Source of the DNA: Methylophaga sp.
Lineage (GTDB): Bacteria > Pseudomonadota > Gammaproteobacteria > Nitrosococcales > Methylophagaceae
Assembly (NCBI GenBank): GCA_002706095.1
Contig: PAJP01000001.1
Span: 62,001-126,000 of the forward strand
Length of the DNA stretch: 64,000 nt
Reading direction: 5' to 3'
In this document: positions 1 through 64,000 of the stretch, piece after piece
Numbering within the stretch: position 1 is the stretch's first letter
How the letters are laid out: each line of letters opens with the position of its first letter
Notes under the pieces: model-generated
Database searches by the model: none
What the model was told of the DNA's origin: nothing
The model's input: only the letters and a program-made list of their open reading frames with translations
Position numbers and translations under genes: made by a program

Positions 1-162
1 CTGGAAATCGTCAACTCTATCAACGGTATAGGTCAGGTACTGGGGCTTAAAACGGTCGCCGAGTTTGTTGAGGATGATACGACGCTAATCAGCTTGCAAC
101 ATATTGGTGTTGATTTTGTGCAGGGCTACCATGTGGGGCGCCCCGCACCATGGATTATTTAA
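1..162 (+). CDS. C-terminal end of an EAL-domain (c-di-GMP phosphodiesterase family) protein, cut by the window edge
   Basis: The first 53 codons are open from base 1 to a TAA at 160-162. The peptide carries the two closing signatures of EAL domains: a TVAEFVED segment (equivalent to the conserved AE-[GF]-VE loop) and DFVQGYHVGRP near the end. EAL domains hydrolyse cyclic di-GMP or, when degenerate, bind it. The catalytic EAL motif lies outside the window, so activity and any N-terminal sensor or GGDEF domain cannot be judged. The gene ends 6 bp before the stop of hrpA, which runs towards it. Confidence 0.85.
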   Translation: MEIVNSINGIGQVLGLKTVAEFVEDDTTLISLQHIGVDFVQGYHVGRPAPWII

Positions 163-168
163 GAATAA

Positions 169-3100
169 TCAACATTCTTGCCACTGCTTTTCCAGGCGCT
201 TACCCGAGATGGGGTAAGCGGTTTTAAGCTCTTGAGCAAAGACTGAAATACGAAATTCTTCCAGCATCCAACGATATTCTCTAAAGGCTGGTGTTTCGAT
301 TTTATTGACCTTATTGATGAACTTTTGCCAGTGAGGCATGACTTCGGACATGCGTTGTTTGTCTTTATTGGGATCGGTCAATAGACGATCCAATCTGATA
401 CCTGCAGCCTGACAATATACGGGCAACCTGGTCAAGGCTTCATCTGGCGTATCATGCACAAACCCCTGATAAATCAAAAAGCTTAATTGTTGTTTGATAT
501 CGTTTACAGAGTTAATGGCGGCCAGTGGGATGTTGCCAGACAGTCTTTTTGCAATTGCATGATATTCAGCAAGCGGCTTAGCAATACTCTGAGCGAGTTT
601 AGCGGCTAGATTAATCAGATCACTTTTTCTTTCGGCAATACGTTGTTCGAATGCATTTTTATCTGTGACGGCCGGTTTATCCAAAATAAAGCAGCGGTCA
701 AAGGCCACATGAATTAAGTCGGTTTTAAGTTGCTCACACGGCGTCAGGTCTGTTTGTGCATCATCTGAGTATGGCGATGGCGGCACATTGGCATAGTGCA
801 AGCACATCTGTTTGATATCGGGTAGATTTTTATGTAAATACTTGACTGCATCTGCCTGATTTAACATGAAAAGGCGGCGAAGTCCGTGTCGTGTTAAGGC
901 CTGAGCCTGAGGTTTTGTATCCATTAAGGTTAAATCAACGCAATCCCCTCTATCGACAAGCGCTGGATAAGCGGTGACTTGTAAGCCGTTTTGTTCTAGT
1001 GTGATATGTTCTGGTAGTGAGTCAAATGACCAGGTTGTCAGTCCTTTCTTTTCATAGTCACTGTCAGGAATTTGCCTGAAACTGGCAGCGGCTTCTCGTG
1101 CCCAGTTTTCTTTTAGTTTATCCAGGTCACGACTTTCATCTAATAGTTCACCTTGCTCATCTACCAGCTTAAAATTCATTTGCAGATATAGCGGCAGATC
1201 TTCAGTACGCCAATCCGTCACATCAAGTTCAATACCTGTCAGTTTTCTCAGTTGTTCACTGAGCGCTGGTAATAGAGCGCCCGAGTCAGCCGACATGGAT
1301 TTGATGCATTGGTCGGCATATTGAGGTACTGGAATAAAATGACGACGCAATGATTTAGGTAGCGCTTTAATCAAGAAAATCACTTTCTCGCGAAGTAAGC
1401 CTGGTACCAACCACTCATAACGTTCTTTACTTGTCTGATTCAACAGAGAGAGCGGAATTGTCTGGGTGATGCCATCTTCGGCTTTACCGGGTTCAAAATG
1501 ATATTCAAGCGGCAGGGGAACACGATTGATAAGAATCTGATCGGGAAACTGATCGACGGTGACTTGTTCAGCCTGATGTTGCATCAGAATCTCTTTGCTT
1601 AGCATGAGCAGATTAGGGTCTTTCTTTTCTGCTTGCTTACGCCAGTTATCGAAACCGGCACCGTTAATGATGTTATCCGGTACTTTGCTGCGATAGAAAT
1701 CAAACAAGGTATCGTCATCGACTAACACATCTCGACGACGAGACTTTTGTTCAAGTAACTCAATTTCTTCAATGAGACGTTGGTTATGTTGGAAAAATTT
1801 TGCCTGACAATGCCAGTCACCTTCAACTAATGCTGAGCGAATAAAAATTTCATTTGATAAAGAAGGGTCAATAGGTCCGTAGTGAATACGCCTGCGATTA
1901 ACAATGGGTAAGCCATTCAGTGTGACTGACTCAAAGGCAACCACCTGGGCGGGTTTTTTCTCCCAGTGTGGGTCAGTGTATTGACGTCTGACCAGGTCAC
2001 CAGCAATTGGCTCAATCCATTCGGGTTCGATTTTAGCCACAATGCGCGCATACAATTTACCGGTTTCAACCAGCTCAGCCGCCATGATCCATTTAGGCCC
2101 TTTTTTATGCAAAGCTGAGCCAGGAAATATTTGTAGCTTGAGGTTTCGTCCGCCTGTGTATTCAAACTTATCTGTTTTTGTGGCGATGTGACTCAGTAAA
2201 CCAGCGAGCAGTGCGCGATGAATACTGTCATAACTGGCCTCTTGTTGATTGAATTTTAAGCCCAGTTCAGCCAGTTGCACATGCAGTTGTTGATGGATGT
2301 CATGCCATTCACGAAGGCGTAAGAAGGAGAGAAATTGCTCTTTACAATACCTTCTTAGTTTATTCTGACTAAGGTGTTTTTTCTTATCGTGATAATGATT
2401 CCAGAGTTTAATAAAAGCAATAAAATCAGAACGTTCGTCCTTATATTTAGAATGGGCCTCATCCGCCGCCTGCTGCTTGTCCATCGGTCTTTCACGTGGA
2501 TCCTGAATACTCAAAGCACTGGCAATAATGAGCACTTCAGTCAGACTGTTTTCTTCCGCACCTGCAAGCAACATCCGGGCTATTTTAGGATCGATGGGCA
2601 GCTTGGATAACTGTCTGCCAATGTCAGTAATACGACGTTGTTTATCGACGGCACCCAATTCATCTAAAAGCCGATAACCGTCGTTGATCATTTTTTGTGG
2701 CGGCGGATTAATAAAAGGAAACTTAGCTGGATTACCCAGTTTCAACGCTGACATTTGTAGAATGACTGATGCCAGATTAGTGCGAAGAACTTCTGGATCA
2801 GTAAATGCCGGGCGGTTATTAAAATCCTCTTCGTCGTACAACCGTATACACACGCCAGCGGCTACACGGCCACAACGCCCTGATCGTTGATTGGCACTGG
2901 ATTGGGAAATCTTTTCTATCGGGAGACGTTGTACTTTATTGCGAACACTGTAACGACTGATACGTGCATTTCCTGGGTCAACAACGTAGCGAATGCCTGG
3001 CACTGTTAATGAGGTTTCAGCAACATTAGTAGATAAGATAATTCGTCGTTGCCCACCGGTCTTAAACACCCGGTTTTGTTCAGCAGCAGATTGTCTGGCG

Positions 3101-4056
3101 AATAAAGGTAAAATTTCAGTTTGTGGCGGATGATGTTTGCGTAAAGCTTCTGATACATCACGAATATCACGCTCGCCGGCCAAGAATATCAATACATCTC
3201 CGGGCCCTTCTCGGCAGAGCTCATCAACTGCTGCCACAATACCTGAGACCATATCATAATCGGGTGAGTCTTCATCGGTTGTGAGGAGAGGGCGGTAGCG
3301 AATTTCTACTGGGTAGGTACGACCACTGACTTCAATCACCGGGGCATGCTCAAAATGTTTGGAAAAGCGTTCGGTATCGATTGTTGCTGAAGTAATAATG
3401 ACTTTTAAATCAGGGCGTTTGGGTAACAGCTGTTTGATATAACCGAGTAAAAAATCAATATTGAGACTGCGTTCATGGGCCTCATCGATAATCAGGGTGT
3501 CGTATTGATTCAGGAAGCGATCATTTTGTGTCTCAGCCAGTAAAATACCATCTGTCATCAGTTTGATATAACTGTTTTCAGCATTCACTTGATCATGAAA
3601 ACGGACTTTGTAACCCACGGTTTGCCCAATTTCTGAACCTAACTCTTCAGCAATACGTGTCGCTACCGTTCTGGCTGCGATTCGGCGTGGCTGAGTATGG
3701 CCTATCATGCCAGTAACACCACGGCCTAAATCCAGGCAAATTTTGGGTAACTGAGTGGTTTTACCTGAGCCGGTCTCACCGCAAAGAATAATGACCTGAT
3801 TTTCTTCAATAGCTTTGGCGACTTCATGTCGACGTTCGATAACGGGTAAGTCAGCACTGAAATCCGGTTTGGGTATCTGGTTCAAGCGCTGTTGCGCACG
3901 CTCAACGGATCGCAACACACGCTGAGTGAAGGCGCTGATTTTTTCAGCATCTGCCTTATTTTTACGTAATTGCTGCCACTGACGTTGAAGACGGTAACGA
4001 TCAGATAGCATGGAGGACTGGATAAGTTGCGTTAAGTTTTGCTCAGCGTTATTCAC
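169..4056 (-). CDS. hrpA: ATP-dependent RNA helicase HrpA
   Basis: This 1295-residue protein matches the full length of the HrpA family of DEAH-box RNA helicases. Seen directly: Walker A GETGSGKTT at residues 93-101, the DEAH box in IIDEAHERS near 190, the SATIDTERF motif III, and QRSGRCGRV (motif VI) near 390. These are followed by the helicase-associated and OB-fold regions and a long C-terminal DUF3418-type region typical of HrpA. In E. coli HrpA acts on structured RNA and helps resolve stalled or collided ribosomes. It is transcribed alone and converges with the EAL gene. The ATG at 4056 fits the usual family N-terminus. No truncation or motif loss is visible. Confidence 0.96.
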   Translation of the reverse strand: MNNAEQNLTQLIQSSMLSDRYRLQRQWQQLRKNKADAEKISAFTQRVLRSVERAQQRLNQIPKPDFSADLPVIERRHEVAKAIEENQVIILCGETGSGKTTQLPKICLDLGRGVTGMIGHTQPRRIAARTVATRIAEELGSEIGQTVGYKVRFHDQVNAENSYIKLMTDGILLAETQNDRFLNQYDTLIIDEAHERSLNIDFLLGYIKQLLPKRPDLKVIITSATIDTERFSKHFEHAPVIEVSGRTYPVEIRYRPLLTTDEDSPDYDMVSGIVAAVDELCREGPGDVLIFLAGERDIRDVSEALRKHHPPQTEILPLFARQSAAEQNRVFKTGGQRRIILSTNVAETSLTVPGIRYVVDPGNARISRYSVRNKVQRLPIEKISQSSANQRSGRCGRVAAGVCIRLYDEEDFNNRPAFTDPEVLRTNLASVILQMSALKLGNPAKFPFINPPPQKMINDGYRLLDELGAVDKQRRITDIGRQLSKLPIDPKIARMLLAGAEENSLTEVLIIASALSIQDPRERPMDKQQAADEAHSKYKDERSDFIAFIKLWNHYHDKKKHLSQNKLRRYCKEQFLSFLRLREWHDIHQQLHVQLAELGLKFNQQEASYDSIHRALLAGLLSHIATKTDKFEYTGGRNLKLQIFPGSALHKKGPKWIMAAELVETGKLYARIVAKIEPEWIEPIAGDLVRRQYTDPHWEKKPAQVVAFESVTLNGLPIVNRRRIHYGPIDPSLSNEIFIRSALVEGDWHCQAKFFQHNQRLIEEIELLEQKSRRRDVLVDDDTLFDFYRSKVPDNIINGAGFDNWRKQAEKKDPNLLMLSKEILMQHQAEQVTVDQFPDQILINRVPLPLEYHFEPGKAEDGITQTIPLSLLNQTSKERYEWLVPGLLREKVIFLIKALPKSLRRHFIPVPQYADQCIKSMSADSGALLPALSEQLRKLTGIELDVTDWRTEDLPLYLQMNFKLVDEQGELLDESRDLDKLKENWAREAAASFRQIPDSDYEKKGLTTWSFDSLPEHITLEQNGLQVTAYPALVDRGDCVDLTLMDTKPQAQALTRHGLRRLFMLNQADAVKYLHKNLPDIKQMCLHYANVPPSPYSDDAQTDLTPCEQLKTDLIHVAFDRCFILDKPAVTDKNAFEQRIAERKSDLINLAAKLAQSIAKPLAEYHAIAKRLSGNIPLAAINSVNDIKQQLSFLIYQGFVHDTPDEALTRLPVYCQAAGIRLDRLLTDPNKDKQRMSEVMPHWQKFINKVNKIETPAFREYRWMLEEFRISVFAQELKTAYPISGKRLEKQWQEC

Positions 4057-4084
4057 AGTATGTTTACAGCAAAAAGCAGGTATT

Positions 4085-5032
4085 CTACAGCTTCCAGGCT
4101 AACGAGACAGTATATTTAAAATCATTGGGTTCAGTATCATCATGTACGGTGGAGTCATATTCGTTGGTAATACCAAGCTTAAGTGCCACACCCACGAAGC
4201 TATTTAAGTCCAGAATCCAGTCGAAAGAGGTGAGATTACGGTAATCGCGGTCATTGAGGCTGGGGTAGTACGTATTAGAAAACTCTACATGCTGATATTG
4301 ATTCATACTCCACTTGGTTTCAATTCCTAACATTCCCTCTGGTGTAAAGTCCTGCTGCTCACCGCCAAAGGTTCTATTAAAACCGAGACCGCTTCTCCCC
4401 ACGAATAACCAAGAATCTGTATTCACAAACTCATAACCAAATCCAGAACTGGCATTAGCACGGTAATCCCAGTCTTTGAATTCATCCAGATCAAAACGTC
4501 CACCAGCAAACTGAAACCAGGGAGAGTTGGGTCTTAACCAGTCTCGGTTCATTGAAGTAAAAAAACTTTGTGAAGATAATTCATGATCAGATTCGGCTCG
4601 GAAGAACGCGGTTTTATGCGCAGTCCGCATTTGTTTTGATTCATAATCGGCATTAAATCCAACGTTCAGTTGGTTTGTGCTGGACTTACCGGCAGTACCA
4701 CCAAAGCCAAGGTCAAGCCGACGTTTCCAGTTGGTGTAAAGCCCGGTTCCGAACAAACCTCTGTCAGCCTCTACATGTTTCACTTCTGGTTTTTTTTCTG
4801 GTGGCGGCGGTGTAGGCGTTGTATCTGTCGATGAGACAAGGCTTTTTATACGTGCTCTCGGGATAACCATCACACCAAGCAAGGGGTGATTAAGTTTTAA
4901 TGTGTCGTCTGTTTCAGCGACGACATCAGCGGTAAGCGTATCACCGTTAATCAATTCAATTTTACTTAGGGCTGCATGCGTAACTAGTGGTGTTAACAAA
5001 ATAGCTAATAATAGATATCTGATTGGCGACAC
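4085..5032 (-). CDS. DUF481 family outer-membrane protein (YdiY-like)
   Basis: The protein has a signal peptide (hydrophobic YLLLAILLTPLV, then THA). A short segment of about 60 residues resembles the SH3/LSm-like part of this family (KIELINGDTLTADV), followed by a proline-rich linker (TPTPPPPEKKPE). The C-terminal DUF481 region of about 200 residues has alternating aromatic strands and ends in WKL, as expected of an outer-membrane beta barrel. Start choice: an in-frame ATG at 5050 has no spaced ribosome site, but GGAGG lies inside its second and third codons and is 9 nt before a GTG at 5032. I therefore take GTG 5032; starts further upstream would run through a terminator hairpin. The function of DUF481 proteins is poorly known; the E. 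coli relative is described as salt-induced. Confidence 0.8.
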   Translation of the reverse strand: MSPIRYLLLAILLTPLVTHAALSKIELINGDTLTADVVAETDDTLKLNHPLLGVMVIPRARIKSLVSSTDTTPTPPPPEKKPEVKHVEADRGLFGTGLYTNWKRRLDLGFGGTAGKSSTNQLNVGFNADYESKQMRTAHKTAFFRAESDHELSSQSFFTSMNRDWLRPNSPWFQFAGGRFDLDEFKDWDYRANASSGFGYEFVNTDSWLFVGRSGLGFNRTFGGEQQDFTPEGMLGIETKWSMNQYQHVEFSNTYYPSLNDRDYRNLTSFDWILDLNSFVGVALKLGITNEYDSTVHDDTEPNDFKYTVSLAWKL

Positions 5033-5057
5033 TAGCGAATTCCTCCGCATCCTACAT

Positions 5058-5084
5058 AAAAAAGCAGCCTGAATCAGGCTGCTT
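5058..5084 (-). terminator. Rho-independent terminator of the pentapeptide-repeat gene
   Basis: Two perfect 11-bp arms (5062-5072 and 5074-5084) form a strong hairpin. Read on the minus strand, it is followed by a T run complementary to 5058-5061. It lies 22 bp beyond the stop of the pentapeptide-repeat gene and just before the DUF481 gene, so the two genes are probably separate transcription units. Confidence 0.85.
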
Positions 5085-5106
5085 GAACGTTCATACTGTT
5101 GTGCGG

Positions 5107-5574
5107 TTATGGGCATCCGCTATTGTTGACTTCACCATCTGGCATCGTAGTGTTGCAGTACATCACGCCACGTAATTTTGCGCCTTCAAGCTTTGCACCG
5201 GTTAAATCCGCATCAGTGAGATCCGCGAAAATGAGCTGAGCACCAGAGAGATTGGCCTTTCTTAGGTTTGCACCATTCAATTCAGCATAATCCATCAGTG
5301 CATTGGTAACGGTCGCACCTTCGAGAATCGCACCCTGCATTCTGGAATGTGTGAACCAAACACCATGTAGTTTAGCGTTGCTTAGATTGATTCCCTTGAG
5401 ATTAGCTTCACTCATATCAGCACCATTTAATTCATGGCCGTTTAGATCGGCTTCGCTCAGATTACAATAATTACATTGTAAGGATTTAAGTAATCTATCC
5501 AGATAGACTTTTTCATAAGCAGAAGCCGTGGTGGCTATCATGGATAAACCAAGCACAATCAGCATTTTTTTCAT
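5107..5574 (-). CDS. secreted pentapeptide-repeat protein
   Basis: From ATG 5574, preceded by AGGAGAG, the protein has 155 residues. An N-terminal signal peptide (MKKMLIVLGLSMIATTASA) is followed by about 100 residues of A(D/N)LxG-type pentapeptides such as ADLNG, ANLKG, ANLSG, ADLTG and AKLEG, which fold into a right-handed quadrilateral beta helix. Two cysteines (CNYC) precede the repeats and two follow (YCNTT and SGC at the end), so disulfides could cap the helix in the periplasm. The function is unknown. The secreted location argues against a gyrase-protecting Qnr-like role. It is 26 bp downstream of the nitroreductase gene. Confidence 0.85.
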   Translation of the reverse strand: MKKMLIVLGLSMIATTASAYEKVYLDRLLKSLQCNYCNLSEADLNGHELNGADMSEANLKGINLSNAKLHGVWFTHSRMQGAILEGATVTNALMDYAELNGANLRKANLSGAQLIFADLTDADLTGAKLEGAKLRGVMYCNTTMPDGEVNNSGCP

Positions 5575-5600
5575 TTTCTCTCTCCTAATAAGGTTATTTT

Positions 5601-6191
5601 TTATGACCACTTATTCATGAAAAATGCTTGTTCTAAAGGACGACGTTGACGAGGAGAAAGTTCTCTTTCTAACTGTTCCTCGGTCAAATTGTCCAGTGCC
5701 GCCTGATGACCAATGGCGATCACTGACCACATATGAATATCTTCAGAAATGGCAAATGCCTCACGGATTTTTTTATCGTCAAAGCCGCCCATTTGATGGC
5801 TCATTAACCCCATAGATGTTGCTTGCAAGCAAAGGCTGATGCTGGCAGCACCGGTGTCATACCCTGACCAGCGGTTAGGTTTATCATTTTGGCTGAAGAG
5901 AGGGACTGAAGCCGCTAAAATTAACACTGGGGCGTTCTTTGCCCATTCCTGATTGCCGGGGGCCAAGGCTGATAACAGTTTTTCCCATGCAGTGCGGTCA
6001 GTATTTTTATCGCAAACCAGATAACGCCATGGCTCATCCCCAAAACATGAAGGGGCCCAGCGTGCAGCTTCACAAAGTGCAGTGATTTCTTCTTGGGACA
6101 CCATAACGGTAGGGTCATATGCACGACCACTCCAGCGTTCTGCCATGACTTTTTCGATGGGTTGAGCTGTGTCAGCGGGTTTTTGAATCAT
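5601..6191 (-). CDS. nitroreductase family protein
   Basis: 196 residues with the features of the FMN-dependent nitroreductase fold: an N-terminal RWSGRAYD (R-S-x-R FMN phosphate-binding type), AARWAPSCFGDEPWRYLV, a central GAASISLCLQATSMGLMSHQMGGFD region, and VIAIGHQA near the C-terminus. Such enzymes reduce nitro compounds, quinones or related substrates with NAD(P)H; the substrate cannot be told from sequence. It starts 4 bp downstream of the yhbY stop, suggesting a yhbY-nitroreductase-pentapeptide transcription unit. Confidence 0.88.
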   Translation of the reverse strand: MIQKPADTAQPIEKVMAERWSGRAYDPTVMVSQEEITALCEAARWAPSCFGDEPWRYLVCDKNTDRTAWEKLLSALAPGNQEWAKNAPVLILAASVPLFSQNDKPNRWSGYDTGAASISLCLQATSMGLMSHQMGGFDDKKIREAFAISEDIHMWSVIAIGHQAALDNLTEEQLERELSPRQRRPLEQAFFMNKWS

Positions 6192-6195
6192 ACAA

Positions 6196-6489
6196 TCACC
6201 TTGGTAGTTGAATTAAAGCTTTTTTTGATGGGCGATAAAAACCGCCAATATGTCCGATCACTTGAACTAAATCTGCGCCACTTTCTTCTGCAATTTTGTC
6301 TAACATGGCTTTTCTATCTGCGCGTTCTTGCCCACTCACTCGGACCTTTATGAGCTCGTGGTGTTCCAGTGCATTATCGATTTCAGCAAGAACAGATTCT
6401 GTTAAACCACTGTTACCAATCATAACAACCGGTTTTAATGTGTGGGCAAGCCCTTTTAGATAACGTCTTTGTTTGTCAGTAACTGCCAT
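6196..6489 (-). CDS. yhbY: YhbY family CRM-domain RNA-binding protein
   Basis: A single CRM (KH-like) domain of about 97 residues. KQRRYLKGLAHTLKPVVMIGNSGLTESVL matches the family start and the GNSGLT loop corresponds to the conserved GxxG RNA-binding loop. YhbY binds pre-50S ribosomal particles in E. coli. The ATG at 6489 is preceded at good spacing by AGGTGAG; a GTG at 6501 lies inside that ribosome site and is less likely. The divergent partner is rlmKL, with 49 bp between starts for both promoters. Confidence 0.93.
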   Translation of the reverse strand: MAVTDKQRRYLKGLAHTLKPVVMIGNSGLTESVLAEIDNALEHHELIKVRVSGQERADRKAMLDKIAEESGADLVQVIGHIGGFYRPSKKALIQLPR

Positions 6490-6538
6490 TAGTGTGCTCA
6501 CCTGTATTAAAATGATCTGATTATATCAGGAAGGCAAT

Positions 6539-8743
6539 ATGGCTAAACAACACAAGTTTACGGTAACAGCAGCAAGAGGTATGTTGCCACTGCTTGCGGA
6601 TGAACTAAAACAATTAGGTATCAAAAATACCAAGCAAGATCAGGGGAATATCCGTTTCACCGGCACGTTGGCTGATGCTTACATGGTCTGTTTATGGTCC
6701 CGTGTAGCCATCAGGGTATTATTACCTATTGCCCATTTGCATGCTGAGACACCAGAGCAGTTATACGAAGGGGTGAATGCACTTCCCTGGGAAGAACATA
6801 TTCACGAACTTGATAGCACCATTGCTGTTGATTTCAATAGTTTCCGGTCAAAAATAAAACACAGCCAATACGGTGCACAGCGCGTGAAAGATGCGATTGT
6901 CGATCGCTTTCGTACACTGTTTGGTCTGCGACCTTCGGTAGACTTATACCAGCCGGATGTGCGAATTAATGTCTACCTCAAACACAATCAAGCCACTGTG
7001 AGTATCGATTTATCCGGTGACAGCCTGCATAAGCGTGGTTATCGAGTCAGCAATACGACTGCACCATTAAAAGAACATTTAGCTGCCGCTATTCTGCTCA
7101 GTGCGGAGTGGCAAAAATTAGCCAGGCAGGGTTGGGCATTGATTGATCCGATGTGTGGCTCTGGCACTTTTTTGATAGAAGCTGCCATGATAGCTGCCGA
7201 CATCGCTCCCGGTATTTTGCGTGACTATTACGGGTTTACCGCCTGGAAACAACACGACAAAGATAGTTGGAAACAACTCAAAGCCGATGCCGAGCGAAGA
7301 AGACAGTCTGGCCTGGCCAGATGTCCAGTTATTGTCGGCGGAGATGCTGATGCGAGAGCCATTGAAGCGGCCAAAAATAATATTGCTGAAGCAGGATTAG
7401 ATGACCGTATTCAGGTTAATCAGCGCGATTTAACTGAATGGCCGAAACTGGCTGCAGATTTACCTAAAGCAGGTTTGTTTGTATGTAACCCTCCCTATGG
7501 TGAACGAATCGGTCGTGCTGATGAGTTACATTATCTGTATGAAAGCCTGGGCAATATTATTAATGAATCGTTTTCAGGCTGGCGAACTGCACTGATTACC
7601 GATAATGCACAATTAGGTAAATTTACGGGCTTAACACTTTTCGACAGTGTGCCGTTTGATAACGGGCCAATTGCCTGTGATGTCCTGTTTTACCGTGCGC
7701 CACGACCTGTTCGTTTTAATGAGTTAAGCTCAACGCCTACACAATTTGTGGACGAAGAGTTCGATGATAAAGAACATGCACCTGTTGAGATGACAGAGCA
7801 GGGAGCGATGTTTGCTAATCGCTTAAAGAAAAACAAAAAGCATCTGGCCAAATGGGCGCGTAAATCAGATATCAGTTGCTATCGTGTTTATGATGCTGAC
7901 TTGCCTGATTATGCTTTGGCGATTGATCTTTATGACGAACATATCCATGTTCAGGAATATGCTCCCCCCAAACAAATCGATCCTGAGAAAGCGATAGAGC
8001 GACTACAGGAAGCCATGCAGATCATTCCTGAAGTATTCGAAGTCCCTGTTACTCAGGTGGCACTGAAAGTCAGGAAGAAACAACGTGGTAAAGAGCAGTA
8101 CGAAGCTCAGGCAGCCAAAAATCAACGTATTGAAGTGCGTGAAAATGGACTGCGTTTTTGGGTCAACCTAACCGATTATTTAGATACAGGCTTGTTTCTG
8201 GATCATCGTGATACCAGACAACTTGTGAGAGACTTAGCCAAAGGTAAAGACTTTCTCAACCTGTTCTCATATACCGGTTCAGCCAGTGTTTATGCGGCTG
8301 CAGGTCAAGCAAAATCAACGACCAGTGTCGATATGTCTAATACCTATTTGTCTTGGGCAGAAGATAATATGCACTTAAATGGTTTCGTCAGTGGACAACA
8401 TCAATATGTTCGTGCGAACTGTATTGAGTGGTTGCAACAAGCGATAGAAGATGACAAACGTTATGGCCTGATTTTTCTGGACCCACCGACGTTTTCTAAC
8501 TCAAGCCGTATGGAAGGCGTGTTTGATATTCAGCGTGATCATGTCGCGCTTATCAAACAAGCAGCGGCATTATTAACAATAGACGGCGAATTGATATTTT
8601 CGACTAACCGTCGTGATTTTGAATTAGATACTGATGCTTTGAGTCAACTGACGATCGACGATATCAGCGTAACGACCATACCGCGTGATTTTGAGCGAAA
8701 TAAAAAGATTCATCGATGCTGGCGAATCAAAATTGCCGTATGA
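6539..8743 (+). CDS. rlmL: bifunctional 23S rRNA methyltransferase RlmKL
   Basis: 734 residues, the size of the fused RlmKL enzymes that make m2G2445 and m7G2069 in 23S rRNA. The N-terminal THUMP region is followed by the RlmL catalytic part, with SAM motif I DPMCGSGTFLIEAA near residue 202 and the catalytic NPPYGER near 317. The C-terminal RlmK half carries NLFSYTGSASVYAA near 577 and DPPTFSNSSRM near 647. Both catalytic centres look intact. It ends 2 bp before the stop of the convergent parA-like gene. Confidence 0.96.
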   Translation: MAKQHKFTVTAARGMLPLLADELKQLGIKNTKQDQGNIRFTGTLADAYMVCLWSRVAIRVLLPIAHLHAETPEQLYEGVNALPWEEHIHELDSTIAVDFNSFRSKIKHSQYGAQRVKDAIVDRFRTLFGLRPSVDLYQPDVRINVYLKHNQATVSIDLSGDSLHKRGYRVSNTTAPLKEHLAAAILLSAEWQKLARQGWALIDPMCGSGTFLIEAAMIAADIAPGILRDYYGFTAWKQHDKDSWKQLKADAERRRQSGLARCPVIVGGDADARAIEAAKNNIAEAGLDDRIQVNQRDLTEWPKLAADLPKAGLFVCNPPYGERIGRADELHYLYESLGNIINESFSGWRTALITDNAQLGKFTGLTLFDSVPFDNGPIACDVLFYRAPRPVRFNELSSTPTQFVDEEFDDKEHAPVEMTEQGAMFANRLKKNKKHLAKWARKSDISCYRVYDADLPDYALAIDLYDEHIHVQEYAPPKQIDPEKAIERLQEAMQIIPEVFEVPVTQVALKVRKKQRGKEQYEAQAAKNQRIEVRENGLRFWVNLTDYLDTGLFLDHRDTRQLVRDLAKGKDFLNLFSYTGSASVYAAAGQAKSTTSVDMSNTYLSWAEDNMHLNGFVSGQHQYVRANCIEWLQQAIEDDKRYGLIFLDPPTFSNSSRMEGVFDIQRDHVALIKQAAALLTIDGELIFSTNRRDFELDTDALSQLTIDDISVTTIPRDFERNKKIHRCWRIKIAV

Positions 8744-8745
8744 TT

Positions 8746-9501
8746 TTAAAATTCAGACAAGGTTTGTTTGATTTCTTGCCATAATTCAGCATACGCCTGA
8801 CTGACGTTTGATTGTTTATCAAATGCCGGTAATGGTTGACGGTGATCCCCCATTCTTTCTACCACAGCAGCATAGGGGATCGCTGTTTTTAATCCATTTT
8901 TTAGCATCTTAGGTGGATGGGCAAGCATCACGCGATGCATGCTTCTACGTCTGTCCACCATATTAAAAAAAGCATGTAGACGTTTAGGCTTTAATTTATG
9001 TTCTTTAAAGAAGTCACGGGTTTGTTCAAATGTTCTTAACGACAGATGCGTCGGAATCAACGGTAGATACAAGGAATCAGCTGTAGCAAAAATCTGTTCT
9101 GTCAGTAGGGAAAAACTAGGCGGACAGTCCAAAATCATCAATGCATAATTTTCACTGAACGGTTCTACCAGTTTGGCAATCAGGTTCTTTTTACCCTGAT
9201 CACTTTGTTCGCTCAATTGCTTATCCAAGTGACGGAAAGAAAAGTCAGCGGGAATGATATCCAAGTGGTCAAACTCGGTCGTTCTGACCAAATCACCGAT
9301 AGGCGTTTTGCCCGAGAGTAATTTTTTGGGTTTTGTTTCCGATTGAGCATCGGTATTCAACAGCCAGCTGGATGCGCCTTGTGGATCTAAGTCCCATATC
9401 AGTGTGGGGATACCTTCATTAGCGGCATGCCAGGCGATATTGACGGCGGACGTCGTTTTACCGACGCCGCCTTTCAGATTGAAAAAAGCAATGGTTTCCA
9501 T
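8746..9501 (-). CDS. ParA/MinD-type ATPase without a visible ParB partner
   Basis: 251 residues with the deviant Walker A of ParA ATPases at the N-terminus (FFNLKGGVGKTTSAVNIAWH, residues 6-25), ALMILDCPPS (Walker B) near 130, and IPTHLSLRTF. ParA proteins dimerise on DNA with ATP and move or position cargo. No ParB, cargo-adaptor or plasmid gene is adjacent; the gene lies 7 bp downstream of ppk1 on the same strand. It is shorter than many plasmid ParAs and lacks an N-terminal HTH, like chromosomal orphan ParAs. A role in positioning something (polyphosphate granules would be a guess from context) is not shown by the sequence. Confidence 0.85.
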   Translation of the reverse strand: METIAFFNLKGGVGKTTSAVNIAWHAANEGIPTLIWDLDPQGASSWLLNTDAQSETKPKKLLSGKTPIGDLVRTTEFDHLDIIPADFSFRHLDKQLSEQSDQGKKNLIAKLVEPFSENYALMILDCPPSFSLLTEQIFATADSLYLPLIPTHLSLRTFEQTRDFFKEHKLKPKRLHAFFNMVDRRRSMHRVMLAHPPKMLKNGLKTAIPYAAVVERMGDHRQPLPAFDKQSNVSQAYAELWQEIKQTLSEF

Positions 9502-9508
9502 AACGAGA

Positions 9509-11596
9509 TTAGAACGACTTAGCCATTTGCTCTAATAAGGTCGTTTGCGCAGAAATTGATGGAGCGTCATCTTCTTTTTCAACACGATGATAACGGCCAT
9601 CAGCATTTAAAATCCACGCCTGTGAATTATCTGAAAGATAGATTTCCAAGTCGTCCAAGATACGATTACGTAATTTCTTGGATTCAATTGGGAAGCAGGT
9701 TTCCACACGACGTAATAAATTTCGTTTCATTAAATCGGCGCTGCCAGCCCAGATTTCAGGTGAACCTTGATTTTCAAAGTAGAAAACCCGCGTATGCTCC
9801 AGGAAACGTCCGATAATACTTCTGACCTGAATATTGTCAGACAAGCCTTCAACACCAGGCTTGAGACAGCAGATACCACGGACGATTAAATCGACTTTTA
9901 CCCCAGCCATTGATGCACGGTAGAACGCCTGAATCATTTCCTGCTCAACAACCGCGTTGACTTTTACAATGATTCTGGCCGGTTTACCAGCCTTGGCAGA
10001 TTCGATTTCTTTTTCAATTTTGGCCAGTAAGCCTTCATGCAAGGTAAAGGGGGCATGCAGCAGTTTATGCATTTGCGGAATTTTACCGAGGCTGGTGAGC
10101 TGAATAAACAGATTGTTTACATCTTCACCAATTTGTTTATCAGAGGTCAGTAAACCGTAATCGGTATAAATGCGTGAGGTACTGCGGTGATAGTTACCGG
10201 TACCTAGGTGAACGTAGCGTCGTAACTTACCATTTTCTCTTCTTAGAATAAGCAGCATTTTGGCATGTGTTTTATAACCCACAATGCCATACACCACATG
10301 GGCGCCAGCTTCCTGTAGGCGAGATGCCAGCGCGACGTTGGCTTCTTCATCAAAGCGAGCGCGTAATTCCACCACAACCGTGACTTCTTTCCCCGCCTGA
10401 GCGGCACTGACCAAGGCATCCACGATCGGTGATTTAGCGCCTGTACGGTAGAGGGTTTGCTTGATTGCAAGCACGCTGGTGTCCGCCGCTGCTTGACGAA
10501 TCATGTCGATGATGGGGGTAAACGATTGGTAAGGATGGTGCAAAAGCATATCTTGTTTACGCAGCGCATCAAAGATATCGACATCCAGAGTTAAGCCACT
10601 TGGCCGACCTTGTGTGAATGGTCTGAATTTCAGATCAGGTCTATCAACTAATGAGCAGACAGTTTGAATTCGACTCAAATTGACAGGACCATTCACCAGG
10701 TAGACATTATCACGCTCCATCGCACATTCATTACGCAGGAATTCCACCATATCTTCCGGACAGTTGTGTGCAATTTCCAAACGAACTTCATCACCGTAGT
10801 TACGCTGGGTGAGTTCGTCAGCAATGGTGGCCAGCAGGTCACTAGTTTCTTCTGTATCAATGGCTAAATCACTGTTACGTGTGACACGGAACTGGAAACA
10901 GCCTTTTATTTTCATGCCAAAGAATAAATCTTCAGCAAAGGCATGGATGATGGATGACAGGAAAACGAACTTATATTCGCCTTCAGCATGCATTTCAGCT
11001 GGAAGCTGAATCACACGTGGCAGTGCACGAGGTGCTTGCAAGATGGCATAACCACGGTCACGGCCAAATGCATCTTTACCCACCAGTGACACAATAAAAT
11101 TCAAACTCTTGTTGAGTAAGCGAGGGAAGGGGTGTGCCGAATCTAGGCCCATTGGGCTGAGAATCGGCAAGATTTCTTCCTGAAAGTAGTTTTTCAGCCA
11201 GGCATTATGCTCGTCTGTCCACTGTGAACGAGGTAGAACCTGAATCGATTCTTGTTCTAATTCTGGTAAAAGCACTTCATTGAGCACACGATATTGCTCT
11301 TCAACCAGCTCATGCGCGCGCTGGTTGATTAATTTGAGGCATTCCTGAGCCGTGATTTGATCGGATTCGATGTAGGGATCACCAATTTCAATCTGCTGAA
11401 TCAAACCAGCAACACGTACTTCAAAAAACTCGTCCAGATTGGTGCTGGAGATACACAAATAATTGAGACGTTCCAGCAAAGGCACATTGGTATCAAGTGC
11501 TTGCTGTAAAACACGCCAGTTGAATTCGAGTAAACTTAATTCACGGTTGATGTAAAGAGCCGGGTTATTTAAATCGAGAGTGTTTTCTTCAGTCAT
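9509..11596 (-). CDS. ppk1: polyphosphate kinase 1
   Basis: 695 residues, the normal length for PPK1, which reversibly polymerises ATP gamma-phosphate into inorganic polyphosphate. The N-terminus has YINRELSLLEFNWRVLQQA, the family's opening motif. The phosphorylated histidine region appears as VGYKTHAKMLL near residue 443, followed by HLGTGNYHRSTSRIYTDYG. The second conserved histidine lies in FLEHTRVFYFEN near 600, followed by SADLMKRNLLRRVETCFPI. No ppx exopolyphosphatase gene is adjacent. The orphan ParA follows after 7 bp and is probably cotranscribed. Confidence 0.97.
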   Translation of the reverse strand: MTEENTLDLNNPALYINRELSLLEFNWRVLQQALDTNVPLLERLNYLCISSTNLDEFFEVRVAGLIQQIEIGDPYIESDQITAQECLKLINQRAHELVEEQYRVLNEVLLPELEQESIQVLPRSQWTDEHNAWLKNYFQEEILPILSPMGLDSAHPFPRLLNKSLNFIVSLVGKDAFGRDRGYAILQAPRALPRVIQLPAEMHAEGEYKFVFLSSIIHAFAEDLFFGMKIKGCFQFRVTRNSDLAIDTEETSDLLATIADELTQRNYGDEVRLEIAHNCPEDMVEFLRNECAMERDNVYLVNGPVNLSRIQTVCSLVDRPDLKFRPFTQGRPSGLTLDVDIFDALRKQDMLLHHPYQSFTPIIDMIRQAAADTSVLAIKQTLYRTGAKSPIVDALVSAAQAGKEVTVVVELRARFDEEANVALASRLQEAGAHVVYGIVGYKTHAKMLLILRRENGKLRRYVHLGTGNYHRSTSRIYTDYGLLTSDKQIGEDVNNLFIQLTSLGKIPQMHKLLHAPFTLHEGLLAKIEKEIESAKAGKPARIIVKVNAVVEQEMIQAFYRASMAGVKVDLIVRGICCLKPGVEGLSDNIQVRSIIGRFLEHTRVFYFENQGSPEIWAGSADLMKRNLLRRVETCFPIESKKLRNRILDDLEIYLSDNSQAWILNADGRYHRVEKEDDAPSISAQTTLLEQMAKSF

Positions 11597-11664
11597 ATTG
11601 CCTTTGCAGATCGTTATTACACAGATTTTTTTATAATAATGCAGTTTTATGACAATGCGATGAA

Positions 11665-12144
11665 TTACCAGCGGTATTTGTCATACATTTCCGGATTTGC
11701 CCAAAAACGACTGTTCAGCCAATCTCGTTTGGGCTGGTAGTTTTCTATTGCATAACTGAAGATACGCAAACCTTCTTCTGTTCCCGCAATATGCTTAAAT
11801 CCCATCGCCAGGTAATCAGTAAATTGCCATTGGTTCTTCGTCGCTAATTCAGTGTGGCTAATCAGGATAACATGGGGCGCATATTGATTCTTGATTGTGC
11901 CAAGCCATGCCTGAGCAGCAGGTTTGTCGATGGACTCCGTTAAATGACTGATAACAGCCAGGTCTACCGCTTCGATATGTTGAAGCTGCTGTTGTGTAAA
12001 CGGTGTCGCGAGATGCTGCAATCTAGTATCATTATCGGTTTGCAGACAACTTGCTGCTGTCTCTCCAGCCGTTAAAATCGTTTTAGGATTAAACTGCTCG
12101 ATGAGAGGTGTCAGTAAGCTGGATAGGGCGATTGAATCAGTCAT
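11665..12144 (-). CDS. conserved hypothetical protein, divergent from ycgN (possibly DUF6231)
   Basis: 159 residues with no signal peptide or membrane segment. The middle ([15 protein letters not shown], then [10 protein letters not shown]) alternates hydrophobic strands and helices like a Rossmann-type or receiver-like fold. The C-terminus is aromatic ([19 protein letters not shown]). I tentatively relate it to the DUF6231 proteins found beside ycgN in other gammaproteobacteria, but could not verify this. Its ATG (12142-12144, complement) overlaps the ycgN ATG on the other strand in a shared CATG. Confidence 0.7.
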
Positions 12145-12604
12145 GACTAAGCAGGATAAAACATCTACTGAGTTCTGGAAACATAAACGTCTCAGTCAGA
12201 TGACACACGATGAATGGGAAAGCCTGTGTGATGGCTGTGGACGTTGTTGTCTTCATAAACTAGAAGATGAAGATGATGGGCGCATGTATTACACCAAAGC
12301 CGCCTGTTCTTTATTAGATATCAACAGCTGTCGATGCAAAGACTACGATAATCGTCAAACCATCGTCCCTGACTGTATTCAATTAAGTATTGAAAACGCG
12401 CATTATTTCGATTGGTTACCCGCGACCTGTGCCTATCGTCTCTTAGCCGAAGGCGAAGATTTACCCGAGTGGCATCCTCTTATAACAGGTAACCCAGACA
12501 GTGTTCACCAAGCCGGCATCTCAGTTCGTGAAATTGCACAGCCAGAAGATGATGTAGAAGAGTTAACCGAAGCCATCATTTCGCTGAGTTACGAGGCTGA
12601 CTAG
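12143..12604 (+). CDS. ycgN: YcgN family cysteine-cluster protein (UPF0260)
   Basis: The product from ATG 12143 is 153 residues and aligns from its first residues with E. coli Ycg[31 protein letters not shown] is the family hallmark. The cysteine cluster continues with [16 protein letters not shown] and PDCI, then [23 protein letters not shown]. The spacing suggests metal or Fe-S binding; the biochemical role is not established. A longer reading frame opens at 12101, but the homologous start is at 12143, where CATG is shared with the divergent gene's start codon. It is followed after 4 bp by the 141-residue gene. Confidence 0.92.
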
Positions 12605-12608
12605 TTAA

Positions 12609-13034
12609 ATGACACCACAAGAGAGCCGAGAGTTTACAGCCAGATTAGAGCAAGCAGCCATCCTGCTGCTTGAAATGGAGATTTACCGTAAACCTGATGA
12701 TCTGGCTCGCCGATTTGGTCTCCCTGTTCCTGTTGTGCGTTACTGGTGGCGACAAACTGATCAGAAAACGCATCCGGTTGACCAGAACCAGTTAGCACCT
12801 CGAGAAGTGAAAGTGATTCGAAAAGCATCACAAACACTAGAAGGCTGGGAAAAAGTAAAACGTTATCGACCAGAATGCGGTGCGCGCCTGCCAGGTGGTA
12901 AGCGTTGCAAACGATCTGTCGCCATCCGTTCACCTGAAGGATGGGGGATGGGCGCACTCGCTGATCGCTGTCGTTTACATGGTGGTTTATCGAAACGGCC
13001 CAGAAAAAAAGTGAAAGAGGATGACGAGCTGTAA
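12609..13034 (+). CDS. hypothetical protein with HTH-like N-terminus and HGGxS motif
   Basis: 141 residues. Residues 25-45 (DDLARRFGLPVPVVRYWWRQT) read like a helix-turn-helix. The C-terminal half has CGARLPGGKRCKRSV and RCRLHGGLSKRP, a Cys/His arrangement ending in the HGGxS motif seen in many small phage and bacterial proteins of unknown function. It could bind DNA or RNA and a metal, but no function is assigned. It starts 4 bp after ycgN, so the two are probably translated from one message. Confidence 0.7.
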   Translation: MTPQESREFTARLEQAAILLLEMEIYRKPDDLARRFGLPVPVVRYWWRQTDQKTHPVDQNQLAPREVKVIRKASQTLEGWEKVKRYRPECGARLPGGKRCKRSVAIRSPEGWGMGALADRCRLHGGLSKRPRKKVKEDDEL

Positions 13035-13073
13035 TAAGCTAAACCGAACTCATCAACCCTCGCTCTGCAATCT

Positions 13074-13529
13074 ATGATAGATAATACGGAAGTTCTCAAA
13101 CAACTCTACACGCTGTCTCAGGCAGAACAGACTGGGACTTTCTTTATAACCACAATACAAAATCGTGCCTGTCATATCTTGCTTGAACAAGGCAGGGTAG
13201 TGGCTTTATCTCATGGTCCTCATCGTGGCGAACAAGTATTAAAACATTGGTCTGAGATGGAGGTAGAGCGTTATTCGTTTAAACCTAACGTCAAAATGCC
13301 ATTGGCTGGCCGAAGTTTTCTTGATGATGACACCAATATATTTCGTTTTTTAAATGTATCATTTGATTCTGTTCGTGACGATGTGCCTCACCCGGTTTCA
13401 GCCAGTAAAAAACGCATCTATCGCGGCGTCGAAATTGAGGAAAATGAACGAACTGTAGTGTCACAAACACCATCGCCGAAAGTCAAAAAGCCATTGCGAA
13501 TCTACCGTGGTCAGATAATTGATGATTAA
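13074..13529 (+). CDS. hypothetical protein with DUF4388-like N-terminal domain
   Basis: 151 residues. The first 75 residues (LYTLSQAEQTGTFFIT, ACHILLEQGRVVALSHGPHRGEQVL) resemble the PatA/DUF4388 pattern, in which a small domain reports 'conversion of expression to visible output' in prokaryotic signalling proteins. The remainder is lysine-rich and contains the repeated phrase KKRIYRGVEI / KPLRIYRGQII at about 105 and 142. No catalytic motif is seen. It sits 39 bp after the HGGxS gene and before the aminopeptidase. Confidence 0.6.
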   Translation: MIDNTEVLKQLYTLSQAEQTGTFFITTIQNRACHILLEQGRVVALSHGPHRGEQVLKHWSEMEVERYSFKPNVKMPLAGRSFLDDDTNIFRFLNVSFDSVRDDVPHPVSASKKRIYRGVEIEENERTVVSQTPSPKVKKPLRIYRGQIIDD

Positions 13530-13605
13530 CATCAGTAACAAGCCCGCTTGAAAATCGGTATCATAAGCCAATCTTTTATTACTCCCATGTAATGTGACGT
13601 TGATT

Positions 13606-14898
13606 ATGAAATATTCGCCAAGCGACTTTAACCAGGGTTTATGCCAATTCCTCGATGCTTCACCGACCCCGTACCATGCAGTAGCTTCTCTGCAGACATT
13701 ATTAGAAGATAAGGGCTTTGAGCAGCTTCATGAAGCCGATAGTTGGGGACAGTTAAATGCAGGCCATTATTTTGTTATTCGTGAGGCTTCGATTATTGCA
13801 TTCACCTTAACTGGGGATGATTTAAGCAATACGGGGATTCGTATGGTGGGAGCACATACGGATAGCCCATGCCTGAAAGTGAAACCTAAGCCAGAAAAAG
13901 TGCAACAAAGCCTGTTTCAGCTTGGTGTTGAAGTGTATGGTGGTGCCTTATTAAACCCATGGTTTGATCGTGACTTGTCACTTGCTGGCAGAGTGAGTTA
14001 TGAGGATCCGCAAGGCCAAATTTCTCAAGTCATTATTGATTTCAAAGACCCTATTGCCACTATCCCCAGTCTGGCCATTCATCTGGACAGAGAGGCGAAT
14101 CAAAATCGCAGTATCAACCCGCAATTGCATCTGCCCCCGATTCTTGCTCAGATGGATGACGGAGATAAACTTGATTTCCGGGCGCTATTAGAACAGCAAT
14201 GCCGACAGCAGCATCCTGAGATCAACATCGGTCGGGTGTTGGATTATGAAATGTGTTTTTATGACACGCAAAAAGCAGCAGTAATGGGCTTATCAGCGGA
14301 TTTCATAACAAGCGCTAGGCTGGATAACTTACTGAGCTGTTATGTTGGGTTGCAGTCTTTACTTGCTGCAGACAATACAAGATCGGCATTACTGGTATGT
14401 AATGATCATGAGGAGGTTGGTAGTCAATCTGTTTCTGGCGCACAGGGCACTTTCCTGCAAGCCGTATTACAACGAGTCGTCGATGGCAATGAAGCGTATC
14501 AGCGTATGGTCGAACAGTCGTTGATGATTTCAGCGGATAATGCCCATGCCATTCATCCTAACTATGCAGATAAACATGATGCTGAACATGGTCCTTTACT
14601 AAACAAAGGACCGGTTATTAAAACCAATGCCAATCAGCGTTATGCTACCAGTAGTCAGACCAGTGCCTTATTCAGACAATTATGCGAACAGAATGATGTA
14701 CCGGTTCAAGATTTTGTGGTCAGAACAGATATGGCTTGTGGGAGTACCATTGGGCCTATTACTTCATCTCATATCGGTGTAAAGACGATCGATATCGGTT
14801 TGCCAACATTTGCCATGCATTCCATTCGCGAATTAGCAGGTAGTCAGGATGCGGTGATGCTACATAAAGTATTGACCGCCTATTTCAATCAAAAATAA
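13606..14898 (+). CDS. apeB: M18 family aminopeptidase
   Basis: About 430 residues, the usual length of M18 (aspartyl-type) aminopeptidases, cytoplasmic dinuclear-zinc enzymes that remove N-terminal acidic residues. Metal-binding and catalytic signatures are visible: [11 protein letters not shown] near 80, SARLDNLLS near 235, [10 protein letters not shown] near 265, [12 protein letters not shown] near 310, and [10 protein letters not shown] near 380. I take ATG 13606 as the start because [25 protein letters not shown] matches the family N-terminus; a GTG four codons earlier is possible. The gene symbol follows the bacterial M18 family and is less certain than the family. Confidence 0.92.
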
Positions 14899-14917
14899 TT
14901 GAGGAGTTTTTATCCAT

Positions 14918-15202
14918 ATGGCTGAGACAGTGGACGAATTAACCGTTGAATACCATGAAGGTGACACGATGACGGTTAAAGAGCTAGACAAAGTGATTCT
15001 GACAAAAGGCGCATGGGCAACAGTAATGTTCCGTTATCAGGATCTTGATCGTAAAACCGGTGACTTTGGTCCTGATAAATACACCATTCGTCGTTATCAA
15101 AAACGCAATGGCGAGTACAACCAGCGTTCTAAATTTAATATTTCAAGCCGTGACCAAGCTTCACAAATTATCAACGCACTCACTAAATGGACCGATGAAT
15201 AA
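14918..15202 (+). CDS. small conserved hypothetical protein
   Basis: 94 residues, soluble, charged, rich in beta-prone segments (WATVMFRYQDL, KYTIRRYQKRNGEYNQRSKFNISS). ATG 14918 is preceded by GAGGAG. Codon use is like its neighbours, so it is a real gene, but I do not recognise a characterised family. Its last eight bases overlap the start of the DUF445 gene (ATGAATAA), implying translational coupling. Confidence 0.75.
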   Translation: MAETVDELTVEYHEGDTMTVKELDKVILTKGAWATVMFRYQDLDRKTGDFGPDKYTIRRYQKRNGEYNQRSKFNISSRDQASQIINALTKWTDE

Positions 15203-15917
15203 GAGTTTAATAACCCACCTGGTAGCAGCCACATTTGTTGCTACCGGATTATTTATTGATTCAAACGCCTCAAAGGCGATTCTGGCTACCGGCTTGTTTG
15301 CATTGGCCGGTAGTCTGACAAACTGGATAGCCATTCATATGCTATTCGAGAAAGTACCGGGACTCTATGGTTCAGGTGTCGTGGTAGAACGTTTTGCTGA
15401 GTTTAAGGCCGGTATCCATAAGCTGGTCATGCAACAGTTTTTTAGCAAAGAAAATGTCGATAGGTTTCTGGCTGAACTGGTCGCTGATAATGCGCAACAC
15501 CCGCTGGACTTCTCGGATGTTATTGAGAATACGGATTTAGAACCCGTCTACGATAGTCTGGTTGCGACGATTATGGAGTCGTCTTTTGGCAGCATGCTCT
15601 CTATGTTTGGTGGTAAGTCTGCACTCGAATCCCTGCGAGAGCCGTTTATTAAAAAAATGACACGTTCTTTGGATGATATTGCTCACAGTGACTCATTTCA
15701 GCAAAGCATTCGTTCAAAACTCAACAGTCATGCCGTGTTTGATGATATCCATATGCAAATCGAACATATAGTGGAATCACGTCTTGATGAACTCACGCCG
15801 CTAATGGTGAAGAATATGGTTCAAGACATGATACGCACTCATTTAGGCTGGCTAGTGGTCTGGGGTGGGGTGTTTGGCGGTTTGATTGGTTTTATTACCA
15901 GCTTTTTACCGATTTAG
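15195..15917 (+). CDS. DUF445 family membrane protein
   Basis: 240 residues from ATG 15195. An N-terminal hydrophobic region (HLVAATFVATGLF, then ATGLFALAGSLTNWIAIHMLFEKVPGLYGSG) is the signature of DUF445/YheB-like proteins: the TNWIAIHMLF motif followed by a PGLYGSGV loop. A long amphipathic helical middle and a C-terminal membrane segment (WLVVWGGVFGGLIGFITSFL) complete it. The function is unknown; some family members occur in the cell envelope. The start overlaps the previous gene and its stop directly abuts the ATG of the methyltransferase, so these three genes form one operon. Confidence 0.85.
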   Translation: MNKSLITHLVAATFVATGLFIDSNASKAILATGLFALAGSLTNWIAIHMLFEKVPGLYGSGVVVERFAEFKAGIHKLVMQQFFSKENVDRFLAELVADNAQHPLDFSDVIENTDLEPVYDSLVATIMESSFGSMLSMFGGKSALESLREPFIKKMTRSLDDIAHSDSFQQSIRSKLNSHAVFDDIHMQIEHIVESRLDELTPLMVKNMVQDMIRTHLGWLVVWGGVFGGLIGFITSFLPI

Positions 15918-16559
15918 ATGACGGTGCCCTGTCCACTCTGCCAACATCAGGCCGGGGTGTTTTATCAGTTCAAACAGCGTTTATATCATCAGTGTGATTT
16001 TTGTTATGGCGTGTTTATGGATCCGGCCTTATGGCCGGATCGCCAAGCAGAACAGTGCCGTTATCTGGAACACTTAAATGATGTAGAAGATAAACGCTTT
16101 CAACACTTTGTTTCTCCGATTACCCAAGCTGTTCAACAGTTTTTTAAATCGCATCATCAGGGGCTTGATTTCGGTGCAGGACATGCACCGGTGATTACGC
16201 ATCTCTTAAATCAGTCAGGTTTCACCATTGCAGCCTATGACCCTTTATTTTTTAATGATGATGAGCTGTTGAAGCAACAATACGACTATATTTGCAGCTG
16301 TGAAGTCATCGAGCATTTCCATCAACCGGCAAACAGTTTTGCTCTGCTCAGAGATTGTTTAAAACCAGGCGGGCGACTGTTTTGTATGACGGAGATCTAT
16401 CACGAGGCGATCGATTTTCATCGCTGGAATTATAAGAATGATCCGACGCATGTATTCATATATCACCGTAATACAATCAGCTATATTGCTGATAAATATC
16501 ACTTTAATAAACCGTATATTAATGGACGACTGATTATGTTAGAGGCTAATAGTCGCTAA
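15918..16559 (+). CDS. class I SAM-dependent methyltransferase with N-terminal zinc-ribbon
   Basis: 213 residues. The N-terminus has CPLCQ and CDFCYG, two CxxC pairs that would hold a zinc. Next come LDFGAGHAPVITHLL (motif I of class I methyltransferases, near 92) and SCEVIEHFHQP with LKPGGRLFCMTE (post-motifs). This layout resembles small zinc-finger methyltransferases related to those acting on sugars or tailoring substrates. The substrate is unknown. It follows DUF445 with no gap (TAG-ATG) and overlaps the convergent yigZ-like gene by 14 bp at its 3' end. Confidence 0.85.
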   Translation: MTVPCPLCQHQAGVFYQFKQRLYHQCDFCYGVFMDPALWPDRQAEQCRYLEHLNDVEDKRFQHFVSPITQAVQQFFKSHHQGLDFGAGHAPVITHLLNQSGFTIAAYDPLFFNDDELLKQQYDYICSCEVIEHFHQPANSFALLRDCLKPGGRLFCMTEIYHEAIDFHRWNYKNDPTHVFIYHRNTISYIADKYHFNKPYINGRLIMLEANSR

Positions 16560-17130
16560 TAAATTGTTGTCGGATAGCTTGCTGATGTTGTGCAGGCAGT
16601 ACGATGCTCACCACGACTTTATCCGTAAAACTCTGATCGATAATTTCCCCACGTAATTGTTTGAGCTGGTATTCGAGGAGTTGTAGCTGTGAGTAATCAA
16701 TCTCTAATGTCATTTCTGCCATTTCTACCCATTTAACGATATCAGCCTCAGCAATCGCTTGTTTTGCTGCTGCGCCATAGGCGCGGGTAAGTCCGCCAGT
16801 GCCCAGTTTTACACCGCCAAAATAACGAATTACGCCAATGACTGTATTGATAAGACTTTGTCCTTCCAAAGGAGCGAGTATCGGACGACCCGCTGTACCT
16901 GATGGCTCACCGGCATCATGAAAACGTTCAGTTAAAAAGCCTTCTGGTTGGCGGATTCGCCAGGCAAAAGCGAGGTGATTGGCTTGTGGATGTTGTCGAG
17001 CGAGTTGACCTAATTTACGTAGGGCGTCATCTTCACTCTGGCAGGGCATAATAACGCCAATAAAACGGGACTTTTTTATTTCATATTCCACCTCAGTGGT
17101 GGTCTCAACGGTGTAAAATTCTGTGGCCAT
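16546..17130 (-). CDS. yigZ: YigZ/IMPACT family protein
   Basis: 194 residues from ATG 17130. The IMPACT (UPF0029) N-domain is clear: KKSRFIGVIMPCQSEDDAL, then HLAFAWRI, FHDAGEPSGTAGRPIL and VIRYFGGVKLGTGGLTRAYG. The C-terminal DUF1949-like portion follows. In eukaryotes IMPACT regulates translation through GCN1; the bacterial role is not firmly established. A longer frame to 17172 exists but lacks a ribosome site and family similarity. Confidence 0.92.
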   Translation of the reverse strand: MATEFYTVETTTEVEYEIKKSRFIGVIMPCQSEDDALRKLGQLARQHPQANHLAFAWRIRQPEGFLTERFHDAGEPSGTAGRPILAPLEGQSLINTVIGVIRYFGGVKLGTGGLTRAYGAAAKQAIAEADIVKWVEMAEMTLEIDYSQLQLLEYQLKQLRGEIIDQSFTDKVVVSIVLPAQHQQAIRQQFISDY

Positions 17131-17241
17131 GAACACTCGGCTATAGGAAAAAACAAGCCAACAATTTACCATATCGAGCCTAACAACATTTTTGTCGTCA
17201 ACGAGGCTACATATTATCCGTCATAAAAAGCGTTTGAGCAG

Positions 17242-17287
17242 ACGGTTATCATTATGCTTCAGTAATCAGTTTGGCGATGATAACCGT
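17242..17287. repeat. inverted repeat in the rapA leader
   Basis: Perfect 11-bp arms at 17242-17252 and 17277-17287 (ACGGTTATCAT and its complement), 24 bp apart. They sit 36 bp before the TTG start of rapA. This could be an operator or a structured leader; no T run follows, so it is not a standard terminator. Confidence 0.6.
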
Positions 17288-17323
17288 TGAACATTAAACA
17301 TCGAGATAACGGAGCAAAACACA

Positions 17324-20173
17324 TTGTCAGAAAGTGCATTTATCGTAGGCCAACGCTGGGTCAGTAATAGCGAAGCAGAGCTTGGTCTGGGTATTATTCA
17401 GGAAAGCAGTGGACGTCGTATTGAAGTATTCTTCCCCGCGGCGGCAGAGAGTCGTTTTTATGCTGCTGATAATGCGCCTTTAAGCCGTGTCATCTATTCT
17501 GAAGGGGATAAAGTCAGCACGCGTGAGGATGTGAGTTTTGTGATTAGCGCCGTGCAACCCTTTAATGGTTGTTATATCTATCAAGGCGATACCGAGACGG
17601 GTGAACCCATCAGTATCCATGAAATGGATCTGGATAGCCGTGTTCACTTTAACCAGCCTCAAGACCGCTTTTTCGCTGGTCAGGTCGATAAAAACAGTCA
17701 GTTTGAATTACGTGCAAAAACACTCAATTATCAGCATGAACTCCTAAAATCGCCGGCATATGGCTTATTAGGCGGCCGTGTTCAACTTTTACCACATCAG
17801 CTATATATAGCTCAGCAGGTAGCGCAACGATTTGCACCACGTGTGTTACTGGCAGATGAAGTCGGACTCGGTAAAACCATTGAAGCAGGTCTGATTTTAC
17901 ACAAACAGGTCTTATCCGGTCAGGTCAGACGAGCACTTATCGTTGTGCCAGATGCATTATTGCATCAATGGTTAGTGGAAATGCTCCGCCGCTTTAATCT
18001 GACTTTTACCTTGATTGACCACGAAAGGCACGACGCGCTGCAAGAACTCGATGAAGGCAATCCCTTTGAGAGTGCTCAAATGGTGTTGTGTGGGTTAAAT
18101 GACCTATTGGCTAACCCTCAGATGCAGGTCGACATGTTGGCGACAGAGTGGGATATGTTGATTGTGGATGAAGCGCATCACCTGGCATGGTCACCTGAAC
18201 AATCAAGTGAGGGCTACCAACTGGTTGAGACGCTCGCGGCTCAGATTCCAGCATTATTACTGTTAACGGCCACCCCTGAACAATTAGGTATTGAAAGTCA
18301 TTTCGCGCGCCTACGTTTGCTCGACTCTGATAAGTTTTATGATTTTGATGCATTTGTGAAGCAAGAAGCAGCATATCAACCGGTCAGCGAATTAATCGAA
18401 CAGCTTGATGCCGCAGAAAGTTGGACGCAATTATCACCAGCGCAGCAGTCACAGCTTAATGAATATCTCGATGAGATGTTATTTGAGCAGTTAAGTGCTG
18501 AAGAAGCGTTCATCAATGCAAAAGTGGAAGCCATTCAACAACTGCTCGACAGACATGGCACCGGTCGGGTGCTGTATCGAAATACACGTGATGTGGTGAA
18601 AGGCTTCCCGAATCGACTACTTCACCAATATGAATTGTCACTTCCAGATGCTTTGTCAGATGAAGACCTGAGTCATATTATTTTGCCTGAACAACATTTC
18701 ACCGATGTTGACTGGTTAAAACACGATAGCCGCGTCAGTTGGCTGGTTGATTTTCTTAAAGCGCATCGCGACGATAAAATCTTAATCATCTGTGCTCAGG
18801 CTGACACCGCCCAACAGCTTGAGAACCATCTCAATATCAGTCAAGGCATACGTTCAGCAGTGTTCCATGAAGGGTTGAGCCTGGTGAATCGTGACCGTGC
18901 TGCAGCATATTTTGCAGATGATGAAGATGGGGCGCAGTGCCTTGTTTGTTCCGAGATCGGCAGTGAAGGACGTAACTTTCAGTTTTCACATCATCTGGTG
19001 TTATTTGACTTACCGGTTAATCCGGATTTGTTGGAACAACGGATTGGTCGATTGGATCGTATCGGGCAGCATCATGATGTGCATATCCATGTCCCTTATT
19101 ACGCCGATACAGCACAATCCATTTTATTGCAGTGGTATCACCAGGGTATGAATGCGTTTGAACAGGTGTTGGCTGCAGGACAGCGTATTGCGAATGTGAC
19201 AAAACCAGCACTGGAAGCCGCCATGGCTGAACCAGCAAACCAGGGTTTATTAGATAGTCTGATACAACAAACACAGGAAGTTTCCGAGCAAACGCTGACA
19301 GAACTTCAGTCTGGGCGCCATCGCTTACTTGAGCGTCATTCCTTCAATGAGACTCAGGCAGAATCAGTTGTGGCGGATGTTGAAATGTTATCCCGTTCAC
19401 TTGAGTTGGCCGGTTTTATGGATGATGTGTTTGATGCCTTTGGCGTAGATCAACATCCTCATAGCACAGACAGCATTATCATCGAACCTGGCACGCATAT
19501 GCAGACACAGTTCCCTGAACTGCCAGATGAAGGACTGACTGCGACCTATCAACGCCACAAAGCACTGGGTCGTGAGGATATGAGCTTTCTGACATGGGAA
19601 CATCCTATGGTGCTGGGCGCAATGGATATGGTGTTGAATAGTGATTTAGGCAATAGTGCATTTTGCACCTTAGCAACTGATGAGGTGAAAGCCGGCAGTT
19701 TATTGCTGGAAGCCATATTTGTTATGCGCACTATTTCGGAACGGGATCTACAGATTCAACGCTTTATTTCTGAAAGCCATATTAGACTGGTAGTGGATGA
19801 ACGTGGTAAACAATACCAAACCGTGTTTGATGAGCATGATTTCAATAAAATAGCCGGTCGCATCCCAAGAGCAACAGCTCAGGAATTGATTCGTCATGCC
19901 CGTGGCCCTGTCGAGAACTTGCTCGCCCAGGCCAAAAATGCGGTGACAGACATGGAAGACACATTAAAGCAGGAAGCTTTGGCTAATATGAATAATGAGT
20001 TGGAGCAGGAATATCAGCGTTTGAGTGCCTTGGCAAAAGTCAACCCGAATATCCGTCAACAAGAACTGGATTATTTGAAACAGCGCCAGGAAAAGTTGAA
20101 TGCTGGCATTCAATCAGCCTCATTATCGCTGGATGCCATACGGGTTGCTATTGTGACTGATCCCACTAACTAA
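17324..20173 (+). CDS. rapA: RNA polymerase-associated protein RapA
   Basis: 949 residues, close to the 968 of E. coli RapA, the Swi2/Snf2 ATPase that recycles RNA polymerase after termination. N-terminal Tudor-like domains start at FIVGQRWVSNSEAELGLGII. The ATPase core has VLLADEVGLGKTIEAGLIL near 185, IVDEAHHL near 280, LLTATP, and GSEGRNFQFSHHLVLFDLPVNPDLLEQRIGRLDRIGQ near 550. The C-terminal RapA region follows. Translation starts with TTG, preceded by GGAG at 8-nt spacing; no better ATG is near, and the rare start may limit expression. Confidence 0.96.
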   Translation: MSESAFIVGQRWVSNSEAELGLGIIQESSGRRIEVFFPAAAESRFYAADNAPLSRVIYSEGDKVSTREDVSFVISAVQPFNGCYIYQGDTETGEPISIHEMDLDSRVHFNQPQDRFFAGQVDKNSQFELRAKTLNYQHELLKSPAYGLLGGRVQLLPHQLYIAQQVAQRFAPRVLLADEVGLGKTIEAGLILHKQVLSGQVRRALIVVPDALLHQWLVEMLRRFNLTFTLIDHERHDALQELDEGNPFESAQMVLCGLNDLLANPQMQVDMLATEWDMLIVDEAHHLAWSPEQSSEGYQLVETLAAQIPALLLLTATPEQLGIESHFARLRLLDSDKFYDFDAFVKQEAAYQPVSELIEQLDAAESWTQLSPAQQSQLNEYLDEMLFEQLSAEEAFINAKVEAIQQLLDRHGTGRVLYRNTRDVVKGFPNRLLHQYELSLPDALSDEDLSHIILPEQHFTDVDWLKHDSRVSWLVDFLKAHRDDKILIICAQADTAQQLENHLNISQGIRSAVFHEGLSLVNRDRAAAYFADDEDGAQCLVCSEIGSEGRNFQFSHHLVLFDLPVNPDLLEQRIGRLDRIGQHHDVHIHVPYYADTAQSILLQWYHQGMNAFEQVLAAGQRIANVTKPALEAAMAEPANQGLLDSLIQQTQEVSEQTLTELQSGRHRLLERHSFNETQAESVVADVEMLSRSLELAGFMDDVFDAFGVDQHPHSTDSIIIEPGTHMQTQFPELPDEGLTATYQRHKALGREDMSFLTWEHPMVLGAMDMVLNSDLGNSAFCTLATDEVKAGSLLLEAIFVMRTISERDLQIQRFISESHIRLVVDERGKQYQTVFDEHDFNKIAGRIPRATAQELIRHARGPVENLLAQAKNAVTDMEDTLKQEALANMNNELEQEYQRLSALAKVNPNIRQQELDYLKQRQEKLNAGIQSASLSLDAIRVAIVTDPTN

Positions 20174-20189
20174 AGAGACAGATATCAGA

Positions 20190-21428
20190 ATGGTCAAGCT
20201 GAAAAAAGTTGTCATACCACTCATTATTTTTGGCCTGACTGTTCTGATAGTGGCTGCACTTATTGCCACTAAACCAAAAGCAACAGCCAAAAACACCAAA
20301 CAAAAAGCCTGGCTAGTGAATGCCATTCCCGCTGAGTTCCAAACAATACGTCCACAAATAACGGTGTATGGTCGGATTGAAACACCACGTGATGCCAATC
20401 TTAAAGCGGCTGTTGAAGCTGATGTTGAGTCGGTAATGGTGTTGGAAGGTGAAACTGTTGAGCGAGGTGAATTACTACTGCAGCTTGATAAAACGGATGT
20501 TGAACTCGTCAAGCAGCAGCGACAAGCTGATGTGGATGAAATTATTGCTTCAATTGCCAATGAAAATGTGCGTTATCAACGCGACCTTAACTTGCTGGAT
20601 AATCAGAAGCAGTTAGTCAATCTGGCAGATGATGCGGTTCAGCGAGCTAAAAAACTCGAGCAAAACAAGCTGACATCTCGCGCCACACTGGATGAGTCCT
20701 TATCAGCTTACCAACAACAAGTGCTGGCACTTAAACAATTACAGAATGATATCGCTGAGCATCCTTCACGACTGGCACAGCTAGAAGCGGCTAAAAAACG
20801 AGCTGAAGCCTTACTCAAACAGAGTGAGGTGAATCTGGGACGTACCGATATACGTGCTCCTTTTGCGAGTCGTGTTGCGACATTGAATGTTGCTATTGGC
20901 GATCGTGTTAGGCCAGGCGATAGTCTGATTAAGGTTTATGATCTAAATAATCTAGAGGTGCGAGCCCAAATTCCCGGCCGTTACAGCCAGAAAATTCGTA
21001 AGATGTTGGAAAACGGGCAGCAAATCATCGCCTTCACTGTCATTGACGGTGAGCCAATAAAGTTAGAATTAAAGCGACTCTCAGGAGAAGTCAGACTTGA
21101 TAGTGGAGGGGTTGATGGCTTGTTCCGGCTAATGAATCATAGCAACACATTACCTTTAGGCACGTTTGTCGAACTGCATCTCCAACTCGCAGAACAACAG
21201 CATGTTATTAAACTGCCTTTTAGTGCGCTATACGGGCTGGATCGTATCTATGTGATAGAGGATGGACATTTAAAAGCCATGACCATCGAGCGGGTGGGGG
21301 AAGTCATCACGGAAGATAATATTCAGCAATTGTTAATCCGAAGTGATGCTATACAAGCGGGTGACTTAATCGTGACGACACAGCTTCCTAATGCCATCAC
21401 GGGTTTAGCGGTTGAGACTGCCCTGTGA
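20190..21428 (+). CDS. RND efflux periplasmic adaptor (membrane fusion protein)
   Basis: 412 residues. One N-terminal membrane anchor (VVIPLIIFGLTVLIVAALIAT) is followed by a barrel-sandwich (lipoyl) half EADVESVMVLEGETVERGELLLQLD, a coiled-coil hairpin of about 100 residues, and the second half-motif GRTDIRAPFASRVATLNVAIGDRVRPGD. This is the adaptor that links an RND pump to an outer-membrane channel. Its stop overlaps the permease GTG start by 4 bp, so the two are coupled. The substrate is unknown. Confidence 0.93.
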   Translation: MVKLKKVVIPLIIFGLTVLIVAALIATKPKATAKNTKQKAWLVNAIPAEFQTIRPQITVYGRIETPRDANLKAAVEADVESVMVLEGETVERGELLLQLDKTDVELVKQQRQADVDEIIASIANENVRYQRDLNLLDNQKQLVNLADDAVQRAKKLEQNKLTSRATLDESLSAYQQQVLALKQLQNDIAEHPSRLAQLEAAKKRAEALLKQSEVNLGRTDIRAPFASRVATLNVAIGDRVRPGDSLIKVYDLNNLEVRAQIPGRYSQKIRKMLENGQQIIAFTVIDGEPIKLELKRLSGEVRLDSGGVDGLFRLMNHSNTLPLGTFVELHLQLAEQQHVIKLPFSALYGLDRIYVIEDGHLKAMTIERVGEVITEDNIQQLLIRSDAIQAGDLIVTTQLPNAITGLAVETAL

Positions 21429-24400
21429 GCCTGCCGGCACATCGCACAGATATCATTGGTATTTTTGCCCAGCATAAGGTAGCGGCAAACTTACTCATGC
21501 TGATGATGTTAATCGGTGGGTTTGTGTCGTTAAGTAAACTCAATACGCAATTTTTCCCTAACTTTGCGCTTGATGTGATTACAGTCAGTGTTGTCTGGCG
21601 TGGGGCCAGTGCTGAAGATGTGGAAGATGCGTTGACCAGTCGCATTGAGCAAGAGCTCCGCACCATCGACTACGTCGATAAAATGAACTCAACTTCATCC
21701 TACGGCTCCTCTCTGGTGACTCTGGAGTTTGAAGAGGGTACAGAGATGGGACAGGCGCTTGATCAGGTAAAAGATCATGTCGCTCGTTTGCGAAATCTGC
21801 CTAGTGATGCTGAAACACCTGAAATCAGTATTGTGACGCGATACGATAACGTCGCCAGATTATTGGTGACGACAGATGGCCACTTAGATGAGTTACGTGG
21901 ACTGGTGCATCAAATTGAGCATGAGTTGCTTGATGCCGGCATTTCCAGAGTCAATATCACTGGCTTACCTGATGAAGAAATGGCGATTAAAGTCAGCACT
22001 TCAACACTAGAGTCATTGGGTTTGAGTTTTGGTGATGTCAGTCAACGTGTCGCTGATCAAAGTCAGGATTTGCCTGCCGGGGAGATTGGTAATGGTGAAA
22101 CTGCACGCCAAATCCGTAGTCTCGATCAACGCCGTGATGCTGATGCCTTTGGTGATATCTCCCTAAAAAGTGATTATGAGGGACGTGTTTTACTGATTGA
22201 GGATGTGGCCGATGTTGAGCGTCGTGCCATGCGTGATCAGGTCAAGGTGTTTTATCATGGCCAACCCGCCGTTGAGATTGAACTGCAGCGAACCGAAAAT
22301 GCTGATGCATTGGCCTCTGCCAGGATTATGGAAAACTGGCTAGAACAAGCCAGACCCACTTTACCCAAAGGCGTGGATATTAGAGTCTATGATGCCAGTT
22401 GGTCATTGATTCAGGAGCGTATAAATCTGCTTCTCAGTAATGGTTTGGGCGGACTTCTCCTGGTACTAGCGATTCTCTTTTTATTTTTGCATGGCAGAGT
22501 CGCTTTCTGGGTGGCCGTGGGTATTCCTGTGTCTTTCATGGCAGCGTTGACCGTTTTGTACATGCTCGGCGGCAGCATCAATATGATTAGCTTGTTTGCC
22601 TTGATCATGGCATTGGGCATTATTGTCGATGATGCCATCGTGGTGGGCGAAGATGCGTTATCTCACTACCAAAGTGGAGAGCGATCCCTATCCGCTGCAG
22701 AAGGTGGTGCAAGACGCATGTTAGCGCCGGTTATCTCATCGTCATTAACGACTATCGCTGCTTTTCTGCCATTGATGTTGATAAGCGGTGTGATTGGCAA
22801 TATTCTGTTTGATATTCCTTTTGTGGTGATCTGTGTGATTATTGCCTCGCTTGTGGAGAGTTTTTTAATACTTCCCGGGCACTTACGCCACACTTTTCAC
22901 AGTATGCATCATGATAAGCCAGGTCAGTTGAGAGTCTGGCTTGATGATAAATTTGAACAATTTCGTGAACAATTTTTTAGGCCTCTGGTTACTCTGGCTG
23001 TTAAAAATAGTGTGGTCACGATCAGTCTCACATTGGCGATATTGATTCTGTCTATCAGCCTGCTGGCCAGTGGTAGAATTTTATTTAACTTTTTCCCCTC
23101 GCCAGAAGGCACAACCATTACAGCGAATGCCCGTTTTGTGGCCGGCACCCCCAAGCAAGATGTTGAGCAATTTTTGCAGCACATCAATCTGGCTTTGGAT
23201 AAAGCAGAGGCTGATTACGAGCAAAATATCGTCAAGATGGCTGTGACACGTTTAGGGAGTGCATCTTCTGCCAATTCTAATGTCAGTAGCAGTCAGGCGG
23301 ATGAGCGTTTTGGCTCTGTTCAACTGGAGATGATTTCGCCTGATAAACGCGATATTAGAAACAAAGCGTTCATTAATAACTGGCGACAATATATTGAGCT
23401 TCCGCCTGGGATTGAAACGTTTACGATTAGTGAAATGCGTGGCGGTCCACCGGGTAGTGATATTGATATTCGTCTGAGTGGCGCGACAGCTGAGCAGTTA
23501 AAAAAAGCCTCACATGAGATCGCCGAGAAGTTAAAAAACTATGCCGGTGTCAGTGCGATTGAAGATGATATGCCCTATGGTCAGGAACAATTAATCTATC
23601 GCATCAAAGGGCAAGGCGATGTGCTGGGATTGACGGTTGAAAATGTGGGACGTCAATTACGCGCAGCATTTGATGGTCAGTTAGTTCAGATATTTCAGGA
23701 TGGGGATGATGAAGTGGAAGTGCGCGTAATGCTACCTGACGCCGAGCGTAACACCCTGGCAACACTAGAGAACTTTATGTTGCGTTTGCCCAATGGAGGC
23801 AGTGCGCCCTTATCCAGTGTGGTTGAGTTTGAGTCTCGGCGAGGCTTTGATGTACTCAGACATACCGATACCCAGCTAGCCATACATATCACGGCGACCG
23901 TTGATGCTGTGGTGAATAACAATAATGCCATTCTAAGTGATATGAAAGCTTCGTTTTTACCGGCATTATCCTCTAAGTATGGTGTGAAAGTAGCGTACGA
24001 AGGTCGTGCCGAAGAACAAGCAGAGACCATGACTGATATGGCCCAAGGCACGTTGCTGGCTTTTGTGATGATTTACCTGGTACTGGCTTGGGTCTTTTCC
24101 TCTTACGGCTGGCCATTGGTTGTCATGGCAGCCATTCCATTTGGTCTTATCGGCGCTTTAATAGGTCATTGGTTATTGGGTATTGATCTGACCATTTTGT
24201 CTTTGTTTGGTATTTTTGGTCTGTCAGGCATTGTGGTGAATGATTCCATCATTCTGGTGACGTTTTTCAAACAATTGAGAGAGTCTGGCCTTGCGACACA
24301 TCAAGCCATTATTGAAGCGTCTACACAACGACTTCGCGCGGTATTATTGACTTCACTGACCACCATTGCCGGATTGACACCGTTATTATTTGAAACCTCG

Positions 24401-24559
24401 TTACAGGCACAATTTCTCATTCCAATGGCTGTATCTATGTCATTTGGTTTGATGTTTTCAACAGTATTAGTGTTATTGGTCATACCCGCGATGCTGGCTG
24501 TTTATGAGCAGATGGCAGATAAGTTTCTACCGAAGCGAACACAAACAGTGACAATTTGA
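21425..24559 (+). CDS. RND multidrug-type efflux permease (AcrB/HAE1-like)
   Basis: 1044 residues, standard for RND permeases. TM1 (VAANLLMLMMLIGGFVSL) precedes the first periplasmic loop (FFPNFALDVITVSVVWRGASAEDVED). TM4 has the proton-relay pair in LGIIVDDAIVVGEDA. A second periplasmic loop begins at NFFPSPEGTTITANARF. The double-aspartate TM4 motif puts it with hydrophobic/amphiphilic exporters rather than metal exporters. The GTG start overlaps the adaptor stop. The tripartite system is completed by the TolC-like gene 79 bp downstream. Confidence 0.94.
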   Translation: MSLPAHRTDIIGIFAQHKVAANLLMLMMLIGGFVSLSKLNTQFFPNFALDVITVSVVWRGASAEDVEDALTSRIEQELRTIDYVDKMNSTSSYGSSLVTLEFEEGTEMGQALDQVKDHVARLRNLPSDAETPEISIVTRYDNVARLLVTTDGHLDELRGLVHQIEHELLDAGISRVNITGLPDEEMAIKVSTSTLESLGLSFGDVSQRVADQSQDLPAGEIGNGETARQIRSLDQRRDADAFGDISLKSDYEGRVLLIEDVADVERRAMRDQVKVFYHGQPAVEIELQRTENADALASARIMENWLEQARPTLPKGVDIRVYDASWSLIQERINLLLSNGLGGLLLVLAILFLFLHGRVAFWVAVGIPVSFMAALTVLYMLGGSINMISLFALIMALGIIVDDAIVVGEDALSHYQSGERSLSAAEGGARRMLAPVISSSLTTIAAFLPLMLISGVIGNILFDIPFVVICVIIASLVESFLILPGHLRHTFHSMHHDKPGQLRVWLDDKFEQFREQFFRPLVTLAVKNSVVTISLTLAILILSISLLASGRILFNFFPSPEGTTITANARFVAGTPKQDVEQFLQHINLALDKAEADYEQNIVKMAVTRLGSASSANSNVSSSQADERFGSVQLEMISPDKRDIRNKAFINNWRQYIELPPGIETFTISEMRGGPPGSDIDIRLSGATAEQLKKASHEIAEKLKNYAGVSAIEDDMPYGQEQLIYRIKGQGDVLGLTVENVGRQLRAAFDGQLVQIFQDGDDEVEVRVMLPDAERNTLATLENFMLRLPNGGSAPLSSVVEFESRRGFDVLRHTDTQLAIHITATVDAVVNNNNAILSDMKASFLPALSSKYGVKVAYEGRAEEQAETMTDMAQGTLLAFVMIYLVLAWVFSSYGWPLVVMAAIPFGLIGALIGHWLLGIDLTILSLFGIFGLSGIVVNDSIILVTFFKQLRESGLATHQAIIEASTQRLRAVLLTSLTTIAGLTPLLFETSLQAQFLIPMAVSMSFGLMFSTVLVLLVIPAMLAVYEQMADKFLPKRTQTVTI

Positions 24560-24638
24560 TACTGTATTAAGTCTGACTTAATAATCACGGTGCATGCTGC
24601 TTAAATTTGAGTGAACAGCATTGAGTTAAGGATTTTAC

Positions 24639-25895
24639 ATGCGACGATATACGCCTATTGTGATGGCTGCTTTTATAAGCACTTTTAGCCCGCTCACTTG
24701 TTTTGCAAATGATGCAGAATCCGTCAGCAAAGTGCCTTATTCTGCCGGACTGGATCTGGCTTCACTCACTGATAAAGTGTATCAGCGTCTACCCGGCCTG
24801 CTAGCTGAAGGTAAGTATCAGCAGCTGCAGCAGGCAAATGACTTATACAGCAATAGCTTATTTGCAGAACCTATCACCGGTAATTTAAGTCTGTTTAGTG
24901 ATGAAGTTGGTACTGGACGAGGTTCTCAAGAGTGGGAAGGGGGAGTCGACTTACCGCTTTGGTTACCCGGCCAAAAACAACAGCAACAAGCATTGTCAGC
25001 AAAAATAGCGGCTGAACTTCCTGCCTATCAGCAAGCATTGAAACTGGAAGCCTCGGGTGAAGTGAGGCAGCAAATATGGCAAGTAAAATTAGCTGAAGCG
25101 CAGTTAGAACAAGCGAAACTGACTTGGGAAACCGCGAAAAAGTTACAAAACGATGTGGAGTCCCGGGTAAAAGCGGGGGATCTTGCTTCAACTGAACGAC
25201 TACTGGCAAGCAGTAACACGCTGGAAGCACATAGCAAGATGGTCAATGCAGCATCGTTGCTTCAACAACGATTGAAAATTTATCAACTGATTACCGGTGA
25301 AAACACTTTGCCAAAACAGGTCGAAGAAACCGTCATCACCCCTTCTGGAGGCGTACAACAACATCCGCAGTTGCAGTTACAGGATCAGTTGATAGCCAGA
25401 TTACAGGCACAAATGGGACTGGCACAGTATGATGGCGCAGTAAATCCCAGCCTGTCTGTAGGCGTCAGACGAGAACGGGGTGATAGAGCGGAAGACTATA
25501 CCAATAGCTTGGGTATCGGGTTTAGCATGGCGTTGGATGATAAGGCATACAGGCAGCCTGCCATCGCTCAAGCCTCAGCCGAACTAGCTGATGCTCAGGT
25601 GACACGTCAATCATTATGGCGTGATCTAAAAACACGACAAGTCGCTGCTCATGAAGAATTAAACAGTAGTCGGCAGCAGCTGGATTTGATCACGGAACAA
25701 AATAAAACTACCCAGCAGTATTATCAATTACAAAAGCGCGCCTTTGATTTAGGTGAAATTAATTTGATTGATTTATTGCGCAGTCAGGCGTTGGCTAATG
25801 ATAATGAGAGCAGAAAGCGCCTGTTGGAAGTACAAATAAAGCAACAGATTTCTGAATTAAAACAATCGCATGGGATAATCCTGTCTAATAATTAA
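24639..25895 (+). CDS. TolC/CzcC-type outer-membrane efflux protein
   Basis: 418 residues with a signal peptide (cleavage near CFAND). It lacks the lipoprotein lipobox. Two long helical OEP repeats are visible: residues 130-210 (LSAKIAAELPAYQQALKLEA) and 315-400 (ASAELADAQVTRQ), with FDLGEINLIDLLRSQ close to the end as in OEP proteins. It resembles CzcC-like channels and could serve either the preceding RND pair or the heavy-metal pair at 34.4-38.5 kb, which has no channel gene of its own. A terminator follows. Confidence 0.88.
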   Translation: MRRYTPIVMAAFISTFSPLTCFANDAESVSKVPYSAGLDLASLTDKVYQRLPGLLAEGKYQQLQQANDLYSNSLFAEPITGNLSLFSDEVGTGRGSQEWEGGVDLPLWLPGQKQQQQALSAKIAAELPAYQQALKLEASGEVRQQIWQVKLAEAQLEQAKLTWETAKKLQNDVESRVKAGDLASTERLLASSNTLEAHSKMVNAASLLQQRLKIYQLITGENTLPKQVEETVITPSGGVQQHPQLQLQDQLIARLQAQMGLAQYDGAVNPSLSVGVRRERGDRAEDYTNSLGIGFSMALDDKAYRQPAIAQASAELADAQVTRQSLWRDLKTRQVAAHEELNSSRQQLDLITEQNKTTQQYYQLQKRAFDLGEINLIDLLRSQALANDNESRKRLLEVQIKQQISELKQSHGIILSNN

Positions 25896-25906
25896 TAAAG
25901 CTTTTT

Positions 25907-25937
25907 AAGCTTAATTTTTCGTTAAGCTTTCTTTTTT
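25907..25937 (+). terminator. Rho-independent terminator after the RND operon
   Basis: 8-bp arms AAGCTTAA (25907-25914) and TTAAGCTT (25922-25929), then TCTTTTTT. The stem is AT-rich and not strong, so some read-through into the next operon, whose start is only 36 bp on, is possible. Confidence 0.7.
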
Positions 25938-25973
25938 AATCTAGCCTCCATACCACCTCCAAAGGGGAATTTT

Positions 25974-26684
25974 ATGGAAGCTAGATCATTTGCACAGTCT
26001 GTCACTAAAAGTCGCTCTCAACGCGTCGCAGAGCGACAAATTATTCAGCCTGTTTTTCCACTCACGCTGGCAAAAGCGAATGAGCCGGGACGAATGGACG
26101 CTGAACAATTTATTTATCAGCGCTTTGAAAAGCAACACGGTGCAGAGATCAGCCATTTTCTGCCGTTTATCTTGTCTGCCAGGACAGGCGGTTTAGTTTC
26201 AGCAGCACTTGGTTTCCAGCCAGCCAGTTATTCATCACATCTTTTTCTTGAATATTATCTTGATAATGATATTCAAACGACGCTCAGTATTCTCACCCAA
26301 ACAGTCGTTCAACGTGACGCCATTGTAGAAATCGGAAACTTGGCCTCAGGACGACAACGTGCGACTCAGACCTTATTTTTACTTCTTGCTGAGTTGTTCT
26401 ATCAAGCCGGTTATGAATGGGTTGTGTTTACGGCTAATTCAGCCGTTTCTCAGTGGTTGGCGAAATTAGATATTGAGACTATTGCCATCCGTGTTGCAGA
26501 CCCAACCAGGTTGCCAGATAAAGGGGCAAGCTGGGGTAGTTATTACGATGATAAGCCTGTTGTGGTGGCCAGTCATATTCGCCAGACCATGGCAAAACTT
26601 AACGACACCCCCCTTATGTTGTATTTGCGTCAGAGCTACCAACATCAATTAAATGAATTTGTCGCGAGTTTTCGTCATGACTGA
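25974..26684 (+). CDS. thermostable hemolysin family protein (GNAT-like fold)
   Basis: 236 residues. The sequence follows the 'thermostable hemolysin' family named after a Vibrio protein: ANEPGRMDAEQFIYQRFEKQHGAEI, then LSARTGGLVSAALGFQPAS, LFLEYYLD, and IVEIGNLASGRQRATQTLFLLLAELFYQAGYEWVVFTAN. The pattern (strand, EIGNLA, helix, FTA) is that of GNAT or autoinducer-synthase-like acyltransferases. In this context I think acyl transfer more likely than haemolysis, but that is inference. AAGGGGA precedes the ATG. It is the first gene of a ten-gene run and overlaps the ligase start by 8 bp. Confidence 0.85.
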   Translation: MEARSFAQSVTKSRSQRVAERQIIQPVFPLTLAKANEPGRMDAEQFIYQRFEKQHGAEISHFLPFILSARTGGLVSAALGFQPASYSSHLFLEYYLDNDIQTTLSILTQTVVQRDAIVEIGNLASGRQRATQTLFLLLAELFYQAGYEWVVFTANSAVSQWLAKLDIETIAIRVADPTRLPDKGASWGSYYDDKPVVVASHIRQTMAKLNDTPLMLYLRQSYQHQLNEFVASFRHD

Positions 26685-28158
26685 GTTAGTCGAACGTTTA
26701 CGTCGGATTGCGACACAACAGCCGAACGCACTGGCCTTGCAGGACCCATATCATCAGCTGACTTGGCGTCAGATGATAGACGAAGTGGATAGACTAACTG
26801 AACTGCTATTACCTTATACACAGAATGTCGTTGCCTTATATGCCGACAACAGTGTCGACTGGGCGTGTATTGATCTGGCCTGTTATGAAGCCGGCGTCAT
26901 CAGTTTGCCAATTCCAGCCTTTTTTTCGGCCGAACAACAACATCATGCCATCAGTGAAAGTGGCGCATTAGCGTTAATCGAATCGAAAGGCACGACATTA
27001 TTTCAATCACTCAAGCTGTTTGACCAGTTGCATCTGTCGTTAACGGACAATCTGATTTTGTTTCCATTAGCCAAGAAAGGTCATAGTCAAATTCCAGAGA
27101 AAACCCAAAAAATTACCTTTACATCGGGTTCTACTGGTCAGCCTAAAGGGGTGTGTTTGAGCACAGATAATCAATTAGCTGTGGCTGATGCCATTATCCA
27201 ACGTACAGAATTACAAGTTATCAAACACCTGTGTGTATTACCGCTGACCACCTTATTGGAAAACCTAGCCGGCATTTACGCACCTTTGCTAAGCAGAGGA
27301 TCGGTCACCTTATTACCAGCAGCCGAGCTTGGCTTTAATGGTGGACGAGGTTTTGATGTTCAGCAATTTTTACAAACGCTGAGCAAACATCAGCCAGAAA
27401 GTGTGGTGTTATTACCCGAATTATTACTGACCCTGGTGTCAGCCACTGCAACAGGCTGGCCAGTACCTGATAGTTTGAAATTTATTGCCGTGGGTGGCAG
27501 CCGTGTATCTGCAGACTTGTTACGGAAAGCTGATGATTTAGGCTTACCGGTTTTTGAGGGTTATGGCTTATCTGAATGTAGCTCGGTGGTCAGTCTGAAT
27601 AGTCCAAAACAACGTCAAATAGGCAGTGTTGGTCAGTGTCTTGATCATGTAAAAGTCAGTATTGAGTCCGGTGAAATCATTGTTAAAGGTAACTGCTTTT
27701 TAGGTTATATCAATCACCCTGAGAGTTGGTATCCGCAGCAGATAAATACCGGCGATTTAGGGTTTATAGATGACAACCATTATTTGCATATTAACGGTCG
27801 CCGTAAAAATCTATTAATTAGTAGCTTTGGCAGAAATATCAATCCGGAGTGGGTGGAAAGCGAGTTATTGGCAAATCCTATTCTGGCGTATTGCATGGTG
27901 ATTGGAGATGCAAAATCACATTGCAGTGTCTTAGTTCAGCCTCGGTTTGACACTATCACCGATGCGATGATTGACCAATGGATAGCCCTGGTCAACAAAC
28001 GCCTGCCAGATTACGCGCAACTAGCAGACTGGCAGCGCTTTGAATGGCCACTCAGTCTGGAAAACGGCACGTTGACGGCAAATGGTCGTCCCGTCAGAAC
28101 ACAAATTCTAGACAGCTACTCTCACCAAATAAATGCTTTATACAAGGAGCAGGCATAA
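26677..28158 (+). CDS. AMP-dependent acyl ligase (acyl-CoA synthetase-like)
   Basis: 493 residues from ATG 26677. ANL-superfamily motifs are present: TFTSGSTGQPKGV (P-loop, near 150), EGYGLSECSSV (near 300), NTGDLGFIDDNHYLHINGRRKNLLISSFGRNINP (near 360-390). The usual C-terminal catalytic lysine (x-x-GK) appears to be replaced: the end reads LTANGRPVRTQ, with arginine at that place. It would activate a carboxylic acid as an adenylate, possibly for the neighbouring GNAT-like and iron enzymes. Translational coupling with both neighbours is evident. Confidence 0.9.
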   Translation: MTELVERLRRIATQQPNALALQDPYHQLTWRQMIDEVDRLTELLLPYTQNVVALYADNSVDWACIDLACYEAGVISLPIPAFFSAEQQHHAISESGALALIESKGTTLFQSLKLFDQLHLSLTDNLILFPLAKKGHSQIPEKTQKITFTSGSTGQPKGVCLSTDNQLAVADAIIQRTELQVIKHLCVLPLTTLLENLAGIYAPLLSRGSVTLLPAAELGFNGGRGFDVQQFLQTLSKHQPESVVLLPELLLTLVSATATGWPVPDSLKFIAVGGSRVSADLLRKADDLGLPVFEGYGLSECSSVVSLNSPKQRQIGSVGQCLDHVKVSIESGEIIVKGNCFLGYINHPESWYPQQINTGDLGFIDDNHYLHINGRRKNLLISSFGRNINPEWVESELLANPILAYCMVIGDAKSHCSVLVQPRFDTITDAMIDQWIALVNKRLPDYAQLADWQRFEWPLSLENGTLTANGRPVRTQILDSYSHQINALYKEQA

Positions 28159-28827
28159 ATGCTTTTTTTCGATAGATTACAAACAGAAACAGCAGCAGCA
28201 CGTGAGCAATTATTCAGTGCACCGATCATTGCCAAAGCGATGACAGGCGATATCACTACCGAGCTTTATATTAACTTTCTGACGCAGGCCTATCATCACG
28301 TTAAACATACCGTTCCATTGCTGATGAGTGTCGGTGGCGCTTTGCCGGAACAGAAGGAATGGCTGCGTAATGCCGTGGCAGAATATATCGAAGAAGAATT
28401 AGGTCATCAGGAGTGGATACTGAACGATATTGCCGCCTGTGGTGCTGATAAAGAAGCGGTCAGACACAGTCAGCCAAATCTTCAGACAGAAATGATGGTC
28501 GCCTATGCTTATGACATGGTACATCGCATCAATCCACTAGGTTTTTTTGGCATGGTACATGTGTTGGAAGGCACTAGTATCACCACAGCGGATAAAGCCG
28601 CAGAAAGTATTCAAAATGCACTAGGTTTACCGACTAAAGCCTTTAGTTATCTGCGTTCACATGGGGCGCTGGATCAGGATCATGTCAAATTCTTCGAAGG
28701 TCTGATGAATCAAATCACCGATACCGCCGAACAAGATCTCATTATTCACAGTGCCAAACGCTTTTATTATCTCTACGGCAATATCTTCCGTAGCCTGACT
28801 GAAGAGAAGATGCCATGCACAGTATGA
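28159..28827 (+). CDS. heme-oxygenase-like (TenA/PqqC/UndA-type) iron-containing enzyme
   Basis: 222 residues, all-helical. Candidate metal ligands are in AEYIEEELGHQEW (E and H near 75-82), FGMVHVLEGTS (E near 130) and HGALDQDHVKFFE (D and H near 175), the layout of heme-oxygenase-like diiron oxidases (UndA, SznF-type) rather than thiamine-degrading TenA, which uses a cysteine. Such enzymes oxidise fatty acids or amino-acid derivatives with O2. It follows the ligase stop directly and overlaps the SDR start. The substrate is unknown. FTR1 iron permease is in the same operon. Confidence 0.85.
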   Translation: MLFFDRLQTETAAAREQLFSAPIIAKAMTGDITTELYINFLTQAYHHVKHTVPLLMSVGGALPEQKEWLRNAVAEYIEEELGHQEWILNDIAACGADKEAVRHSQPNLQTEMMVAYAYDMVHRINPLGFFGMVHVLEGTSITTADKAAESIQNALGLPTKAFSYLRSHGALDQDHVKFFEGLMNQITDTAEQDLIIHSAKRFYYLYGNIFRSLTEEKMPCTV

Positions 28828-29600
28828 GAGATGTCACCATTCTGATTACCGGTGCCGCCGGTGGTATCGGGCAAAAGTTAGCTAAAGCATTACACGATCA
28901 GGGGGCTAAGCTGATATTGACGGATGTCAATGCAGACAAATTAACTGAACTGAACGTCAGCTTAGGCGAAAAGCATGACGACTTTGTAGCTGACGTTAGC
29001 AAGACAACGCAGCGCCAGTCACTGGTGGATTATTGTGAAAATCTGCCTTATCCGCTGCAAATGATCATTAATCTGGCGGGTATCAACCGTTTTGCTGCCA
29101 TTACTGATCATTCAGATAATGATATTGAACGGATGTTAACAATTAATCTGAGTTCACAGATTGCACTGACACGCGATTTTATTCCTTTACTGGAAAAAAA
29201 TGCACCATCAACCATCGTCAATGTTGGCTCTATTCTGGGAAGTATCGGCATGCCCGGTTATAGCGTCTATTGTGCTACCAAGTTTGGCTTGCGGGGTTTT
29301 AGTGAAGCCCTTCATCGTGAACTGGCTGGCAGCGGAGTGGATGTGCGTTACTTTGCACCTCGCGCCACAAAAACAGCGCTTAATAACGACAATGTCAATG
29401 AACTGAACAAAGCATTAGGCAGTGCGATGGACAGCCCTGAGCAAGTAGCGAATGCCATTGTCGACTTTTTGCTTACGGATAAACGAAGACATTATTTTGG
29501 CTGGCCTGAAAAACTGTTTGTCAGAATCAACAGTATCCTGCCAGGCATTGTTGATAAATCAATTATCAAACAACTACCTATCATAAAACGTTATTTTTAA
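28815..29600 (+). CDS. short-chain dehydrogenase/reductase
   Basis: 261 residues. TGAAGGIGQKLAK (cofactor glycine motif, residues 12-19), NLAGINRF (NAG), the catalytic serine in VNVGSILGSIG, and YSVYCATKFGLRG (YxxxK) are all present. D at the end of strand 2 (LILTDVNAD) suggests NAD(H) preference. The C-terminal extension after residue 210 (RRHYFGWPEKLFVRINSILPGIVDKSII) is like membrane-associated SDRs working on acyl chains. Start ATG 28815 overlaps the preceding stop; a second ATG at 28824 is possible. Confidence 0.92.
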   Translation: MHSMRDVTILITGAAGGIGQKLAKALHDQGAKLILTDVNADKLTELNVSLGEKHDDFVADVSKTTQRQSLVDYCENLPYPLQMIINLAGINRFAAITDHSDNDIERMLTINLSSQIALTRDFIPLLEKNAPSTIVNVGSILGSIGMPGYSVYCATKFGLRGFSEALHRELAGSGVDVRYFAPRATKTALNNDNVNELNKALGSAMDSPEQVANAIVDFLLTDKRRHYFGWPEKLFVRINSILPGIVDKSIIKQLPIIKRYF

Positions 29601-29611
29601 TGGAGAAAATG

Positions 29612-30274
29612 ATGAAAGCGTATATATTCTCAATGATTCTGGGGCTGGTGAGTCTACCTGTCAGTGCCGATGTGATGCAAAGTGTTGCTGATTTGCAGCA
29701 TGACTGGGCTAAAGTGAATTACACTTTAACAGGTGATGCACAAGAAAAAGCCTTTGAAAGCTTGGTTGAAAAAGCGAATAGCGTGGTGAAGCAATATCCA
29801 GATGCGGCGGAATCACATATCTGGCGTGGCATTATCGAATCAAGTTATGCCGGTGCCAAAGGTGGTCTTGGTGCTTTATCACTTGCCAAAGCCGCAAAAG
29901 CAGACCTTGAACAGGCGATGAAACTAGATGATACAGCACTGGACGGTTCGGCTTATACCAGCCTTGGAACCTTGTATGCAAAAGTGCCTGGTTGGCCTAT
30001 TGGGTTTGGCGATGATGACAAAGCCGAAGTGATGTTGAAAAAAGCCTTGACCATCAATCCAACGGGCATAGATAGTAATTTTTTCTATGCACAGTATTTA
30101 ATAGATAATAACCAGTATAAAGAAGCAGAAACTTATCTGTTAAAAGCTCAACAATCACCTGCCAGACTAACTAGACCCCTTGCAGATAAAGGAAGACAGC
30201 AAGAAATCGAAAAAGCCTTACAGCAGGTCAGATACAAACTAGGGAATGAACAACATGCAGGTATTACTCATTGA
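29612..30274 (+). CDS. periplasmic TPR-type protein
   Basis: 220 residues from ATG 29612 (GGAGA lies 6 nt upstream; the ATG at 29600 is inside the site). A signal peptide (MKAYIFSMILGLVSLPVSA) is followed by helical repeats: KAFESLVEKANSVVKQYPDAAESHIWRGIIE, AKADLEQAMKLDDTALDGSAYTSLGTLY, AEVMLKKALTINPTGIDSNFFYAQYLIDNNQYKEAETYLLKA. These are tetratricopeptide-like and probably mediate protein contacts in the periplasm. The gene overlaps the response-regulator start. Confidence 0.85.
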   Translation: MKAYIFSMILGLVSLPVSADVMQSVADLQHDWAKVNYTLTGDAQEKAFESLVEKANSVVKQYPDAAESHIWRGIIESSYAGAKGGLGALSLAKAAKADLEQAMKLDDTALDGSAYTSLGTLYAKVPGWPIGFGDDDKAEVMLKKALTINPTGIDSNFFYAQYLIDNNQYKEAETYLLKAQQSPARLTRPLADKGRQQEIEKALQQVRYKLGNEQHAGITH

Positions 30275-30914
30275 AGATGATGTTTCACTCGCAAAAGGCT
30301 TACAAACCAGCCTGAAAAACGAAGGTTTTATCGTTAATCATTTGAGTGAAGGTAAGCAAGCCATTAATAGTATTGCTTCTTCTGAGCCGGATATTGTGGT
30401 ATTGGATCTGGGCCTGCCAGATATGGACGGTAATGAAGTCCTGAAACAAATTCGACGGCGTAATGCTGAATTACCGGTATTAATTTTAACGGCACGTAAT
30501 TCTATTCAGGATAAAGTCGCAGGGCTCGATAGTGGCGCAGATGATTATCTGGCCAAACCGTTTGAAATGGATGAGTTACTTGCACGCCTGCGTGTACTGG
30601 AACGCCGGCTCAGTAGCCTGAAACATGCTGATCTGACCGTAGGCAATGTGTCCATCGATACTCGTGCCCAGCAGGTGAAAGTTAACGGTGAGAATGTCGA
30701 CTTTTTCCGTCGTGAATACATGCTGTTAAAAATGCTGATGGAGAATGTTGGCCGAGTGCAGACCCGCGATAGCATGGAAAGTAAGCTTTACAGCTGGGGA
30801 GAGGAAATCGCCAGTAATGCGATTGAAGTCCACATTCATCATTTAAGAAAGAAACTCCCTGAGAACTTCATCACAACCGTGCGTGGTGTGGGTTACACAA
30901 TTAAAACGCAATGA
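30255..30914 (+). CDS. OmpR-family response regulator
   Basis: About 219 residues. The receiver domain has acidic pair EDD (residues 7-9), phosphoacceptor D in VVLDLGLPDMDG, T in ILTARN and K in DDYLAKPFEM. The winged-helix DNA-binding domain ends in HIHHLRKKLPENFITTVRGVGYTI. I choose ATG 30255 (AGGGA about 9 nt upstream); 30246 is in frame too. It overlaps the TPR gene and the kinase start (4 bp). It probably regulates this operon, judged by position only. Confidence 0.93.
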   Translation: MQVLLIEDDVSLAKGLQTSLKNEGFIVNHLSEGKQAINSIASSEPDIVVLDLGLPDMDGNEVLKQIRRRNAELPVLILTARNSIQDKVAGLDSGADDYLAKPFEMDELLARLRVLERRLSSLKHADLTVGNVSIDTRAQQVKVNGENVDFFRREYMLLKMLMENVGRVQTRDSMESKLYSWGEEIASNAIEVHIHHLRKKLPENFITTVRGVGYTIKTQ

Positions 30915-32242
30915 AGTCTATTCGTCTGTATTTATTATTGGCGTTATTGGCCACAATAACGCTGGTAAACTTTGTATCGTTATTGCATGGCTACCAATCA
31001 AGCATGCATAAAGCACAAACATTGTTTGATTCCCGGTTAGAAAGTACCGCGATTTTGATTGCCTCTGCCAACTCTCGTCAGCTTGGTAAAACAACCGTTA
31101 CCAATCAGCAAACGCCTTATACCTTTTTTCAGATAATTGATGATAAAGGGGCTTTGCTAACACGTTCGGAAAATGCACCCGATAGCGTACTTAGCGACCT
31201 CGATGAAGGGTTTCAGAATACGAATTTTGGTAGCTATCGCTGGCGAAATTATGTATACCGTGACAAGGTTTTACAGCGATGGATCGTAGTAGCCGAACGT
31301 ATCGATATTCGTTATATGCTGGCTGAAGATGTGGTGATGGAATCGTTACTGCCTATTGTGATGGCAATACCTGTAGCCGCATTAATTATCTGGTTTGCAG
31401 TAGGGATTGGCCTTAAACCGCTCAACACCTTTGCCAGCCAATTGAGTGAGAGAAGAGCAGATGATCTCCGGCCTATCGAACTGGAGCGTGTGCCAAAAGA
31501 ATTAACGACTGTGGTGAATAATACGAACAGTCTGTTATTGCGTTTGGCAGAGGCTTTTGACCGAGAACAGCGTTTCTCAGCCGATGCGGCACATGAGTTA
31601 CGTACCCCCGTCAGCGTGCTCAAAGTGCATTTACATAATTTGCGAGCAAGATTGGGTAATGATGACGAAGACATCATCTTATTGCGTGATGGTGTTGAAC
31701 GTATGGGACATCTGATCGAACAGATTCTTGCTTTATACCGAACATCACCCGATCAGGCGGCAGTCAAGTTTGAGAGTGTGGATTTATTTAAATTAGTTCA
31801 ATCACTTATCGCTCGAAGTTATCATGCTTTTGAGTCTAAACAGCAAGAGATAGAAATGGATGGGGAGTCACACATCATCGAAGGTAATGTGTTTGCACTG
31901 GAAACGCTGATAAGCAATTTACTAAATAATGCGAATAAATACACACCGGAGAAAGGTCGTATTCATGTGGTGGTGAGGCGTCATGAAGAAGGGGTGTTAC
32001 TTCGAGTCGAAGATTCTGGCCCAGGCATACCTGAAGAACAGTATCAGCGTGTATTTGAACGTTTTTATCGCCTGCATGGTGATCAGCACAATAGTGGTGT
32101 CATTGGCTGTGGACTTGGCTTGACTATTGTTAAACATATTGTTGATTTACATCATACCCACATTCAGTTGGGGACATCCGCTTGGGGCCATGGATTAAAA
32201 GTCGATGTTATATTTCCTCTGAGAGCAGTCAATTATGCGTAG
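30911..32242 (+). CDS. sensor histidine kinase
   Basis: 443 residues. Two membrane segments (LYLLLALLATITLVNFVSLL near 5-24; LLPIVMAIPVAALIIWFAVGIGL near 146-168) enclose a periplasmic sensor of about 115 residues. HisKA H-box FSADAAHELRTPVSVLK near 222, N-box LISNLLNNANKYTPEKG near 335, G-box DSGPGIPEE and GCGLGLTIV follow. The signal is not evident; iron or an envelope cue would fit the neighbourhood. Overlaps the regulator and the cupredoxin gene. Confidence 0.94.
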   Translation: MKSIRLYLLLALLATITLVNFVSLLHGYQSSMHKAQTLFDSRLESTAILIASANSRQLGKTTVTNQQTPYTFFQIIDDKGALLTRSENAPDSVLSDLDEGFQNTNFGSYRWRNYVYRDKVLQRWIVVAERIDIRYMLAEDVVMESLLPIVMAIPVAALIIWFAVGIGLKPLNTFASQLSERRADDLRPIELERVPKELTTVVNNTNSLLLRLAEAFDREQRFSADAAHELRTPVSVLKVHLHNLRARLGNDDEDIILLRDGVERMGHLIEQILALYRTSPDQAAVKFESVDLFKLVQSLIARSYHAFESKQQEIEMDGESHIIEGNVFALETLISNLLNNANKYTPEKGRIHVVVRRHEEGVLLRVEDSGPGIPEEQYQRVFERFYRLHGDQHNSGVIGCGLGLTIVKHIVDLHHTHIQLGTSAWGHGLKVDVIFPLRAVNYA

Positions 32243-32558
32243 AGTTGGTTTGTTTTTATGCTTATCGTTTTTGGTAATGCCGGTGTTGGCTGGCCCTCCC
32301 GTGATTGAAATCGAAATTCGTGATCATCTTTTCTTTCCCGATGAAGTCAAAATCCCTGCCAATACAAAAGTCAAACTGTTGGTGAAAAATATGGATCCGA
32401 CAGCTGAAGAGTTTGAAAGTTATGAACTAAACCGGGAGAAGGTAATTGCCGGTAATAGCCAGGCATTTATCTTTATTGGCCCACTGCCAGCCGGTGTGTA
32501 TCCGTTCTTTGGCGAATTTTTCCCTAAAACGGCACAAGGCAAGGTCATAGCGGAGTAA
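32235..32558 (+). CDS. periplasmic cupredoxin-like protein
   Basis: 107 residues with a signal peptide (LCLSFLVMPVLAG). The mature part (IEIEIRDHLFFPDEVKIPANTKVKLLVKN) is the cupredoxin_1/EfeO-type fold. The Cys and His normally ligating type 1 copper are absent near the C-terminus (GPLPAGVYPFFGEFFPKTAQGKV), as in cupredoxin domains that serve iron uptake. It lies 5 bp before the FTR1 permease and presumably hands iron to it or helps oxidise ferrous iron. Confidence 0.85.
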   Translation: MRRVGLFLCLSFLVMPVLAGPPVIEIEIRDHLFFPDEVKIPANTKVKLLVKNMDPTAEEFESYELNREKVIAGNSQAFIFIGPLPAGVYPFFGEFFPKTAQGKVIAE

Positions 32559-32563
32559 ATGAC

Positions 32564-33343
32564 GTGTTACTGAATGCAGTGGTGATAGTCTTGCGTGAGG
32601 TGTTAGAAGCCTCATTAATTATTAGTGTATTTCTGGCGCTGAGTCAGATTTTGAATCGCAGTTTAAAATGGATGTTATTGGCATTAATCCTGGGGCTGAT
32701 GAGCGGCGTTATTTATGCGCTAACGATTCGTCATGTATCAATGGCTTTTGGTGGTATTGGGCAGGAGCTTGTCAATGCCTCGATAAATATTCTGATTTTT
32801 ATAGCCTTGCTCTTTTTTGTCTATGTGGTGCCTCACCAAAATGACAGACGTTGTCGAGTTTTGACCATTCTGGCCATTATGAGCACCGTTATTTTGGCTA
32901 TGATGCGCGAAGGATCTGAGGTGTTGTTATTTATCACTGGATTCTTTGGCGTACCGGATTTACTAGGGCCAGTATTAATGGGCGGTGCGGTTGGCGCCGG
33001 TCTGGGTGTCAGTGTGGGGGTGTTCATTTATTATTTTATTGTGAACCTTATCCCCCGACATGGTGTGTGGGTTGGCTATCTATTATTGTTATTTGTGGCG
33101 GGAAGCTTAATGTCGCAAGCGATAGAGTTCCTGATTCAGGCAGATCTATTCACCTCATCAGAACCTATCTGGAATAGCTCTAATATCATTGATGAACATT
33201 CTGTGGCCGGGCAACTTCTGTTTGCATTAGTAGGCTATGAAGCCACCCCTCAAATTAGTCAGGTTATTGCCTACCTTTTCAGTATGGCTACCTTGTTTTG
33301 TGTGGCGATGTTCAGCTTTATAAAGCGAGACCGAAACTCATGA
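32564..33343 (+). CDS. FTR1-family high-affinity iron permease
   Basis: 259 residues, about seven membrane segments. The two iron-translocation motifs REVLEASL (residues 11-18; consensus REGLE) and MREGSEVLLF (near 110) are present. The first has V in place of G. Starts with GTG. With the adjacent cupredoxin it forms a two-component importer comparable to EfeUO-like systems. Stop overlaps the next ATG (ATGA). Confidence 0.9.
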   Translation: MLLNAVVIVLREVLEASLIISVFLALSQILNRSLKWMLLALILGLMSGVIYALTIRHVSMAFGGIGQELVNASINILIFIALLFFVYVVPHQNDRRCRVLTILAIMSTVILAMMREGSEVLLFITGFFGVPDLLGPVLMGGAVGAGLGVSVGVFIYYFIVNLIPRHGVWVGYLLLLFVAGSLMSQAIEFLIQADLFTSSEPIWNSSNIIDEHSVAGQLLFALVGYEATPQISQVIAYLFSMATLFCVAMFSFIKRDRNS

Positions 33344-34026
33344 AATACCGTTTAATCACCATTGCTAGTGCTTTATTTCTTACACCTCTCCTGGTGCAGG
33401 CTGATGGTTCATCCATTGATAAAATCTACCATCCCTATGTGCAGCCATTAGAAAAAGAAGTCGAGTGGCGCATGATTAGCGCTGAAGGCGACAGTTTACA
33501 AAAACTCAGTTATGGGCAGTCATTGTCTGATCGACTCTATGTTGAAGGCTATCTTACCGCCAGTGAAGAAAACGATAATTTTCGTTTGCATAGCTATGAA
33601 CTCGAAGCAAAGTGGCAACTAAGCGAGCAGGGAGAGTACTCGATAGACTGGGGACTGGTCACCGAGCTTGAAAAATCCAATATTCGTGATCAATGGGAAG
33701 CAGCTACTGGACTACTCATGGAAAAACAATGGGGTAGATGGGTAGGCGCTGCGAATCTGTGGTTAGAATACGAGTGGGGTGATGATATTGAGGAAGAGTT
33801 TGAAACAGCCTTAGGCATGCAAGCTCGTTATCGTTTATCCCCCAGCTTTGAACCTGCTGTCGAATATTATGCTGGTGATGAAACTCGTGCTATTGGTCCG
33901 GTTGCACTGGGCGATATTCGCTTTTCTGCAGGAAAAAAACTTCACTGGGAAACCGGGGTATTATTTGGTGTGGGCAAACAGTCCCCTGATGCCACATTAC
34001 GTTTTCTGACTGAGTTTGAATTTTAG
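33340..34026 (+). CDS. probable small outer-membrane beta-barrel protein, last gene of the iron-linked operon
   Basis: 228 residues from ATG 33340 (overlap ATGA with FTR1). Signal peptide LITIASALFLTPLLVQADG. The mature part has short alternating strands (EWRMISAEGDSLQKLSYGQSL, EYSIDWGLVTELE, WVGAANLWLEYEW) and ends in LRFLTEFEF: a terminal phenylalanine after an alternating strand is the usual barrel-assembly signal. I do not recognise a named family. Position suggests a role in metal entry or sensing. Confidence 0.72.
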   Translation: MKYRLITIASALFLTPLLVQADGSSIDKIYHPYVQPLEKEVEWRMISAEGDSLQKLSYGQSLSDRLYVEGYLTASEENDNFRLHSYELEAKWQLSEQGEYSIDWGLVTELEKSNIRDQWEAATGLLMEKQWGRWVGAANLWLEYEWGDDIEEEFETALGMQARYRLSPSFEPAVEYYAGDETRAIGPVALGDIRFSAGKKLHWETGVLFGVGKQSPDATLRFLTEFEF

Positions 34027-34360
34027 TCAATGTAAAGTTTTGTTAACCATTTAAGGTTTTGTTAATAAGCCATCACTAATATGACGACTATCTCATGAGA
34101 GTAGAGCCAAGTGATGCAAACAGGGATAATAAAACACCCGATCGAGATAGACAGTGGGCTGGCAAGCCTTATCAACACACATCTTCAAATACCACATCTG
34201 ACAAACACAGTTTTGACCTTCCGTTTGAATAAATCACCAGTGTTTTTTCCTCAAAACTGCCATCTATTCGGCTATCTGATACCGACCATACAAGCTCTGG
34301 CTCCCCACATACACACTTTGGTCTTTGCGCTTATTTCATCTCTCTTTTATTCAGGAAAAC
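34027..34360. other. 334-bp gene-free stretch with a direct repeat, upstream of the heavy-metal RND operon
   Basis: The stretch begins after the ten-gene operon and ends at the adaptor ATG. It holds two identical 10-bp copies of GTTTTGTTAA (34037-34046 and 34056-34065), 19 bp apart and so on nearly the same helix face over two turns, consistent with a dimeric winged-helix regulator site. The segment GTAAA-N5-GTTAA (34032-34046) also resembles a CpxR-type box. An 86-codon frame in the remainder has no ribosome site and looks fortuitous. No clear terminator was found. Confidence 0.5.
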
Positions 34361-35461
34361 ATGATGTTTAGTAATATATTGCGCCCCTTATTGATGACGA
34401 TGACTCTTGGTTTATCATCGATCCCTGCAGATGCGCAAAGTTTGCAATTGGATAAAACCCAAATGGACAACCTTGGAGTGAGCTATCAAGCGGCGGTATC
34501 TGTTTCCGAAACAAAAAGTCATCATTATCCCGCCAAAGTGTCTGTTCCTAATGCGAATCGGCATATTGTTCATACCAGTCAGGAAGGCGTAGTCACGCAA
34601 ATGTTAGTGGCTGAAGGCGATATTGTTAAGGCAGGTCAAGTGTTGGCCACCGTTAATAGTCCGGCCTTGTTATCGTTACAGGCCCAGTATTTACAGGCTG
34701 AGGGGCTGCTCAATCAATTACTCACTGAAATGCAACGGGATAAGCAATTATTTAATGAGGGCATTATTGCCGAGCGCCGTTATCTTGATGCTAAAACGCG
34801 TTATCAACAGCAAAAAACCTTGGTTGATAGCCAAATAAAAACCTTGCAGTTAGCAGGAATGCCCTTAGATGCCATTAAAACATTAAAGCAACAACAAACC
34901 ATGGACAGCCATTTACATGTTCGTGCGGTCAGTGAGGGGGTGGTCATGGCGCAAAATGCCGTGATTGGCCAACGCGTGATGGCTTCTGATGTGTTGTATG
35001 AGGTGGCTGATTTATCAACATTATGGCTTGAAATCCATGTGCCACTGCTGGTCGCCAGTAACATCAATATTGGCTCAAAAGTGATGGTCTGTGACAGGGA
35101 TATCTCAGCTGCTGTGATGACAGTAGGTAGGCAAGTTCATGATATTGATCAGGGGGTTTTAGTACGTGCTGAAACCTCTGAAAATACTAATTTGCTGACG
35201 CCTGGTGAATTTGTACAGGTTTGTTTTGTGCAAAATAACAACTCTGTGCTTTATGAGATTCCCTATAAAGCCATATTACGTGTCGAAGGCATAACCCATA
35301 TCTTTTATTTTGATGGTCAATCTATCAGCCTGCGACCAGTACATATTGTTTCTCAATCAGAGAATAGTGTCACGGTATCAGATGCTTTTTTAAGTAACGG
35401 ATATGTGATTGATGAAGGCGTGTCATCGCTGAAGTCTGCCTGGCAAGCTGAGGGGAAATAG
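34361..35461 (+). CDS. heavy-metal RND efflux periplasmic adaptor (CusB/CzcB-like)
   Basis: 366 residues from ATG 34361 (AGGA upstream). Signal peptide ending near PADAQS. Barrel-sandwich halves HTSQEGVVTQMLVAEGDIVKAGQVLATVNSP and VRAVSEGVVMAQNAVIGQRVMASD flank a coiled-coil hairpin. The opening LQLDKTQMDNLGVSYQAA is typical for adaptors of metal-exporting RND pumps. The permease starts 2 bp after the stop. The metal (Cu, Ag, Zn, Co) cannot be told: no His/Met-rich N-terminus is seen. Confidence 0.9.
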   Translation: MMFSNILRPLLMTMTLGLSSIPADAQSLQLDKTQMDNLGVSYQAAVSVSETKSHHYPAKVSVPNANRHIVHTSQEGVVTQMLVAEGDIVKAGQVLATVNSPALLSLQAQYLQAEGLLNQLLTEMQRDKQLFNEGIIAERRYLDAKTRYQQQKTLVDSQIKTLQLAGMPLDAIKTLKQQQTMDSHLHVRAVSEGVVMAQNAVIGQRVMASDVLYEVADLSTLWLEIHVPLLVASNINIGSKVMVCDRDISAAVMTVGRQVHDIDQGVLVRAETSENTNLLTPGEFVQVCFVQNNNSVLYEIPYKAILRVEGITHIFYFDGQSISLRPVHIVSQSENSVTVSDAFLSNGYVIDEGVSSLKSAWQAEGK

Positions 35462-35463
35462 AC

Positions 35464-38400
35464 ATGGATGGTCTGATTCGTTTTTCATTGACGCAGCGTC
35501 TGATGATGCTGATTCTGGTGGTTGTTCTGATTGGTTTTGGCTGGAAGGCCTTTAACGATACGCCGATCGATGCTTTTCCTGATGTCTCGACAACACAGGT
35601 AAAAATTATCCTCAAAGCACCGGGTATGACACCGGAAGAAGTGGAAAGCCGCATTACCGCCCTGGTCGAAGTTGAGATGCTGGGGATACCCAAACAACGC
35701 ATGTTACGGTCTGTAGTGAAATATGGCCTGACCGATATTACCGTGGACTTTGAAGAGGGCACGGATATCTATTGGGCACGTCAGCAAGTGGCTGAACGTT
35801 TATCAGCTATCAAAGATACCTTGCCTGCTGATATTCAGGGTGGCTTGGCACCGTTAACGACTCCGTTGGGTGAAATGTTCATGTTTACTGTGAACAGTCC
35901 CACGCTGGATTTGATGCAACGGCGTGAATTATTGGATTGGGTCATCAGGCCAGCCTTACGCAGTGTTGAAGGGGTGGCTGATGTCAATTCATTAGGCGGT
36001 TATGTCAAAACCTTTGAAATTATCCCGGATTTAGCCAAACTTGCCGCATTAAATATCAGCCTTGCTGATATCCAACAGGCATTGGAAAACAATAACCGTA
36101 ACGATGGTGCGGGACGCATTGATGAAGGCGAAGAAGTGTTACTGGTTCGTGCTCAAGGTAGTCTGCAAAATCTGGACGATATAAAACGCCTGGTGGTGAA
36201 GTCCGATGCCGATGAACCTGTTTTACTCTCACAGGTCGCGGAATGCAGAATTGGCTCACTGACGCGTTATGGTGCAGTCAGTGCCAATGGACAGGGCGAA
36301 GCGGTACAAGGCTTGGTGTTGGGTTTACGAGGTGCGAATGCCAAAAAAGTCGTAGCCGGTATTGAAAAACGGCTCGCCGAATTACAAGCCTCCTTGCCAG
36401 ATGATGTAAGCATCAATGTTTTTTATAACCGTGGTGAGCTAGTCGCAGATGCAATTCATGGTGTGAACAAAGCATTGATTGAAGCGGTGGTGCTGGTTCT
36501 GGTCTTTCTGCTGCTATTTCTGGGTGATCTCAGGGCGGCGATTGTGGTTGCACTGGTATTACCGCTTTCAGCCATGATCACTTTTATCATGATGCGTCAG
36601 TTTGGTTTATCAGCCAACTTGATGAGTTTAGGTGGTTTAACCATTGCCATCGGTATGCTGGTTGATGCTGCGGTGGTAGTGGTTGAAAACATCGTCTCAC
36701 AATTAGCCGATAAATCACGGGCTGCGGTGCTGCCAAGACTGCATTTAATTTATCGTGCAGTAAAAAATGTCTCGGTGCCAGTCACCTCAGGCATCATTAT
36801 TATCGTCATTGTGTTTCTGCCATTACTGACCTTACAGGGCCTGGAAGGCAAACTGTTTATTCCCGTGGCCTTGACTATTGTATTTGCATTGGCTGGTTCC
36901 TTAGTTTTATCACTGACCGTGATTCCGGTGCTGGCCTCTTTTTTATTGAAACATGTGTCTCATGATGAGCCGTTCTTACCCAGAGTATTAAAAAGGCTCT
37001 ATGCGCCGGTATTAGCCTGGTCACTGGATCATACAAAAAGTGTGGTGATGATTGCGTTGTTATTACTCGCCTTTGCCGCTGTTTTATACACCCAAGTGGG
37101 TAAGGCCTTTATGCCAGTTATGGATGAGGGCGATTTGATTGTGCAATTAGAAAAACTGCCTTCAATTACCCTGGAACAATCCGTTGCTTTAGACAAGCGC
37201 GTGCAACAGGCATTATTAAAAAATGTGCCTGAAATCACCGGCGTAGTTGCCAGAACCGGTGCAGATGAACTCGGCCTGGATCCGATGGGCCTAAATGAAA
37301 CGGATATGTTTTTAATCCTCAAGCCTCGTGAGCAATGGCAGGTGGCAACAAAAGAGGCGCTAAAGCTAAAAATAAGGCAGGTTCTGGAGCAGTTTCCGGG
37401 GTTGAATTATGGCTTTACGCAGCCAATTGAAATGCGTGTGTCTGAAATGCTTACCGGCGTCAGAGGCGATCTGGCCATCAAAATATTTGGTGAAGATGGT
37501 GACACACTCAATGAGTTAGCTAAACGTGTTGTGCAAGTTGTGTCCAGTATTCGCGGTGCGGAAGATGTCATCACCAGTCAGAATGATGGTGCTCAGTATT
37601 ATCAAATTGATCTGAATGCATTAACGCTCGGCCGTCTCGGCTTAAGTGTTGAAGAAGTTCTGCCGCAACTACGAATGTTAATTCAGGGAAGTCAGGTAGG
37701 CACGATTTATCAGGGTGCCAGACGCTATCCACTGGTGATTCAAGGCGAACGCAGTTTACAGAAAGTGGTGAGCTTATTTGCCCATGCGAGATTGAACGTG
37801 GCGGGCAACAGACAGGTACAGATTTCGGACCTGGCCACTTTAAAACGGGTCGAAGGACCGGTATCTATTCGCAGAGAACAAGGACAGCGAATGTCGGTGG
37901 TGGTGGCGAATGTGGCCGATCGTGATTTAGTCAGTTTTGTAGAAGAAGCTCAGGCCGCTGTGGCAAAAGATATCGATTTACCGAGCGGCTATCAGTTTTC
38001 CTGGGGTGGTCAGTTTGAAAACCAGCAGCGAGCCGCAAAACGCTTAATGGTGGTCATTCCTGTGGCTTTATCTTTAATTTTCTTATTATTGTTTTCCACT
38101 TTCCGATCTTTACGCCAAGCTACATTGGTGATGAGTAATGTGCCATTTGCCATGGTGGGCGGAATCACTGCACTTTGGCTGACGGGTGAATATTTATCTG
38201 TGCCTGCTTCTGTGGGGTTTATCGCTTTACTCGGCATTGCTGTATTAAATGGCGTGGTAATGGTGAGTTACTTTAATGAGCTGTTAGAAACAGGTATGGC
38301 AGTAGATGACGTGGTCAGAGAGGGTGCGATGCGCCGCTTAAGACCAGTGATGATGACAGCGACGATTGCTGCCTTTGGTCTTGTGCCTTTACTGTTCGCA

Positions 38401-38526
38401 AGCGGGCCCGGCTCAGAAATTCAGCGGCCGCTAGCTATTGTGGTGATTGGCGGTTTAGTTAGCGCCACCTTATTAACCCTGGTGTTACTGCCACTCTTGT
38501 TCAGACGATTTGGAGTCGCAAAATGA
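35464..38526 (+). CDS. CzcA/CusA-family heavy-metal efflux RND permease
   Basis: 1020 residues. The N-terminus FDTPIDAFPDVSTTQVKI-type segment (NDTPIDAFPDVS), TM4 IGMLVDAAVVVVENI and the C-terminal IALLGIAVLNGVVMVSY are characteristic of heavy-metal exporters. VDA rather than DD in TM4 agrees with the CusA type. The periplasmic section FMPVMDEGDLIVQLEKLPS follows. Immediately 3' is a DUF3240 gene (4-bp overlap), the usual companion of czcA-like genes. No outer-membrane channel is encoded in this operon. Confidence 0.93.
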   Translation: MDGLIRFSLTQRLMMLILVVVLIGFGWKAFNDTPIDAFPDVSTTQVKIILKAPGMTPEEVESRITALVEVEMLGIPKQRMLRSVVKYGLTDITVDFEEGTDIYWARQQVAERLSAIKDTLPADIQGGLAPLTTPLGEMFMFTVNSPTLDLMQRRELLDWVIRPALRSVEGVADVNSLGGYVKTFEIIPDLAKLAALNISLADIQQALENNNRNDGAGRIDEGEEVLLVRAQGSLQNLDDIKRLVVKSDADEPVLLSQVAECRIGSLTRYGAVSANGQGEAVQGLVLGLRGANAKKVVAGIEKRLAELQASLPDDVSINVFYNRGELVADAIHGVNKALIEAVVLVLVFLLLFLGDLRAAIVVALVLPLSAMITFIMMRQFGLSANLMSLGGLTIAIGMLVDAAVVVVENIVSQLADKSRAAVLPRLHLIYRAVKNVSVPVTSGIIIIVIVFLPLLTLQGLEGKLFIPVALTIVFALAGSLVLSLTVIPVLASFLLKHVSHDEPFLPRVLKRLYAPVLAWSLDHTKSVVMIALLLLAFAAVLYTQVGKAFMPVMDEGDLIVQLEKLPSITLEQSVALDKRVQQALLKNVPEITGVVARTGADELGLDPMGLNETDMFLILKPREQWQVATKEALKLKIRQVLEQFPGLNYGFTQPIEMRVSEMLTGVRGDLAIKIFGEDGDTLNELAKRVVQVVSSIRGAEDVITSQNDGAQYYQIDLNALTLGRLGLSVEEVLPQLRMLIQGSQVGTIYQGARRYPLVIQGERSLQKVVSLFAHARLNVAGNRQVQISDLATLKRVEGPVSIRREQGQRMSVVVANVADRDLVSFVEEAQAAVAKDIDLPSGYQFSWGGQFENQQRAAKRLMVVIPVALSLIFLLLFSTFRSLRQATLVMSNVPFAMVGGITALWLTGEYLSVPASVGFIALLGIAVLNGVVMVSYFNELLETGMAVDDVVREGAMRRLRPVMMTATIAAFGLVPLLFASGPGSEIQRPLAIVVIGGLVSATLLTLVLLPLLFRRFGVAK

Positions 38527-38819
38527 AGTGTCTATTAGCTCTTATCGTAAAACCCTCGTTAGAAGCAGCATTAAGCGACTGGTTATTACTTCATCCGCAG
38601 ATTGATGGCTTTACCTCGCAACGGGCCTCCGGTCATGGTGCTGGTCATGCGATGAGTATTAGCGAACAGGTAGAGGGGCAACGCAAACAAATGATTTACT
38701 GGGTAGAACTTGATGATGAACGAGTAAAAACGGTTCTTGATGGTTTATCGTCGAGTTTTGCTGGCGCCGAGATACATTATTGGCAGTTACCTCTCAGCGC
38801 CAGTGGCATTATTCGCTAG
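38523..38819 (+). CDS. DUF3240 family protein
   Basis: 98 residues. CLLALIVKPSLEAALSDWLLLHPQIDGFTSQRASGHG matches the DUF3240 pattern, a small ferredoxin-like (PII-related) fold encoded directly behind czcA-type permeases. A histidine-bearing loop (GHGAGHAM) may bind metal, so a sensing or regulatory role for the pump is plausible. Starts inside the permease stop (ATGA) and overlaps convergent lapG by 11 bp. Confidence 0.88.
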   Translation: MKCLLALIVKPSLEAALSDWLLLHPQIDGFTSQRASGHGAGHAMSISEQVEGQRKQMIYWVELDDERVKTVLDGLSSSFAGAEIHYWQLPLSASGIIR

Positions 38820-39480
38820 TAGCTTCTTCTGCTTGTTTTTGCATACGTTTTTCTAAGTCTTGCCATAAAGACAAACGCGAAGAGCCTCCGACACGCTGGC
38901 CTTCCCCACGTGATTTTGCCAGCCATAAACCGGTACCATTGAAGCTATAAACCGGGGTTAAGTCATTACGCTGAGTGGCTGGTTTGATGTCGGTGATTAA
39001 ATTATCCAGTACTAACGGTACAGAGCGTTTTGTCTTGAAATAGGTCAGCACCATATGGGCTTGATTGAGTTCTTTCGCTTTAACATAAGTGATACGTAAT
39101 TTATCTTCATCCACGCCTAATTCTTTTAGCGTGAAATATTTCGCGATCGAATAGTCTTCACAGTCACCACCCCCAATTGACAGCATTTCCAGTGGCGTTG
39201 CCCAATAGTCTTTTTTGTTCCAGAGGTCGATATCGTCGATAAACAACACATTGGTATTAAAAAACTGATTCACCAGCTCAAGTTTTTCCGCTTCAGGTAA
39301 GTCCTTATTTTCTGCCACCAGTTTTTGCCAGTCTTCAACACGCTTGCGGGCAAATTTATTATATTGCGCCTCAATCTTGTCCAATACGCGTGAACTGATA
39401 TTGAGGTCAGCGACAAGCGGCAACGACAATATCAAACATGTCAGTATCAGCAATAACGACAGAGGGCGTTTAAACAGCAT
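38809..39480 (-). CDS. lapG: LapG-type transglutaminase-like cysteine protease
   Basis: 223 residues with a signal peptide (LSLLLILTCLILSLPLVA). Catalytic triad: C in SIGGGDCEDYSIAKY near 117, H in NQAHMVL near 153, D in PLVLDNL near 168. In Pseudomonas LapG cleaves the N-terminus of the adhesin LapA, releasing cells from biofilms, and is held by LapD when c-di-GMP is high. It lies 14 bp behind lapD. No LapA-type adhesin or its exporter is in the window. Confidence 0.92.
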   Translation of the reverse strand: MLFKRPLSLLLILTCLILSLPLVADLNISSRVLDKIEAQYNKFARKRVEDWQKLVAENKDLPEAEKLELVNQFFNTNVLFIDDIDLWNKKDYWATPLEMLSIGGGDCEDYSIAKYFTLKELGVDEDKLRITYVKAKELNQAHMVLTYFKTKRSVPLVLDNLITDIKPATQRNDLTPVYSFNGTGLWLAKSRGEGQRVGGSSRLSLWQDLEKRMQKQAEEATSE

Positions 39481-39494
39481 GGATAGCTCAGACT

Positions 39495-41393
39495 TTAACG
39501 ACTGATACCGTAGATGCCAGCTTGTTTAACAATCGCAAAATCTTCATCGTTTGTGACTGCCTCAGCAAGTACTTTGATATCCAGCAAGCGAGAGACTTCA
39601 TGCATAATTTCCAAAAAGTCTGGTTTACTGGCGTTACTACCAATGTTCTGTGTCAAATCACGTGCGAGTCTGATGTAATCCAGATGCAAATGTCGTAACT
39701 CATCAATGGCAATAATATCGGCAGAATAACGTTTGATAAGACTATTTGCGCCCAATGACTTCACAAAACGACTGAAGTTAGTAAAGGCTTTGAGGTTTTT
39801 AGTGGCGGCATAGGCCGAGACAGAAAAAGTCAGTAACTCAGCAGAAATAACGGACTGCTCGATACGAGATTCCAGCCATTTATGGAAACTGGCTGAATCA
39901 ATTGAGTCCATCGTCAGGTTGATACTGACAGGACAGCTAATACGATCTTGCTCCATTTTGAGTAGGACTTTGTTCACAATGCAACGGTCCACAGATTCCG
40001 ACAATCCAAACTCTTGCGCCATAGAGAAAAAAGTCCCGACAGACAGGGTGTTACCCGCTTTATCTTTGACAAAGCTAAAGGCTTCCTGCATCACTTTGAC
40101 AGGCTTAGGACCATCATAATTATAGGCTTCGGCTGTGAAGTAGATTTCTGGCGTATCACGATTAATAGCGTGGGTAATGGCGGCTTTCCATTCTTGTTCA
40201 GAAAGAGAACTGATGGAGTCATCTTTAATGAAAAAGGCGTTTTGTCCAATAATACTGGCCTGCTCATAGGCTTCAATTAAAGCAGGCATTAAACGTTCAA
40301 ACTCACTGGTGCGATCAAATTTAACTAAACCAATGTGAACCAGATCGTCGACTTCATAATGCTCAGCCAGTTCTGTCATTGCCTGTTGCAGATTTTTAGC
40401 AAATGACTGAATCAGATTGATATCAGACTCATCATAAATAATGGCAAACTCGGCACCATACAGACGATAGGCATGACCATTGCCGGCCACGGCATTGTTC
40501 AATATACGGGCCATATCTTTTAAGAGTGTATCAGCCAGTTGATTCCCTTTTTGTTTACTGATATCAGCTAAATCAACAAACTTGATGTAACTCACATACC
40601 CGGTATGGCCGCTTGATAGTCGCTTTTTCATGTCGGCGGTAAAAGTGGCTTGATTGAGTAATCGGGTTAAGCCATCACGTTTGAGATTATCATTCAAGGC
40701 ATCGAGCCGTTGATTTAGTCGAGTGATGGTATCGCCAATCTTGACTGACATACTGTTCATAGACTGAGCAACATGGCGGACTTCTTTGGTCCAGGGCAGA
40801 CGATCAATCGTAGTAAATTGACCAGAAGAAATTTCATTAGCCTGTCTTTGTATCGCTTTAAGTGGTTGTAAGGTAAACCGTAACACCAGCATGAGTAATG
40901 CAAATGCACCCACAAAAATAATCACGGAATACAATAAGGTTTCTTTGGCTTGTTTATAGAGTTTCAAATAAGCATAAGCCGGGTTGCTACTGACATAGAG
41001 TGTGCCGGATATTGACCAGCCAGAGCTGATTTCTGATGAAGCTGTGGCAGACTTCATGGGTAACCAGTTGATTAGCCATTGGGGCACGCCTTCCATTTTG
41101 ACGGGATTTTTCAGACTCACCAGCGTTTTACCATCAATATCTTCTAAACGCATTTCGCGGTAATAGCCCATATCAAAAATGGCGCTCATCATTGTTTGTA
41201 ATATCGGATCATTTTCATCTTCCATATGCGGGCTAAGTGAGAGACCCAACGATGTGGCGGTATCCTGCATATGTATTTCAGATTCAACTTCGAGATAGTC
41301 ACGGATACTGCCCATGCTGATCACAAAGCTTGCTGAAAAAACAATCAGAAAAAGTAAGCTGATTAGAATTAACAACTGCTTAGAAAGTGACAT
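39495..41393 (-). CDS. lapD: LapD-type inside-out c-di-GMP receptor (degenerate GGDEF-EAL)
   Basis: 632 residues. Layout: TM1 (LLILISLLFLIVFSASFVIS), a periplasmic domain of about 125 residues (LapD/MoxY type), TM2 (LLYSVIIFVGAFALLMLVL), HAMP, then GGDEF and EAL. The GGDEF signature reads YGAEF and the EAL position FTAEAY, with AEAVTNDED replacing the catalytic AEGVE loop. Both domains are thus degenerate and probably only bind c-di-GMP. This is the expected architecture of LapD, which sequesters LapG. The lapD-lapG operon is complete. Confidence 0.93.
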   Translation of the reverse strand: MSLSKQLLILISLLFLIVFSASFVISMGSIRDYLEVESEIHMQDTATSLGLSLSPHMEDENDPILQTMMSAIFDMGYYREMRLEDIDGKTLVSLKNPVKMEGVPQWLINWLPMKSATASSEISSGWSISGTLYVSSNPAYAYLKLYKQAKETLLYSVIIFVGAFALLMLVLRFTLQPLKAIQRQANEISSGQFTTIDRLPWTKEVRHVAQSMNSMSVKIGDTITRLNQRLDALNDNLKRDGLTRLLNQATFTADMKKRLSSGHTGYVSYIKFVDLADISKQKGNQLADTLLKDMARILNNAVAGNGHAYRLYGAEFAIIYDESDINLIQSFAKNLQQAMTELAEHYEVDDLVHIGLVKFDRTSEFERLMPALIEAYEQASIIGQNAFFIKDDSISSLSEQEWKAAITHAINRDTPEIYFTAEAYNYDGPKPVKVMQEAFSFVKDKAGNTLSVGTFFSMAQEFGLSESVDRCIVNKVLLKMEQDRISCPVSINLTMDSIDSASFHKWLESRIEQSVISAELLTFSVSAYAATKNLKAFTNFSRFVKSLGANSLIKRYSADIIAIDELRHLHLDYIRLARDLTQNIGSNASKPDFLEIMHEVSRLLDIKVLAEAVTNDEDFAIVKQAGIYGISR

Positions 41394-41599
41394 ATTGATT
41401 TCCTTATTACGATGTTCAGGCCATTTTAAGTACTGCCTGATGTATATCGGCTAACTTGATGGAATCTGATGAATTATCACCAAAACGCTAACAATACCCT
41501 GACCACGACATCACAGCAAGCATCATCAGCGCGGGCAATAAGTCTTTTGTTTCAGCAGGTAGATTGCTACGATCAGCGTTTCATTTATAGGCGATACAG

Positions 41600-42523
41600 A
41601 TGTTATTAGTATTAGTGCAGATGGGGCTTCTCATTGCCTGTGGTTTTGCCTGGAAACAATGTGCACCAAGGCATATTCCAGCTCTGGCACACCGCCGCGC
41701 CTTAACCGATCTGGTTTTCTTTATTTTACTGCCAGCCCTGGTGTTAGATGTCATCTGGGGCGCACCCATAGATAAGACCTCTCTTAAAATTTCTCTCACG
41801 GCATTTTCTGGTTTGCTAACAGCAGGCATTGTTATGTGGTGTTTATTGCGATTTATCAAAACCACGCCTGAACAAAAAGGCGCACTGATGCTGGCTGCAA
41901 TCTTTCCGAATGTGACCTACCTTGGTTTACCGGTCACCAATCAGGTACTCGGCTCATGGAGTAATGCCATTGTGCTGCAATATGACTTATTTGCCTGCAC
42001 ACCGGCGTTGATGACTTTTGGCATATTAATGGCGCATCATTTCGGTGGGGCGGGTCAGCAAAAAGTCCATCCCTTAAAAGAACTCACCAAGGTGCCGCCA
42101 TTGTGGGCGGTTGTGATCGCGCTTTTATTAAATGTGCTGCATGTGCCACGTCCAGAACTGGTTCATCACACATTAACGACATTATCTGGTGGTGTGGTGC
42201 CACTGATGCTGATTGCCTTGGGCATGAGTATTCGCTGGGACAGCTTAAGATTACGTTATTTACCGCTTTTATTGCCGGTCGCTGTGATTACCTTATTATT
42301 AGTTCCGGTGGCTGTGTTTTTCACGGGGGGCTGGTTCGAACTGCCTGCGGATATCGCATTGGCCGTCGTGCTTTTGGCTGCCATGCCAACTATGGTGTTT
42401 GGTGTCGTGATATGTGAACGTTACCAATTAGATAGTCCACTCTATGCTGCCGCAGTCACATTGACGACCTTATTAAGCGTTGTCACGTTACCTTTATGGT
42501 TTCATTATTTACCCGGCCTGTAG
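41600..42523 (+). CDS. AEC (auxin efflux carrier) family transporter
   Basis: 307 residues with about ten membrane helices in the AEC/BART arrangement: LVQMGLLIACGFAWK, LTDLVFFILLPALVLDVIWG, ALMLAAIFPNVTYLGLPVTNQVLG (with the conserved N-x-G-x-P region) and LIALGMSIRW in the second half. Bacterial members export or import small organic anions such as malate or malonate. The ligand is unknown. Its 3' end overlaps convergent cinA by 19 bp. Confidence 0.88.
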   Translation: MLLVLVQMGLLIACGFAWKQCAPRHIPALAHRRALTDLVFFILLPALVLDVIWGAPIDKTSLKISLTAFSGLLTAGIVMWCLLRFIKTTPEQKGALMLAAIFPNVTYLGLPVTNQVLGSWSNAIVLQYDLFACTPALMTFGILMAHHFGGAGQQKVHPLKELTKVPPLWAVVIALLLNVLHVPRPELVHHTLTTLSGGVVPLMLIALGMSIRWDSLRLRYLPLLLPVAVITLLLVPVAVFFTGGWFELPADIALAVVLLAAMPTMVFGVVICERYQLDSPLYAAAVTLTTLLSVVTLPLWFHYLPGL

Positions 42524-43254
42524 TCAGACCAGATAAAGCCGGCTGCTTCAACGGCCGCAATCACATGTTGCATGGCTTGCTCAATTTGTTCAGCGTCACC
42601 ACGCAAGCTGAATTCAATTTGAGGCTCATCGCCGAGTTTGGGCAAGCTTGATAATTTTAACTGCGGATATTGGGCGACAATCTCATTCATTGTCGGCAGT
42701 AAATCTGACTCACGCCCTTTTGTAATGGTAATGATTCTTTCCGCTTTGGGACGCAAGCCCTGTAAGTGTGGGTAATGGGTATCTAAAATCCATTCCAGCA
42801 TGGGCCAGGACATTTCAGGGAAGCCCGGCATAAAGTGATGGTTATCCAGACTAAAACCCGGCACGCGATTAATAGTATTGGGAATAATGCGGCTACCTTC
42901 GGGTAAGTGGCCCATCAAAATACGATTAGGATAGGCATCTTTACCAAACTGATCTTCAATTGCTTTGACTGCATCAGGGTGAGGTTTGATCTCAACGCCT
43001 TTCACTAAAGCAGCCGTCTGGCGGGTTCTATCATCCGGAGTGGCACCAATGCCTCCGAAGCTGAACACCAGATCAGGACTGCTCATTGAAAAGCGTAAGG
43101 CGCGTTCCAATTGCTGTGGATCGTCACCAACAATTAATGTCCAACTTAATTCCAAATCACGTTTGGCCAGAACGGATTGTAAATGAGCGAAATGCTTATC
43201 CTGACGTTTGCCACTCAGAATTTCATCACCAATGATTAGCGCGCCAATATTCAT
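42505..43254 (-). CDS. cinA: CinA N-domain / competence-damage-inducible A-like (MoaB/MogA fold)
   Basis: 249 residues: ALIIGDEILSGKRQDKHFAHLQSVL, FSFGGIGATPDDRTRQ and MPGFPEMSWPMLEWIL are hallmarks of the CinA N-terminal molybdopterin-binding-like domain, which in full-length CinA acts on ADP-ribose or related nucleotides. The C-terminal nicotinamide-nucleotide amidase (PncC) domain is absent, a common gammaproteobacterial arrangement. Start overlaps the hemoglobin stop by one base (TAATG). Confidence 0.9.
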   Translation of the reverse strand: MNIGALIIGDEILSGKRQDKHFAHLQSVLAKRDLELSWTLIVGDDPQQLERALRFSMSSPDLVFSFGGIGATPDDRTRQTAALVKGVEIKPHPDAVKAIEDQFGKDAYPNRILMGHLPEGSRIIPNTINRVPGFSLDNHHFMPGFPEMSWPMLEWILDTHYPHLQGLRPKAERIITITKGRESDLLPTMNEIVAQYPQLKLSSLPKLGDEPQIEFSLRGDAEQIEQAMQHVIAAVEAAGFIWSDYRPGK

Positions 43255-43649
43255 TATTCAGTCTCTGGACGGTTACGCATAAAATCAGCTGTCTGTACAA
43301 ACGACGCCATCAGCTGTTCTGAAAATAAGGGATCTAAATCCATCGATTTTAATGCCTGAGCCATACAATAAAGCCATTGATCACGTTCTTCGATACCAAT
43401 AGAGAAGGGCAAGTGTCGAGCTCTCAGTCTTGGATGACCGTATTTATCAGTATATAAAGGCGGGCCACCCAACCAGCCAGTCAGAAACAAATATAATTTT
43501 TCTTCACTGATACTGATGTCTTTTGGATGGTAATCACGAATATGTTGTGTTTGAGGCGTCTCACACATCACCTCATAAAAAGTTTTGCATAGATGTCTGA
43601 CACCGGCTTCGCCACCGATACGTTCGTAGGGAGTTGCTATTTCAGCCAT
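43254..43649 (-). CDS. group II truncated hemoglobin
   Basis: 131 residues from ATG 43649 (an in-frame TTG at 43664 is less likely). PYERIGGEAGVRHLCKTFYEVM, LYLFLTGWLGGPPLYTDKYGHPRLRARHLPFSIG and RDQWLYCMAQAL are typical: the proximal histidine is in RARHLPF and the distal-pocket tryptophan (G8) in DQWL. It binds O2 or NO, likely for detoxification or redox sensing. Translationally coupled with cinA. Confidence 0.93.
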   Translation of the reverse strand: MAEIATPYERIGGEAGVRHLCKTFYEVMCETPQTQHIRDYHPKDISISEEKLYLFLTGWLGGPPLYTDKYGHPRLRARHLPFSIGIEERDQWLYCMAQALKSMDLDPLFSEQLMASFVQTADFMRNRPETE

Positions 43650-43713
43650 GATTGAATTCAACAAAAAAAGACTAGTTTAACCTTGTTGAACAAGACGATA
43701 AAGCGAATCAAGG

Positions 43714-43742
43714 TTGCGAGCTTGGCCACAGACCGGGATAAT
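43714..43742 (+). promoter_or_regulatory. predicted sigma70 promoter of the fae-family gene
   Basis: A -35 TTGCGA (43714-43719), a 17-bp spacer and a -10 GATAAT (43737-43742) lie 37 bp before the ATG. The leader contains AACAGGAGA, a strong ribosome site. This agrees with the highly-expressed codon use of the gene. Confidence 0.6.
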
Positions 43743-43779
43743 TGGCCCATCTTTTAGCAATAAACAGGAGAATTATCCT

Positions 43780-44328
43780 ATGAGCGATAGAATTGTCATG
43801 CGTACAGGTGAAGCACTGGTTGGCGGTGGTCCTGCTTTTACAGCGGCTGAGCCAGAAGTGGTTATCGGTGAATTAGACGGTCCATTTGGTACCGCATTTG
43901 CTAACCTGATGGGCGACCAAGTACAAGGTCACTCACGCGTATTAGCGCTGATGAACACTGACATGCAAGTTAAACCTGCCACATTAATGGTCAGTAAAGT
44001 CACTGTTAAGAAAACAGCTTACACCAACATTCTGATGGGTACAGTTCAAGGCGCTATCGCTAACGGCGTATTAGATGCTGTTCGTAACGGTACTATTCCA
44101 AAAGAAAAAGCGAACGATTTAGGTATCATCGTTTCTGTATGGTTGAACCCAAGCATCGTGACTGTTGAAGACTTAGATCACGAAGCTTTATTCAACATTC
44201 ACCGCGAAGCCACTCGCCGTGCTATCGAAAAAGCCATGAATAACGAGCCAAGCATCGATTATTTATTGGAAAATCAAGATAAATTGGTTCACAAATATTA
44301 CCAAAAAGAACTTGATGCTAAAAAATAA
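43780..44328 (+). CDS. formaldehyde-activating enzyme (Fae) family protein lacking the usual active-site histidine
   Basis: 182 residues from ATG 43780 (CAGGAGA upstream). RTGEALVGGG, GTAFANLMGD, LALMNTDMQVKPATLMVSKVTV, GAIANGVLDAVRNGTIPKEKANDLGIIVSVWL and REATRRAIEKAMNNEP are the family core. Fae condenses formaldehyde with tetrahydromethanopterin in methylotrophs. In classical Fae the loop after EALVGDG contains the catalytic His (VAHID); here the loop is PAFTAAEPEV, and the first histidine of the protein is residue 51. It may thus be a Fae paralogue with altered activity or a binding/sensing role. Codon use (GGT, CGT, AAC, GTT) is of the highly expressed type. A promoter and terminator frame it as a single-gene unit. 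Confidence 0.88.
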   Translation: MSDRIVMRTGEALVGGGPAFTAAEPEVVIGELDGPFGTAFANLMGDQVQGHSRVLALMNTDMQVKPATLMVSKVTVKKTAYTNILMGTVQGAIANGVLDAVRNGTIPKEKANDLGIIVSVWLNPSIVTVEDLDHEALFNIHREATRRAIEKAMNNEPSIDYLLENQDKLVHKYYQKELDAKK

Positions 44329-44397
44329 AAACTGGAAACTCAATGAGTTAGCTGTGGTCTCTGTATAAGAGGAGATATTCACAGCCTCAAGTTTTAA

Positions 44398-44434
44398 ACG
44401 GTCTGTCTTTTAAACTGGACAGACCGTTTTTTTT
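44398..44434 (+). terminator. strong Rho-independent terminator after the fae-family gene
   Basis: 10-bp arms ACGGTCTGTC (44398-44407) and GACAGACCGT (44418-44427), then eight T residues counted from the arm end. It isolates the fae-family gene from the following operon. Confidence 0.9.
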
Positions 44435-44478
44435 GCCATGTATAATCGGTGGCAAATGAAGAAACATTCAAGGTAGAT

Positions 44479-44982
44479 ATGGACCTCTATTCCATTGATA
44501 AATTAATGCATGAAACCCGACAGCTTGCGGCAAAATACCGTGAAGCTACTGGGAGCACCTTACCGATTACTGGCGAGATTGCCCGCTTTGATGCAGCAAG
44601 AGCGCTCAACCTTTCACTGATTAATGACCCCAACAGTCCGATTGATGCGACCGGCAAGGAAGGGCATCGGCAGGATAAACGTATTATTATCAAAGGCCGA
44701 GCCATTTTTGATAGCAGTAAAGCCAGCCCCAGAATTGGACAATTAAATCCTGAACAGGATTGGGATCTGGCTGTATTAGTGCTGTTTGATGAGCACTACG
44801 ACGTCGATGAAATCTATGAAGCAAGCCGTGAAGCTATTGCGGATGCATTAGATAATAAAAAAGACAGTAACCGAAAAAAGCGCGGTGCCATGTCTATCGC
44901 ACAATTCAAGATTATTGGTGAACGGGTATGGACCCGCGAAAACGGTCTAGAAACCGACGTATGGGAAAATCAGGACGACTAA
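44479..44982 (+). CDS. conserved hypothetical protein
   Basis: 167 residues from ATG 44479 (AAGG upstream; a GTG at 44449 is in frame but lies right behind the terminator). Acidic, soluble. ITGEIARFDAARALNLSL, KRIIIKGRAIFDSSKASPRIGQL and DLAVLVLFDEHYDVDEIYEASREAIADAL suggest an alpha/beta fold with conserved charged residues, comparable to nuclease-like DUFs, but I cannot name a family. It precedes lemA by 18 bp. Confidence 0.7.
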   Translation: MDLYSIDKLMHETRQLAAKYREATGSTLPITGEIARFDAARALNLSLINDPNSPIDATGKEGHRQDKRIIIKGRAIFDSSKASPRIGQLNPEQDWDLAVLVLFDEHYDVDEIYEASREAIADALDNKKDSNRKKRGAMSIAQFKIIGERVWTRENGLETDVWENQDD

Positions 44983-45000
44983 TCATTTGAGGGTAAATGG

Positions 45001-45576
45001 ATGACTATTACGGGATTTATATTTTGGGCTGTCGTTGTTGTTTTAGTTGTTTACCTCATCATCATCTATAACAATCTGGTTAGTCTCAAACACAATGTCA
45101 GTAAAGCCTGGTCAAACATTGATGTATTACTCAAACAACGCCACGATGAACTGCCCAAGCTGGTCGAAACCTGTCGGCAATATATGCAGTACGAACAGGA
45201 CACCCTGGAAAAAGTCATGCAGGCGCGCGCATCCGTTGCCACTGCTCAACAAAATGGTGATATTTCAGCGTTAGGTTCTGCCGAAGGGGCATTACGCATG
45301 GGATTAGGCAGCTTATTCGCTGTAGCTGAAGCCTATCCGGAGTTGAAAGCAGATCAATCATTCCAGCATTTACAGGCTCGGATTACGGGGTTAGAAAACA
45401 CTATTGCAGACCGACGTGAATTTTATAATGAAAGCGTCAATATCAATAACGTCCGTATCGAGCAATTTCCCGATGTTATCCTGGCACGTTTTTTTGGCTT
45501 TAAATCGTTTACCTTGCTTGAATTTACATCCGAAGAACTGGTTGATCTCGATATCAAGAGCTTGTTTGAACGCTAG
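45001..45576 (+). CDS. lemA: LemA family protein
   Basis: 191 residues. One N-terminal membrane helix (FIFWAVVVVLVVYLIIIYNNLVSL), then the helical LemA domain: KAWSNIDVLLKQRHDELPKLVETCRQYM, and LENTIADRREFYNESVNINNVRIEQFPDVILARFFGFK. LemA proteins are membrane-anchored helical bundles of unclear function, often paired with GIDE or TPM-domain proteins. The next gene starts directly after the stop (TAG-ATG). Confidence 0.92.
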   Translation: MTITGFIFWAVVVVLVVYLIIIYNNLVSLKHNVSKAWSNIDVLLKQRHDELPKLVETCRQYMQYEQDTLEKVMQARASVATAQQNGDISALGSAEGALRMGLGSLFAVAEAYPELKADQSFQHLQARITGLENTIADRREFYNESVNINNVRIEQFPDVILARFFGFKSFTLLEFTSEELVDLDIKSLFER

Positions 45577-46488
45577 ATGCAGGACTGGTTGGCTTCGCTC
45601 TCTGTTGAGATAAATAAGCTCACTGTTACTGAGTTTTATATTGCAACGGGCGTCTTATCGGCGATAGTGATCGTCGTGTTTTATCAGATGGTCAAACACT
45701 ATAAATATGCCAGACTGATTGAAAATGTACCCACGGCTAAAATCCGCTCCGCACCACAGGGATATGTGGAACTGATTGGTACCACTAAATTAATGGATGG
45801 CCCACCGATTATTTCGCCGGTATCAGGTACAAGATGTGTCTGGTTTCGTTATACGATTGAAGAACAAGTCACTGAATATGAAGGGAAAGGGCGCATCAAG
45901 TCGCGCTGGAAAGTCATTAAAAAACATAGCAGTGATGATATTTTCTTGTTAGATGATACTTCGGATCAGTGTGTAATTGATCCGGATGATGCCAATGTCA
46001 TTACAAAACGTAAAAATCGCTGGTACAAACGAGATACTTTTCCTGCCCGTCGTTATACCGAGTGGACCATACTGGAAGGGGATTATCTTTACGCATTGGG
46101 TGATTTTCAAACCGTTGCCAGTGTTGAAGACACAAGTTTAAAAAATATGATGACCGCCACCTTAAAAGATTGGAAACAGGATGCTAATGATCTGTTACAT
46201 CGTTATGATAGCAACCGTGATGGTCAGCTCAGTCAGCAAGAGTGGGAGCAAGCAAGACAAGATGCTTACCAGCAAGCGAAAGTAAAAGTCGGTGCCATGG
46301 CACATGAAAAACCACTGAGTATACTGAAAGCATCAACACAGAAAGACCAGCCATTTATTTTATCTACTGAATCAGAAGCGAACTTGATCAACCGTCACAA
46401 AAGCATTGCTTATGCATGTGGACTTGGCTTTTTTATCGTGGGTATCTGTCTGGTGTGGATGATAAATCAACGAATAGGGATAGCATGA
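45577..46488 (+). CDS. GIDE-domain membrane protein with an inserted EF-hand
   Basis: 303 residues. TM near 20-40 (FYIATGVLSAIVIVVFYQMV) and at the C-terminus (IAYACGLGFFIVGICLVWMI). Between them is the GIDE/BAM domain (AKIRSAPQGYVELIGTTKL, PVSGTRCVWFRY), related to the eukaryotic MULAN E3 ligase but with no RING finger. Near residue 209 is a canonical EF-hand loop DSNRDGQLSQQE (ligands D1, N3, D5, backbone at 7, S9, E12), implying calcium binding. It pairs with LemA and overlaps the helicase start. Confidence 0.85.
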   Translation: MQDWLASLSVEINKLTVTEFYIATGVLSAIVIVVFYQMVKHYKYARLIENVPTAKIRSAPQGYVELIGTTKLMDGPPIISPVSGTRCVWFRYTIEEQVTEYEGKGRIKSRWKVIKKHSSDDIFLLDDTSDQCVIDPDDANVITKRKNRWYKRDTFPARRYTEWTILEGDYLYALGDFQTVASVEDTSLKNMMTATLKDWKQDANDLLHRYDSNRDGQLSQQEWEQARQDAYQQAKVKVGAMAHEKPLSILKASTQKDQPFILSTESEANLINRHKSIAYACGLGFFIVGICLVWMINQRIGIA

Positions 46489-48395
46489 TCGAACGCATTG
46501 ATGAACTATTTGCAGACAATGGTTTGTTATCAAAACACATTTCAGGTTACACCAGTAGAACCCAGCAATTGGAGATGGCACGGCAGGTCGGTGAAGCGCT
46601 AACGCATGGCGATATTCTCATCGCTGAAGCCGGCACGGGTACAGGTAAGACCTTTGCCTACCTTGCACCAGCCATGCTTTCAGGGCAGAAAGTGTTTATC
46701 TCAACGGGTACAAAAAACTTACAAGACCAATTATTTAACAAAGACTTACCAAAACTTCGTGAAGTACTTTCTGTACCATTAAAAACCGCTTTATTAAAAG
46801 GTCGAAGCAATTATTTATGCCACCATCGTCTTGGTCTGGCTGAGTCTGAACCTGGTCAGCAATACCATCAACACACCCTGCAAACCTTACGAGAATGGAG
46901 CGGTAAAACAACCACAGGTGATTTAAGTGAAACGGATTTATTAGAAGAAAACTCGCCGCTGTGGCCTAAAGTGACTTCAACGGTTGATAATTGTCTTGGG
47001 CAGCAATGTCCGCAATACGATGAATGCTTTATTGTTGAGGCCAGACGTAAAGCGCAGGAAGCCGATATTGTTGTAGTGAACCATCATTTATTGATGTCAG
47101 ATATGGCATTGAAGTCGTCTGGCCAGGGCGAGGTTTTACCTGATGCCGATGCCTATATTATTGATGAAGCCCATCAACTTCCTGCCATTGCCAGTCAATT
47201 CCTCGGCCATCGGATCAGCAGTCATCAAATCCAGGAATTAAGCCGCGACAGTATCCGTGAAATGGAAGCTGAAGCAACGGATATGAACGATATCCGCACT
47301 GCAGCAGAACAATTGGATAATCGTTTACATCAATTTAATCTGGCTCTAGGTGAACATGAGCAACGCGTTCCCTGGCAACCCGTGTTAGAAAAGTCACAAG
47401 ATATTATAGAAAAGCTCGATATCTTACTGGAATCATTAGAGAAATTAGAAATTCAACTCGATGCAGCTTCCGAGCGGGGCAGAGGCTTAGAACAATGTCA
47501 CCAACGCTGTCAGGATTTGATTGAACGTTTGTCCATATTTCAGCAAAACGAACAAACAGACTTAGTTTTATGGCTGGACAACCGTAATTCGAGTTTTATT
47601 TTGCATGCCACGCCACAAGAAGTCAGCCAGTATTTCCAAGCCTGGATAAAAGATAAACCACAGGCTTGGGTCTTCACTTCAGCCACTCTCACGGTAGCAG
47701 GCAAGTTTAATAACTTCACTCATCAGCTAGGTTTGGAAGATCCGGTGACAGCCAGCTGGCAAAGTCCATTTGATTATGGCAAACAAAGCTTGCTTTATAT
47801 GCCGACGATTCCAATTGAGCCATCCAACCCGAATTACAATAGCCATGTGGCAGAAGTCGCAAAATCAGTCATTGAGCACAGCCAGGGGCGAATCTTTTTA
47901 TTATTCACCAGTTATAAAGCGATGCATGAAGTCGCTGAAGCCTTAAAAGAATCTGATTATCCCGTGCTGGTTCAAGGTTCTGGTGCTAAAACGCAACTGC
48001 TTGAAGAGTTTCGCAGTCATGGCAATGCCATTTTGCTAGGTACGAATAGTTTCTGGGAAGGGGTAGATGTTAGGGGAGAAGCGTTATCTTGCGTGTTGAT
48101 TGATAAAATTCCTTTTGCTTCACCTGGCGATCCGGTGCTGGAAGCACGCATTAATGATTTAAAAGAGCGGGGCGGTAATCCCTTTCGAACGATCCAAATC
48201 CCTGCTGCAGTTATTCAGCTAAAACAGGGAATTGGCCGTTTGATTCGTGACACCCATGACTCTGGTGTGTTGGTATTATGTGATCCACGTTTTCTGAGTA
48301 AACCCTATGGCAAAGTGTTTATGCGGAGTTTACCGCCAATGCCAATCAGTCAGAATATTGAAGATGTGGAAACTTTTTTTGCCAGTCGCGTTTGA
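46485..48395 (+). CDS. yoaA: DinG/YoaA family ATP-dependent DNA helicase
   Basis: 636 residues from ATG 46485 (ATGA overlap). XPD-like superfamily 2: Walker A AEAGTGTGKTFAYL near 46, IIDEAHQL near 225, FTSATL, QGIGRLIRD near 590. Four cysteines (C in NYLCHHR; NCLGQQCPQYDEC) between motifs I and II fit the 4Fe-4S cluster. Length agrees with YoaA, which helps repair blocked forks, more than with the longer DinG. Confidence 0.92.
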   Translation: MIERIDELFADNGLLSKHISGYTSRTQQLEMARQVGEALTHGDILIAEAGTGTGKTFAYLAPAMLSGQKVFISTGTKNLQDQLFNKDLPKLREVLSVPLKTALLKGRSNYLCHHRLGLAESEPGQQYHQHTLQTLREWSGKTTTGDLSETDLLEENSPLWPKVTSTVDNCLGQQCPQYDECFIVEARRKAQEADIVVVNHHLLMSDMALKSSGQGEVLPDADAYIIDEAHQLPAIASQFLGHRISSHQIQELSRDSIREMEAEATDMNDIRTAAEQLDNRLHQFNLALGEHEQRVPWQPVLEKSQDIIEKLDILLESLEKLEIQLDAASERGRGLEQCHQRCQDLIERLSIFQQNEQTDLVLWLDNRNSSFILHATPQEVSQYFQAWIKDKPQAWVFTSATLTVAGKFNNFTHQLGLEDPVTASWQSPFDYGKQSLLYMPTIPIEPSNPNYNSHVAEVAKSVIEHSQGRIFLLFTSYKAMHEVAEALKESDYPVLVQGSGAKTQLLEEFRSHGNAILLGTNSFWEGVDVRGEALSCVLIDKIPFASPGDPVLEARINDLKERGGNPFRTIQIPAAVIQLKQGIGRLIRDTHDSGVLVLCDPRFLSKPYGKVFMRSLPPMPISQNIEDVETFFASRV

Positions 48396-48672
48396 TAAGC
48401 ACTAATTGAGGATCGGCAGGGATTTACGCATAAGTAGCCAAAAAACTCTAACCGACTGAGTTAACTTAAATATCAGATATTCTGAGATTTGTGATCATAA
48501 CGCTGTCTTTTGCCGCTCCTTCATCCATACCGGCAATAATTTTCCGGTAAAACGTGAACTAATTCGTTATAAGTCTGTTTTTACATTAAATTTTTCTGTT
48601 AATTATATTGGTCTATTTTTTGCTTAATTCAGCTAACTGTTCGTAAATAATTCATTACTTCAGAGGCTTTAT

Positions 48673-49122
48673 ATGCAGATAAATAGCGGTGACCAAATCA
48701 GCCAAGTCTATCGAATGAACAACGATACTTCTGCTGTTGTATCAACTCATTCGAGTGATACAACTAAAGGTCAAGCTGCTGACAAATTAACTCTCAGCGA
48801 AGCAGGACGTAATGCCGGAAATAAATGGCAGGTAATAGCCAATCAATATGATCCGACGAATATTTCTTATAATGAATTAACTAGCATGTCATTCAATTTA
48901 CAAGAAAGCGGTTTGATAACGCCAGCTGAAGGCTTAGCTATGAGAGCTCCGCCTAGTAGAGACTTTAATCCGAATGAAAAATATGACACGTTAGCCTTAG
49001 CGCGACAAGCAGTGGAATTTGATAACTCTTTGGGCGCGACACAAGATAAATCTGCGCAGTTAAGAGTCAGAGTACTCGAAGTATTGGAAACATTACATAA
49101 TTCAGGCAAATGGGGAGGTTGA
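48673..49122 (+). CDS. hypothetical soluble protein
   Basis: 149 residues. It opens with a flexible Ser/Thr-rich part and DKLTLSEAGRNAG, then ISYNELTSMSFNLQESGLITPAEGLAM, a helix-loop-helix pattern I have seen in uncharacterised proteobacterial proteins of about this size. No membrane segment, catalytic motif or family name. The 277-bp upstream gap has a small hairpin (48529-48548) and AT-rich promoter-like sequence. A hairpin of 8-bp arms (49111-49136) spans its stop codon. Confidence 0.65.
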   Translation: MQINSGDQISQVYRMNNDTSAVVSTHSSDTTKGQAADKLTLSEAGRNAGNKWQVIANQYDPTNISYNELTSMSFNLQESGLITPAEGLAMRAPPSRDFNPNEKYDTLALARQAVEFDNSLGATQDKSAQLRVRVLEVLETLHNSGKWGG

Positions 49123-49136
49123 TACATGCCTCCCCA
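49111..49136 (+). repeat. GC-rich hairpin over the stop codon of the 149-residue gene
   Basis: Arms TGGGGAGG (49111-49118) and CCTCCCCA (49129-49136) with a 10-nt loop. No T run follows, so it is more likely an RNA-stabilising or Rho-assisted 3' end than an intrinsic terminator. Confidence 0.5.
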
Positions 49137-49276
49137 GCTCTAAAGCGGAAAATCGTGCCTCTCGGTCTTGATGCCATAGTTATACCAAAATCAGATGCTG
49201 AGGAATTAATTAAACTTAATTAATTCAATATGTTATATAATATTTGGTACTATATAGACGAATCCTTGCCAACCCA

Positions 49277-49654
49277 CTAATTTAGATCAGCTGCATATTC
49301 TTTTATCACTTCCATAGGAATCACTTCAGTGGCACGCTGGTGTGTGGCAGCCAGATAAATTTTAGGGGCCATATCATGCTCATAAGCTTCCAGCCAGCGC
49401 TGAGCACATAAACACCACCGATCACCAGGTTTCAAGCCAGGAAAACCAAACTCTTTCATTGGTGTGGTTAAATCATTACCACGAAAACGTGAATATTCCA
49501 GAAATGCCTGACTGACTTGAACACAGACTGTGTGCTGACCGTAGTCAGCATCACTCGTATTACAACAACCATCACGGTAGAAACCTGTGAGAGGATCTTC
49601 ACTACAGCTTTCTAACTTCTCACCAAAGACATTCAGCGATTCATCAATATCCAT
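49277..49654 (-). CDS. DUF2237 family protein
   Basis: 125 residues: NVFGEKLESCSEDPLTGFYRDGCCNT, DYGQHTVCVQVSQAFLEYSRFRGNDL and FPGLKPGDRWCLCAQRWLEAY are the DUF2237 signatures. Several conserved cysteines and histidines (DGCCNT, WCLCAQRW) suggest metal binding. The role is unknown. It is 11 bp downstream of the pterin dehydratase gene and presumably cotranscribed. Confidence 0.88.
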   Translation of the reverse strand: MDIDESLNVFGEKLESCSEDPLTGFYRDGCCNTSDADYGQHTVCVQVSQAFLEYSRFRGNDLTTPMKEFGFPGLKPGDRWCLCAQRWLEAYEHDMAPKIYLAATHQRATEVIPMEVIKEYAADLN

Positions 49655-49665
49655 CTAACTTTCCA

Positions 49666-50049
49666 TTAGTCATATTTAATGTATTTAAAGCGAGCATCAT
49701 CAGGTGTGCCCACTAAGGCGCCATCATCAAGTCCAGGCTGCCACATCACCACTTCTTCAAATTTTTTCGCTAACTCAAAATCTTTATCGGTAATACCTTT
49801 TGCCGCATGATTAGTCAGCTTGACGATAACAAAGGCATAAGACACCGTTAAATCCGGATGGTGAAAACCCGCCTCAGCTAAATGACCAATGGTATTCACT
49901 ACCATTAAAGTCCTTTTCCAGCCACTGGTTTTATATTTGCGACGTATCCAGCCGTTCTCTAAATACCAATGTGGAAGCTCTTCTTTTAAACGCGCTTCAA
50001 CTTCTTCATCTGTATAGGTTTTTTCAGTACCATCTTCACGCCAGCCCAT
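49666..50049 (-). CDS. pterin-4a-carbinolamine dehydratase family protein
   Basis: 127 residues from ATG 50049, preceded by AAGGAG. The active-site motif GFHHPDLTVSYAFVIVKLTNHAAKGIT is clear (consensus HHP followed by D and a later H). Such enzymes dehydrate 4a-hydroxytetrahydropterins after aromatic hydroxylation, or act in molybdopterin or quinone-like pterin metabolism. No phenylalanine hydroxylase is nearby. The C-terminal tail (QPGLDDGALVGTPDDARFKYIKYD) is longer than in short DCoH proteins. Confidence 0.88.
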   Translation of the reverse strand: MGWREDGTEKTYTDEEVEARLKEELPHWYLENGWIRRKYKTSGWKRTLMVVNTIGHLAEAGFHHPDLTVSYAFVIVKLTNHAAKGITDKDFELAKKFEEVVMWQPGLDDGALVGTPDDARFKYIKYD

Positions 50050-50185
50050 AATTAGCTCCTTATGTTTATTTCTATCCACTCCAGTTATACAGAAATGAAA
50101 TCATGAGTCAAAAACAGATCAGGGTTTGTAAGCAAAGCAGGTAAGCGTAAGATAGGGAGTCAGTAAGCAATCAACGAGGTAATTT

Positions 50186-51004
50186 ATGTCAGAGCAAACA
50201 AGTTTTAAGGATGCAGGGTTTTTATCAGAGCAATCAAGAACTGGCACGCTCAGTGTAGAAATGCACCAAACCCCACAATACCTTGTTTGTGAAGATTTAA
50301 GTCAGCTGGGTCAATCAATTTTAAATCACTGCCGTATTCGTCCTGATGATAAAAGCGAAGTTTATCTAAGTCTCTATTTCCAACGTATGTTGTCTCACTT
50401 TCAGTCCGTTCTGCTAATGGCTGAACGAGGCATGATCCACGAAACAGAAATCATGTCACGCTGTTTGCTGGAAACCTTATTTAATCTGGCAGCGTTTTAT
50501 CGTCATGAAGACTTTCTCGAAGCCATGACAGATGGCGACACCGATCAAAGAAGGGAAGTACTGACACGGTTTTATCTAAAACAGCTTGAGGTCCATGCCC
50601 TGACAGAACTTGAAATGAATGATTTGGAACGCATGATTAACAGTGCTGATGAAATTAACCGCGGTGATGTCAGCACTGCCATCAAAGCTGAAATGGCTGG
50701 TTTGATGAGCGAATACCGAACTGAATATGCGTTTTTGAGCGAAACGGTACATTGCCGAATTCATTCTGTCGAACAAGACTTGGAAATGGACGATCATCAA
50801 ATTATCGTTGGTATTGCCACCCGTGCAGAAGACACCAATCGTTTAGCCAGTTTATTAATGAATGCGGCTGATTATTTGATTGATGGTATCACCATCATAC
50901 TTGAGTTACACAAACAGCCTGAACAACACGCTCACTTTGAACAAATCAGACGACAGGTTCAAAAAGTCTGGCAAAACACGACTGTTAAGGTCGCTCATCG
51001 TTAA
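50186..51004 (+). CDS. DUF5677-like hypothetical protein
   Basis: 272 residues, mostly helical. SLYFQRMLSHFQSVLLMAERGMIHETEIMSRCLLETLFNLAAF and YAFLSETVHCRIHSVEQDL resemble DUF5677 proteins (RSLLET and E-x-x-H motifs), whose function is unknown. Conserved E, H and R residues suggest a common ligand site. The gene is monocistronic, ending just before the first copy of the 61-bp repeat. Confidence 0.7.
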   Translation: MSEQTSFKDAGFLSEQSRTGTLSVEMHQTPQYLVCEDLSQLGQSILNHCRIRPDDKSEVYLSLYFQRMLSHFQSVLLMAERGMIHETEIMSRCLLETLFNLAAFYRHEDFLEAMTDGDTDQRREVLTRFYLKQLEVHALTELEMNDLERMINSADEINRGDVSTAIKAEMAGLMSEYRTEYAFLSETVHCRIHSVEQDLEMDDHQIIVGIATRAEDTNRLASLLMNAADYLIDGITIILELHKQPEQHAHFEQIRRQVQKVWQNTTVKVAHR

Positions 51005-51015
51005 AAACAGTATTT

Positions 51016-51076
51016 TTCAAATTTTAAAATCTGCAGGGTGATTACCCGAAATAAATGTCAGATTTTAAATTTTGAA
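51016..51076 (-). repeat. palindromic 61-bp dispersed repeat, copy 1
   Basis: Outer arms 51016-51033 and 51059-51076 match at 17 of 18 positions; an inner GGGTGATTACCC hairpin (51037-51048) sits between. Its reverse complement is identical to copy 2 (51732-51792) at 52 of 61 positions. It lies just after the DUF5677 gene. Confidence 0.85.
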
Positions 51077-51131
51077 CGTACAAAGAGAAGGGGGCGTTTA
51101 TACTCATTAAATGCTCCTTTTTTTATAGTCA

Positions 51132-51470
51132 TCATTTCTTCTTTGTTTTTCTGAGTATCATATTCTCTCGATATAGTTCATCCACTAACTGCTGATTGAT
51201 ATGCAAAGCCAGAATTTCACCACTGGTAAATTTCTCTCCGGATGGTGACCAAAGAAAACCATTTCCAAAAGACCATCCTTCAAAACAATGACGTCTTCCA
51301 ATTGTTGGCATCTTGCCACCAAGCAATAAAAGACACTCAATAATCACTTTAGGGGCACAGTTTGTTTGCTCATAACGTGCCACGGTTCTTGGTGATAATT
51401 CCAAATATTCTGCGACTTGTTTCTTTGTCATTCTGGCAGCATATCGAGCCTGTCTAAATGTCTTTTTCAT
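51132..51470 (-). CDS. HTH regulator fused to a DUF3653-type phage segment
   Basis: 112 residues. N-terminal HTH: ARMTKKQVAEYLELSPRTVARYEQ (residues 12-35). The rest, GWSFGNGFLWSPSGEKFTSGEILALHI, matches the DUF3653 pattern of small phage-associated proteins, including those of filamentous phages. It sits 96 bp from dif and between two inverted repeats, so it may be a remnant of an element integrated at dif. It could regulate its own promoter. Basic tail RKTKKK. Confidence 0.75.
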   Translation of the reverse strand: MKKTFRQARYAARMTKKQVAEYLELSPRTVARYEQTNCAPKVIIECLLLLGGKMPTIGRRHCFEGWSFGNGFLWSPSGEKFTSGEILALHINQQLVDELYRENMILRKTKKK

Positions 51471-51565
51471 CTTAAATATCTGTTTATCAACTGCCAGAAG
51501 AGGCTAATTTTAATAAGAGCATGTAAATACTCACATCTCTTACTCTTATTGTTCTTAGATATTCT

Positions 51566-51593
51566 ATTTAACATAATATATACTATGCGAACT
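51566..51593 (-). other. dif: dif site for XerCD chromosome dimer resolution
   Basis: The complement reads AGTTCGCATAG-TATATA-TTATGTTAAAT. The XerD arm (51566-51576) is identical to the gammaproteobacterial one, the 6-bp spacer is AT-only, and the XerC arm (51583-51593) differs from the E. coli arm at a few positions. This marks the replication terminus. Three FtsK-loading KOPS octamers in the window (11124, 24935 on +, 56907 on -) all point at it. Confidence 0.92.
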
Positions 51594-51731
51594 TATGTAG
51601 ATGTGAAAACGAGAGCCGAATGACTCAATTTTTAAGATGTTCAAATCCGCTTCTGGTCTGTTCTTATAATATGCGTTATGACAAATCGATCGCTGTCATT
51701 GAGGATGTTTTTGTATATCGTTTTAAAGGTG

Positions 51732-51792
51732 TTCGGAATTTAAAATCTGGAATTTATTTCGGATAATTACCCTGCAGATTTTTAAATTCAAA
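51732..51792 (+). repeat. palindromic 61-bp dispersed repeat, copy 2
   Basis: Same length as copy 1 and opposite orientation, about 85 % identical (9 differences in 61). Left arm 51732-51749 and right arm 51775-51792 are near-palindromic. With copy 1 it brackets the HTH gene and dif. Confidence 0.85.
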
Positions 51793-51886
51793 AAGTGGTT
51801 ATTCAGCACTTTTTTGTCTGCTTGTTTTATTTATTAAATCTCAAATTCTGGTTACTCAGAGATCCAAACCAATCATTAATAAATGT

Positions 51887-51945
51887 TAGTAAGTCCAGAT
51901 GGACGATTTTGTATTCTGTAATTTTGTCTCAAACCGGACTTACTA
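51887..51945. repeat. inverted repeat near the antiporter stop
   Basis: 10-bp perfect arms TAGTAAGTCC (51887-51896) and GGACTTACTA (51936-51945), 39 bp apart, with a small inner GTCC-AGAT-GGAC hairpin. Located just past the antiporter stop. No T run, so its role is uncertain. Confidence 0.55.
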
Positions 51946-51952
51946 GCGTTGG

Positions 51953-53020
51953 TTATTTTTTCTCCCGCTGCATCAAATCTCTTACTAAAGTAAAACTGAC
52001 ATAAATAAATACAGCTGGAATTAAGCCATATATTAAAGCCAGTTCTAATGTGGTTGCGAAGTTAGCCTGAGTAACCACTAAAATCATGTACGAAACATAA
52101 GATGTATATAAAAGAAGGAATAAAAACCCCTCAAACCGGGTTAATGTGGCACCCACAAAAAATAAGGGTAAACACAGAACTGAAACAGCCAACATGACAG
52201 GTATATCTAATGTTGCCAGTTGTGGGCCCGCAATTAATGGTTCTGGTGAGATGAGTCCTGCCAGGCCAAGCACACAGAGTATATTGAAAATATTACTACC
52301 GACGACGTTACCAATTGCAATGTCTCGCTCCCCTCGTATTGTTGCCATAACTGAGGTCATAACTTCGGGTAATGACGTGCCGACGGCAACAATGGTAAGT
52401 CCAATAACGGCCTCACTAACACCTAGTCCTGTAGCAATGCTAATCGCACTTTGTACTAACCAGCGAGCACCTAATACCAGTAATATGAGGCCGACAATGA
52501 AATACAATACGCTTTTCCATGTCGATGTATTCACGGAGAGCAATTCATCGATTTCAGCTATTCCCTCTTCATCGTTTTGCTTTTTGCCTTGGATAAACAG
52601 AAAACCGGTGTAAGCAAGTAAAGCTAAAAACAAAATGGCTGATTCCCATCTCTCAAGTAATCCATTCCATACCATGACCGTCGCTATGGCAGACACAGCA
52701 ATCATAATAGGCACATCCTGTCTGATAAGCTGCTTGGAAACGAGTAATGGGGATATGAGTGCAGCCAGACCAAGAATGAATAGAATGTTAAAAATATTAC
52801 TTCCAATCACATTTGCAATAGCCAGCTCTGCCTGGCCGGACCAGGCAGATTTAACGCTGACAGCGAGTTCAGGAGCACTCGTTCCAAAGGCGACGACGGT
52901 TAAGCCAATGACTAATGGCGGCACACCAAAACTACCGGCAAGCTTGGCAGCCCCTTTTACTAGCATATCCGCTCCAAAAATGAGCAGTACTAAACCACTT
53001 AACAGCAATAGCCAGACCAT
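51953..53020 (-). CDS. calcium/sodium antiporter (CaCA family, YrbG-like)
   Basis: 355 residues with ten membrane helices in two inverted halves. The alpha repeats are both present: LTVVAFGTSAPELAVSV with IGSNIFNILFILG (first) and LTIVAVGTSLPEVMTSV with VGSNIFNILCVLG (second). These bind Na+ and Ca2+. In a marine organism it would export calcium against sodium. It starts 13 bp after the secDF stop, so it may be cotranscribed with secDF. Confidence 0.94.
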   Translation of the reverse strand: MVWLLLLSGLVLLIFGADMLVKGAAKLAGSFGVPPLVIGLTVVAFGTSAPELAVSVKSAWSGQAELAIANVIGSNIFNILFILGLAALISPLLVSKQLIRQDVPIMIAVSAIATVMVWNGLLERWESAILFLALLAYTGFLFIQGKKQNDEEGIAEIDELLSVNTSTWKSVLYFIVGLILLVLGARWLVQSAISIATGLGVSEAVIGLTIVAVGTSLPEVMTSVMATIRGERDIAIGNVVGSNIFNILCVLGLAGLISPEPLIAGPQLATLDIPVMLAVSVLCLPLFFVGATLTRFEGFLFLLLYTSYVSYMILVVTQANFATTLELALIYGLIPAVFIYVSFTLVRDLMQREKK

Positions 53021-53033
53021 AACCTAATCCTCT

Positions 53034-55550
53034 CTAGGGAATTTGAGCCAACTTCTCACGCATTTCTTCTGTAGTTGGTCTCAGCAGTGCCAAACCTTTT
53101 TGGCTTCTGCGTTGACTCAAGAAATACAAAATAGGAGCCGCAATAAATACTGATGAACTTGTACCAATCACTATGCCAAAAAGCATAGGTAAGGCAAAAC
53201 TTGAAACGGCTGACCCTCCTGCAATACCCATCGGTAAAAGTGCCAAAAATGTGGTAACAGACGTAAATACGGTCCTGGTTAATGTCGACGAAATACTCTC
53301 ATTCATCAGTTGAATAATCGGTTTGTCCGGTGTGGCCCGGATGTTTTCTCGGATCCGATCAAACACCACCACTTTGTCATTGATGGAATAACCGATAAGG
53401 GCTAACAAAGCCGCCACAGCCGTCAGATTAAATTCAACACCTGTTAACGCAAAGAAACCAATGGTTTTAGTTAAATCTAAAGCAATCGTTAATGTTGCAG
53501 CGATAGCAAAATGAGATTCAAACCGCACTGTCAGGTAGATTAACATCCCTGCCCCAGCTAACAAGATAGCCAGGATCGTGTTATCGGAGAAATTACCACT
53601 GACTTTAGGGCCTACCATATCGACTTTAGGAAAGTCAGCATCAGGCTGAATAGTCAGTACGGCTTCTTTTAAATCATTAACTTGCTGTGATGTGGTACCA
53701 GGTTCAGTTGATATCACAGGCAGTCTGACCAGAAAGTCCCCCGCCTTCCCTGTTTCCTGAATAAGGGCAGCTGATAAATGGTGATTTCCCAGCGTATTTC
53801 TGATTTGTTCAACAGATAAATCCATGACGTGAACCTCAACTAACGTGCCCCCAGTAAAATCAACGCCATATTTCAGACCGGGATTAAAGAACAACACCAC
53901 AGCAACAATAGACAAAATGGCTGACGTTGTAAGACCTGCATAACGCCCACCCAGAAAATTAATGCCCTTGTCGCTTAATTTATCTAAGAAATTGAAACCG
54001 TTGATCTTTAAAGGTTGTTTTTCTTTACCTCGAATAGACCATTCCATCAGTAATCGTGTCACGGCAACGGCAGTAAACATTGAAGTTACCAAACCGATTC
54101 CTATCGTTACAGCAAAGCCCTGAACAGGTCCTGTACCAAACATAAATAACAAACTTACCGCGATAAGCGTCGTTAAATTTGAATCCAGAATGGTGGTATA
54201 TGCTTTGTCAAAGCCCTCACGAAGCGCTTTCCAAGCCGCTTTACCTCGCTTTGATTCTTCCCTGATGCGTTCATTAATAAGAATATTGGCATCCACCGCC
54301 ATGCCAATGGTCAGGATAATACCGGCAATACCAGGTAGCGTTAGTGTTGCGCCAAGTAAACCCAGTGCACCAAAAATAAGCCCTACGTTAATAGCAAGAC
54401 CTGTACACGCGATAAGTCCCCATCTGCCATAGATTCCCAGCATGAAAATCACGACCATCGCTGCGCCTAACAGACCGGTTGTTAGCCCCATTTGTATGGC
54501 ATCGCTGCCAAGATCAGGACCAACTGTTCGCTCTTCAATCACATGTAATGGAACAGGCAAAGCCCCTGCCCTCAATAATAACGCTAAATTATTTGCCTCA
54601 GAAGTGGTGAAGTGACCACTAATCTCACCGCTTCCACCCGGTATTTCACTACGAATAACAGGGGCTGTAATGACTTTCCCATCAAGCACGATAGCGAGTG
54701 CCCGACCTACATTGTTATGAGTCATATTGCCAAATAATTTCGCCCCTTCACTATCAAGCTTGAAATTAACTACGGGTTCGCCGGTTTTCTGATTAAACCC
54801 TACCTGAGCATCACGTATATGTTTACCTTCCATGGCCACCTGAGTTTCAAGACGGTAGCGGCTATCCGTATTGATATCGGGGTAAGTCACCGTATTTTTT
54901 GTTGTATCAGTGGCTGCCCAATGAAACGTCATTTTTGCCGTGGTGCCAAGCAATTCACGAATCTTAGTAGGATCTGCCACACCCGGCATTTGAACCAGAA
55001 TATCTTGCTTACCTTGACGGGTAATACTCGGATCAACAAGTCCCGTTTCATCAAGGCGTTTTCTGACTACCTCAAGACTTTGGTTAACAACATCCGTGAC
55101 GAGTGATTCAACCCATCGTTGATCTAAGCTTATTTGAATCCCGTCAGTTTCTTTTTTGATGTCAAAACGTTTTTTGCCATCTGTTGAATTACGCGCTAAC
55201 TGACTAGCGAGTTCAATGGATTTATCGATGTCCCCGATTTTACGAATAGGTATATACAAGCCTGACTCAGAAATGACAGGACTCGCATAATAAATCCCCT
55301 GCTTTTTCAACTCGCTGGTAAGCTCAGACTGCAGTAAGTCATATTGTTTATTTAATAACTCTTTAGTGTCCGCTTCCAAAAGCAGGTGCGACCCACCTTG
55401 TAAGTCCAAGCCCATAGAAATGGTCGTGTCGGTATACCAGGCAGGCAGTTTTTTAGACAAAGAATAAGGAAGAATGTTAGGTAAACTGCACAGCAGCCCG
55501 AACACAATCAACAAACCATAAACAATGGTCCGTGAAGACAATGATTTCAT
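53034..55550 (-). CDS. secDF: fused Sec translocon accessory protein SecDF
   Basis: 838 residues: a complete SecD (residues 1 to about 500) and SecF (about 520 to 838) in one chain. SecD part: TISMGLDLQGGSHLLLE, the P1 periplasmic domain, then IILTIGMAVDANILINERIREE. SecF part: LKYGVDFTGGTLVEV and LIGYSINDKVVVFDRIREN. Twelve membrane helices are expected. SecDF uses the proton or sodium gradient to pull proteins out of SecYEG. Gammaproteobacteria usually have separate secD and secF beside yajC; the fusion and location suggest an additional copy. AGAGG precedes the ATG and can pair with the last codons of the upstream gene. Confidence 0.93.
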   Translation of the reverse strand: MKSLSSRTIVYGLLIVFGLLCSLPNILPYSLSKKLPAWYTDTTISMGLDLQGGSHLLLEADTKELLNKQYDLLQSELTSELKKQGIYYASPVISESGLYIPIRKIGDIDKSIELASQLARNSTDGKKRFDIKKETDGIQISLDQRWVESLVTDVVNQSLEVVRKRLDETGLVDPSITRQGKQDILVQMPGVADPTKIRELLGTTAKMTFHWAATDTTKNTVTYPDINTDSRYRLETQVAMEGKHIRDAQVGFNQKTGEPVVNFKLDSEGAKLFGNMTHNNVGRALAIVLDGKVITAPVIRSEIPGGSGEISGHFTTSEANNLALLLRAGALPVPLHVIEERTVGPDLGSDAIQMGLTTGLLGAAMVVIFMLGIYGRWGLIACTGLAINVGLIFGALGLLGATLTLPGIAGIILTIGMAVDANILINERIREESKRGKAAWKALREGFDKAYTTILDSNLTTLIAVSLLFMFGTGPVQGFAVTIGIGLVTSMFTAVAVTRLLMEWSIRGKEKQPLKINGFNFLDKLSDKGINFLGGRYAGLTTSAILSIVAVVLFFNPGLKYGVDFTGGTLVEVHVMDLSVEQIRNTLGNHHLSAALIQETGKAGDFLVRLPVISTEPGTTSQQVNDLKEAVLTIQPDADFPKVDMVGPKVSGNFSDNTILAILLAGAGMLIYLTVRFESHFAIAATLTIALDLTKTIGFFALTGVEFNLTAVAALLALIGYSINDKVVVFDRIRENIRATPDKPIIQLMNESISSTLTRTVFTSVTTFLALLPMGIAGGSAVSSFALPMLFGIVIGTSSSVFIAAPILYFLSQRRSQKGLALLRPTTEEMREKLAQIP

Positions 55551-55556
55551 GAAAAA

Positions 55557-55627
55557 CCTCTAACGTTTTCGAAATAAAAAAGCCCTAGCCAAAGGGCCGA
55601 TTTGTATGGACGAAACTAAGCTAGAGG
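55557..55627 (-). promoter_or_regulatory. anti-Shine-Dalgarno stem masking the secDF ribosome site
   Basis: In the mRNA, CCUCUAGC (complement of 55620-55627, in the last codons Pro-Leu-Ala of the upstream gene) can pair over eight bases (one G-U) with GUUAGAGG (complement of 55557-55564), which contains the secDF ribosome site. A second stem, GUUUCG with CGAAAAC (one bulge), extends it, enclosing the GCCCU/AGGGC hairpin. A ribosome stalled on the upstream RAPP codons would cover the CCUCUAGC strand and free the secDF site. Drawn by hand, no folding energy computed. Confidence 0.65.
55576..55598 (-). terminator. terminator-like hairpin between the arrest-peptide candidate and secDF
   Basis: On the minus strand GCCCT-TTGGCT-AGGGC is followed by TTTTTT. 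It lies 18 bp after the upstream stop and 26 bp before the secDF ATG. It may terminate some transcripts (attenuation) or be a structural part of the regulatory leader. Confidence 0.7.
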
Positions 55628-55999
55628 GGGTGCTCTCAAAGGTGGATAGAGGTAATAACGAGAAAAAGGCGTTGCTTCTGTAATGTCTTTAAATACAAAA
55701 CAGACTGAACCCCAGTTTTTCGGATGTTGATTTTGTGAGTGACAAATAGCCCACAGAGGTAAGTCAATATCAGGAAAAAACTCTTCAACAGACTGATGTT
55801 TAATTTCAGCTATTCGAAGAAAGTATCCCTGCGTATTAAATGAATCAAGATGACTGATAAGCCCGTGATTAACCTCATTGCTTGAGTCACTCTTAGCATA
55901 GGAAGCTATTGGCAGAGTCAGCAACAACAACGACAAAAAGCAGATCCCCAAAAGGGATAAGACATAGCGTTGAGTGAGAGCTGGTTCGGATTTACACAT
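55616..55999 (-). CDS. candidate RAPP-type translation-arrest peptide (secretion monitor) upstream of secDF
   Basis: 127 residues. An N-terminal signal peptide or anchor (YVLSLLGICFLSLLLLTLPIASYA, residues 12-35) is followed by a soluble stretch without known domain and an ending PPLRAPPLA-stop. R-A-P-P near the C-terminus is the stalling motif of ApdA, ApdP and ApcA, secreted arrest peptides encoded directly upstream of secDF or yidC; VemP does the same job for Vibrio secDF2. Here too secDF follows (65 bp). The motif codons overlap a sequence complementary to the secDF ribosome site. When export is slow the ribosome would stall and expose secDF. The stalling itself is inferred. Confidence 0.8.
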   Translation of the reverse strand: MCKSEPALTQRYVLSLLGICFLSLLLLTLPIASYAKSDSSNEVNHGLISHLDSFNTQGYFLRIAEIKHQSVEEFFPDIDLPLWAICHSQNQHPKNWGSVCFVFKDITEATPFSRYYLYPPLRAPPLA

Positions 56000-56350
56000 G
56001 ACTGGATTAGAGGTACAGGGATATACCGTTAACTGGATGGCGAAATCGTATCACGTTTTTATTCAAGTCTCTTTAATTATTAATAGACACGATTAGTAAG
56101 CACCACATCGTGTTATTCAGAATGTTTTTAGACGTTCAAAATTTAAAATCTGACATTCATTGTGGATAATGAATCTGCTAATTCACTGTTCACTATTATT
56201 CAATATCAATATTTTGGCCGGTTCGTTGACTATCGCAAAACTACTGCAAGCTATTAAAAAACAGGTGAATTTTAAATTCTAACTTGGGTTGATAATAACT
56301 ATTCTGGCCGCTTCAATGGCCGGATGATTAAAACGGCCTCAAAATAAGTA
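56000..56350. other. 351-bp gene-free stretch between the arrest-peptide gene and the restriction operon
   Basis: AT-rich, no credible reading frame. It contains the damaged third repeat copy (56135 onward) and several GGCC-containing short palindromes (56213-56336) with no T run. The promoter of the secDF leader gene must lie here. Confidence 0.55.
56135..56179 (+). repeat. dispersed palindromic repeat, copy 3 (left part only)
   Basis: 56135-56157 agrees with copy 1 (reverse complement) for its first 22 bases, including the arm TTCAAAATTTAAAATCTG, and similarity continues to CTGC at about 56178. The right arm is missing or displaced: a GAATTTTAAATTC-like piece occurs at 56267-56279. An inner ATTCATT/AATGAAT hairpin is present. 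Confidence 0.75.
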
Positions 56351-57199
56351 TTAACCAAGAAATTCCGTATTTCTTAGTGTTTTTAATTTTGTATAAAAAC
56401 CAATTTCTTTTAGATAGTTTTGCATCCGTTTTGCATCCTTAGGATCTTTTTCTTTAGCACTTCGGCCATTACAAAATATATAGTCATCTGGATGCCATTC
56501 CCAATTGCTTGAGTTTGTTAGAGTTGAAGAAAATTCCTTATCAAAATATTCATGACTTAAATGCTTACAAAAAAGTCCTTTCTGAGGGATTGATTTCGGA
56601 GCTTGAAACAATAGCAATGAGATAGATTTAAGCATCATCCTCGTCTTATAGTAATGCCAATATCCAATATAAAGAGGTAAATAACGGCTGTATTTCACAC
56701 CTAATTCTTCACCTTCACCATGGATTATTTCAAGTATTACAGCGACATACTCGTCTGAACCATGATCGTATGCTGGCACAAATTTGATGCCTTTTTGTGC
56801 AACGAAGTATGCAATTAGAGAAATATCATTACTATCTTGATAATTAACAATAAAGTCATATACCGCTTCAAAGTCATAGCCAGTTTCAAAGACCTGCTGA
56901 ATTGGTCCCTCCCCGGTTTCTAACCAATCGTATTTAATGAAGAAATGTTTTGAGATAGTTTCAAGAAGCTCTGTGTTTAGTTTTTTCACTAAACTACCCA
57001 GACTATTAAAGTCACTGAATTGTAAATTAAATTGAGGAAATATCTGCGGTATTCTAGTGACTGGAATGTCATGTTTATCAAAGACTTGAAGCACCCTTCT
57101 TGCCGTTGACCTCAAGCCAGCTCGTTTGGCAAAACGTTTATCTTCAATCCATTCTCTAAGATGATCTAATTGAATGATCTTAAGCAAGTAATCAATCAT
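56351..57199 (-). CDS. unknown protein at the 3' end of the type I restriction operon, with XRE-like N-terminal part
   Basis: 282 residues, soluble. It begins 1 bp after the hsdR stop, so it is almost certainly translated with it. The N-terminal third ends in KYDWLETGEGPIQQV, close to the DWLxTGEGP tail of XRE/phage-repressor proteins, though a clean HTH is not seen. The remainder (PAYDHGSDEYVAVILEIIHGEGEE, LPLYIGYWHYYKTR) has no family I recognise. AT content is higher than in its neighbours. It could regulate or modulate the restriction system, inferred from position alone. Confidence 0.7.
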   Translation of the reverse strand: MIDYLLKIIQLDHLREWIEDKRFAKRAGLRSTARRVLQVFDKHDIPVTRIPQIFPQFNLQFSDFNSLGSLVKKLNTELLETISKHFFIKYDWLETGEGPIQQVFETGYDFEAVYDFIVNYQDSNDISLIAYFVAQKGIKFVPAYDHGSDEYVAVILEIIHGEGEELGVKYSRYLPLYIGYWHYYKTRMMLKSISLLLFQAPKSIPQKGLFCKHLSHEYFDKEFSSTLTNSSNWEWHPDDYIFCNGRSAKEKDPKDAKRMQNYLKEIGFYTKLKTLRNTEFLG

Positions 57200-57200
57200 A

Positions 57201-60200
57201 TTAACTGGCTGCGACTAAAGCGTTGTCATTAACTCGATCAATTAACTTAATCACTTTACTTGCAGTGGCATCATCAAATACACCAAATAATCCTTGGTCG
57301 TGCAGATAGGTAAATGGCGGTTCAAATAATAGTGATTTATCAATCACCCCATTTTTATTCAAGTAGCTGATGATGTTGTTGATAAACGTGATTTGATCTG
57401 CACGTAAATTCCCTGCCTGTATAAAATCTGCAAAATGCGCTTGTGCAGCGGCCATATCCAAACCAACGATATTACGAATGAACACGCCTAGTGGTTTATC
57501 TCCATAAGTATCTATGTAGTCTTGTTTAGTACCGAGGGATTCATCTTCAAACAAAATGCTTTCTAAGAGATGTATTTCCGTTTCGGTAATTGACTTATTG
57601 GTTTTGAGTTTTTGAATCACTAAATGATCACTGTGATTTCTTACATAAGATTCAACGCGGTCTTTGTAACTTTGTAATGCAACGTAGGTTCCGATAGGTT
57701 CGTGTACCACAATAGCACTGTGATCGAGCGTATCTTCAAATGTGGTCATCACGACTTTTTGTTGATCTTTATCGAGATACTTCATCAAGTCACGTAAAGC
57801 TAAACGAATATGATCTAAGCGATTAACATTGATGTTTTGCCAAAACACATCTGTCTGCAAATCCATTAATAACGCTTTTTGTTGCGCCACGGCAGGTATA
57901 TTTTGCTTTTTCAATAACGCGTTTGCACTGCCAGTAATACGATTAATAAAGCGATCCAGACTATGTGAGCCAGTTAATACTGCTATCTGGAAGTTCAGCA
58001 GCAGAATATCGAATCGACGTGCAAATTCATCATCATTTTTTTCTGCTAATACTAAGCTGGCAAGCTCGGTATTGATATCTAATAAATCACCTTTAGATAA
58101 ATTCTGCCATCGATGCTCATCACTGAACTCAACGACGTGACGAAGTTTTGCTTTTACAACAAAACGGTTTCTATCTAAACTTGAAATGGCTTGATGTAAT
58201 TCTTGGATATAACTTTCAGCTAATGTCCCCTGCTCTTCAGTACGTGAAATATCATCACGAATAAGCATGGCAACTTCTAATTTCGCTTCAAACACTTGTT
58301 GAATCAGGCTTTTAATAATCTTGCCTTGCTCACCATCAGGCGTGGTATCAAAAAACTCAAAGTTCTGACAGTAATCAAAAATAAGAAACTTGGTCTTATC
58401 GACACCTGGACCAAATAAATCGGGACATAATCGTGTCCCTCGTCCAATCATTTGCCAGAATTTAGTAGCTGATTTTACGGGTTTAAAAAACACCAAATTA
58501 ACGACTCGAGGAGCGTCAACACCGGTGTCCATCATATCGACTGAAACAGCAATCTGTGGATCATGTTCTTCGTAGTCATCAGCGAACGTTTCCAGCAGAC
58601 TTTGGGCTTTACTCTCATAGTTATCAATAACACGTAAAAATTTACCTGAATATTCAGGGTAGTTTTTATTAAACCGTTCTTCGATAAATACGGCATGAGC
58701 ATGGCTTTTAGCAAAAATAATACTTTTACCTAATCTATCACCGCCCTGCACTTTGATACCTGACGTCATTAAATGATCCAGCACCTTATCCACGGTGTCT
58801 GTGTTAAATAACCATTTATTTAATGCTGCACTTTCAATCTCGTCGGGAGCTTCACCTTGAGTTGGGTCACCAAACTTCTCTTCATATTCTGTCTTTTCAG
58901 CGGCTGATAATTGGTTGTAGTGAACACCTTCACGCATAAATTTTAATGGCACCGACATCGCTTTGGGTGGCACTAAAAACTTATCGGCAACGGCCTGATT
59001 CAGTTCATAAGCAAAGGTGGGGTTGTTATCTTCAATGCCAAATAAACCATAGGTGTTATGGTCAACTTCGGCTTTTGGTGTCGCGGTTAAACCAATCAAC
59101 AAAGCATCAAAATAAGCAAAAATAGACTTGTATTTCTGATACACCGAACGGTGAGCTTCATCGACAATAATCAGGTCAAAATGCCCAACACCGTAAAAAC
59201 GGTTATCCGTATCTCGCAGGCCATCAATTCGATTCATGATGGTGGGATAGGTCGAAAAAACCAAGCGGGTACCGTTATCTTCTTTTTCTTTGGTAAGATC
59301 AATAGCGGTTAAATGTGGAAGATGGATATTAAAGGCTTTCTTAGCCTGTGTAACAAGCGCATTACGATCGGCTAAAAACAAAACCCGTTTGGCCCAGTTA
59401 CACTTGGTCAACATATCGACAATCGCTGCAGCCGTTCGAGTTTTACCACTACCCGTTGCCATCACTAACAAACTTTGTCGTGCCCTGCCCTTGAGTTCAC
59501 CCTGACTATTTTCTGTGACCGTATTTTCAGCAACACGGGTAATCGCTTCAAGTTGATACGGTCGGCCAACAATGGCCTCATTTGGTTTAAATAAACGTAA
59601 GTCTTTTCGTGTCTGCCGACGCTCTATTAATAATTGCAGTTCGTCTTTCGTATAAAAGCCTTGCACTTCACGTTCGGGGTAAAAGGTGTCATCCCAAAGA
59701 TAAGTTTCAAAGCCATTACTATAAAAAATAATGGGCCGTTGCCCTTTCATCTTTTCTAAACAATTCGCATATAACTCAGCCTGATGTTTACCTTTCCGTG
59801 CGTCATGCATCGTCTTTTTGGCTTCAACGACAGCCAGCGGTAAACCATCATCACCCCAAAGCACATAATCTATATAACCCATACCAGATTTATTGGTACT
59901 GACTGGCATACCAGTAACTTCATATTCCAGATGATAACCATCTTTCAGATTATCCCAACCGGCTTCTTTCAGTGATAAATCAATGTATCGGAGGCGGGTT
60001 TCTGCTTCGGATACCAGCAACGGTATGGCTGTGTTGATATCAACAGATTGTTCACGAGAGGCTTTACGTTCAGCTAATTGCTGTTGTTCCTGTTCAATAG
60101 CTTGTTTAATGGCTGGATTATGTTGTGCTTTGTCACGTATTTGTTGTTCATTTTCACGCTTTGACTGATTCTTTGTATCGACTTCAGCTAGGGTTGTCTC

Positions 60201-60650
60201 AATGCTGGGTGGTTGAACAGTATCGGCATTTTCTCGGGGAATTAATGCCTCATCAAACAGCTGCGTATCGGGAACAGACTTACCATAATAAATAGCTAGA
60301 TGACGCATAAAGCGAAACAGGTATTTCAGTGAGGCTAAAGCATCCTGTTGGCTGACAGACTTGCCATGGGCAGCGAGATTACCTGTTTTGCGAATCAGAT
60401 TAAGTTCATTAAATAAGGTATTGTTAAATAAAGCTTTAAAACCATGCTCATGCATTAATGTGCTTAAGTCAGTACGCCAGGGGCGGCTTAAGGCGCGTTC
60501 ATGGTCATACAGCCAATTAATGGCATTTTCTAAGCTGGAGCGGCAAAAAATAGCCGAGGCTTTAGGCGATAAAAAAGTGAATTGTTCAGCTTCAACCGCA
60601 TCGGCATATAAAGCCGGAAAATCGCGTTGTAAAAACTGAAAGTTGCTCAC
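57201..60650 (-). CDS. hsdR: type I restriction enzyme R subunit (HsdR, EcoEI-like)
   Basis: 1149 residues. N-terminal DUF4145 (residues 1-125: FTFLSPKASAIFCRSSLENAINWLYDHE). Nuclease motif D...ExK in MGYIDYVLWGDDGLPLAVVEAKK near 258-280. Helicase: MATGSGKTRTAAAIVDM near 396, IVDEAHRSVYQ near 488, LTATP, MIGRGTRLCPD near 745; EcoEI-type C-terminus. It cuts DNA at a distance from unmethylated recognition sites after translocation. The order hsdM-hsdS-hsdR and full length indicate an intact system. Confidence 0.95.
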   Translation of the reverse strand: MSNFQFLQRDFPALYADAVEAEQFTFLSPKASAIFCRSSLENAINWLYDHERALSRPWRTDLSTLMHEHGFKALFNNTLFNELNLIRKTGNLAAHGKSVSQQDALASLKYLFRFMRHLAIYYGKSVPDTQLFDEALIPRENADTVQPPSIETTLAEVDTKNQSKRENEQQIRDKAQHNPAIKQAIEQEQQQLAERKASREQSVDINTAIPLLVSEAETRLRYIDLSLKEAGWDNLKDGYHLEYEVTGMPVSTNKSGMGYIDYVLWGDDGLPLAVVEAKKTMHDARKGKHQAELYANCLEKMKGQRPIIFYSNGFETYLWDDTFYPEREVQGFYTKDELQLLIERRQTRKDLRLFKPNEAIVGRPYQLEAITRVAENTVTENSQGELKGRARQSLLVMATGSGKTRTAAAIVDMLTKCNWAKRVLFLADRNALVTQAKKAFNIHLPHLTAIDLTKEKEDNGTRLVFSTYPTIMNRIDGLRDTDNRFYGVGHFDLIIVDEAHRSVYQKYKSIFAYFDALLIGLTATPKAEVDHNTYGLFGIEDNNPTFAYELNQAVADKFLVPPKAMSVPLKFMREGVHYNQLSAAEKTEYEEKFGDPTQGEAPDEIESAALNKWLFNTDTVDKVLDHLMTSGIKVQGGDRLGKSIIFAKSHAHAVFIEERFNKNYPEYSGKFLRVIDNYESKAQSLLETFADDYEEHDPQIAVSVDMMDTGVDAPRVVNLVFFKPVKSATKFWQMIGRGTRLCPDLFGPGVDKTKFLIFDYCQNFEFFDTTPDGEQGKIIKSLIQQVFEAKLEVAMLIRDDISRTEEQGTLAESYIQELHQAISSLDRNRFVVKAKLRHVVEFSDEHRWQNLSKGDLLDINTELASLVLAEKNDDEFARRFDILLLNFQIAVLTGSHSLDRFINRITGSANALLKKQNIPAVAQQKALLMDLQTDVFWQNINVNRLDHIRLALRDLMKYLDKDQQKVVMTTFEDTLDHSAIVVHEPIGTYVALQSYKDRVESYVRNHSDHLVIQKLKTNKSITETEIHLLESILFEDESLGTKQDYIDTYGDKPLGVFIRNIVGLDMAAAQAHFADFIQAGNLRADQITFINNIISYLNKNGVIDKSLLFEPPFTYLHDQGLFGVFDDATASKVIKLIDRVNDNALVAAS

Positions 60651-60680
60651 TCACCTAGTCCCTGCTCATGAAATCTAAGC

Positions 60681-61877
60681 CTATGCTGCCTTATTTACCG
60701 TTAATTCGCCAGTAAAAGCACGTTGTAACAGACTGTTAAATAGCATTTCAGATTTTTCTAAATTCATCTGTGCTTGTTGTTTTTGTTTTTCAATCACCTC
60801 AACACGCTCGGCGAATTGGTTTTGCAATTCAGCAGGAGGGTAAATCATCGGTAAACTTAAAAAGTTTTTCTTTGAAATGTTTTTCATACTACCACTTGTA
60901 CCTGATGATATTTTGCTAATTTCATGCATAAAACTGTTCAAGCTGATAGCGAATGATAGCCATCTAACATTCTGATCTAAATTGCTTTTATTTGATAACC
61001 ACAGTCTATCTGGAACAAATAGATTTGGATAATCACGAGCAATATATGCTGATTTTCCAACTAGTTCCGTAGTGTTCATCCTGCTTATAATGATCGAGTC
61101 ACGGCGAGGGTTTAACTTCATTCTGTCATATTCATCATCTCTAATGACTTTTGCTTCAGTCGCCCTAAACTCACCTGTGTATACGCAACTAGTTTTTAAA
61201 ATTCCAAATTTATTGAATGAATATTTTTCATCACTAGAGTTAACGCTAGTACCAGTCTCTAAACTTTCAATAAAGCAGGAAAGCGTCTTTTTTTCCCATC
61301 TCATAGAATTGGAAACAGGATCACCAAACATATCCAAAAACAGCGATTGGCTAAGTGCAGTGTAATGCTGGACCAGTTGCTGGTCTTTTTGTCTGAGCTT
61401 ATCCGCTGCATCCAAAATCGCGGCAATCTGCTTTTGCTCTGTCAGTGGTGGGAGTGGGATTTGTAAATCTAAAATATGGTTTAATTTTATTCCTTTTACG
61501 GTAGCTCCAGACGAAACTTTATCCAGCTCACTCCCAGACGATAACAAAAAGTAAAAAAGATACTTAACATCAATAGTTTCTTTGCAAACAATTGCTTTTA
61601 AGTCTTGGTTAATTGCCACATCGATATCGGTAATGACAGCTTTCCCAACAGCCATTCTAGTTGCAATTATGATTGAGCCTGCCTTAACTAATCTGCTGGA
61701 GCTATTACTCAGTCCTAACTCAGTTATTGAATCTTGAGTGTTTTGTAATCGTGATGATTTCAAATCTTTGACTGATGCCCAAGCTATTTTCCCATTCCAA
61801 TATTCTGGATTTTGCTTCGAAGGTGTACCACCACCAAAAAGAGAAATACAGTCTCTTAGTTGAAGATAATTATTCAC
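60681..61877 (-). CDS. hsdS: type I restriction-modification specificity subunit (HsdS)
   Basis: 398 residues with two target-recognition domains. TRD1 starts ISLFGGGTPSKQNPEYWNGKIAWASVKDL, closed by the conserved helix LPPLTEQKQIAAILDAADKLRQK near 140-165. TRD2 covers about 195-345, closed by YPPAELQNQFAERVEVIEKQKQQ. The tail LLQRAFTGEL is typical. TRD sequences are lineage-variable, so the recognised DNA sequence cannot be read off. Overlaps hsdM by 4 bp. Confidence 0.95.
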   Translation of the reverse strand: MNNYLQLRDCISLFGGGTPSKQNPEYWNGKIAWASVKDLKSSRLQNTQDSITELGLSNSSSRLVKAGSIIIATRMAVGKAVITDIDVAINQDLKAIVCKETIDVKYLFYFLLSSGSELDKVSSGATVKGIKLNHILDLQIPLPPLTEQKQIAAILDAADKLRQKDQQLVQHYTALSQSLFLDMFGDPVSNSMRWEKKTLSCFIESLETGTSVNSSDEKYSFNKFGILKTSCVYTGEFRATEAKVIRDDEYDRMKLNPRRDSIIISRMNTTELVGKSAYIARDYPNLFVPDRLWLSNKSNLDQNVRWLSFAISLNSFMHEISKISSGTSGSMKNISKKNFLSLPMIYPPAELQNQFAERVEVIEKQKQQAQMNLEKSEMLFNSLLQRAFTGELTVNKAA

Positions 61878-63355
61878 CCCAGCAACTCCTTCAGCATTTG
61901 AAGTGCTCGCCCACGCTCTTTATCCAATTGCTCTATTTCAGCAATGATTTTTGCCGGTGGATCATATTCGACTTGTTCATACACCACTTCTTTATAGCAG
62001 TTGATACTTAAATCCCAGTCGTTTTGTTTGATTTCATCAAACGGCACCATAAAGCTTTTATCGGCTCGTTGACGATTAATCTCTTTATCACGCTGTTTAA
62101 AGCGTTGGATGATATCGTCAATATCGTTATTTTTAATCGGGCTACGTTTGTCATCCAGTGAATAACCATCAGCTTGCATATCGTAAAACCAGACATTGTC
62201 TGTGCCGCCATTATTGGTTTTGGTAAAGATTACCACTGCAGTACTCACCCCTGCGTATGGTTTAAACACGCCACTGGGCATTGAAATGATGGCTTCAAGG
62301 CGTTGCTTTTCAACGAGTGTTTGGCGTAATTGTTTATGGGCATTAGATGAACCAAATAACACGCCATCGGGAATAATCACAGCACAGCGACCACCGATTT
62401 TGAGCATGCGTAACATCAAGGCAATAAACAGTAGCTCTGTTTTTTTGGTTTTCACGGTTTTGAGTAATGAGCTTTCCACGCCGTCGTAATCTAAAGAGCC
62501 TTTAAATGGTGGGTTAGCTAAAATCAAACTGTATTGATCTCGGCTGGCCGCATTGGCTTCACCTAAAGCATCCTGACCAATAAGATTCGGGCGTTCAACC
62601 GCATGGAGCTGCAGGTTCATTGCCGCTATGCGTAGCATGGTGCTATCAAACTCGATACCGGTGAACATATCGCTATTGAAATGTTCACGGAAAGTTTGGT
62701 CATGTAACCAGTCAGGATGATGATGGTAAATATATTCGCCTGAAGCCACTAAAAATCCTGCGGTGCCACAGGCGGGATCGCATATCGTGTCTTCACGATT
62801 AGGTTCCATCATTTCCACTATCATTTTGATGATATGGCGTGGCGTGCGAAATTGACCATTGGTGCCAGCCGTGGCGATTTTCGATAATAAGTATTCATAG
62901 AGATCGCCCTTGGTATCACGATCAGCCATTTGAATACTGTTAATCATTTGCACAACTTGATCCAGCACTTTTGGCGTGGGGATCATAAACGTCGCACCTT
63001 TCATATATTGAGCAAATACGCCTGCTTGATCACCCAGTTGTTTCATATGCTCAAATACGGTCAAGCCATCTGCTTCTGGCTGTGGCTGAGTAAATAAGTT
63101 GAACATCGTTTGAGGTTCTAGCTCACGAAAGCTATGCCAGCGAAAGCATTGTTGATTGGGACCGTAAAAGGCTTTTTGACTTCGTTTCCCAGCCACACTG
63201 GCTTTCTTTTCTTCAAGTTGTTCAATTTCGTCCAGACGACGAATGAATAAGAGATAGGTGAATTGTTCGATGACCGTAAGTGGGTTACTTATCCCACCTG
63301 TCCAGAATGTTTCCCATATTTTATCGACTTGGCTTTTGATTTCACCGGTGAGCAT
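61874..63355 (-). CDS. hsdM: type I restriction-modification methyltransferase subunit (HsdM)
   Basis: 493 residues. N-terminal HsdM helical domain (QVDKIWETFWTGGISNPLTVIEQFTYLLFIRRLDE). SAM motif DPACGTAGFLVAS near 196 and catalytic NPPFKG near 282: N6-adenine methylase. First gene of the operon; its start is 204 bp from divergent hflK, the shared region holding both promoters. Confidence 0.96.
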   Translation of the reverse strand: MLTGEIKSQVDKIWETFWTGGISNPLTVIEQFTYLLFIRRLDEIEQLEEKKASVAGKRSQKAFYGPNQQCFRWHSFRELEPQTMFNLFTQPQPEADGLTVFEHMKQLGDQAGVFAQYMKGATFMIPTPKVLDQVVQMINSIQMADRDTKGDLYEYLLSKIATAGTNGQFRTPRHIIKMIVEMMEPNREDTICDPACGTAGFLVASGEYIYHHHPDWLHDQTFREHFNSDMFTGIEFDSTMLRIAAMNLQLHAVERPNLIGQDALGEANAASRDQYSLILANPPFKGSLDYDGVESSLLKTVKTKKTELLFIALMLRMLKIGGRCAVIIPDGVLFGSSNAHKQLRQTLVEKQRLEAIISMPSGVFKPYAGVSTAVVIFTKTNNGGTDNVWFYDMQADGYSLDDKRSPIKNNDIDDIIQRFKQRDKEINRQRADKSFMVPFDEIKQNDWDLSINCYKEVVYEQVEYDPPAKIIAEIEQLDKERGRALQMLKELLG

Positions 63356-63559
63356 GTAGCAACTTTTTAGAATGATTTATGAAGGAGAATGATTTTCCAT
63401 TATTAAGCCAGGGCTGACAAGAATATCTGTTTTCCATCAAATTTGATTGGCTGTCTATTTTTACCTGATTATCCAAACTCAAAAATTGATTTTGATCCGT
63501 TTCCTTACATAGCCGCTCCTTAATAGTAGACTGGACGCTCTTTTTAACTGGAGAGAGAA

Positions 63560-64000
63560 ATGATCCAATCTGTAAAAGGTAATGGTCGAGAGCCTGATGG
63601 CCCGCCAGACCTGTTTGAATTAATGAAAAAGTTGACTGGTGGTGGGCGCGGCCGTGGCCGTTCACCTGGCAATTTTGGTGGTGGTGTTATTGCCATTATC
63701 CTGGTTGTTTTGCTGGTTTGGGGCGCCATGACGTCTTTTTACACGGTGCAACCCGAGCAACGTGCTGTGGTGAAACGCTTCGGTTCCGTTACGGGTATTA
63801 CTGATCCTGGTCTTCATTTCAAAATTCCTTTTGGCATAGACAAAATACAGCTGGTCGCTACCGAGCGCGTATTGAAACAAGAGTTTGGTTTTAGCACATT
63901 GAAAACCCGCCAAGGCGAGCGTTCAACTTATAGTGCCGCACAATTTGAAGATGAGTCATTAATGCTCACCGGCGATCTGAACATGATCGATGTTGAATGG
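63560..64000 (+). CDS. hflK: HflK, membrane-bound modulator of FtsH protease (truncated by window end)
   Basis: The first 147 codons are visible from ATG 63560, preceded by GGAGAG. A glycine/arginine-rich cytoplasmic N-terminus (GGGRGRGRSPGNFGGG) precedes one membrane helix (VIAIILVVLLVWGAM), then the SPFH/band-7 domain: SFYTVQPEQRAVVKRFGSVTGITDPGLHFKIPFG. HflK with HflC encloses FtsH and controls its proteolysis. The frame stays open to base 64000. Confidence 0.94.
   Translation, partial: MIQSVKGNGREPDGPPDLFELMKKLTGGGRGRGRSPGNFGGGVIAIILVVLLVWGAMTSFYTVQPEQRAVVKRFGSVTGITDPGLHFKIPFGIDKIQLVATERVLKQEFGFSTLKTRQGERSTYSAAQFEDESLMLTGDLNMIDVEW

Follow-up and report, generated by a model that had tools for sequence, protein, structure and literature searches.

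The stretch of DNA analysed here (hereafter, the window) comprises 64,000 nucleotides of a Methylophaga sp. contig. On its minus strand, an open reading frame of 127 codons (the uORF; positions 55616–55999) codes for a candidate Sec-monitoring arrest peptide that ends in YYLYPPLRAPPLA-stop, i.e., R-A-P-P-L-A, the RAPP codons being AGA GCA CCC CCT (55625–55636, minus strand; kept in relatives). A 65-nt gap separates the uORF from the putative regulated gene, secDF2 (53034–55550, minus strand), whose 838-residue product is a fused SecDF recognized by Pfam and NCBIfam (best NCBIfam match, “protein translocase subunit SecDF”) and by comparison with relatives. The original prediction of a 127-residue frame with this ending just upstream of secDF was therefore correct. 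Since a separate main secD (36% identity) is located elsewhere in the window genome (G000:C11), the window gene is considered an accessory SecDF2. A CaCA calcium/sodium antiporter gene (51953–53020, minus strand; PF01699, with TIGR00367 matched in the close relative L037) starts 13 nt past the end of secDF2 and is likely in one operon with it. In G014, a relative of the same genus, secDF is 97% identical. Judged by its relatives, the locus belongs to a gammaproteobacterial host. Upstream in the window, a large ORF (57201–60650, minus strand) resembles, by eye, the HsdR subunit of type I restriction enzymes; the upstream ORF at L037 resembles HsdS, also by eye.

Visual inspection of the N-terminus of the uORF product reveals a hydrophobic signal-like segment with an A-X-A-like end (...TLPIASYA/KS); when the signal end is taken to lie near residue 36, ca. 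88 residues separate it from the arrest site. By eye, the uORF itself is preceded by a poor-looking ribosome site, and a search for promoter-like sites on the minus strand gave none. Neither Pfam nor NCBIfam contains a family matching the peptide at E 1, a PHROG search gave one match only (E 0.31), and the sole sequence returned from a large protein database was one relative with 94% identity. A PDB search produced one weak match to an unrelated chain (E 0.058) and no ApdA or ApdP chain; VemP chains are present in the PDB, and none was among the matches up to E 10. Two Rfam matches were both far under gathering scores. A weak match to the peptide was observed in genome G038.

The RQH family of arrest peptides, as described in the main text of Fujiwara et al. 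(2024, PMC10987492), spans nine phyla and includes many RAPP-like peptides encoded upstream of secDF. Its members are small unannotated proteins specified by uORFs of secA, secDF or yidC; they carry an N-terminal signal or transmembrane segment, more than 30 residues between this segment and the arrest site, and a C-terminal RAPP-like motif conserved among homologues (PMC10987492). The window uORF agrees in gene position, size, spacing and motif conservation, and its hydrophobic stretch with the A-X-A-like end, noted by eye, may correspond to the signal. The member described for Alteromonas naphthalenivorans, uDF_RQH_Enterobacterales, was tested in E. coli and in vitro: its arrest induces secDF2'-lacZ by opening a stem that masks the Shine-Dalgarno (SD) sequence, loss of arrest cuts expression ca. 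5.6-fold, and stem mutations relieve repression (PMC10987492). Like the window peptide, whose N-terminus is signal-like by eye, it is encoded by a small signal-bearing uORF located before secDF2 of a gammaproteobacterium (PMC10987492) and has a C-terminal R-[A/G]-P-P (RGPP versus RAPP in the window; the two are likened by description). An SD-masking stem is also predicted in the window. Judging from sequence and analogy, the window peptide very probably belongs to this published kind of Sec-monitoring arrest peptides. Because the same arrangement has been shown experimentally in Alteromonas, the kind is already known, and the novelty that the original prediction saw in a gammaproteobacterial host was overstated. 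As far as main texts go, the finding is new in the genus Methylophaga: neither Methylophaga nor Marinobacter appears in the main texts of PMC10987492, PMC12992588 and PMC7897499, nor does Nitrosococcales in that of PMC10987492, and, since these observations cover main texts only, the loci may already be listed in supplements.

Several other arrest peptides can be compared with the window. SecM of E. coli, whose arrest at the related RAGP opens an SD-masking stem, is similar in this respect but controls secA and not secDF. The arrest sequence of VemP differs and is not known to contain RAPP, and Vibrio secD2 and secF2 are separate genes, whereas secDF2 of the window is fused. VemP monitors Sec and controls the accessory secD2/F2, as proposed for the window peptide, and is Na+-linked: the account in PMC11470409 gives Vibrio SecD1/F1 as Na+-driven and the VemP-controlled SecD2/F2 as putatively H+-driven. 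The SecM arrest motif, FxxxxWIxxxxGIRAGP, is longer (PMC10987492). ApdA and ApdP share with the window peptide a RAPP near the C-terminus and a position upstream of secDF2; they stall with RAP at the P site and Pro in the A site, and an equivalent P site is predicted in the window (PMC7897499; PMC10951233, which presents RAP/P stall structures). Their hosts, as reported there, are Actinobacteria (ApdA) and Alphaproteobacteria (ApdP), whereas the window host is, by its relatives, gammaproteobacterial and thus not of the ApdP group. RAPP alone is reported as insufficient for stalling (PMC7897499) and as under-represented in proteomes (PMC12992588).

A SecDF2 search returned 51 entries that could be oriented, the window among them. 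In all 45 gammaproteobacterial secDF2 entries (39 distinct loci, with six entries repeating the same contig), the upstream ORF has a RAPP-like end. The hosts of this first set include Methylophaga, Marinobacter, Pseudidiomarina, Gilvimarinus, Halopseudomonas, Nitrincola, Marinimicrobium, Marinobacterium, Cellvibrio, a Pseudomonas and others, and the motif is RAPP or RGPP except for RAAP at one locus. L009, which carries an in-frame stop and failed the filter, was left out of the first motif set. The upstream ORFs of the six other secDF loci of this search, five alphaproteobacterial (L066–L069 and L071, with an upstream ORF that is YajC-like by eye) and one from Chloroflexota (L074), have no RAPP-like end. 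In a later set, the motif was present at 31 of 32 loci: 30 were recovered by a filter that allowed RAPP-like variants, including RDPP (L090), QAPP (L095) and HAPP (L097 and L098), and one (L087), in which RAPP sits 13 residues ahead of the ORF end, was recognized by eye; four of the 32 (L096, L100, L102 and L103) repeat first-set peptides (L056, L058, L060 and L061, respectively). No RAPP-like ORF end was found near secDF2 at L101. The conservation of R/A/P/P in homologues, which had been proposed as a check, thus holds. In Methylophaga sp. OBS3 (L049), RAAP replaces RAPP and the stem considered below is kept (p 0.030), a possible natural loss or change of arrest.

The 37 distinct anchored ends, which were picked by motif, all have R and the last P; 35 have A and the other 2 G, and the first P is found in 36. 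Ahead of RAPP, Y or F occupies position −6 in 25 ends and P occupies −3 in 26, while the remainder varies. Comparison of profiles from which the motif region had been removed still linked the window and Marinobacter groups (89%, E 2e-6) and the Marinobacter group to the Halopseudomonas-like group (95%) and other Methylophaga (77%); values did not exceed 5% for the window group compared directly with the Halopseudomonas-like or other Methylophaga groups, or for all groups against five loci of one further genus. After the signal, Marinobacter uORFs share, with exceptions, the element G-F-[VI]-x3-D-x6-H-x-E-S-x-R, whose first half appears in the window uORF as G-L-I-x3-D, with a later L-R (all by eye). 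This post-signal element of Marinobacter and related uORFs may be a site recognized by the translocon or by SecDF.

The original prediction also held that mRNA bases of the motif region are complementary to the secDF ribosome site. Indeed, CCTCTAGC (55627–55620) and GTTAGAGG (55564–55557) form 8 bp, one of them G-U, with a duplex energy of −14.0 kcal/mol (z −3.85, p 0.006 compared with 500 dinucleotide shuffles). According to the RQH toeprints reported in PMC10987492, the P site holds the third motif residue, which makes CCC at 55630–55628 the predicted P-site codon of the window. Counting from this codon as P+1, the anti-SD strand CCUCUAGC (55620–55627, minus strand), which consists of the second Pro, Leu and Ala codons, extends from P+4 to P+11 and, as had been claimed, would be covered by the stalled ribosome. 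Its partner by folding and duplex prediction is the secDF2 SD strand GUUAGAGG (55557–55564, minus strand).

Folding of the window locus agreed with this picture in part. In folds begun one codon ahead of the motif, the SD core AGAGG is fully paired; when 60 nt upstream are included, a second complementary copy at 55653–55647 takes the SD, even with the ribosome on RAPP. The window stem is therefore not simply “open when stalled”, since the upstream CCUCUA copy can capture the SD where neither trailing ribosomes nor geometry stand in its way. The calculated probability of an unpaired SD was 0.16 in the free RNA, 0.56 with the ribosome and 0.42 with a control block, and codon choice for the stem is not significant at this locus alone (p 0.10). 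By eye, there are two such additional ACCUCUA/CCTCTA copies on the minus strand complementary to the secDF2 ribosome site, one in the Y-L-Y codons just behind the stalled ribosome (55653–55647) and one just ahead of the uORF start (56014–56007); they may act as decoys or compete for pairing.

The loop of the SD stem houses a terminator-like hairpin followed by a T-run (55581–55598, minus strand; folding and terminator scan), which raises the question of transcription attenuation, with the stalled ribosome deciding whether the hairpin at 55598–55581 and its T-run terminate transcription before secDF2. There are four terminator-like sites in the region, counting both strands, versus 0.8 expected, and in longer folds CUCUAGCU is able to pair with the 3′ arm of the hairpin. 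By the same longer folds, however, the stall would free the hairpin and lower secDF2 expression, which is opposite to the published feedback; moreover, the close relative L008 has an interrupted T-run and, by eye, no comparable T-run exists in the Marinobacter leaders compared, whereas SD pairing is general across loci. On the grounds of fold direction and the L008 and Marinobacter sequences, we rejected the terminator as a general switch and regard attenuation as very improbable.

Complementarity to the SD was examined across loci by comparing up to 30 nt from P+1 with the 20 nt before secDF2, using 500 dinucleotide shuffles. L037 and L063 (secDF2 broken or start not found), L076 and L077 (peptides repeating L065 and L062) and L087 and L101 (not passed by the later-set filter) were left out of these tests, and L042 and L046 (peptide identical to L040) were left out of the leader comparison. 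The P+1..P+30–SD duplex reached p<0.05 at 27 of 36 first-set loci (median z −2.9) and at 19 of 30 later-set loci (median z −2.5), or 15 of 26 without the four repeats, all of which pass and are counted in the 19/30 and in the total of 66; because the loci are related, their p-values are not independent and are inflated when pooled. Twenty of the 66 loci missed the 0.05 level (9/36 and 11/30). L096 reaches significance only when a doubtful secDF start is used, four codons upstream of the one taken for L056; L096 repeats L056, which fails the test.

When 20-nt windows were slid along the leaders, the mean z was −2.25 at P+1..20 and −1.73 at P+11..30 (66 loci each) and stayed between −0.21 and +0.26 in the remaining windows (66 loci upstream; 60 falling to 16 downstream). 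Complementarity to the SD is thus confined to ca. 30 nt that begin with the predicted P-site codon; it is centred on the predicted P site, in the stretch that a RAPP-stalled ribosome would occupy, where the anti-SD strand of the window also lies. The paired strand slides between lineages over motif codons, following codons and the stop codon and stays near the predicted P site: it consists of the motif and the next codon in Nitrincola lacisaponensis and of the end of the last codon, the stop codon and nucleotides beyond in Marinobacter. Best duplexes, which were sought only in P+1..P+30, touch the stop codon in 57/66 loci and have at least five pairs within P+1..P+17 in 63/66.

Compensatory changes in the stem, another proposed check, were found. 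Among 19 distinct in-register loci, a subgroup picked for the register of the best duplex (secDF −7 is paired with the nucleotide directly following the stop), 15 cells were changed on both sides yet paired, versus 7.95 in shuffles, a count reached by 5 of 2000 shuffles. The in-register paired fraction was 0.818 (shuffle mean 0.776, best shuffle 0.823), compared with 0.37–0.49 in slid registers. Codon choice favours the stem by a mean of −2.75 kcal/mol relative to synonymous versions, with p<0.05 in 11/66 loci. A ribosome block over P+1..P+16 raised the mean probability of an unpaired SD from 0.166 to 0.371 at 62 distinct loci, with an increase in 51 and no rise in 11, while a control block over P+21..36 gave 0.208 (61 loci). 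Of the arrest-dependent SD exposure shown for the Alteromonas member (PMC10987492), the stem and its overlap with the predicted footprint are seen here in silico, with the upstream CCUCUA copy as a complication in the window.

The uORF could instead encode an ordinary secreted protein, RAPP and the stem being a coincidence or a matter of simple translational coupling with no regulated arrest. Such SD-masking stems are known in translational coupling without arrest peptides, and the arrest is here read from the sequence. The motif is, however, the main conserved part of otherwise divergent peptides, and in leaders of differing length the complementarity still centres on the predicted P site; we therefore consider the ordinary-protein explanation improbable.

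The secDF2 unit has a patchy distribution: it was found in 3 of 369 genomes of the class, the window's own included, and in 15 of 63 of the order, while the two orders that provided the later set had matches at E 1e-200 in 30 of 390 and 5 of 394 genomes. In G427, which is of the same species as the window, a secDF2 search that scored 15 of 30 candidates yielded no match at E 1e-200, and in place of an orthologue of the linked CaCA gene there is only a 41% identical paralogue; for this reason, the secDF2–CaCA unit looks accessory. In Methylophaga aminisulfidivorans (L009/L037), secDF2 contains an in-frame TAA and the upstream RAPP ORF is intact, which may reflect a pseudogene or a sequencing error; no full-length secDF2 ORF was obtained from L063 (Marinobacter ELB17). 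The patchiness, the G427 genome and the M. aminisulfidivorans stop codon would all be in line with the uORF and secDF2 being left over from a mobile unit and playing no present part in the window strain. Against this, the window secDF2 has an uninterrupted frame of 838 codons and is 97% identical to the copy in G022, likewise free of in-frame stops; we regard a remnant as most improbable.

We therefore return to an arrest peptide. In all likelihood, the uORF product is a secretion monitor that stalls at RAPP when export is slow and turns on secDF2, and the reading of the locus as a secretion-responsive switch is supported. The stall and the regulation are inferred from anatomy, comparison and the Alteromonas precedent as described in PMC10987492. 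During active secretion, pull on the nascent chain would release the stall, so that the ribosome would reach the stop codon and leave; CCUCUAGC would then pair with GUUAGAGG, and secDF2 and the antiporter gene behind it would stay off. When secretion is weak, the ribosome would stay on RAPP and keep CCUCUAGC in its mRNA channel, leaving the SD free and allowing SecDF2 to be made.

The next same-strand gene after secDF2 is repeatedly a cation antiporter or exporter of one of several unrelated families, CaCA, NhaD, CPA1 (K+/H+) or TerC/Alx (the window, L038, L039, L048, L064, L070, L072, L075, L088, L089, L091, L093–L095 and L115–L117). CaCA follows secDF2 in Methylophaga; NhaD follows with a 4-nt overlap in Marinobacter HL-58 and M. 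denitrificans, and TerC/Alx after 15 nt in M. caseinilyticus; and CPA1 is found 28 nt downstream in Halopseudomonas, 46 and 72 nt in two further gammaproteobacteria and 142 nt in G386. Among first-set representatives, an antiporter or exporter is next in 8 of 28 (L037, L052, L038, L039, L048, L064, L070 and L075), the other 20 having a different gene, a gene on the opposite strand or none close. In the later set, CaCA or CPA1 lies downstream within 364 nt at 9 of 30 loci (eight named by NCBIfam, with L089 outside the NCBIfam scan). By tblastn, an antiporter or exporter was located near 38 of 87 secDF2 entries versus 0 of 24 main or other secDF loci; the 38/87 includes repeats, query loci, a SecDF2 fragment (L022) and four CaCA genes upstream of the uORF (L040, L042, L046 and L086), and flank lengths differ. 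No description of a secDF2–antiporter link was found in the literature searched, which was judged mostly from listings.

The succession of secDF2 and unrelated antiporter families suggests an ion-balance trigger for the switch. SecDF is driven by H+ or Na+, and one can tentatively imagine the RAPP peptide as a sensor of ion-motive force or ion balance, through which one event turns on a second SecDF and a cation antiporter. Loss of the gradient used by the main SecDF would slow export of the peptide and stall the ribosome; the stall would turn on the second SecDF, which might use a different coupling ion, and the antiporter would be co-induced through translational coupling. Different lineages would then have plugged CaCA, NhaD, K+/H+ CPA1 and TerC behind the same switch.

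These results extend RAPP-type Sec monitoring to a patchy gammaproteobacterial secDF2 unit represented by nearly 70 comparable loci. Relative to earlier work, the RNA signature is sharper, and we found no description of the operon association. The signature is quantitative, complementarity to the ribosome site being limited to the footprint of the stalled ribosome and sliding in register by lineage, and could serve to find arrest-peptide switches whose motif is unknown. The recurrent joining to cation antiporters offers a direct and testable answer to the question of what such switches sense.
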